From Clostridiales bacterium (lineage in GTDB: Bacteria; Bacillota; Clostridia; Oscillospirales; Oscillospiraceae): a stretch of DNA of 33,891 bases. Numbering within the stretch: position 1 is the stretch's first letter; the number at the start of each line of letters is the position of its first letter. Made by a program: the position numbers and the translations under genes. The notes below the pieces were generated by a model, which was not told where the DNA came from, searched no databases, and worked only from the letters and a program-made list of their open reading frames with translations. Below, one piece after another: positions 1-33,891 of this stretch. The DNA is taken from NCBI GenBank assembly GCA_022770345.1, contig JALEII010000060.1, positions 1 to 33,891 of the forward strand, in the 5' to 3' direction.

Positions 1-66
1 CCTGTTCCCCGGAAAATCGCCGTCCGCCAGAATCGTCAACAATTCTTTTGCCTGTTGAAGATCCAT
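1..66 (-). CDS. 5' end of a truncated CDS running off the left edge (MDLQQAKELLTILADGDFPGNR...)
   Basis: ATG at 66 on the - strand, preceded by a G-rich RBS-like stretch; open to the window edge. Too short to assign function. Confidence 0.45.
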   Translation of the reverse strand, partial: MDLQQAKELLTILADGDFPGNR

Positions 67-76
67 AGGCTCCCCC

Positions 77-427
77 TCACTTCAACCGTTCGGCCCAATC
101 GTCTTCCCGGAAGCCAATCAGGACAAAATCCTTGCCGATGAGCAGCGGGCGCTTGACCAGCATTCCATCGGTGGCCAGGAGCTTCAGCATCTCGTCCTCA
201 CTCACGGCGGACAGCTTATCCTTCAGATTCATGGATTTATAAATCAGACCGCTGGTATTAAAGAACTTTTTCAGGGGCAGACCGCTGCGCCGGTGCCATT
301 GGTCCAGTTCCTCATAAGAAGGATTCTCCAGCTTGATATCCCGGAGAGAATAGTCGATTTTCCGGTCGTCCAGCCATTTTTTCGCCTTCTGGCAGGTGGA
401 ACACTTGGGATAGCAGAGAAAAAGCAT
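77..427 (-). CDS. ArsC/Spx-family (arsenate reductase-like) thioredoxin-fold protein
   Basis: MLFLCYPKCSTCQKAKKWLDDRKIDY...: N-terminal CxxC and ArsC/Spx pattern; internal Met with GGAGGGCG-like RBS is preferred over the longer ORF start at 625. Confidence 0.85.
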   Translation of the reverse strand: MLFLCYPKCSTCQKAKKWLDDRKIDYSLRDIKLENPSYEELDQWHRRSGLPLKKFFNTSGLIYKSMNLKDKLSAVSEDEMLKLLATDGMLVKRPLLIGKDFVLIGFREDDWAERLK

Positions 428-473
428 ATTTTCGCCCTCCTGAATTTGAAATGGTGGCCTCCCCGCCGCATAC

Positions 474-1337
474 TCACGTCTTCCGGAATTGCCTCCGGTA
501 TTCCTTGGGAGTGGTGTGATAAGCCCGGTCGAACTGCTGGCTGAAGGCCCGCAGGTCCGGGAATCCCGCATCCATGGCAACCTCCAGGATGCTCTCGTCG
601 GAATAAGACAGCCGCTTGCAGGCATAGGTCATTCGAACGCTGTACAGGTATTCCTTGAAGGTCAGATTCAGTTCCTTCCGGAACAGCCGGGACAAGTGCT
701 CACCGGAAACATTGAATACCTCGGCCACGTCCCGCAGTCGCAGGGCTTCCTTATAATGGCCATTGATATACTCGATGACAGCCCGAATATCGGACCGCTG
801 GGATTGCAGTTGCCTTGGCTCTGCGCCCTCGGTCTTTTTCACGGCAAAATACCGCACCAGGGTGTAATAAACCATGCAGATAATGCTGTGCAGGTGCAGA
901 ACTTCCAGATTACAGGTGGCCTCGTCCCCTGCGTTTTCTGCGCTGTCATAAACACAGCTGGCCTCATAGAGTTCCTCCATGTGCTTTTTCAGCTCCGGAA
1001 TATGCTCCGGAGCGCTGTCCAGATGAAATTCCAGGTGATCAATGTCCGGGCAGATGCTTTTCCAGAACTCCATGTCCGCCACCAACGAAATGCCCCGGTG
1101 CTCCCCCACGGAGTTTTTGCCCACGTGATGAATCTGCCAGCTGTTCACCAGCAGCAGGTCCTCATTCTGCACCTGGTAGCTCTGTCCGTCGACGTGCGCC
1201 CGGAAGCCGCCCTGCAAAAAATAGCAAATTTCCACATTGGCATGCCAGTGCAGCGGCAGGCTGGCATTGTCATCATCATTGAAAAGCAGTTTCCCCGGGA
1301 TTCTGGGGTCGTCCATCTTATCATATAAGAACAGCAT
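474..1337 (-). CDS. AraC-family transcriptional regulator with N-terminal cupin-like sensor domain
   Basis: C-terminal double HTH (LRDVAEVFNVSGEHLSRLFRKELNLTFKEYLYSVRMTYACKRL...); N-terminal HWHANVEICYFLQGGF cupin pattern. Confidence 0.88.
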   Translation of the reverse strand: MLFLYDKMDDPRIPGKLLFNDDDNASLPLHWHANVEICYFLQGGFRAHVDGQSYQVQNEDLLLVNSWQIHHVGKNSVGEHRGISLVADMEFWKSICPDIDHLEFHLDSAPEHIPELKKHMEELYEASCVYDSAENAGDEATCNLEVLHLHSIICMVYYTLVRYFAVKKTEGAEPRQLQSQRSDIRAVIEYINGHYKEALRLRDVAEVFNVSGEHLSRLFRKELNLTFKEYLYSVRMTYACKRLSYSDESILEVAMDAGFPDLRAFSQQFDRAYHTTPKEYRRQFRKT

Positions 1338-1401
1338 CGGCTCCGGCCTCCAAATCGAATTTCTAATCTTATTTTAGTTCAAATCCGCTCCCTTTGCAAA
1401 T

Positions 1402-1435
1402 AAAAAGAGCGCCCGGAAATCCGGGTGCTCTTTTT
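1402..1435 (-). terminator. Rho-independent terminator (possibly bidirectional)
   Basis: aaaaagagcgcccgg-aaat-ccgggtgctcttttt; stem with T-runs on both strands, downstream of the - strand operon ending at 1467. Confidence 0.8.
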
Positions 1436-1466
1436 ACATTTTGTCGAAATTTCTTTCTTTTTTTGC

Positions 1467-2099
1467 TCAGAACTGCCAGCAGTTGTAGCGGAAGGGCTGC
1501 ACGTCCGGGGTGCCGCTCATTTCCTTCTCATGCTTGCAGAACTCGATATACTGCTGATGGATGCGCTGCACGCTCTCGTCCTCCAGCTCGGGGATGACCT
1601 TACTGGCCTCGGTGAGGAAGTGCATCTCGTCCCGACCCATGGCACGGCCCTTGGTGGTGTGCAGGTCGTAGGCGTAATCGGGCACTTCGGGCTTCTTACC
1701 GTGCTCCCACTCCTTGATGATCTGGTTCTTAATGTTGTCGGTGGTGCGCTCCTTGGTACAGCGGCACAGATACCGGATGGCATGCATGAAGAACATAGGC
1801 TGGTCGCCGTCGGAATAGGGGAACTCCTGAGCCATTTTGAAGAGGGTATAGACTTCAATGGGGGCCTGGGTGTTACCGAATCCGATGTCCTCCACGGAGA
1901 TGGCCAGCAGCCGCCGCCACATTTTTTCGTGGAACTGGGGGCTGGTGATGTACATCTCGTAGGCGGCAGCCAGCGCATTCTCCTCGATGCCACGGCGGAT
2001 GGACTTCTGCAGCATGGAGATCAGCTCGTCGCCGGGAATACCGTTCCGGGACTTAATATTGGACCAGGGGTCATAAGACATGAATGCTTCTTTTTCCAT
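1467..2099 (-). CDS. Stand-alone protein homologous to the C-terminal region of RarA/MgsA (no AAA+ module)
   Basis: GDELISMLQKSIRRGIEENALAAAYEMY...MWRRLLAISVEDIGFGN...PDYAYDLHTTKGRAMGRDE resembles RarA C-term (YDLISALHKSVRGS..DAALYW...RRCLAIASEDVGNAD). No Walker A/B. Confidence 0.75.
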   Translation of the reverse strand: MEKEAFMSYDPWSNIKSRNGIPGDELISMLQKSIRRGIEENALAAAYEMYITSPQFHEKMWRRLLAISVEDIGFGNTQAPIEVYTLFKMAQEFPYSDGDQPMFFMHAIRYLCRCTKERTTDNIKNQIIKEWEHGKKPEVPDYAYDLHTTKGRAMGRDEMHFLTEASKVIPELEDESVQRIHQQYIEFCKHEKEMSGTPDVQPFRYNCWQF

Positions 2100-2111
2100 A
2101 AGAATTTCTCC

Positions 2112-3440
2112 TTACTTCAGCCGGTCAATCAGACTTTCCAGCTCCGTACGGACGTCGGCATCATTGTTCAGGATGTTGTCCATGGCGATGACCACATAGT
2201 CGTGCAGGCCGCTGGCGGTGTAGGTGTCGGTCTCGAAGCCGGGATAGGTATAAGCGAAATCCTGCTGCTCCACACCGGCCAACTGTGCCGGGGCGGCGTT
2301 GTCCAGGAACTCCTTGCTGGCGGCCACGGACTTCAGGAAGGGCAGACGGGACTCGCCGGAGTTGATCTTCTGGCACACGTCGTAGGACTGCATATACTGC
2401 ATGAAGATCCAGGAAGCCCAGCGGGTCTCCAGGTCGCCGGAGTTGTCCAGCATGCTCAGCAGGAAGCCCTCGGCGTAATCGGCCTTGGTGCCGTCCTCAA
2501 ACTGAGGAATGGGAGCGCAGGACCACTCGAAGGGAGCGCTCTCGGGAATCTTCATGTTGATGAACTCGCCCTCGTTGCCGGAGCTGATGTACATTTGCAC
2601 CTGCTGATTGGCGAAGGGGCCGGAGAAGAAGAAGTCCTCGCCGGGAGCACGGATGATGCCACGCTCCACCATGCTCTGGTACCAGGAGATAACATCCACG
2701 GCCTCGTCCAGCTTGTCGGCGAAGAGCAGCTTGCCGTCACGGGTTGTGTACCCGATGCCCTTCTGCTCCATCAGGGTGGAGAAGCACTTCACACCCTCGT
2801 CCCAGCCGCCGGCGGGCTTGCCGGTGATTTCGGCGATCTTGGCAGCGGTCTCCTCGAACTCGGTCCAGGTGGTGGGCACACTCAGGCCATTGGCGTTGAA
2901 GAAGTCCACGTTGTAGTACATAACCTCGCAGGCCACGTACAGAGGCAGGGAGTAGAACCCGGCCACAGGATAGCTGCTGCTGTCCTCGATGTAAATGTCG
3001 TAGTAGTCGTCCAGGTTCAGGCCGTGGTTGGCGTTCTCAATGTAAGGGGTCAGGTCCACCACAGAACCGCCCTGGAGCCAGTCGGTGACGGAGGCAGCCT
3101 CGCTCATGGTGACGTTAGGCATATTGCCGGCCTTGATGGCGGCGGTGACGGCATTTTCCAGGTCGCTCATTTCGCCCTTCGCCTGGCAATCCACGGTAAT
3201 GCCCATTTCCTTGCCGATGCCATTGTTGAATGTGTCCACGATCTCGTAGAGGGTCTTCTGCATGTTCTCCTGGACGATACCGTGCCAGAAGGTGATGGTG
3301 ATGGGTTTCGTCAGTTCCACTTCCACATTTTCAGCGGTGGCGTCGCCCTTGTTGTCTCCGGACGGGGTTGTCTTTTCACCGCAGGCCGCAAGGGTCAGCA
3401 CCATGCAGAGGGTGAGCAGAACGCAAAGCCATTTTTTCAT
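2112..3440 (-). CDS. Extracellular solute-binding lipoprotein, ABC sugar/glycerol-phosphate type (UgpB-like)
   Basis: Lipobox signal MKKWLCVLLTLCMVLTLAACGEK; family-1 SBP features (ITITFWHG..., ALPLYVACEVMYYN-type motif); adjacent to cognate permeases and ATPase. Confidence 0.9.
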   Translation of the reverse strand: MKKWLCVLLTLCMVLTLAACGEKTTPSGDNKGDATAENVEVELTKPITITFWHGIVQENMQKTLYEIVDTFNNGIGKEMGITVDCQAKGEMSDLENAVTAAIKAGNMPNVTMSEAASVTDWLQGGSVVDLTPYIENANHGLNLDDYYDIYIEDSSSYPVAGFYSLPLYVACEVMYYNVDFFNANGLSVPTTWTEFEETAAKIAEITGKPAGGWDEGVKCFSTLMEQKGIGYTTRDGKLLFADKLDEAVDVISWYQSMVERGIIRAPGEDFFFSGPFANQQVQMYISSGNEGEFINMKIPESAPFEWSCAPIPQFEDGTKADYAEGFLLSMLDNSGDLETRWASWIFMQYMQSYDVCQKINSGESRLPFLKSVAASKEFLDNAAPAQLAGVEQQDFAYTYPGFETDTYTASGLHDYVVIAMDNILNNDADVRTELESLIDRLK

Positions 3441-3511
3441 GTTTTACCTCCAAGTTTTCTCATTTGTTTTGGCAATGCGGAAGTGCATTTGCCATGTATT
3501 TCAGGGGAGAA

Positions 3512-4366
3512 TTACCCCTTCGTACCACCGGATGCAACGCCTTCCATAATTTTCTTACGGAAGATGATGTAGAAAAGGACCATAGGCAGCAGAACGATGC
3601 AGGCCGCCGCCATCTGGTTGTGCAGATTGGAGCTGGACGCCTGGCGGAACCGCAGCAGGCCCACCGAAAGAAGCGTATGCTCATCGGACATGGTGACAAT
3701 CAAGGGCCACATGAAGGAGTTCCAGGCCGTAATGAAGGTCAGGATAGCCACCGTCACGATGGCGTTGATGTTCATGGGGATGACCACCTTGATGAGGAAC
3801 TTCAGATTGCTGCATCCGTCCACCTTGGCCGCTTTGAACAGCGACGGGGGCGTCTGCATAAAGTATTCCTGAAGCATGAAGATGTAGAAGCCGTTGGCCA
3901 CCGTAGGCAGCACGATGCCGGAGAAGGTATCCAGCAATCCCAGCTTGCTGCAGGTCACATAGTTCTGAATGATAAGAATTTCCGAAGGGACCATCATGGT
4001 CAGCATAAAAAGATAGAAGCAGACGTTCCGTCCGGGGAAGGAGAAAATGCTGAACGCATAGGCACCCAGAATGGAGAACACCAGCGTGACCACCACGCTC
4101 AGAATGCCCACCCAAATTGTATTGCGGAAGTACATTCCGAAGGGCACCAGGTTCCAGGCGTAATCATAGTTCTTCCACTGGGGGTCCGAAGGCATCCACT
4201 TGGGCGGGATGGAAATGGCCTCCGGCAGGGTCTTTAGAGAGGTCAGCAGCATCCAAAGGAAGGGGAACAGCATGACCACAGCACCAATGGTCAAAAGCAC
4301 ATACTTGAGGGCCGTGAGAAAGACGCTGCGCCGGTCCTGGATTTGATGGGACTTGTCCTGTTTCAT
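3512..4366 (-). CDS. Carbohydrate ABC transporter permease (UgpE/MalG type)
   Basis: Multi-TM protein with EAA loop (EYFMQTPPSLFKAAKVDGCSNLKFLIKVVIPMN). Confidence 0.92.
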   Translation of the reverse strand: MKQDKSHQIQDRRSVFLTALKYVLLTIGAVVMLFPFLWMLLTSLKTLPEAISIPPKWMPSDPQWKNYDYAWNLVPFGMYFRNTIWVGILSVVVTLVFSILGAYAFSIFSFPGRNVCFYLFMLTMMVPSEILIIQNYVTCSKLGLLDTFSGIVLPTVANGFYIFMLQEYFMQTPPSLFKAAKVDGCSNLKFLIKVVIPMNINAIVTVAILTFITAWNSFMWPLIVTMSDEHTLLSVGLLRFRQASSSNLHNQMAAACIVLLPMVLFYIIFRKKIMEGVASGGTKG

Positions 4367-4378
4367 TGCCGCACCTCC

Positions 4379-5335
4379 TCAGACATAGTGGACGAATTTC
4401 TTCGATACCGCCCGCTGGACAACCGTGATGAGCAAGATCACGATCAGGAACAGGATGGCAGCCGCCGCCGCATAGTTGACCTTGCCCTGGTCGTAGAACA
4501 TCCAGTAGATGTAGTACATGACGGTAATGGCCGCATTGCCGGAACCTGCGGTGCCTCCTGCAAAGGAGACAAACATGGAATAGACCTCGTTGAAAGTCCG
4601 GGCCACATAAATAATAGACACCAGCGTCACCATCCAGGTGGTGGGGCTCAGCAGGGGCAGGGTAATGCGGAACAGGGTCTTGGCCGGGGAAGCGCCGTCA
4701 ATACGGGCCGCCTGATAGACCTGCTTGTTGATTTTCTGCAATCCCGCCAGAAACAGCAGGATTTTGAAGGCCAGGCCGTTCCAGACGGAGAAAATGGACA
4801 GGGCCACGATCATCAACTTCGGGTCTGTGAGCCACTTCTGGGCGGGGATACCGAATAATTCCAGGAAGAAGTTGATGTAGCCGTAATCCGTGTGGAACAG
4901 CCACAGGAACGCCATGCCCACGGCAATGGTAGAGGTCACGTAGGGCAGGAAATAAACAGTCTGGAAAAAGCCCTGCAATTTCTTGATGGAATTGATGAGC
5001 AGTGCAAAGCCCAGGGCCAAAATCAGCGTAATGGGCAGGGCGATGAGCAGCAAAATCAGCGTATTCTTGCAGGCCATCCAGAACGTGGGGTCCTTCAGCA
5101 CCCAGGTAAAGGAGGACAGGCCGAAGCCCGTACCGGTATTGGTGATGTAAACGTATCTCTGGTAGAAGGCCGTCCGCAGTACCATCACCAGAGGGTAAAT
5201 GGTAAACAGGAGCAGCAGGAGCATCCCGGGCAGGATGTAGGCGTAAGCCCAGCCGCTGCGGACCCGCAGGGTCCCGTCGGACATTTCAATGAGTCTGGGC
5301 TTGGGCTTCCGGGCGGTTTTCGGAGCAGTTTTCAT
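4379..5335 (-). CDS. Sugar ABC transporter permease (UgpA/MalF type)
   Basis: Multi-TM protein with EAA loop (INKQVYQAARIDGASPAKTLFRITLPLLSPT). Confidence 0.92.
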   Translation of the reverse strand: MKTAPKTARKPKPRLIEMSDGTLRVRSGWAYAYILPGMLLLLLFTIYPLVMVLRTAFYQRYVYITNTGTGFGLSSFTWVLKDPTFWMACKNTLILLLIALPITLILALGFALLINSIKKLQGFFQTVYFLPYVTSTIAVGMAFLWLFHTDYGYINFFLELFGIPAQKWLTDPKLMIVALSIFSVWNGLAFKILLFLAGLQKINKQVYQAARIDGASPAKTLFRITLPLLSPTTWMVTLVSIIYVARTFNEVYSMFVSFAGGTAGSGNAAITVMYYIYWMFYDQGKVNYAAAAAILFLIVILLITVVQRAVSKKFVHYV

Positions 5336-5346
5336 GTTGCGCCTCC

Positions 5347-6402
5347 TTACAGCCGAGCGCCGGTCTCGCAGTCAAAGAGATGGCAGCGCTTCACCGACAG
5401 CCGCAGGCCCACAGTCTGGCCGGGGGCAACGTATTCCTCGGCCCCCAGAATGGCCCGGATGGTGTGGTTTTCCAGCTGGAACGTGACCACCTGGTCCTGA
5501 CCACGCATTTCCACGTCCGTCAACGTGACCCCAATGTCCCCGCCCAGGGACCACGCCTCCGGACGGATGCCCATGCGGACCTTGCCGTTGACGCCGGTCT
5601 TGCAGGGCAGGGTTCTGCCGTCATTCAGGGTGAACACGCCGTCGGTTGCCGTGCCGACCACATAGGAAATGGGCGGGTTGCCCATAAAAGAAGCAACGAA
5701 GGTATTCACGGGGTCCAGGTACATGGTGTGGGCGTCGGCAATCTGCTGCACCACGCCGTGCTTCATCAGCACGATCTCGTCGGTGATGCTCATGGCCTCC
5801 TCCTGATCGTGGGTGACGAAAATGGTCGTGACCTTGGATTCCTGCTGGATTCTGCGAATCTCGCTGCGCATTTCCATGCGAAGCCGGGCGTCCAGGTTGC
5901 TCAGCGGCTCGTCCAGGAGCAGCACATCCGGTTTTTTCACCAGTGCCCGGGCAATGGCCACCCGCTGCTGTTGTCCGCCGGAGAGTTGACCGGGCTTCCG
6001 GTCCAGCATGGTCTCGATCTGCACCAGCTTGGCAATCTCCTCCGCCGCAGCATTCCGCGCCGCACGGCTGAATTTCTTGCCGGTAGCCGGGTCCTTCATG
6101 TTGGACAGGGGGAAGGCAATGTTCTCCCGGACCGTCATGTGAGGGTACAGGGCGTAGTTCTGGAACACCAGGCCCACGTTCCGCTTTTCGGGCATCAGGG
6201 TGGTCACATCCCGGTCCCCGAACCAGATCTCGCCGTCGGTGACGCTTTCCAGACCCGCCAGCATATACAGCGTGGTGGACTTGCCGCATCCGCTGGGTCC
6301 GAGAAGTCCCGTTAGTTTTCCGTCCTGAAAGGTCACATTGATACTGTCAACCGCCGTAGTTTTGTCGAATCTTTTCGTAAGATTTTTTACCTGAACTTCC
6401 AT
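5347..6402 (-). CDS. ABC transporter ATP-binding protein (UgpC/MsmK/MalK type)
   Basis: Walker A GPSGCGKST, signature LSGGQQQR, Walker B DVLLLDEPLSNLD, MalK-type C-terminal regulatory region. Start MEVQVKNLTKRF at 6402 preferred over the ORF start at 6441. Confidence 0.92.
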   Translation of the reverse strand: MEVQVKNLTKRFDKTTAVDSINVTFQDGKLTGLLGPSGCGKSTTLYMLAGLESVTDGEIWFGDRDVTTLMPEKRNVGLVFQNYALYPHMTVRENIAFPLSNMKDPATGKKFSRAARNAAAEEIAKLVQIETMLDRKPGQLSGGQQQRVAIARALVKKPDVLLLDEPLSNLDARLRMEMRSEIRRIQQESKVTTIFVTHDQEEAMSITDEIVLMKHGVVQQIADAHTMYLDPVNTFVASFMGNPPISYVVGTATDGVFTLNDGRTLPCKTGVNGKVRMGIRPEAWSLGGDIGVTLTDVEMRGQDQVVTFQLENHTIRAILGAEEYVAPGQTVGLRLSVKRCHLFDCETGARL

Positions 6403-6644
6403 GCCTGCCCAGCCTCCAAAAAATAAGTGTGGTGATGACATCTGGCCATCATTATAGTCCTTTCCTCCCTTTTTTTCTCGACGGAATTTGACCGCTTGCG
6501 TGCAGAACTTGATATTTGCGCTTGGATATTTCTGGGGAAGGATTCATATTCATGGAATCTTTCTTCGAAGTACGCCGGAAACTGTCTTATCTATTGCAGG
6601 AAATATCCCGGAGCATGTCTCTTGCCCTGGGGCTGTAATTTGGC

Positions 6645-6684
6645 AAAAAGAGTACCCCCTGTCGGAAATATCCAGCAGGGGGCG
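6645..6684 (-). terminator. Putative terminator after the NPP-type phosphodiesterase gene
   Basis: On - strand: gccccctgctgga-tatt-tccgacaggggg-tactcttttt. Confidence 0.6.
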
Positions 6685-6697
6685 TGTGTTGTGAAAT

Positions 6698-7996
6698 TCA
6701 CCGGAACAATTCCGTCAAACAATGGCCGTCAGTATCGGGCATGGTCAAGCCCAGGGCGTGGGCAAAGGTGGGGGCCTCGTCCACCAGCCGGGCCGTGTCC
6801 AGATGAGCGCCGGGCTGAATGTCCGGGCCGAAGGCCATCAGCGTAGGCTGGGGGCCCTTTTCCGGCTCATGGCCATGGGTGGCACAGCCAAAGCGGTAGT
6901 CGCTGTTATCCAGGGGCTTCTGGACGGGCTTGCACCAGCTGGTAGAGAAGCTGGTCCAGCCATCGGTCTCCACCGCAAAGGCAAAGTCGCCGCCCAGATG
7001 ATACCGCTCCCGGGCCTCCGCCTCGGTCAGAATCTCTCCGATGCCGCAGACCTCGCTGTCCCGGAGCTTTTCCAAGGCAAGTTTTGTCTTGTTCCAGGCA
7101 GCCTTGTCAGCGGGGTCCTTCAGGTAGACCAGAGCAGAGGTACCGCCGGATTTGGCAAAGGCAGTCCAATCCTTCAGGGCACCGTCCGGGGCCACTTCCA
7201 GCAGCCCCTCCTCTGCCAGCAGGGCGTTCAGGGCCACACTGCGGCGGATTTCGATCTGGCCATGGTCGCTGACGATGAAGAAATTCGTGTCCTCATAAAT
7301 GCCCGCATCCTCCGCTGCCTTGAACAGTTCCTCCAACCAAAGATTGGTGTCATACAAGGCATTGGTGACGGCAGGCGTGAACAGGCCGGAGGCGTGTCGG
7401 GCGGAATCCACGTTGGCCGGATGGACCATCAGCAGGTCCGGCCGGAAGTTCCGAAGCATATCGGCGGCGCAGCCCATCACAAAGGCGTCGGCGTAGGGGT
7501 GCTTCCGGTGCTTGCCCTCCAGGTATTTCAGGTTGGGCTTTACGATTTTCTCGATGACTTCTCCACTGCTGCCGGAATCCCGGAAAGCGGACAGGGAATC
7601 CTCCCCGTGCTGGGGCCAGTATTCGTCCACCAGGTAATCAATGGCCGGGTCCTTTCCGGTGACGGGCCAGAACACCGCCGCTGTAGTAAGACCGGCCTTC
7701 TTGGCGGCATCGAAAATAGAGGGAGCCTTCACACTGGAACGAAAATGCTGCCAGAGGCAATGCTCCACGCCCAGAATGGGGGCCTCATTGTTGACGATGT
7801 GATGCCGGTCCGGGTACACGCCGGTCATCATGGTCGAGTGACAGGGGTAGGTGATGGTGGGGTAAATGGAGCGCACCCGGTCCACCCGGGCCATTTTGTC
7901 CCACCGGGGCGCCAGGGCGTACAGTTTGGACAGAGTCTCCAGGTCCTCGTAGACCAGGGCGTCCACGCTGACAACGACCACGTGACGTTTGTTCAT
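6698..7996 (-). CDS. Alkaline-phosphatase-superfamily nucleotide pyrophosphatase/phosphodiesterase (NPP-like), apparently cytosolic
   Basis: VVVVSVDALVYEDL metal site, PTITYPCHSTMMTGVYPDRHHIVNNE nucleophile region, FFIVSDHGQIE; no signal peptide at MNKRHVVVVSVD. Confidence 0.87.
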   Translation of the reverse strand: MNKRHVVVVSVDALVYEDLETLSKLYALAPRWDKMARVDRVRSIYPTITYPCHSTMMTGVYPDRHHIVNNEAPILGVEHCLWQHFRSSVKAPSIFDAAKKAGLTTAAVFWPVTGKDPAIDYLVDEYWPQHGEDSLSAFRDSGSSGEVIEKIVKPNLKYLEGKHRKHPYADAFVMGCAADMLRNFRPDLLMVHPANVDSARHASGLFTPAVTNALYDTNLWLEELFKAAEDAGIYEDTNFFIVSDHGQIEIRRSVALNALLAEEGLLEVAPDGALKDWTAFAKSGGTSALVYLKDPADKAAWNKTKLALEKLRDSEVCGIGEILTEAEARERYHLGGDFAFAVETDGWTSFSTSWCKPVQKPLDNSDYRFGCATHGHEPEKGPQPTLMAFGPDIQPGAHLDTARLVDEAPTFAHALGLTMPDTDGHCLTELFR

Positions 7997-8028
7997 GAAG
8001 TGTTCCTCTTTTCTGTCTGGATGAACTC

Positions 8029-8056
8029 ATTATAATCATTTCTTTACGAAAGTCAA
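8029..8056 (-). promoter_or_regulatory. Sigma-A-type promoter for the NPP gene
   Basis: - strand TTGACT - 16 nt - TATAAT. Confidence 0.75.
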
Positions 8057-8161
8057 CACAGGAACCGGGATTTTGGCCCCCTCCGGGAGGGGCTGTCGTG
8101 GCGCATACCACGACCGGAGAAGTGTAATGTGTCGAATTCCTGCAAATTTTCTGGCAAGGCA

Positions 8162-8189
8162 CTGTAGGGGCGGCGGCATGCCCCTACAG
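8162..8189. repeat. Palindromic intergenic repeat, family A (TGTAGGGGCGGC...GCCCCTACA)
   Basis: ctgtaggggcggcggcatgcccctacag; related copies at 18766, 9425 and (inverted) ~10508. Confidence 0.7.
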
Positions 8190-8211
8190 TGAATGACCAA
8201 CAGCCTATCGT

Positions 8212-8270
8212 CCCTCATCCGGCCACCCGATCGGGTGGTCACCTTCCTATGCGGGGAAGGCTTTTCTCCG
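8212..8270 (+). repeat. Intergenic repeat, family B (CCCTCATCCGGCC..CACCTTCC..GGGGAAGGCTTTT)
   Basis: ccctcatccggccacccgatcgggtggtcaccttcctatgcggggaaggctttt; close copy at 18810-18861, partial copy at 21837. Confidence 0.7.
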
Positions 8271-8425
8271 AAACCGTCACACCCTATTTCTATTGTCACT
8301 TCCTCCGGCACGCCGTTAGGCGTGCCACATAGTAGCGGTATGGCTGCCACCGGCAGTCATATAGATTTTTATTCGCTGCGCGGGGCACACCCCTCTAAGA
8401 GAGGCAAGCGGTCCCTTTCGCCCAT

Positions 8426-8460
8426 AAAAAATCCCCGGCAGGGGGAAGCCCTGCCGGGGA
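8426..8460 (-). terminator. Rho-independent terminator of tsf
   Basis: - strand: tccccggcaggg-cttcc-ccctgccgggga-tttttt. Confidence 0.85.
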
Positions 8461-8475
8461 AAAATGGGTTTGAAA

Positions 8476-9402
8476 TTACTTTGCACCGGCGATCTGAGCG
8501 GCGACTTCTGCGGCGAAGTCGTCCACCTTCTTCTCGATGCCCTCGCCCTTCACATAGTGAATGGCGTCCACGAACTTCACGCTGCCGCCCAGCTTCTTGG
8601 CGGCATCGGCAATGTAGCCTTCCACGCTGCCCTGGAACAGGTCGCTGCGGACGAAGTCCTGCTGCAGCAGGCAGTTCTCCTTATAGAAAGCGTTGATCTT
8701 GCCGGCAGCAATCTTCTCCTTGATCTGAGCGGGTTTGCTGGCCATCTTGGGATCGTTGTCCATCAGGGCCACCTGCACCTGCAGCTCATGGTCCACGTCC
8801 GCCTGGGGCACCATGGCCTTATCCCAGTACTTGGGGTTCATGGCAGCAATCTGCATGGCCACGTTCTTGCCGATCTCGGTGGCATCGATGCCGCCCTCCA
8901 CAGCCAGGTTCACCAGCACGGCGTGCGTGCCGCCGGCATGAACATAAGCCACGGAGGTGTTGTCGGCAAACCGGGCAAAACGCCGGATCTGCATATTCTC
9001 GCCGATGGACATGACCTTCTCCTGCATGATCTCGGTGACGGTCAGGTTAGAGTCGGGGTACTTGCAGGCCTTCAGAGCGTCCACGTCGGCGGGGTTCTCG
9101 GTAGCCACCACGGTAGCCAGGTTCTTCACCAGGTCCAGGAAGGAATCGGTCTTGGCAGCGAAGTCGGTTTCGGAGTTCACCTCGATGATGACGCCGGTGC
9201 CGTTCACGACGGTGGCATAAGCCACGCCCTCGGCAGCAACACGGTCAGCCTTCTTGGCAGCCTTGGCCAGGCCCTTTTCCCGAAGCCAGTCCACAGCCTT
9301 GTCCATATCGCCGTCGGTGGCCTGCAAAGCCTTCTTGCAGTCCATCATGCCCACGTTGGTCATTTCACGGAGCTTCTTAACATCCAATGCGGTAAAAGCC
9401 AT
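8476..9402 (-). CDS. tsf: Translation elongation factor Ts
   Basis: MAFTALDVKKLREMTNVGMMDCKKALQATDGDMDKAVDWLREKG; next to rpsB. Confidence 0.97.
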   Translation of the reverse strand: MAFTALDVKKLREMTNVGMMDCKKALQATDGDMDKAVDWLREKGLAKAAKKADRVAAEGVAYATVVNGTGVIIEVNSETDFAAKTDSFLDLVKNLATVVATENPADVDALKACKYPDSNLTVTEIMQEKVMSIGENMQIRRFARFADNTSVAYVHAGGTHAVLVNLAVEGGIDATEIGKNVAMQIAAMNPKYWDKAMVPQADVDHELQVQVALMDNDPKMASKPAQIKEKIAAGKINAFYKENCLLQQDFVRSDLFQGSVEGYIADAAKKLGGSVKFVDAIHYVKGEGIEKKVDDFAAEVAAQIAGAK

Positions 9403-9424
9403 TGTAAAATCCTCCTATTCATCT

Positions 9425-9452
9425 TGTAGGGGCGCCCGGAGCACCGGGCGCC
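9425..9452. repeat. Perfect palindrome in the rpsB-tsf intergenic gap, probably a diverged family A copy
   Basis: tgtaggggcgcccgg-agca-ccgggcgcc; 9-bp perfect stem. Confidence 0.65.
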
Positions 9453-9472
9453 TGAAAAAACCTATCTTGAAC

Positions 9473-10213
9473 TTATTCGGCAGCGGGAGCCTCGGTGGTC
9501 TCGGCAGCCTCGGCGGCTTCGGGAGCATCTTCGCCCTGACGGCCCTCAATCACGGCGTTGGCCATGGTAGCGGCGATCAGACGGATGGCACGGATGGCGT
9601 CATCGTTGCCGGGGATCACATAGTCGATCTCGTCAGGATCGCAGTTGGTGTCCACAATGGCCACGATGGGGATGTTCAGCTTCCGGGCCTCGGCGATGGC
9701 GTTGCGCTCCTTCCGGGGGTCAACGATGAACAGAGCGGCGGGCAGCTTCTTCATTTCCTTCACGCCGCCCAGGTACTTCTCCAGCTTCTCAATCTCGGCC
9801 TGATGCTTGATGACTTCCTTCTTGGGCAGCATGGCGAAGGTGCCGTCTGCCTCCATCTTCCGCAGCTGAGCCAGCCGGTCGATCCGGGTCCGCATGGTGC
9901 GGAAGTTGGTCAGCATACCGCCCAGCCAGCGGGTGTTCACATAGTAACCGCCGCAGCGCTCGGCCTCTTCCTTGATGGCGTCCTGGGCCTGCTTCTTGGT
10001 GCCGACAAACAGCACGTTGCCGCCGTTGGCGGACAGGTCACGAACGAAGGAGTAAGCTTCCTCCAGCTTCTTCACGGTCTTCTGCAGGTCGATGATGTAG
10101 ATACCGTTGCGCTCCGTGTAGATATAGGGAGCCATTTTGGGGTTCCAGCGGCGAGTCTGATGACCGAAGTGCACGCCGGCCTCCAGCAGTTGTTTCATAG
10201 ATACGACAGCCAT
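9473..10213 (-). CDS. rpsB: 30S ribosomal protein S2
   Basis: [46 protein letters not shown]; internal start with AAAGGAG RBS, not the ORF-track start at 10336. Confidence 0.97.
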
Positions 10214-10344
10214 TTTGATTTTCTCCTTTTGTTGTTCCTCCACCCCGATCCACTCAGGTGTCCCGCCGAAAAGTACGGTACGTGGGAGCCCGATCACCGG
10301 GTGTGTGGCATGAAAAATGTCATGGTGCAAGCCCATGCCGATAC

Positions 10345-10373
10345 ATTATAGCCGGTCCCGCTCCATTTTGCAA
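10345..10373 (-). promoter_or_regulatory. Sigma-A-type promoter for rpsB-tsf
   Basis: - strand TTGCAA - 17 nt - TATAAT, implying a leader of ~125 nt. Confidence 0.8.
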
Positions 10374-10550
10374 GTATTTTTTCCAATATTTTTTCGGAAT
10401 ATTCGGGGAATTCCGTGGCAGGTGGGGAAAGTTGGCCCGGAAGGCTTTTCTCTGCCCCGGCAGGTTCCTGCGTTGATTTTTACCGCTCAGGTAACGTCGG
10501 CTGGCGGGCGGGGCCCGCCGCCCCTACAATACCTCGCCAGAGGCTTCAGC

Positions 10551-10582
10551 AAAAAATCTCCCCGCCGGATTTCCGGCGGGGA
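10551..10582 (-). terminator. Rho-independent terminator downstream of the YlmC/YmxH gene
   Basis: - strand: tccccgccgga-aa-tccggcgggga-gattttttg. Confidence 0.85.
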
Positions 10583-10662
10583 CGCGCTCCTTCCTTCCAT
10601 CATTTTTCTATTTCATCATGTTCTTATCCCGTTATTTATCCCATCTCCCGGAGCCTCCCGGC

Positions 10663-10953
10663 TCACGGGCGCTCGCAGCTTTTCGGCTTGCCCATTCTGG
10701 GAATGCGGCATTTCTCAGGGTCGGCGTCCACCAGGATAATATCCGGGCCGATACGGCATATTTTGCACCAGGGGATGAGATAATCCTCCTGCCTGCCCCC
10801 CAGTCCCAGGAACCGGCAGGGTCCCGGCACCAATATGGCCGTGATATTCCCCTCCGGCACCTCCACCAGCGCATCGGACACGAATCCCAGCCGCTGGCCG
10901 GAGTTCACCAGAATCACCTCTTTGCAGTGCAGCTCGGAAAAGCGAATGGACAT
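10663..10953 (-). CDS. YlmC/YmxH-family PRC-barrel-like sporulation protein
   Basis: MSIRFSELHCKEVILVNSGQRLGFVSDALVEVPEGNITAILVPGP...DIILVD; downstream of sigG as in many Clostridia. Confidence 0.85.
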   Translation of the reverse strand: MSIRFSELHCKEVILVNSGQRLGFVSDALVEVPEGNITAILVPGPCRFLGLGGRQEDYLIPWCKICRIGPDIILVDADPEKCRIPRMGKPKSCERP

Positions 10954-11008
10954 GGGTCCACCTCCCCTTCATTCTTGCTTCACCCTATGCTTTCCGGTGC
11001 AGGAATAT

Positions 11009-11794
11009 TCACGACACCACCACATTTTTCCGCATGGCCCCGATGGCCCCCTTTTCCAGCCGGGACACCTGGGCCTGGGAAATGCCCACCAGCCCCGCCA
11101 CCTCCATCTGGGTCTTGCCGTCATAGAAGCGCAGGCGCAGAATCTGTTTTTCCCGGTCTCCGAGGCTTTTGAACGCCTCCTTCAAGGCAATATGCTCCAT
11201 CCAGGCCTCGTCGGTGTTCCGCTCGTCCCGGACCTGTTCCATGACCGTCAGGGGGTCCCCACCGTCGGAGTACACCGGGTCATAAAGGCTCACCGGAGTG
11301 CAGACCGCATCCAGTGCCCGGCTGACCTCCTGCTCCGAAATTCCCGCTTCCCGGGCCAGTTCTTCCAGCGTTGGCTCCCGGTCCAGGCTGGCCACCAGCC
11401 GCTCCTTGCACTGCATCACCTTATAGGCCGTGTCCCGGAGAGATCGGGACACCCGGATCACACTGTTGTCCCGCAGATACCGTCGGATCTCCCCGGCGAT
11501 CATGGGCACGCCGTAGGTGGAAAACTTCACCTCTTTGGTGGGGTCAAAGTTGGCGATGGCCTTCATCAGGCCGATGCACCCCACCTGAAACAGGTCGTCG
11601 GGGCTTTCCCCCCGCTTGTCGAACCGCTGGATAACGGACAGCACCAGCCGCAGATTCCCTTCGATCAGGGCCTCCCGGGCCGTTTTGTCCCCGGCCCTGG
11701 TACGAAGCAGCAATTCCTTCATTTCCTTCTGGCTCAGGACCTTCAGCTGGGCGGTGTTCACCCCGCAGATCTCTACCTTTCCCTGCACCTGCAT
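11009..11794 (-). CDS. sigG: RNA polymerase sporulation sigma factor SigG
   Basis: VEICGVNTAQLKVLSQKEMKELL...NLRLVLSVIQRF...DDLFQVGCIGLMKAIANFD...FSTYGVPMIAGEIRRYLRDN...SQAQVSRLEKGAIGAMRK. Start MQVQGKVEICG at 11794. Confidence 0.93.
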   Translation of the reverse strand: MQVQGKVEICGVNTAQLKVLSQKEMKELLLRTRAGDKTAREALIEGNLRLVLSVIQRFDKRGESPDDLFQVGCIGLMKAIANFDPTKEVKFSTYGVPMIAGEIRRYLRDNSVIRVSRSLRDTAYKVMQCKERLVASLDREPTLEELAREAGISEQEVSRALDAVCTPVSLYDPVYSDGGDPLTVMEQVRDERNTDEAWMEHIALKEAFKSLGDREKQILRLRFYDGKTQMEVAGLVGISQAQVSRLEKGAIGAMRKNVVVS

Positions 11795-11817
11795 TTCCTC
11801 CCTTGCGCTTTGCAGAC

Positions 11818-11846
11818 AGTATTTCCCACCGGCGGGCATCTTATCC
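11818..11846 (-). promoter_or_regulatory. Candidate sigma-F/sigma-G promoter of sigG
   Basis: - strand GGATA - 15 nt - GGAAATACT; the -10 fits GGNNANANT, the -35 is one base off GYATA. Confidence 0.4.
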
Positions 11847-12046
11847 CTTTGTGCCATTTTCACAAAGTTTTCCCCGGCGATTTTCTTCCCGGCTGGCCGG
11901 AATTCTTTTCCGTTCGGAAAAAGCCAACTTTTTTCCGGGAATCTCCCGAATAATCCCGGCTGTTGCCTGGAACGACATAACGGAAAATACATCCCAGGAT
12001 GGTTGGATTTTCTCCCCTTTTCCCCCTGGCTCTATGGGGCAGGGGC

Positions 12047-12106
12047 TGTGGAAAAAGTCCTGTGAATAACAATGGTTTTTCCACATTCTCCACAGAGTTT
12101 TCCACA
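12047..12106. promoter_or_regulatory. Cluster of five DnaA-box-like 9-mers
   Basis: TGTGGAAAA (12047-12055), TGTGAATAA (12061-12069; reverse TTATTCACA), TTTTCCACA (12077-12085), TTCTCCACA (12086-12094), TTTTCCACA (12098-12106). Confidence 0.6.
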
Positions 12107-12291
12107 AGGCAGTGGACTTGGGGGAAAAGTTAGTGGTCCCGGATCTAAGTTTCCATAACATCTTGTTCCTGGATTCGACATTTTTCGCACTTTTTCGCCC
12201 CATATAATTTTGCCATCAGCCCCGAAGGACCGGTAAAAAAAGGGCTTGACAGGCTTCTCCTCCGAAAGTTCAAAAAATTTCAAAAAAGGGA

Positions 12292-12320
12292 TTGCTTTTC
12301 TTCAAAATCTGCGCTATAAT
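12292..12320 (+). promoter_or_regulatory. Sigma-A-type promoter for rpsT
   Basis: TTGCTT - 17 nt - TATAAT, ~40 nt upstream of rpsT. Confidence 0.8.
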
Positions 12321-12361
12321 GGGGAACTGCTAAAGCATAGACCAAACGAGGAGGTGGGATC

Positions 12362-12625
12362 ATGCCCAACATCAAGTCCGCTAAGAAGCGTGTCGAACTG
12401 TCTAAGGTCGCTTATGAGAAGAATAAGGCCGAGAAGTCCGCTCTGAAGACGACTCTGAAGAAGTTTGAGGCTGCCGTGGACGGCGGTGACCGTGCCGTTG
12501 CCGAAGGCGCTTACAAGCTGGCCGTCAAGGCCGTGGATCAGGCTGCCGTCAAGGGACTTCTGCACAAGAACAATGCCGCCCGGAAGAAGAGCAGCATGAC
12601 TCTGAAGCTGAACAAGCTGGCCTGA
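12362..12625 (+). CDS. rpsT: 30S ribosomal protein S20
   Basis: MPNIKSAKKRVELSKVAYEKNKAEKSALKTTLKKFE...LLHKNNAARKKSSMTLKLNKLA; GGAGGTGG RBS. Confidence 0.96.
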   Translation: MPNIKSAKKRVELSKVAYEKNKAEKSALKTTLKKFEAAVDGGDRAVAEGAYKLAVKAVDQAAVKGLLHKNNAARKKSSMTLKLNKLA

Positions 12626-12640
12626 ACGCTCTGAAAATAT

Positions 12641-12675
12641 CTCCTTCCGACCAAAACTCGGAGGGAGTTTTTTCA
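12641..12675 (+). terminator. Rho-independent terminator of rpsT
   Basis: ctccttccga-ccaaaac-tcggagggag-tttttt. Confidence 0.85.
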
Positions 12676-12709
12676 TTATATGGACCGAATTTCGGAAGGA
12701 GGCGTTTTT

Positions 12710-14740
12710 ATGGCAAAGCCGTCGGACCCTGTAACAATTCTCCGGGGCGTGGGCCCCACCAAGGCCAAGCAGTTGGAACAGCTGGGCATCCGGACTTTGG
12801 GCGACCTGCTGTGCCACTTCCCCAGAGGCTACGACGACCGGACCAGACTGGTCAACATCGCCGACCTGGAGGCGGGGCAAAGCGCCTGTTTCAAAGCCAT
12901 GGTCATGAACAGTCCCAGGACCGCCCACATCCGCAAGGGCCTGGACATTACAAAAGTCACCGTGGCCGATGCTTCCGCCCGGCTGAGCCTGACCTTCTTC
13001 AATCAGAAATTCACCGCCGATCAGCTGACCGTAGGGAAAGAATACGTCTTTTTCGGCAGCGTTTCCGGGGATTATTTCGGCTACGGCATGACCTCCCCGG
13101 TGTTCGAGTCCCCGGAGTGTCCCCCGGTACTGACCCGGCGCATTCTGCCCCTGTACCCCCTGACGGCGGGACTGTCCAACGCCGCACTTTTCAAGGCCGT
13201 GACCCAGGCTCTGGCCATCTGCAACCCGCCGGAGGAGGTCCTGCCCCCGGAGGTTTTGCAGGAATATCACATTCTTCCCGCCGACCGGGCTTACACTGCC
13301 ATCCACACGCCCAAAACCATGGAGGAAGCGGCCATGGCCAAGCGGCGGATGATCTTCGAGGAATTTTTCGTATTCTCCGCCGGGCTGGCCCAGCTGCGCC
13401 GGACCCGACAGACCCGCCGGACGGCTCCCTACACCGATACGGACCTGACGCCCTTTCTCGCCGCTCTGCCCTTCCCCCTCACCGGTGCCCAGAAGCGGGC
13501 CATCGAGGACATCCGTCGGGATATGACCCTGGGCATCCCCATGAACCGCCTGGTCCAGGGAGACGTGGGCAGCGGCAAGACCATGGTGGCCGCAGCGGCG
13601 GCATTCCTGGCCATTCGCAACGGCCGCCAGTGTGCGCTGATGGCCCCAACGGAGATTCTGGCAGAGCAGCACTTTGCCTCCCTGGGGAAGCTGTTTGCAC
13701 CGCTGAATATCCGGGTAGAGCTGCTGACCGGATCCCTGACCCCCAAGGAAAAAGCCCTCCGCCGGGAGCGCATCGCCCAGGGGGAAGCGAACCTGGTCAT
13801 CGGCACCCACGCCCTGCTGACGGATTCCACCCGGTTCGCCAATCTGGGGCTGGTGATCACCGACGAGCAGCACCGCTTCGGCGTTGGCCAGCGGTCGGCC
13901 CTGGGCAGCAAGGGAGAAAACGTACACCTGCTGGTCATGTCCGCCACCCCCATCCCCCGGACTCTGGCGCTGCTGATGTACGGCGATCTGGATGTGTCCC
14001 TGGTAGATGAACTGCCCCCGGGCCGGGAAAGCGTGGATACCTTCCTGGTCAGCGAGGCCCTGCGGCCCAGGATCAACGCCTTCATCCGCAAGCAGGTCAC
14101 GGAGGGCCATCAGTGCTATGTGGTCTGCCCTGCCGTGGAGGAAAATGAGGAATTGGGCGTAAAAGCCGCCGAGGTATGGGCGGAAACCCTGCAGAATACC
14201 GTATTCCCGGACCTGTGCATTGCCCTGCTCCACGGACAGATGAAAGGGAAAGAGAAAGAGACCGTCATGGCAGAATTTGCTGCCGGGAAGGCGGACGTGC
14301 TGGTGGCCACCACGGTTATCGAAGTAGGCGTGGACGTGCCGAATGCTACGCTGATGGTCATTGAGGATGCGGACCGGTTCGGCCTTTCCCAGCTCCATCA
14401 GCTGCGGGGCCGGGTTGGCCGGGGCAAGGCGAAAAGCTACTGCATCCTGACCACCCGGAACCGAAATCCGGAGACCCTGGCCCGGTTGAAAGCCCTGTGC
14501 GCTACCAACGACGGCTTCCAGATCGCCCAGGAGGACCTGAAAATGCGGGGACCGGGGGATTTCTTCGGCTCCCGGCAGTCTGGGCTGCCCGTGTTCCGCT
14601 GTGCCGACCCCATGTGCGATCTGGAGACCTTGCAGCAGGCCCAGCAGGCCGCCCAGCCCTACCGGAACCAGGCTCCCTCCCCTGCCCTGCAAATGCGGAT
14701 AGAAGCCCTGTTCGCCCGGTCCGATACGGCACCGAACTGA
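12710..14740 (+). CDS. recG: ATP-dependent DNA helicase RecG
   Basis: ILRGVGPTKAKQLEQLGIRTLGDLLCHFPRGYDDR; GDVGSGKT; TDEQHRFGVGQR; QLRGRVGRG. ATG at 12710 with GGAAGGAGG upstream. Confidence 0.96.
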   Translation: MAKPSDPVTILRGVGPTKAKQLEQLGIRTLGDLLCHFPRGYDDRTRLVNIADLEAGQSACFKAMVMNSPRTAHIRKGLDITKVTVADASARLSLTFFNQKFTADQLTVGKEYVFFGSVSGDYFGYGMTSPVFESPECPPVLTRRILPLYPLTAGLSNAALFKAVTQALAICNPPEEVLPPEVLQEYHILPADRAYTAIHTPKTMEEAAMAKRRMIFEEFFVFSAGLAQLRRTRQTRRTAPYTDTDLTPFLAALPFPLTGAQKRAIEDIRRDMTLGIPMNRLVQGDVGSGKTMVAAAAAFLAIRNGRQCALMAPTEILAEQHFASLGKLFAPLNIRVELLTGSLTPKEKALRRERIAQGEANLVIGTHALLTDSTRFANLGLVITDEQHRFGVGQRSALGSKGENVHLLVMSATPIPRTLALLMYGDLDVSLVDELPPGRESVDTFLVSEALRPRINAFIRKQVTEGHQCYVVCPAVEENEELGVKAAEVWAETLQNTVFPDLCIALLHGQMKGKEKETVMAEFAAGKADVLVATTVIEVGVDVPNATLMVIEDADRFGLSQLHQLRGRVGRGKAKSYCILTTRNRNPETLARLKALCATNDGFQIAQEDLKMRGPGDFFGSRQSGLPVFRCADPMCDLETLQQAQQAAQPYRNQAPSPALQMRIEALFARSDTAPN

Positions 14741-14878
14741 CGGGATCGCACAAATGACGGAGCAGAGAAAAAGGCTCACCCACGCAAGGGAGGTAAGCGC
14801 CTCACCGATCGGTTTTGCTGCCTCTATATCGCCTCGCCAAGGGCGGTTCCACGGCAAAAATTGCCTGCAACCCCCGTC

Positions 14879-14917
14879 AAAATGTCCGTTTCCGGGTCCG
14901 GGAACGGACATTTTTTC
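14879..14917. terminator. Terminator hairpin downstream of recG
   Basis: aaaatgtccgtttcc-gggtccg-ggaacggacatttttt. Confidence 0.8.
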
Positions 14918-14946
14918 ATGTCGGGCGGAAATTTTTCAAAAATCTC

Positions 14947-14975
14947 TTGTAAGTTCCGGAAAAATGCTGTAAAAT
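14947..14975 (+). promoter_or_regulatory. Sigma-A-type promoter for gpmI
   Basis: TTGTAA - 17 nt - TAAAAT. Confidence 0.65.
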
Positions 14976-15047
14976 AGCAGAACCTATGGATTACAACCAT
15001 TGATACAAAGAAGGCCGTCTTGACACGGCTGTTTGGAGGAATCAAAT

Positions 15048-16610
15048 ATGGAAAAACCAATCGTATTGGTCATTATGGATGGCGTAGGCAAAGGTGACGG
15101 CGGCCCCGGCGATGCCGTGAAGCTGGCTGCTACCCCCACGCTGGATCATCTTTGGGCCACCTGCCCCCACACCTATCTGAAAGCCCACGGCACCGCCGTC
15201 GGTCTGCCCTCCGATGAGGACATGGGCAACAGTGAAGTGGGCCACAACGCCCTGGGCTGCGGCCAGATCTACTCTCAGGGTGCCAAACTGGTCAGCGAGT
15301 CCATCGCCAGCGGTGCGCTCTACACGTCCGACACCTGGAAAGATCTGATTGCCAACGCCAAGGACGGCCACGCCCTGCATTTCCTGGGTCTGCTGTCCGA
15401 CGGCAACGTCCATTCCAACATTTCCCATCTCATCGCCATGCTGAAAGAGGCCCACGCCGAGGGCGTAAAGAAGGCCTACTGCCACATCCTGCTGGACGGC
15501 CGTGACGTACCCGCCACCTCCGCTCTGGACTATGTGGACCAGCTGGAAGATGTTCTGAAAGCCCTGAACACCGAGGGCTGCGACTACGCCATTGCCTCCG
15601 GCGGCGGCCGTATGGTCATTACCATGGACCGCTATGAGGCCAACTGGCCCATGGTGGAAGCCGGCTGGCGGACCCATGTGGAGGGCAAGGGCCGTCTGTT
15701 CCCCTCCGCCCGGGAGGCCATTGAGACCTACCGGAACGAGACCGGCTGCATTGATCAGGACCTGCCCGCCTTTGTGGTGGAGCGCAGCGGTGCGCCCGTG
15801 GCCAAGATTGCCAACGGCGACAGCGTGATTCTTTTCAACTTCCGTGGTGACCGGGCCCAGGAGATTTCCCTGGCCTTTGACCGGAAGGATTTCGACAAGT
15901 TCGACCGGGGCAATTATACCGGCGTGAAGTTTGCCGGTATGCTCCAGTATGACGGAGACCTGAAGATCCCCCAGCACTATCTGGTGCAGCCCCCGGTCAT
16001 CACCAACACCCTGACCGAGGTCCTGTGCAAGGCCGGCATTCCCGAGTACGCCGTGTCCGAGACCCAGAAGTACGGCCATGTCACCTATTTCTGGAACGGC
16101 AACCGGTCCGGCAAGGTGGACGAGAAGCTGGAAGTCTATGAGGAGATCCCCTCCGACGTGATCCCCTTCGATCAGGCTCCCGCCATGAAGTCCAAGGAGA
16201 TCACCGAGCATCTGGTGGCCGCCATGGCTTCCGGAAAGTTCGGGTTCCTCCGCTGCAACTTCCCCAACGGCGACATGGTTGGCCACACCGGCGTGCTCAG
16301 CGCCGTCATCTCCGCCATGGAGAGCGTGGACAAGAGCCTGGCCGCCATCATCGAAGCCGCCGATAAGTACGGCTACCGGGTACTGGTCACTGCCGACCAC
16401 GGCAACGCCGACCAGATGCTGGAGACCAAGAAGGGCAAGACCAGCGTCCGCACCGCCCACTCCCTGAACCCGGTGCCCTTCATTATCTATGATACCGACA
16501 AGACCTGGAACATTCTTCCGGGCAATTACGGTCTGGCCAACGTGGCCCCCACCATCGTAAAGATGCTGGGCCTCACCGCTCCCGATTGCTGGGAAGCAAG
16601 CATGGTCTGA
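15048..16610 (+). CDS. gpmI: 2,3-bisphosphoglycerate-independent phosphoglycerate mutase
   Basis: MEKPIVLVIMDGVGKGD...GNSEVGHNALGCGQIYSQGA...HILLDGRDVPATSAL...VTADHGNADQM; RBS ggagga at 15035. Confidence 0.95.
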   Translation: MEKPIVLVIMDGVGKGDGGPGDAVKLAATPTLDHLWATCPHTYLKAHGTAVGLPSDEDMGNSEVGHNALGCGQIYSQGAKLVSESIASGALYTSDTWKDLIANAKDGHALHFLGLLSDGNVHSNISHLIAMLKEAHAEGVKKAYCHILLDGRDVPATSALDYVDQLEDVLKALNTEGCDYAIASGGGRMVITMDRYEANWPMVEAGWRTHVEGKGRLFPSAREAIETYRNETGCIDQDLPAFVVERSGAPVAKIANGDSVILFNFRGDRAQEISLAFDRKDFDKFDRGNYTGVKFAGMLQYDGDLKIPQHYLVQPPVITNTLTEVLCKAGIPEYAVSETQKYGHVTYFWNGNRSGKVDEKLEVYEEIPSDVIPFDQAPAMKSKEITEHLVAAMASGKFGFLRCNFPNGDMVGHTGVLSAVISAMESVDKSLAAIIEAADKYGYRVLVTADHGNADQMLETKKGKTSVRTAHSLNPVPFIIYDTDKTWNILPGNYGLANVAPTIVKMLGLTAPDCWEASMV

Positions 16611-16678
16611 CCCCCATCCCCTCCCGCCCAAAACGGGAGGGACCCATTTCAGAATTTCAAATCAGGAGGTAACGATCC

Positions 16679-17032
16679 ATGATCCGCCAGAATAACGAGC
16701 AAGGTTCCGTCCGTGTCTCTGCCAGTGTCTACACCGACATTGCCGGTACTGCCGCCTCCAACTGCTTCGGCGTGAAGGGCATGGCCGCCCGCTCCGTCAC
16801 CGACGGGGTGTATCACCTGCTCCGCAAGGAATCCCTGGGCAAGGGTGTGAAGGTGAACTTCCACGAGGACGATACCATTTCCATCGACCTGCACATCATA
16901 GTGGACAACGGGGTGAACCTTACCGCCGTAGGCGCTTCCATCATTTCGGAGGTCCGCTATGTGGTCACCAAATGTACCGGCACCGAAGTACGGGCCGTGA
17001 ATGTCTATATTGATTCCATGATGATTGGATAA
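16679..17032 (+). CDS. Asp23/Gls24-family envelope stress protein
   Basis: ISASVYTDIAGTAASNCFGVKGMAAR...VKVNFHEDDTISIDLHIIVDNGVNL pattern; paired with a DAK2-domain gene as in yloU-yloV. Confidence 0.88.
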   Translation: MIRQNNEQGSVRVSASVYTDIAGTAASNCFGVKGMAARSVTDGVYHLLRKESLGKGVKVNFHEDDTISIDLHIIVDNGVNLTAVGASIISEVRYVVTKCTGTEVRAVNVYIDSMMIG

Positions 17033-17051
17033 TTTTCGGAGGTGTAAACCA

Positions 17052-18683
17052 TTGAGGCAGACCATAAACGGAGCCGATTTCCGCAGAATGCTGCTGAGCG
17101 CTGCCGCAGCCATTGAGATCAACAAACAGAAGCTCAATGAGCTGAATGTGTTCCCGGTGCCGGACGGAGATACCGGTACCAATATGTCCATGACCATTAA
17201 CGCCGCCGCTTCCGACCTGCGGAAGCTGGAGGACCCCACGCTGGAGAAGGCCGCTTCCGCTGCCGCCTCCGCCATGCTGCGGGGCGCCCGGGGCAACTCC
17301 GGCGTGATTCTTTCCCTGCTGATGCGGGGCATTTCCAAGAAGCTCAAGGGCGCCAGCGAATGTGACGGCGTGCTGTGGGCCAATGCTTTGCAGGAAGGCG
17401 TGGACGCCGCCTACAAGGCCGTGATGAAGCCCGCTGAGGGCACCATCCTGACCGTGGCCCGGCTGGCCGCCGCCAAGGCCCTGGCCGCCGCCAACGAGAA
17501 CAACTACCTGGAATTCGTCCAGGAGCAGGCTCTGGAAGCGGCGAAAATCGCTCTGGCCGATACCGTGAACCAGAACCCGGTGCTGAAAAAGGCCGGCGTG
17601 GTGGACGCAGGCGGCAAGGGCTGGTGCTTCGTGCTGGAAGCCATGCTGCTGGCCCTCCGGGGCGAGGATGTTGTCGTCCCCGAAAACGGCGAGAGTGCCG
17701 AGGTGAAGGAGAGCGCTGATTTCTCCGACTTCGCCGACGAGGACATCACCTTTACCTACTGCACGGAGTTTATCGTCTCCCGGGAGAACGGCAATGACCC
17801 GGAAGATCTGCGTGCGTTTCTGTCCGAGCTGGGCGACAGTCTGGTGCTGGTGGACGACGATGAGATCATCAAAGTCCATGTGCATACCAATAACCCCGGT
17901 ACAGCCCTGCAGGAGGCCCTGAAATACGGCTCCTTCGTCACCGTGAAAATTGAAAATATGCGCCTGCAGCACACCGAGAAGGTGCTGAGTGAGCAGGAGC
18001 TGTCCCCGAAGATCGCCGAGCCGGAAAAAGCTCTGGGCGTGGTCAGTGTCTGCGCCGGCAAGGGCCTTGGCGAAGTGTTCAGCAATCTGGGCGTGGACGG
18101 CATCATTTCCGGCGGCCAGACCATGAACCCCAGCACTCAGGACATTCTGGAGGCCGTGAACAGGGTCCCCGCCGAGACTGTGTTCATTCTGCCCAACAAT
18201 AAGAATATCATTATGGCAGCCCAGCAGGTGGAGGGCCTGACCCCCAAAAAGGTCGTGGTCATCCCCAGCAAGACCGTCCCCCAGGGCGTCACCGCCATGC
18301 TGAGCTTCAACCCGGAGGGCAGCGTGGAGGAAAATACCGAGGCCATGAACGAGGCCCTGGACACCGTGGACACCATGCAGATCACCTATGCCGCCCGGAA
18401 TTCCGACTTTGACGGCTACGACATCCACGAGGGCGACTATCTGGCCATGTACGGCAGTGCCCTGTTCGGCACCAGCCGGGACATCAAGGTGCTGCTCCGG
18501 TCCCTGGCCGAGAAAGTCCACGCCGACGGCCGGGAGTTCGTCACCATCTACTACGGTGCGGACATCACCCCCAAGCAGGCCCAGAAGGCTGCGGATATTT
18601 TCACCCAGCTTTGCCCCGGAGCGGACGTGAATCTGCTCAGCGGCGGCCAGCCGGTGTATTACTACCTGATCTCCGCAGAATAA
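17052..18683 (+). CDS. DAK2-domain protein, YloV/FakA-like (fatty acid kinase catalytic subunit family)
   Basis: FRRMLLSAAAAIEINKQKLNELNVFPVPDGDTGTNMSMT; TTG start after GGAGGTG (the ORF track starts at 17025). Confidence 0.88.
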   Translation: MRQTINGADFRRMLLSAAAAIEINKQKLNELNVFPVPDGDTGTNMSMTINAAASDLRKLEDPTLEKAASAAASAMLRGARGNSGVILSLLMRGISKKLKGASECDGVLWANALQEGVDAAYKAVMKPAEGTILTVARLAAAKALAAANENNYLEFVQEQALEAAKIALADTVNQNPVLKKAGVVDAGGKGWCFVLEAMLLALRGEDVVVPENGESAEVKESADFSDFADEDITFTYCTEFIVSRENGNDPEDLRAFLSELGDSLVLVDDDEIIKVHVHTNNPGTALQEALKYGSFVTVKIENMRLQHTEKVLSEQELSPKIAEPEKALGVVSVCAGKGLGEVFSNLGVDGIISGGQTMNPSTQDILEAVNRVPAETVFILPNNKNIIMAAQQVEGLTPKKVVVIPSKTVPQGVTAMLSFNPEGSVEENTEAMNEALDTVDTMQITYAARNSDFDGYDIHEGDYLAMYGSALFGTSRDIKVLLRSLAEKVHADGREFVTIYYGADITPKQAQKAADIFTQLCPGADVNLLSGGQPVYYYLISAE

Positions 18684-18765
18684 CGTGTTCCCTGCCCGGC
18701 GGGAGGCCCCTCTCGCCGGGCGAAGTTTTCGGGAGAGGCCTTGTGGATGCAGTACCGTCTCTGAA

Positions 18766-18788
18766 TGTAGGGGCGGCGTGCCCCTACA
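18766..18788. repeat. Palindromic intergenic repeat, family A
   Basis: tgtaggggcggcgtgcccctaca. Confidence 0.75.
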
Positions 18789-18809
18789 CACAATAACCCC
18801 CCCTACCAC

Positions 18810-18861
18810 CCCTCATCCGGCCGCTTTGCGGCCACCTTCCCTCAGGGGAAGGCTTTTTCTC
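18810..18861 (+). repeat. Intergenic repeat, family B
   Basis: ccctcatccggccgctttgcggccaccttccctcaggggaaggcttttt; matches 8212-8270. Confidence 0.75.
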
Positions 18862-18885
18862 AAAAACCACGAAAGGAGCCGATCG

Positions 18886-19728
18886 ATGAGACCCGGAAAG
18901 AAAAAACAATTTCTCCAGCGAAGCGCGTCCGCCGTGCATACCATCGGCTCGCTGCATTTACCCCTTCACGCGGCCCACGCAGGCTATTTCATTGTACTGG
19001 CCGTATTCCCCACACTGGTACTGCTGCTGAGTCTGCTGCGCTACACCCCGCTCCACGTGGAAACGCTCACGGAGCTGCTGGACGGCGTGCTCCCGGCAGC
19101 CCTGCTGCCTGCGGCGGAACGGCTCATTATCAGCACCTACGCCAATACCTCCAAGACCATGGTAGGCCTCTCCGCCGTAACGGCCCTGTGGTCCGCCAGC
19201 CGGGGCGTGTACGGCCTGCTCACCGGGCTGAACGCCATTTACGGCGTGTCCGAAAACCGGGGGTATGTGCACACCCGGCTCATCAGTATGCTCTACACCT
19301 TTCTCTTTCTGGTGGTTCTGTTGCTGACCCTGGCCCTGCACGTGTTCGGCACCACCATTGCCGAAGCCCTGAACGCCAGCCGGAATCCCTTTCTGAATTT
19401 CCTGGCGGACATTCTGGAAATGCGGTTTTTCCTGCTGCTTCTGGTCCAGACCGTAATCTTCACCGCCATGTATATGGTCCTGCCCAACGAGCATAACCGG
19501 CTGGAATACTCCCTGCCCGGAGCGCTTCTGGCCTCCATTGGCTGGCAGGTCTTTTCCCAGGCCTTCTCCGTGTATGTGGAGCATTTCCCCAGCTACGCCA
19601 ACATCTACGGCAGTGTGTACGCCGTGGCGCTGTCCATGCTGTGGCTGTATTTCTGCCTGTATATTCTGTTTTTCGGCGGGGTCCTGAACCGGCTGCTGCT
19701 GGATTGGAACAAAGAACCGGAAAGCTGA
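18886..19728 (+). CDS. YihY/BrkB-family membrane protein
   Basis: HAAHAGYFIVLAVFPTLVLLLSLL...TALWSASRGVYGLLTGLNAIYGV...LPGALLASIGWQVFSQAFSVYVEHFPSYANIYGSVYAV. Start MRPGKKKQF at 18886 with GAAAGGAG RBS. Confidence 0.9.
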   Translation: MRPGKKKQFLQRSASAVHTIGSLHLPLHAAHAGYFIVLAVFPTLVLLLSLLRYTPLHVETLTELLDGVLPAALLPAAERLIISTYANTSKTMVGLSAVTALWSASRGVYGLLTGLNAIYGVSENRGYVHTRLISMLYTFLFLVVLLLTLALHVFGTTIAEALNASRNPFLNFLADILEMRFFLLLLVQTVIFTAMYMVLPNEHNRLEYSLPGALLASIGWQVFSQAFSVYVEHFPSYANIYGSVYAVALSMLWLYFCLYILFFGGVLNRLLLDWNKEPES

Positions 19729-19800
19729 TTTTTCTTTTCATTTCGTTTATGATTTTGACACAATTCCCGGGTAACGTGGATAAAAAAGGAGGGGGCTGCC

Positions 19801-20634
19801 ATGTTCGGCTTTGTTGCCGCCAGCGTGGAGGAATTGACACCGGAGGAAAAGCAGCGCTACAACAGCGTTTATTGCGGGATTTGCCGCCGTATCCGCAGCC
19901 AGTCCTCCAATCTGTCCCGGCTGACACTCAGCTATGACACCACGTTCCTGGCTCTGCTTTTGATGAGTCTCTATGAGCCGGAGGAGACCGGCGGCGATCA
20001 CGCCTGTGTGCTGCATCCTATCCGGAAAAAGCACTGGGTGGATAACGCATGCATCCGCTATGCTGCCGACATGAATGTCATTCTGGCCTATTACAACGCC
20101 CTGGACGACTGGGAGGACGACCACCGGACAGGCGCAAAAATGCTTGTCGGCATTCTCGGCAAAGAGAAGAACCGCATTGAAAATGCCTATCCCCGGCAGT
20201 GCGAGGCCATCCGGTCCTGTCTGCAAGAGCTTTCCGCACTGGAAAAGGAACACTGCGCCAATCCGGACCTGCCTGCCGGGTGCTTCGGGCGGCTCATGGG
20301 GGAACTGCTGGTCTGGAAAGAGGACCTGTGGGCGGAAACTCTGCGGCAAATGGGCAACGGCCTGGGCCGGTTCATTTATCTGGCCGATGCCGCCGTGGAT
20401 TATGTTGCCGACGAGAAGAAAAAGAAATACAATCCCTTTCTGGCCATGGGCACCGGCAATGACCCAAAGCGCTGGGAGGAATATCTGGTGCTGGCTATGG
20501 GCCGCTGCACCGGCTGCTTTGAAAAGCTGCCGCTGGTGCAGGACAAGGCCATTCTGGACAACATTCTGTACAGCGGCGTCTGGATAGAGCTACACCGCCA
20601 GCAGCGCAAGGACCAACGGAAGGAGGAGCAATGA
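19801..20634 (+). CDS. DUF5685-family protein
   Basis: [34 protein letters not shown]...[23 protein letters not shown]. Confidence 0.7.
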
Positions 20635-21266
20635 TGGACGATCCCTATAAAGTGCTGGGCTTAAGCCCAGATGCCTCCGACGAAGAAGTCAAGAAAGCCT
20701 ACCGCCGTCTGGCCAAGCAATATCACCCGGACCTGAACCCCGGGGACCCAGTGGCCGCCAAGAAAATGCAGGAGATCAACGCCGCCTACGAGCAGATCAA
20801 GAACCCAGAAAAGGCCCGTCCCTCCGGCAATTCCGGCTCCTACGGGGGCTACAACCCCTACGGCAGCGGTTACGGTGGGTCCTACGGCGGCGAAAGCCGG
20901 TCCTCGGAGGCCTCCTATCAGCAGGCGGCTTATAATTACATTCGCTTCGGCCGGTATCAGGAGGCCCTAAACGCCCTGAGCAACGACACCAACCGGAACG
21001 CCCAGTGGTACTATCTTTCCGCACTGGCCAACGACGGTCTTGGCAACTCCGTAACGGCGCTGGAGCATATCCGCCGGGCGGTGAGCATGGAGCCGAACAA
21101 TCCCCTGTATCTGCAGACCCTGAACGAGATTGAAAACGGTGGCGCCGCTTATCGCCGGACTGCCGGAAACTACCGAGGCTTCGGAGCGGCGGGGGGGCTG
21201 TGTCCCAGCCTGTGCCTGTGCTACGCCTCTCAGTTTTGCTGCGGCGGGAGGGTGTTCTGCTGCTGA
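20631..21266 (+). CDS. J-domain protein with TPR-like region and Cys-rich C-terminus
   Basis: [54 protein letters not shown] (HPD present); C-terminus [24 protein letters not shown]; 4-nt ATGA overlap with the upstream gene. Confidence 0.88.
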
Positions 21267-21272
21267 AAAATC

Positions 21273-21301
21273 TTGACGAATTCTCCGATGTCTGCTAAAA
21301 T
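21273..21301 (+). promoter_or_regulatory. Sigma-A-type promoter for the DUF4430 gene
   Basis: TTGACG - 17 nt - TAAAAT. Confidence 0.75.
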
Positions 21302-21353
21302 AGCGTCTGTTTGGCCGAAAAGCCATACAGACGCGTTTTTAGGAGGAAAAACC

Positions 21354-21752
21354 ATGAAGAACAAGAAGTTGTTCATCGCTCTGGTGGCCTTGGTGGCCAT
21401 TGTTGCCATTGTGCTGGGTGTGTACTTTGCCACCCGTCCCGCCACCAGCGAAGGCGGCAAGGCCGTCACCGTGACCGTGGTCCATAAGGACGGCAGCGAG
21501 AAGGTCTTTACCTACCACACCGATGAGGAATACCTGGGCACGGTGCTGGTAGACGAGGGCCTGGTGGAAGGTGAGCAGAGCAATTACGGCCTGTACATCA
21601 AGGCCGTGGACGGCGAGACCGCCGACTACAACACCGACGGCAGCTACTGGGCCTTCTATCAGGGCGATGCCTACGCCGAGCTGGGCGTGGACCAGACCCC
21701 CATCCATGACGGCGACAGCTTCAAGCTGGTCTATACCGCTGCCAACGGCTAA
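21354..21752 (+). CDS. DUF4430-domain secreted or membrane-anchored protein
   Basis: Signal/TM MKNKKLFIALVALVAIVAIVLGVYF; YLGTVLVDEGLV...YIKAVDGETADYNTDGSYWAFYQGDAYAELGVDQTPIHDGDSFKLVYT; AGGAGG RBS. Confidence 0.82.
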   Translation: MKNKKLFIALVALVAIVAIVLGVYFATRPATSEGGKAVTVTVVHKDGSEKVFTYHTDEEYLGTVLVDEGLVEGEQSNYGLYIKAVDGETADYNTDGSYWAFYQGDAYAELGVDQTPIHDGDSFKLVYTAANG

Positions 21753-21753
21753 A

Positions 21754-21787
21754 ATTTTCCCCGGTCCGCTGGGACCGGGGAATTTTT
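21754..21787 (+). terminator. Rho-independent terminator of the DUF4430 gene
   Basis: aattttccccggtcc-gctg-ggaccggggaattttt. Confidence 0.88.
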
Positions 21788-21836
21788 GGAAGATTGTGGG
21801 TAACATAACGTCAAAATTATTGCCGGCAACAATCAA

Positions 21837-21860
21837 CCCTTCCTCCAGGGGAAGGCTTTT
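21837..21860 (+). repeat. Partial copy of intergenic repeat family B
   Basis: ccttcctccaggggaaggctttt matches the 3' part of the copies at 8212 and 18810. Confidence 0.55.
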
Positions 21861-21967
21861 CGCTTCTGCATATGAAAGTCGACGGGCAAAACGTGCCTCG
21901 CCCCTACTGTGCCATTATGCCGTGCCGTTTGTCCCCAATCGATCCGAATATTTCCTTCTTTTCCCGG

Positions 21968-22705
21968 TTACAATGCTTCCGAGGGACCAACCAGGGTTCC
22001 CGGAGCGCCGGTGAAGGCCGACAGGACCTCGATGGTCAGCCCATGCTCCCGGGCCAGCAGCACACTGCGGTCATGGAGCACCTGGGCGCCCCCTTCGATG
22101 AGTGCCAGCATGGCCTCATAGCTGAGCCGCCCGAACCGCCGGGCCTCCGGGTATCTTCTTGGGTCCCGGTCATAAATCCCGTCCACATCCGTGAAGATCT
22201 GGCACACGTCTGCCTTCAAAAAGGCCGCCAAGGCCACCGCCGTAGTATCGGACCCGCCCCGGCCCAAAGTTGTCACGTCCCCGGCATCGTTATAGCCCTG
22301 AAAGCCCGCCGTAACGACAATTTTCCCCGCTTCCAATTCCTGGCGGATGCGCTCCCCGGTCAGGTCCAGTATTTTCGCATTGCCATGAACCCCGTCCGTA
22401 TGGATGCCCGCCTGATAGCCCGTCAGGCTCACCGCCGGTGCGCCCAAGGCCCCGATAGCCATGGCCGTCAGTGCTGCGGACATCTGCTCCCCGGCCGCCA
22501 GAAGGGCATCCATTTCCCGCAGGGACCCCCGCGGGTTCACCTCCGCCGCCTGCCGGACCAGCCGGTCCGTGGTGTCCCCCTGGGCGGAAACCACCAGAAG
22601 GACCTCCGCCCCCTGAGCATGGAGCAGCACCGCCCGCCGGGCCGCATTGCGGAGCCTTCCGGCATCGGCCAGAGAAGTTCCACCGTATTTTTGCACGATC
22701 CGCAA
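21968..22705 (-). CDS. Aspartate kinase catalytic domain only (no ACT domains)
   Basis: MRIVQKYGGTSLADAGRLR...LLAAGEQMSAAL...TAGFQGYNDAGDVTTLGRGGSDTTAVALAAFLKADVCQIFTDVDGIYDRDPR; ends just after the kinase domain (...GAPGTLVGPSEAL). Confidence 0.9.
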   Translation of the reverse strand: MRIVQKYGGTSLADAGRLRNAARRAVLLHAQGAEVLLVVSAQGDTTDRLVRQAAEVNPRGSLREMDALLAAGEQMSAALTAMAIGALGAPAVSLTGYQAGIHTDGVHGNAKILDLTGERIRQELEAGKIVVTAGFQGYNDAGDVTTLGRGGSDTTAVALAAFLKADVCQIFTDVDGIYDRDPRRYPEARRFGRLSYEAMLALIEGGAQVLHDRSVLLAREHGLTIEVLSAFTGAPGTLVGPSEAL

Positions 22706-22789
22706 AATTTCTCACCTCCGGGTCATTCTATGACGAAAGAGGTAAGAAAATTCCGGGCCGAAAACCGGCCCGGAAGAAAACTATGCTTT

Positions 22790-23233
22790 TTAGGAACCTG
22801 CCAGAATGTCCGCCTTGATAACGCCCCTGGTCTCCCGCATCTCCCGGAGGAACTCCTCCAGCGGCACGTTCAACCCGATGGTCTCCGCCGAAATAGTCAC
22901 TACGGCGCAGCCGTTGGTGGGCACGATGGAGTTGATCGTCAGGATATTGGCCTGCCGCTGCGCAAACAGGTTCAGGATCAGAGAAAGCTGGCCCGGGGTA
23001 TCGTGCAGCAGCAACTGCAGGGTAATGACCCGGCCGTTCATCATGTTCTCAAAGGGCAGCACCATATCCCGGTACTTGTAAAATGCGCTGCGGCTGATCC
23101 CCACAATATGGGTCGCCTCGTTGACGGTCTTGGCCTCGCCGGTCTGGATCAGCTCCCGTGCCTGGGCCACCTTCAAAAAGATCTCCGGCAGTGCGGATGC
23201 TTCCACGATGTAGAACTTTGGATTCTTAGACAT
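22790..23233 (-). CDS. ACT-domain regulatory protein (PheB-like), HTH-like N-terminus
   Basis: MSKNPKFYIVEASALPEIFLKVAQARELI...VNEATHIVGISRSAFYKYRDMVLPF...ITLQLLLHDTPGQLSLILNLFAQRQANILTINSIVPTNGCAVVTI. Confidence 0.88.
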   Translation of the reverse strand: MSKNPKFYIVEASALPEIFLKVAQARELIQTGEAKTVNEATHIVGISRSAFYKYRDMVLPFENMMNGRVITLQLLLHDTPGQLSLILNLFAQRQANILTINSIVPTNGCAVVTISAETIGLNVPLEEFLREMRETRGVIKADILAGS

Positions 23234-23295
23234 ACGTCGCCTCCTGAAATTATTATTTGTTCATATTGTCCCACAGAGATGTTCATCTGCCAACC

Positions 23296-23323
23296 ATTGT
23301 ACCACACTTTTCCCGAAATGCAA
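23296..23323 (-). promoter_or_regulatory. Sigma-A-type promoter for the ACT protein gene
   Basis: - strand TTGCAT - 16 nt - TACAAT. Confidence 0.65.
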
Positions 23324-23358
23324 GCCCTTTCGTCATTTTGTTTTTGGAGGTGAAGGAT

Positions 23359-24390
23359 TTGGCCCATTTTCCATGGCGGCGGACACTTGCCCTACTGTGT
23401 GTTTTTGGGGCAGCCTGGCTGGGGTTACGCTGGCTTTTCCCGCTGTTTCTTCCTTTTTTCCTGGGGGGTAGTCTGGCCTTGCTGGCGGAGCCTGCGGTGA
23501 AGTTTTTCTCCCGGAAAATGCCAAGGAGCTGGGCCTGTGTATTGGCAGTGAGCCTTTTGCTTCTGCTGCTGGCCGGACTTCTGGTGCTGCTGTGCTCGGC
23601 CATCGTGCGAAATCTGGGTCTGCTGGCGGGAGCCCTGCCGGACATGGAGCGCGCCGCCGCCGACGCTCTGTCCCTCCTTCGCTCCCGGCTAACCCTACTG
23701 GTGGAAAAGCTGCCGGAGAATTTGCAGTCCACAGCCCAACACAGCCTGTCCAGGCTCTTTGAAAGCGGAATGAATTTCACGGACGATGCAGTCCGGGCGC
23801 TGCCTGCCGTCATTACGGGCTTCCTGGGGGCCGTCTCCGGCAGTGCCTTGACCGTGGGCACCGGGGTCCTGTCCGCCTATATGATCTCCCTGCGGCGGCC
23901 GAAAATTCAGAAATGGTTGGCTCAGCGTTTTTCCCCGGAACGCCGGGAGGCCTTCCTGCTGCGGCTGGCACAAATTCGCAGCGTCGTTGGGGGCTGGCTC
24001 CGGGCGCAATCGGTGCTGCTGCTCCTGACGTTCACCATTGTCTCCGCCGGACTGCTGATTTTACGGATTCCCTATGCCCCCCTGTGGGCCGGGGGCGTGG
24101 CGCTGGTGGACGCTCTGCCGGTGCTGGGGTCCGGCACGGTACTGCTGCCCTGGGCCTTGATTTCTTTATTACAGGGGCATCTGCCCCGTGCTTTGGGCCT
24201 GCTGGCCACCTATGCCTGCGCCGCCCTGGCCCGCTCCACGTTGGAACCCCGGCTGGTTGGCCGCCATCTGGGGCTGGACCCCCTGGTGACGCTGGCCTGC
24301 CTGTATCTGGGCTACCGGCTCTGGGGCTTCGCCGGGCTGATTCTCTCCCCCATGCTGGGAAGCATCGCCATGGAACTGGCCCGAAACTGA
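23359..24390 (+). CDS. AI-2E-family permease, sporulation integral membrane protein YtvI-like
   Basis: Multi-TM protein with LFPLFLPFFLGGSLALLAEPAVKFFSRK...AGGVALVDALPVLGSGTVLLPWALISLLQG; TTG start after GGAGGTG (ORF track start 23257). Confidence 0.82.
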   Translation: MAHFPWRRTLALLCVFGAAWLGLRWLFPLFLPFFLGGSLALLAEPAVKFFSRKMPRSWACVLAVSLLLLLLAGLLVLLCSAIVRNLGLLAGALPDMERAAADALSLLRSRLTLLVEKLPENLQSTAQHSLSRLFESGMNFTDDAVRALPAVITGFLGAVSGSALTVGTGVLSAYMISLRRPKIQKWLAQRFSPERREAFLLRLAQIRSVVGGWLRAQSVLLLLTFTIVSAGLLILRIPYAPLWAGGVALVDALPVLGSGTVLLPWALISLLQGHLPRALGLLATYACAALARSTLEPRLVGRHLGLDPLVTLACLYLGYRLWGFAGLILSPMLGSIAMELARN

Positions 24391-24408
24391 AAATTTACGA
24401 TTTTCCTA

Positions 24409-24437
24409 TTGTGCATCCCCCGGCTTTTTGCTATAAT
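24409..24437 (+). promoter_or_regulatory. Sigma-A-type promoter for recJ
   Basis: TTGTGC - 17 nt - TATAAT. Confidence 0.65.
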
Positions 24438-24465
24438 TAGGAGAAAAGCTGTTTATTGGATGTGC

Positions 24466-26514
24466 ATGAACTTGAAATACGGGATTTGGAATGTATCGAC
24501 ACCGAGAATAGACAATGTAAACGCCCTGTCCGCCGGTGGCTACGCCCCCCTGGCGGCCATGGTCCTTTCCGCGCGGGGCATCGGTTCTACGGCCCAGGCG
24601 GCTGGTTATCTTGGCTCCAACGCTCCTCTGGAGGACCCCTTCGCAATGACGGACATGGACAAGGCCGTGAACCGGGTGGGCCTGGCCCTGGCCAAGGGCG
24701 AAACCATTGCCGTATTCGGCGACTATGACGTAGACGGCATCACCGCCACCTGCTTGCTGACGGATTTCCTCCGGCGCATGGGGGGCAAGGTCGTCAGCTA
24801 TATCCCCGGCCGGTTGGAGGAAGGCTACGGGCTGAACCCCATTGCAATCTCCTACCTCCGCGACCAGGGAGTGTCCCTCATCGTCACCGTGGACTGCGGC
24901 ATCACCGCCGTGGCCGAGGCGAAGCTGTGCCGTGAGCAGGGCATGGACCTGGTCATCACCGATCACCACGTCTGCAAGGCGGAATTGCCCCAGGCCGTGG
25001 CCGTAGTGGACCCCCACCGGCCCGGTGACGGCTACCCTCACCAGAATCTTTCCGGCGTGGGCGTAGCCTTCAAGCTGGCCTCTGCCATCTGGGGCAGTCA
25101 GGAAAAGGCATTGGAAGCCTACGCGGACTTCGTATGCCTGGGCACTGTGGCAGACGTGATGCTGCTGCAGGGAGAAAACCGAACCTTCGTGAGCCACGGG
25201 CTGGACGCTCTGGCCCACACGAAACGTCCGGGGCTGGCGGCGCTGATGAAAGAGGCGGGCTGCGACCCAGCCGCCCTGTCCGCCACGTCCATCGGCTTCG
25301 TACTGGCCCCCCGGATCAACGCCGCAGGCCGCATGGGCAAAATTCAAGTGGCCGTGGACCTGTTCCTCAGCACGGACCCGGTCCAGGCGGAAAAGCTTGC
25401 AAAAGAGTTATGTCAAATGAACGCACAGCGGCAGGCCATCGAGCAGGAGATTTACCGGCAGGCCATTTCCATGCTGCCCACGGACCAGACGCCGAAAGCC
25501 ATTGTGCTGGCGGAAGAAAGCTGGCATCAGGGCGTCGTGGGCATCGTGGCCAGCCGCATTGCAGAGGAATTCTGCTGCCCCACGGTCCTCATTTGTCTGG
25601 ACGGGGAGCATGGCAAGGCCAGCTCCCGCAGCTACGGGGGCTTCAACCTATTCGCCTCCCTGACGGAGTTGGCCCCGCTGCTGGAAAGCTACGGCGGCCA
25701 CGAACTGGCGGCAGGCTTCACCATCCCCCGGAAAAACATCCCGAAATTCCGGCAGGAGCTTTGCCGTCTGGCGGAAGACTATTACCTGGACGGCACCCCT
25801 CAGACCACCTTGCAGGTGGACTGCGCCGTGGAGCCGGAGCTGCTGACCATTCCGAATATTGACGCCCTGCAGGTCCTGGAACCCTGCGGCAACGGCTGCC
25901 CCAAGCCGGTGCTGATGCTCACGGGCCTGACGCTGGAACACATCCAGCGCGTGGGCAACGGACGGCATCTGCGGCTGCGGCTGAGCCGGGGCCGGTTCGT
26001 CCTGAACGCTATTTATTTCTCCGTCCAGCAGGAGGGCGACAGCTTCCGGGAGGGCGATCTGGTGGACGTGGCCTTCACCCCTCAGGTCAACGAGTTCCGG
26101 GGAAACCGCAGCGTGCAGTTGAACGTAGTGGACATCCGTCCGGCCTGCCCGGTGGAATGCTGCCAGGAGCTGTGCGACTACCGGGCCATGCGCTCCGGCC
26201 GTCTCACGGCGGAGGGGGCCGAGCGGCTGCTGCCGGACCGAAAAATTCAGGGAGCCGTGTGGCGCTACATCGCCGCCGATCCGATGCTGAAAGACACCCC
26301 CTGCTGCCTGTGCCGGAAGATCGTCCGGAAATACGGCATTCCGATGAGCCTTGGGCAGATGCTGACGTGTCTCGATATGTTCGCAGACGTGGGCCTTCTG
26401 GCCCTGGAGCGGCAAAACAAATACATCCTGGTCCGACCTCTGCCGGTGACGCAGAAAGCGGACCTTACCAAAAGTGAAACCATGCAGCTTCTGCTGCGTG
26501 TGAAAGAGAAGTGA
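24466..26514 (+). CDS. recJ: Single-stranded-DNA-specific exonuclease RecJ
   Basis: FGDYDVDGITATCLLTDFLRRMG...VDCGITAVAEAKLCREQGMDLVITDHHV...GVGVAFKLASAIWG...APRINAAGRMG...SYGGHELAAGFTI. The ORF start at 24409 lies within the predicted promoter; ATG at 24460 or 24466 is likelier. Confidence 0.94.
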   Translation: MNLKYGIWNVSTPRIDNVNALSAGGYAPLAAMVLSARGIGSTAQAAGYLGSNAPLEDPFAMTDMDKAVNRVGLALAKGETIAVFGDYDVDGITATCLLTDFLRRMGGKVVSYIPGRLEEGYGLNPIAISYLRDQGVSLIVTVDCGITAVAEAKLCREQGMDLVITDHHVCKAELPQAVAVVDPHRPGDGYPHQNLSGVGVAFKLASAIWGSQEKALEAYADFVCLGTVADVMLLQGENRTFVSHGLDALAHTKRPGLAALMKEAGCDPAALSATSIGFVLAPRINAAGRMGKIQVAVDLFLSTDPVQAEKLAKELCQMNAQRQAIEQEIYRQAISMLPTDQTPKAIVLAEESWHQGVVGIVASRIAEEFCCPTVLICLDGEHGKASSRSYGGFNLFASLTELAPLLESYGGHELAAGFTIPRKNIPKFRQELCRLAEDYYLDGTPQTTLQVDCAVEPELLTIPNIDALQVLEPCGNGCPKPVLMLTGLTLEHIQRVGNGRHLRLRLSRGRFVLNAIYFSVQQEGDSFREGDLVDVAFTPQVNEFRGNRSVQLNVVDIRPACPVECCQELCDYRAMRSGRLTAEGAERLLPDRKIQGAVWRYIAADPMLKDTPCCLCRKIVRKYGIPMSLGQMLTCLDMFADVGLLALERQNKYILVRPLPVTQKADLTKSETMQLLLRVKEK

Positions 26515-26524
26515 ATTTTCCCCT

Positions 26525-28717
26525 ATGGAGACCTTTGCAGAACATTATCAATCCATGATGGACACCATTCAGCGCTGTATGCCCGGTGCCGACTTGGAGA
26601 TCATCGACCGGGCCGTGGAATTCGCCCGGGAAAAACATAAAAATCAGGTCCGCCGGGACGGCTCCCCGTACATCATCCATCCTCTGGCCGTGGCGGAGAT
26701 CGTGGCGGAAATGGGGCTGGACACCGATGCCATTCTGGGAGCCCTGCTTCACGACTGCATCGAGGATACCGACACCTCCCACGACGACATTGCCCGGCTT
26801 TTCGGCACGACCACTGCCGAGCTGGTGGAGGGCGTTACCAAACTGACCCGCGCCAACTTTTCCAGCACCGAGCAGGAGCAGATGGAGAACCTGCGGAAGA
26901 TGTTCATGGCCATGAGCAAGGACATCCGGGTGGTGCTTATTAAAATCGCCGACCGGCTCCACAATATGCGGACCATGCAGTATCAGTCCCCGGCCAAACA
27001 AATCCTCAAGTGCCGGGAGACCATGGATATTTACGCTCCCCTGGCTCACCGGCTTGGTATGCAGAAGATCAAGTGGGAATTGGAGGATATTTCCCTCAAG
27101 TACCTGGAGCCCCAGGCTTACGAGGAAATTATGAGCTACCTGAACTCCCGCCGGGAGCAGGACGAAGCCTTCATGCGCTCCATTCAGGAGAAAATTTCCG
27201 GGCGGCTCAACGCCGTGGGCATCAAAAATACGACTTACGGCCGTATCAAGCACGTCTATTCCATTTACCGGAAAATGCAGGCCCAGGGCAAGTCTCTGGA
27301 TGAACTTTACGACCTGTACGCTTTCCGGGTCATCGTGGATTCCATGCCGGACTGCTATAATGTGCTGGGCCACATCCACGACCTGTTCAGCCTGGTGCCG
27401 GGTCGGTTCAAGGATTACATCTCCACCCCCAAGCCCAATATGTACCAGAGCCTGCACACCACCGTCATCGGCTCCCAGGGCATCCCCTTTGAAGTGCAGA
27501 TTCGGACCTGGGAAATGCACGAGACCGCCGAATACGGCATTGCCGCCCACTGGAAATACAAGCAGCACTCCGGGGCGGGCAGCGAGAAAGATTTTGAGTG
27601 GGTCCGCCGTCTGCTGGAAAGCCAGCAGGACACCGATGCGGAGGATTACGTTCATTCCCTGAAAATCGACATGTTCGACGACGAGGTGTTCGTCTTTACC
27701 CCCAAGGGCCGCATTGTCTCCCTGCCCGCCGGGTCCACCCCCATCGACTTTGCCTACGCCATCCATTCCGGGGTGGGCAACGCCATGGTGGGGGCCAAGG
27801 TCAACAATCGCATCGCCAATATCGATACCCCCCTGCAAAATGGCGACATTGTGGAGGTGCTGACCTCAAAGTCCGCCAAGGGTCCCAGCCGGGACTGGCT
27901 GCTGCTGTGCAAGAGCAATCAGGCCCGGACGAAAATCAAGCAGTGGTTCAAGAAGGAGAAGCGGGAGGAAAATATCCTCCACGGCAAGGCCAGCTTTGAA
28001 TCCGAAATGAAGCGGCTGCAGCTGCCCCTCTCCGCCCTGAACGATGCCGACCTGTCGGCGCAGCTTCTGAAGAAGCTGTCCTTTGACAGCTGGGACGATA
28101 TGTATGCCGCCATCGGCTACGGCGGTCTCACCGCCACCAAGGCCGTTGGCCGCATCCGCGACGACGTGACCAAGGCCCTGAAGGCCCAGGCTGCGGACAA
28201 GTCCCCTCAGAGTCCCCTGAAGCTGAATCCGGATTCCGCTGCCGTGAAGCAGAACCGCCACGCCGTCAACGGCGTCATCGTGGAGGACATCGATTCCTGC
28301 ATGATCAAATTTTCCAAGTGCTGCACCCCCGTGCCGGGAGACGCCATCGTGGGCTTCATCACCAAGGGCTTCGGCGTATCCATTCACCGAGCCGACTGCC
28401 CCAACGCTGCCCAGCGGGATGACCCCCGGCAATCCGCCCGCTGGGTCCGGGTCCGCTGGGCCAATGCCGAGGAGCAGCCCTTCGAGACCACACTGGAGCT
28501 GGACTGCATTACCCGGGACGGCCTGCTGCTGGACTTCGCCACCGCTATGACCACCGCCCGTGTCCGGGTAAAAGAACTCAACGGCAAGGACCTGCCCGGC
28601 GGCCGGAGCGTCTTTACCGTCCGCTTCGAGGTCAAGAACGTGTCGGAGCTGAACGCCATCCGCAACCGCCTGCTGAGCATCCCCGATGTGGTGGGTGCCC
28701 GGCGTGGTTCCAATTAA
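26525..28717 (+). CDS. relA: Bifunctional (p)ppGpp synthetase/hydrolase, RelA/SpoT homolog
   Basis: HD-domain ALLHDCIEDT; synthetase GRIKHVYSIYRKM...GRFKDYISTPKPNMYQSLHTTVIG; TGS FTPKGRIVSLPAGSTPIDFAYAIHS; C-terminal ACT. Confidence 0.95.
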   Translation: METFAEHYQSMMDTIQRCMPGADLEIIDRAVEFAREKHKNQVRRDGSPYIIHPLAVAEIVAEMGLDTDAILGALLHDCIEDTDTSHDDIARLFGTTTAELVEGVTKLTRANFSSTEQEQMENLRKMFMAMSKDIRVVLIKIADRLHNMRTMQYQSPAKQILKCRETMDIYAPLAHRLGMQKIKWELEDISLKYLEPQAYEEIMSYLNSRREQDEAFMRSIQEKISGRLNAVGIKNTTYGRIKHVYSIYRKMQAQGKSLDELYDLYAFRVIVDSMPDCYNVLGHIHDLFSLVPGRFKDYISTPKPNMYQSLHTTVIGSQGIPFEVQIRTWEMHETAEYGIAAHWKYKQHSGAGSEKDFEWVRRLLESQQDTDAEDYVHSLKIDMFDDEVFVFTPKGRIVSLPAGSTPIDFAYAIHSGVGNAMVGAKVNNRIANIDTPLQNGDIVEVLTSKSAKGPSRDWLLLCKSNQARTKIKQWFKKEKREENILHGKASFESEMKRLQLPLSALNDADLSAQLLKKLSFDSWDDMYAAIGYGGLTATKAVGRIRDDVTKALKAQAADKSPQSPLKLNPDSAAVKQNRHAVNGVIVEDIDSCMIKFSKCCTPVPGDAIVGFITKGFGVSIHRADCPNAAQRDDPRQSARWVRVRWANAEEQPFETTLELDCITRDGLLLDFATAMTTARVRVKELNGKDLPGGRSVFTVRFEVKNVSELNAIRNRLLSIPDVVGARRGSN

Positions 28718-28762
28718 ATTTCCCAGAAAATTTTACAAAAATAGTATCAGGAGGACAAGAAT

Positions 28763-28996
28763 ATGCTGAAACTTTATACCCGAAAGCTGAAAAAGGCCTG
28801 GGAGGACACCGCTACCCCCATCACCGTGAACAAGCGGGAAATGATCCTGGAGTTCGCCCTGTGCGCCCTGACCGGTGTCGTCGTCGGGATGCTGGTGAGC
28901 CCCCGGAAAAACCAGACCTTCGGCTCTTATAACACCGGCGCCGTGAACAACAACACCCAACCTCTGGCCGCCGCCGACAGCGACGAGGAAGCCTGA
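28763..28996 (+). CDS. Small single-TM hypothetical protein (77 aa)
   Basis: MLKLYTRKLKKAWEDTATPITVNKREMILEFALCALTGVVVGMLVSPRK...; caggagg RBS; 1-nt overlap with dtd. Confidence 0.75.
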   Translation: MLKLYTRKLKKAWEDTATPITVNKREMILEFALCALTGVVVGMLVSPRKNQTFGSYNTGAVNNNTQPLAAADSDEEA

Positions 28997-29472
28997 TGCG
29001 GGCGGTCCTGACCCGTGTCCGCTCCGCCAGCGTGACCATCGCCGGGGAAACCGTCGGCTCCATTGGCCGGGGCTATCTCATCCTGCTGGGGGTGGGTCCC
29101 GGAGATACCCCTGAAATTTGCCGGTATCTGGCGGAAAAGGCTCTTTCCCTCCGGCTTTTTGAGGACGAAAACAGCAAAATGAACCTGGGGCTGGACCAGG
29201 TGGAGGGCCACGTGCTGGTGGTAAGCCAGTTCACCCTGTACGGCAACTGCCGCAAGGGACGCCGCCCCAGCTTCACCGGTGCCGCCGACCCGGAGCTTGG
29301 CAATCTGCTCTATGAGCAATTCCTTTCCGACTGTGCCGATCTGGGTTATCCGCCCCAGCACGGCCGCTTCGGAGCGGATATGCTGGTGGCCTCGGAAAAC
29401 GACGGCCCCGTGACCATTCTTTTGGATACGGAGGAACTTCTGGGCAGTCCCAGGAGAGAACACCATGATTGA
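28996..29472 (+). CDS. dtd: D-aminoacyl-tRNA deacylase
   Basis: MRAVLTRVRSASVTIAGETVGSIGRGYLILLGV...VVSQFTLYGNCRKGRRPSFTGAA...FGADMLVASENDGPVTILLDT. Confidence 0.95.
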   Translation: MRAVLTRVRSASVTIAGETVGSIGRGYLILLGVGPGDTPEICRYLAEKALSLRLFEDENSKMNLGLDQVEGHVLVVSQFTLYGNCRKGRRPSFTGAADPELGNLLYEQFLSDCADLGYPPQHGRFGADMLVASENDGPVTILLDTEELLGSPRREHHD

Positions 29473-30103
29473 AATAGAAAAACTGCGGGTGGGGGATTAC
29501 TCCGTCAACTGCTACATTGTCCATGAAAGCGCTCGGAAAGACTGCGTGTTGGTGGACCCGGGCTACGAACCGGAACACATTTTGCATCATCTGGCCGAAG
29601 AAAATTTAACGCCCGGGGCAATTTTGCTGACCCACGCCCATTTTGACCACATCGGCGGGGTCTGCCCCATTGTGGCGGCCACCGGTGTGCCGGTTTATCT
29701 TGGCCCCGAAGCAACAGACCTGCCGGATTGGCTCATGCGGGGCTACGCACTGCCCGGTGAGGACGAAGAAAACCGGGCAAATCGGAAGCTTTTGCCGGAG
29801 GAACTGCACATTCTCAGAGAAGGGGACAAAATCTCTCTCGCCGGAATCGAATTTTCCGTATTGGAAACGCCCGGCCACGCCGTTGGGAGCCTGTGCTACC
29901 TGTGTGGGGACAATATGCTCTCCGGGGATACGCTGTTCTGCGGGACATACGGTCGCACGGACCTGCCCGGCGGCAGCCCGGCGGATATGGTCCGGTCTTT
30001 GGCAAAATTAAAGGCCCTGCCAGGGGATTACAATGTCTATCCCGGCCACGGGGAGATCACCACCCTGGCCCGGGAGCGGGACACCAATCCCGGCATGGCA
30101 TAA
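29465..30103 (+). CDS. MBL-fold metallo-hydrolase (glyoxalase II-like)
   Basis: THAHFDHIGG motif, TPGHAVGSLCYL, SGDTLFCGTYGRTDLPGG, YPGHGEITTLARERDTNPGM. Confidence 0.92.
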   Translation: MIEIEKLRVGDYSVNCYIVHESARKDCVLVDPGYEPEHILHHLAEENLTPGAILLTHAHFDHIGGVCPIVAATGVPVYLGPEATDLPDWLMRGYALPGEDEENRANRKLLPEELHILREGDKISLAGIEFSVLETPGHAVGSLCYLCGDNMLSGDTLFCGTYGRTDLPGGSPADMVRSLAKLKALPGDYNVYPGHGEITTLARERDTNPGMA

Positions 30104-30115
30104 AAGGAGCGAACC

Positions 30116-31540
30116 ATGGAACTGATCCTGTGCGGCCACGAGGACCGCTATGCCGTGGAGCAGCTGTGTCTGTCCCTGTTCCCCCAGGGGACGGAGGGCA
30201 AGGCCGTCAGCGCCCTTCACCGGGGCAAGACCTGGCTCACCGCCGTGACCACCATCACCATCGGCGAAAAATGCGAGAAAAATATCCGGCGCCTGCGGGC
30301 AAGCACCGAAACGGTCCCCCTGCGGCGGCAGCTTTTGCAGCAGAGCTTCTATCTGGCGGCTCTGCCCCATTTGCAGAAAGTCCCCGTCTGGGGGGCATTG
30401 GCCGGGGTCCGGCCCACCAAGCTGACCACCCGAATGCTCTTGCAGGGGCTTTCCCTGGAGGAAGCCGCCAAAAAGATGGAAAAGGACTACTTCGTCACCC
30501 CGGAGCGGGCAAGATTGGCGGTAGACTGTTCTCTCTCCACCAAGGCTTTTACGGAAAAACTGACCCCAAATGATATTTCTCTCTATGTGGGCATTCCCTT
30601 TTGCCCCACCCGCTGCGCCTATTGCAGCTTCGTGAGCCGCACCACCGGCCGCAGCGGTGGTCTGCTTGAGCCTTATCTGGACGCCCTGGAGCAGGAGATC
30701 GTCCTGACAGGAAAATTGCTGGCAAATTCTCCCTTCCGCCTTCGTACCCTGTACATAGGCGGCGGCACCCCCACCACCCTGTCGGCTGCGCAGCTGACCC
30801 GGCTCATAACGGCGCTGAAAACGCACCTGGACCTGTCGGAATGTCTGGAATTCACCGTGGAGGGCGGTCGCCCAGACACGCTGGACCCGGAAAAGCTGCA
30901 GGCGCTACGCTCCTTGGGCGTAAACCGCATGAGCATCAACCCCCAGTCCCTGCAGGAACCGGTGCTGAAGGCCTGCGGCCGCCCCCATACGGCGGCGGAC
31001 ATTTTCCGGGTCTATGACGAAGCCGTTCAGGCGGGCTTTGCGGACATCAACATGGACCTGATTGCAGGGCTTCCGCAGGATGATTTTGAGGGCTTCCGCC
31101 GTTCCCTGGACGGAGTAGCCGCCCTGCACCCCGCCAATATCACCGTCCACACCCTGGCCCTGAAAAAGGATGCGGACCTTTTCGACCATCGTCAGGGGCT
31201 TTCCTCCCCGGAGGAGGTGGCCCGGATGGTGGACTATGCCGAAGAGACGTTGCGCTCTCTGGGCTATCGGCCCTATTACCTGTACCGGCAGAAATATATG
31301 TCCGGCAGCTTTGAAAATGTGGGCTGGAGCCGGGACGGGAAGGACTGCCTGTACAATATCGCCATGATGGAAGAACTGCACACCATCGTTTCTCTGGGCG
31401 GCGGAGGCATTACGAAACGGAACCTGCCGAACGGAAAGCTGGTCCGCTTCCCTAACCCCAAATTCCCGGAGCAATACATTTCCCAGCTGGAGGAGGTCCT
31501 CGCCCACAAAGAGGAGCTGTTCCGGCAGATGAAAGGATGA
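30116..31540 (+). CDS. hemZ: Coproporphyrinogen dehydrogenase HemZ (radical SAM)
   Basis: Radical SAM CPTRCAYC; YVGIPFCPTRCAYCSF; LYIGGGTPTTL; TVEGGRPDTLDPEKL; N-terminal HemZ extension. Confidence 0.92.
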   Translation: MELILCGHEDRYAVEQLCLSLFPQGTEGKAVSALHRGKTWLTAVTTITIGEKCEKNIRRLRASTETVPLRRQLLQQSFYLAALPHLQKVPVWGALAGVRPTKLTTRMLLQGLSLEEAAKKMEKDYFVTPERARLAVDCSLSTKAFTEKLTPNDISLYVGIPFCPTRCAYCSFVSRTTGRSGGLLEPYLDALEQEIVLTGKLLANSPFRLRTLYIGGGTPTTLSAAQLTRLITALKTHLDLSECLEFTVEGGRPDTLDPEKLQALRSLGVNRMSINPQSLQEPVLKACGRPHTAADIFRVYDEAVQAGFADINMDLIAGLPQDDFEGFRRSLDGVAALHPANITVHTLALKKDADLFDHRQGLSSPEEVARMVDYAEETLRSLGYRPYYLYRQKYMSGSFENVGWSRDGKDCLYNIAMMEELHTIVSLGGGGITKRNLPNGKLVRFPNPKFPEQYISQLEEVLAHKEELFRQMKG

Positions 31541-31547
31541 TTATTTT

Positions 31548-32867
31548 TTGGATACGCTGATTTCCGGTGCCACCGTCGTCACCATGAATGAAGGCATGGA
31601 GGTACTGCTGGGGGGCTTTGTGGGCATTACCGACGGGAAGATCGTCTTTCTGAGCAAGGAAGCCCCCAAGGAAAAGCCCGCCGCCATCGTAGACGGCAGC
31701 GGCATGGTGCTGCTGCCGGGCCTCATCAACTGCCATACCCACCTGGCCCAGACGGCCCTGCGAAATTTCTTTGACGACCTTTCCCCCAAGGATTCCCTGG
31801 AGGCTCTGCTGCGCTTCGAGGCCAAGATGGACTCCAAGGCCGCCGAGGCCGCCGTGACCATAGGGGTGGCCGAGTGCCTGCGCATGGGTATCACCTCCGT
31901 CAGCGACCTATATTATTATCCGGAGGCCACGGCGAATGTTCTGGACAAAGCAGGCATGAAAAGCAATCTGGCTCTGTCCGCCTATCGCTTTGAGGACCAG
32001 AACGAGGATTTTGACTTTGAATCCGACCCCCAGTGCCAGGAATTGCAGCGGCTCGTGGAAAAGTGGCATGGTCACGACCAAGGCCGCATCCGCATGGACG
32101 CCGGCATTTACGCCGAGTACACCAGCAACTACCGGCTCTGGGAGGGCATGGCAGATTTCGCCCGGGAAAAGGGTCTGGGCTTTCAGCTGCACCTTTCTCA
32201 GACGGAATCCGAGCGGGAGGGCTGTCTGGACCGGACGGGTCTGGCCCCCGCGGAACTGCTGAACTGCCACGGGGTATTCAACAACAAGACCTGCGCCGTG
32301 GGCTGCGGGTATCTCACCGACCAGGAGATCGCTCTGCTGGGCAAAAAGCACGTTTCTGCCGTACTGACCCCGGAGGCCGACGCCTTGAAGGGCCGCAGGA
32401 CCGCCGATGTGGTCACGCTGCTGAAAGCGGGCATGAACGTGGCCCTGGGCAGCGGCGGCGTGGAGCAGGTGGGCAGCGTGGACCTCTTCGAGGAAATGCG
32501 CTTCGCCGCAGCCGCCTCCCGGAAAGGCAACGCCGACGCAACGCCCCTGCCCGCCTCGGCGCTTTTAATGCTTGCAACCACCTGTGCCGCCCGTGCTCAG
32601 GGCCGGGAAGCCGAATGCGGCATGATCAAGCCGGGGATGGACGCTGACCTGATTCTGGTGGACTTCACTGCGCCCCACCTGATGCCCTGCCACAATGTCC
32701 TCAACGGCCTTGTGTACTCGGCCCGGGGCAGCGACGTGGCCATGACCATGGTCCGTGGCAGAATTCTCTACGAAAACGGCAAATTCCCCACCCTGGATCT
32801 GCCCGGAGCCGTGGAGGCCCTGACCAGCTACGCCATCCCCAAGTTATTTTCCCCCGCGGAGGATTGA
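31548..32867 (+). CDS. Amidohydrolase-superfamily protein (MTA/SAH deaminase-like), probably catalytically altered
   Basis: LPGLINCHTHLAQTALRNFFDDL; LHLSQTESE; AGMNVALGSGG; GMIKPGMDADLILVDF. TTG start. Several canonical active-site residues replaced (see findings). Confidence 0.85.
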   Translation: MDTLISGATVVTMNEGMEVLLGGFVGITDGKIVFLSKEAPKEKPAAIVDGSGMVLLPGLINCHTHLAQTALRNFFDDLSPKDSLEALLRFEAKMDSKAAEAAVTIGVAECLRMGITSVSDLYYYPEATANVLDKAGMKSNLALSAYRFEDQNEDFDFESDPQCQELQRLVEKWHGHDQGRIRMDAGIYAEYTSNYRLWEGMADFAREKGLGFQLHLSQTESEREGCLDRTGLAPAELLNCHGVFNNKTCAVGCGYLTDQEIALLGKKHVSAVLTPEADALKGRRTADVVTLLKAGMNVALGSGGVEQVGSVDLFEEMRFAAAASRKGNADATPLPASALLMLATTCAARAQGREAECGMIKPGMDADLILVDFTAPHLMPCHNVLNGLVYSARGSDVAMTMVRGRILYENGKFPTLDLPGAVEALTSYAIPKLFSPAED

Positions 32868-32884
32868 GTGAAAGGAGTTTCTCC

Positions 32885-33891
32885 ATGTCTTCCAAAAAGC
32901 AGACCTTTCTTCATGGTGCAGCGTTGCTGACGTTGGCCACCGCTGTCGTGAAGGTCATCGGCGCTCTTTACAAGATACCGCTGAATGCCATCATCGGCGA
33001 AAAGGGCTTCGGCTACTTCAACACCGCCTACTATATCTACTCCGTCCTGCTGCTCATCTCCACTGCCGGTCTGCCCGTGGCCGCCAGCCGGATGATCAGC
33101 CAAGCCAGCGCCCTGGGCCACACCAATCAGGTCCGACGGGTGTATCAATCCGCAAAAACTCTTTACCTGTCCCTGGGCGGCATCAGCAGTATTCTGATGT
33201 TCGTATTCAGCCGTCAGCTGGCCAATTTCCAGCAGCAGCCCGACGCCTGGGCCGCCATTGCCGCCCTGGCTCCCTGCGCTTTCCTGGCCTGCCTGCTGAG
33301 CACCTACCGGGGCTTCTTCCAGGGGCAGGGGAACATGATTCCCACCTCCGTCAGTGAGGTCATCGAGGCCTCCGGAAAACTGGTGGTGGGCATTCCCATG
33401 GCACTGGTGATCCTCAAGCTTACCAACAGTGTGGCCCTGGCGGCTGCGGGTGCCATTTTGGGTGTGCTCAGCGGCTCTCTTGTGGCGTCCCTGTATATGG
33501 GCGTTCTACACCGGAAGGAATATGCCGCCCTGGAGCCCAGCGAGGAAGTGCCGGACCGGTTTGGGAAGGTCATCCGGGACCTGCTGGCCATCGCCGTGCC
33601 CATTACCATCGGCTCTGCGGGTCTCCAGGCCATGTATCTGCTGGAGACGCATCTTTATATGGGCCAACTGCTCACTTACAGCACCCAGGCCCAGGCGGAC
33701 ACCGTGAAGGGCGTGTATGACATGGCCCTGACCATCTACAATATGCCCGGCGCTCTGACGGCTCCCATCATCATCAGCGTCATTCCCGCCATCACCGCCC
33801 ACCTGACCCAGCAGAATCGTGCTCAGGTCCGGTCCACCGAGGAATCCGCCGCACGGGTCACGTCACTGATTGCCCTGCCCTGCGCCGTAGG
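32885..33891 (+). CDS. SpoVB/MurJ-type polysaccharide flippase family protein, truncated by the window end
   Basis: MSSKKQTFLHGAALLTLATAVVKVIGALYKIPLNAIIGEKGFGYFNTAYYIYSVLLLISTAGLPVAASRMISQ...; not in the ORF track because there is no stop in the window; read from the sequence. Confidence 0.88.
   Translation, partial: MSSKKQTFLHGAALLTLATAVVKVIGALYKIPLNAIIGEKGFGYFNTAYYIYSVLLLISTAGLPVAASRMISQASALGHTNQVRRVYQSAKTLYLSLGGISSILMFVFSRQLANFQQQPDAWAAIAALAPCAFLACLLSTYRGFFQGQGNMIPTSVSEVIEASGKLVVGIPMALVILKLTNSVALAAAGAILGVLSGSLVASLYMGVLHRKEYAALEPSEEVPDRFGKVIRDLLAIAVPITIGSAGLQAMYLLETHLYMGQLLTYSTQAQADTVKGVYDMALTIYNMPGALTAPIIISVIPAITAHLTQQNRAQVRSTEESAARVTSLIALPCAV

Follow-up and report, generated by a model that had tools for sequence, protein, structure and literature searches.

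A strictly spaced cluster of putative DnaA boxes between sigG and rpsT in Oscillospiraceae, a non-origin site that probably titrates DnaA

Introduction

The closest described counterparts of the locus reported here are the non-origin DnaA-box clusters (DBCs) of Bacillus subtilis, found at gcp/ydiF, trmE, ywlC, ywcI/vpr, yqeG/sda and yydA, which are intergenic and lie away from oriC. Outside oriC, the sites that DnaA binds most strongly in vitro include one downstream of gcp and ydiF and another upstream of trmE (PMC4447404). Deleting six non-origin clusters was reported to cause early initiation (Okumura 2012, cited in PMC5295017), and restoring one of them partly restored the timing, according to the same review. 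So far, the DBCs have been regarded as loose clusters and given little weight. The cluster at the sda promoter lies beside a gene bearing on sporulation, which DnaA activates. In the gammaproteobacterium Escherichia coli, the DnaA boxes of datA, a locus outside the origin, act together with a binding site for the DNA-bending protein IHF in DnaA-ATP hydrolysis, and DARS1 and DARS2 are short non-coding DnaA-box clusters acting in nucleotide exchange, with the help of IHF and Fis at DARS2.

In the 33.9-kb stretch of DNA from an uncultured gut bacterium analysed here (the window), a set of putative DnaA boxes between sigG and rpsT is, like the DBCs, clustered, intergenic and away from oriC, and relatives of this array lie beside tsaD and mnmE, as do two of the DBCs. 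Unlike the DBCs as described in the accessible part of PMC4447404, it shows a fixed spacing of box starts (0, 9 and 21) and a partner motif, GTTNMCATAA, a difference that is one of description only, and sigG-rpsT does not figure among the regions given there. The array also differs from the sda cluster in being separable from the neighbouring sporulation gene. Place, geometry and partner motif appear to be new for a cluster of the B. subtilis kind, and the array probably titrates DnaA. At stake is the timing of initiation in Gram-positive bacteria that lack datA/DARS and SeqA.

Results

The original prediction of five DnaA-box 9-mers in 60 bp (12047-12106), two on the reverse and three on the forward strand, was confirmed at these positions. 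The gap that holds them, predicted at about 567 bp, indeed spans 11795-12361 (567 bp), provided that sigG starts at Met67, as relatives indicate. The features are the following.

11009..11794, (-), sigG, sporulation sigma factor, flanking; start set at Met67 of the longest ORF
12047..12055, (-), DnaA box TTTTCCACA; array coordinate -30; slot not conserved in the relatives examined
12061..12069, (-), DnaA box TTATTCACA; array coordinate -16, on the reverse strand; in the genus the slot is conserved and frequently reads TTATCAACA
12077..12085, (+), DnaA box TTTTCCACA; array coordinate 0
12086..12094, (+), DnaA box TTCTCCACA; array coordinate +9; abuts the box at 0
12098..12106, (+), DnaA box TTTTCCACA; array coordinate +21
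12149..12158, (+), GTTTCCATAA, the local copy of the partner motif GTTNMCATAA; 72 bp downstream of the array start
12174..12180, (+), TTCGACA, an exact match to the complement of the Spo0A box TGTCGAA; weak evidence
12362..12625, (+), rpsT, ribosomal protein S20, flanking

Four of the five boxes match TTWTNCACA and are the sole such matches in the window, where 1.26 were expected; the fifth, TTCTCCACA, is one position off this pattern. With TTNTNCACA, the densest 60 bp held five boxes against at most two in 400 simulations (first-order Markov, window), and the locus is thus a cluster when at least three DnaA boxes close together are taken to make one. Flanked by a sporulation gene on one side and a ribosomal-protein gene on the other, it appears as a compact, strictly spaced set of putative DnaA sites that ends about 255 bp ahead of the rpsT start codon; the start of sigG is about 250 bp away. 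In the scan of the gap around the array no sigma-70 promoter passed, and Rfam gave no match in the window. On the other side of sigG, its 3' end and rpsB are about 670 bp apart with no Pfam-recognised gene in between (one 85-aa ORF tested), which bears on the predicted rank of the sigG-rpsT gap as the largest intergenic one of the window.

In the genus, the core is a fixed tandem array with box starts at 0, 9 and 21. Measured from start to start, the sigG-rpsT gaps carry a reverse box at -16, the three core boxes, usually a box at 34 and sometimes one at 47, with an additional reverse box at 55 in some relatives; the window copy is without the +34 box and has the extra reverse box at -30. The core boxes and their spacing proved to be conserved in all 27 distinct genus loci where sigG adjoins rpsT, 26 of which match the 0/9/21 expression, the 27th (G012) with one mismatch, these loci being related by descent and their counts therefore not independent. 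A 30-bp array pattern allowing at most one mismatch was found in 57 of the 61 genus genomes used, all drafts, and its reversed control in none of them; the number of copies per genome ranged from none to four. Column information was 1.6-1.9 bits within the array and dropped to 0.1-0.4 for most of the flanking sequence. Further arrays of the genus lie 3' of tsaD, and beside an acyl-ACP thioesterase gene and a Mini-III-like RNase gene, where they are 3-13 kb from dnaA in several genomes; contig C90 of G016 carries an array at 5397.

Downstream of the array follows GTTNMCATAA or a one-base variant, in 21 of 24 loci at a distance of 70-73 bp, counted from the start of the array. The distances are 61, 70, 71, 72 (nine loci), 73 (ten loci), 82 and 83 bp, the three exceptions (61, 82 and 83 bp) being about one helical turn off, and the phasing gives a mean resultant length of 0.90 for a period of 10.5 bp, most loci sharing 72-73 by descent. 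TTCGAC elements, like the Spo0A box complement, follow the partner motif in many relatives' loci, a likeness that is suggestive only. Two candidate roles of GTTNACATAA were rejected: that of a genome-wide regulon, because many of the G011 sites examined (40 in all; reversed pattern, 5) looked coding by eye, and that of a promoter -35, because no fitting -10 was seen by eye. A longer composite of GTTNACATAA with TTCGAC occurs mainly at arrays.

In other genera of the same family, the rpsT locus carries the array in 2 of 30 genomes, both of genus g37 and the only ones of the 30 with sigG adjacent to rpsT; since the other 28 are devoid of it at this locus, the sigG-rpsT placement is lineage-specific. 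A third g37 genome has the array at its sigG locus, and it was absent from 27 sigG loci of other genera in the family. The g37 arrays, which were detected with TTNTNCACA and are missed by a CC-only pattern, occupy the same place with the same geometry, their boxes, found as matches with at most two mismatches to TTTTCCACA, reading TTCTGCACA/TTATGCACA/TTTTGCACA or TTGTGCACA/TTTTGCACA/TTTTACACA. In all six, departures from TTTTCCACA are limited to positions 3 and 5, at which the DnaA-box consensus is degenerate or tolerant. This confinement of the changes to degenerate box positions is the best indirect evidence for DnaA as the reader.

In the source genome (G000, a draft of 1.66 Mb in 118 contigs, 83% complete), TTNTCCACA gave 110 matches against 19 for the reversed-pattern control, nearly six times as many, most sites being isolated singles. 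Equally dense clusters elsewhere, which would have weakened the original prediction, were not frequent: among 100 listed of the 110 places, three clusters appeared, at sigG-rpsT, on contig C40 (oriC) and on contig C46. In the C46 cluster (2946-3169), which precedes an RNase III-like gene and rqcH, seven boxes of the TTNTCCACA type are packed into 224 bp, and arrays of its class are those found 3-13 kb from dnaA in several relatives. Several intergenic regions, among them the dnaA-dnaN gap, also contain a dispersed short repeat like gtgtaggggcgaggcacgcctcgcccgcc (L034 at about 2950-3060, L033 at about 3230-3330 and L035 at about 1560-1590).

The origin itself could be placed elsewhere. dnaA is absent from the window and lies on contig C40 with dnaN, both on the reverse strand, and the gap between them holds four copies of TTTTCCACA, the same 9-mer as in the sigG-rpsT array. 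The DnaA of this genome contains DHTTILYA, which we take to be the box-reading signature. In most genus loci examined, the dnaA-dnaN gap has a conserved geometry in which the intervals between successive boxes are about 39, 32, 40 and 107 bp; in G000 an AT-rich stretch follows the boxes. This gap is oriC, and the array lies outside it. The cumulative GC skew of a 524-kb contig of G011 (C15) has its minimum near dnaA, where it turns. Around the array, the skew keeps one sign over about 80 kb in G022 (C64) and 92 kb in G030 (C32), apart from single 4-kb bins near zero, and a local skew island adjoins the array in G011 (C11), where about 10.7 kb are inserted between sigG and the array. The array was therefore rejected as an origin, with an oriC of different geometry and no GC-skew switch at the array (G022, G030).

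Beyond the genus, the exact array pattern was present in 65 of 394 genomes of the order and a relaxed pattern in 33 of 391 genomes of the class, the reversed control giving zero in both. The 156 distinct arrays collected, an uneven sample with gene identities assigned by Pfam, have the following neighbours.

tsaD, 41
mnmE, 21
thioesterase/mrnC, 8
mraZ, 7
sigG-rpsT, 5
dnaA/dnaN, 5
murC-dnaD-like, 3
mutSL, 2
sigG or rpsT alone, 1
unclassified, 63

As gcp is tsaD and trmE is mnmE, the tsaD and mnmE placements match two of the DnaA-bound B. subtilis regions. The mnmE arrays sit upstream of mnmE in sister genera of the Oscillospiraceae; at about 70-73 bp, 18 of 21 have the partner motif in a looser consensus, and in some cases the +34 slot holds an inverted copy, TTATGTNAAC. 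With the same array and the same motif distance, the sigG-rpsT and mnmE elements resemble a single composite unit that occurs at two locations. The tsaD arrays have the boxes in common with them but not the partner motif at that distance; they lie just 3' of tsaD in many Clostridia (L137, L138, L151, L154, L174, L191, L377, L378, L419-L422 and others). The same geometry was also observed at the division cluster gene mraZ (L184, L185, L269, L272, L274, L275), between murC and a DnaD-like gene (L146, L192) and at mutSL (L204, L380), and such arrays could tie DnaA to those genes. A literature search, for which subscription papers were mostly out of reach, found no description of the shared 0/9/21 geometry.

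Discussion

This analysis favours a DnaA-binding regulatory or titration site over an origin, in line with the original prediction: the genome's own oriC uses the same 9-mer, the spacing is fixed and conserved, the changes seen in g37 fall at degenerate positions, and the origin reading fails on both geometry and GC skew. The further suggestion, a link to sigG or rpsT, has so far found no support. Indeed, the array stays with rpsT while sigG is 10.7 kb (G011) or 3.7 kb (G022) away, it stays with sigG while rpsT is elsewhere (G006, G033), and the same element is also found upstream of mnmE in sister genera. Since insertions part it from either gene and the same unit occurs at mnmE, we favour a role that the array plays independently of its neighbours; together with the phenotype of cluster deletion in B. 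subtilis, this makes the titration of DnaA, by a non-origin box cluster, the most likely job, and one that we hold to be rather probable. Two points count against it: the review cited above considers the B. subtilis clusters to be without significant role in initiation, the six-fold deletion apart (PMC5295017), and the array is missing at the rpsT locus in 28 of the 30 same-family genomes of other genera.

From a mechanistic point of view, DnaA would bind cooperatively to the tandem boxes at 0, 9 and 21 and to the reverse box at -16, joined by the box at +34 in most relatives, and the bound DnaA may form a defined nucleoprotein complex. A second protein, or a divergent DnaA site, could be engaged at GTTNMCATAA, about seven helical turns downstream. 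By analogy with B. subtilis, the main effect would most likely be exerted in trans, DnaA being held away from oriC so that initiation does not come early; sigG or rpsT would be affected only secondarily, if at all. That the geometry is fixed across genera, and that a second motif keeps a helically phased distance from it, argues for selection acting on a defined complex. It is conceivable, as a tentative extension, that the array is a relocatable DnaA control module of Clostridia, in which the 0/9/21 boxes, phased with GTTNMCATAA about 72 bp off and its architectural partner, are kept as a unit while the neighbours change (mnmE or sigG-rpsT), acting in trans somewhat like E. coli datA/DARS. 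The findings also suggest that DnaA clusters beside tsaD and mnmE are common to Bacillus and many Clostridia, and with array and motif as a concrete pattern, such elements can be sought in gut bacteria that are uncultured.

Control in cis, whereby array-bound DnaA would activate or repress sigG or rpsT and so couple replication to sporulation or ribosome synthesis, by analogy with the sda promoter of B. subtilis, seems unlikely. The array is intergenic, between divergently transcribed genes, and within the same-family genomes it occurs at sigG/rpsT only where both are adjacent; the element includes the Spo0A-box-like TTCGACA, and DnaA is a transcription factor at sda, trmE, ywlC and other genes (PMC4447404; PMC8203912). 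An element upstream of two genes, together with the apparent repression by DnaA at B. subtilis trmE (mnmE), leaves such a role some likelihood. The distances to both start codons, the promoter scan of the gap, the retention of the array after insertions in the genus and the occurrence of the same composite element at mnmE all speak against it.

More doubtful still is a datA- or DARS-like activity, in which the DnaA complex would alter the nucleotide state of DnaA by hydrolysis or exchange, helped by a DNA-bending protein at GTTNMCATAA. The strict spacing, the helical phasing and the second motif at a fixed distance do resemble DnaA boxes with an IHF site, and the gcp/ydiF cluster of B. subtilis strongly prefers ATP-DnaA (PMC4447404). 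However, B. subtilis has no known regulator that changes the nucleotide state of DnaA (PMC5295017). It is very improbable that a protein other than DnaA reads the TTTTCCACA repeats: the reader was assigned from sequence, and the second motif shows that another protein may take part, but the same 9-mer fills the oriC of this genome and the g37 boxes depart from it at positions 3 and 5 alone. A second or relocated replication origin at sigG-rpsT, suggested by the density of the boxes and by genes diverging from the gap in the window, can practically be dismissed, given the conserved oriC between dnaA and dnaN in most genus loci examined and a skew that turns at dnaA and keeps its sign across the array.

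Besides DnaA titration, which remains our preferred reading of the array, a minor observation concerns sigG itself. In several same-family genomes (L416 in G145, contig C12; L417 in G440, contig C113; L418 in G198, contig C9; also G115, contig C20, and G273, contig C42), sigG is in two pieces about 6.3-6.9 kb apart, and a large serine recombinase gene (Pfam Resolvase/Recombinase) lies near one junction (L416, L417), which looks like a skin-like intervening element inside sigG.
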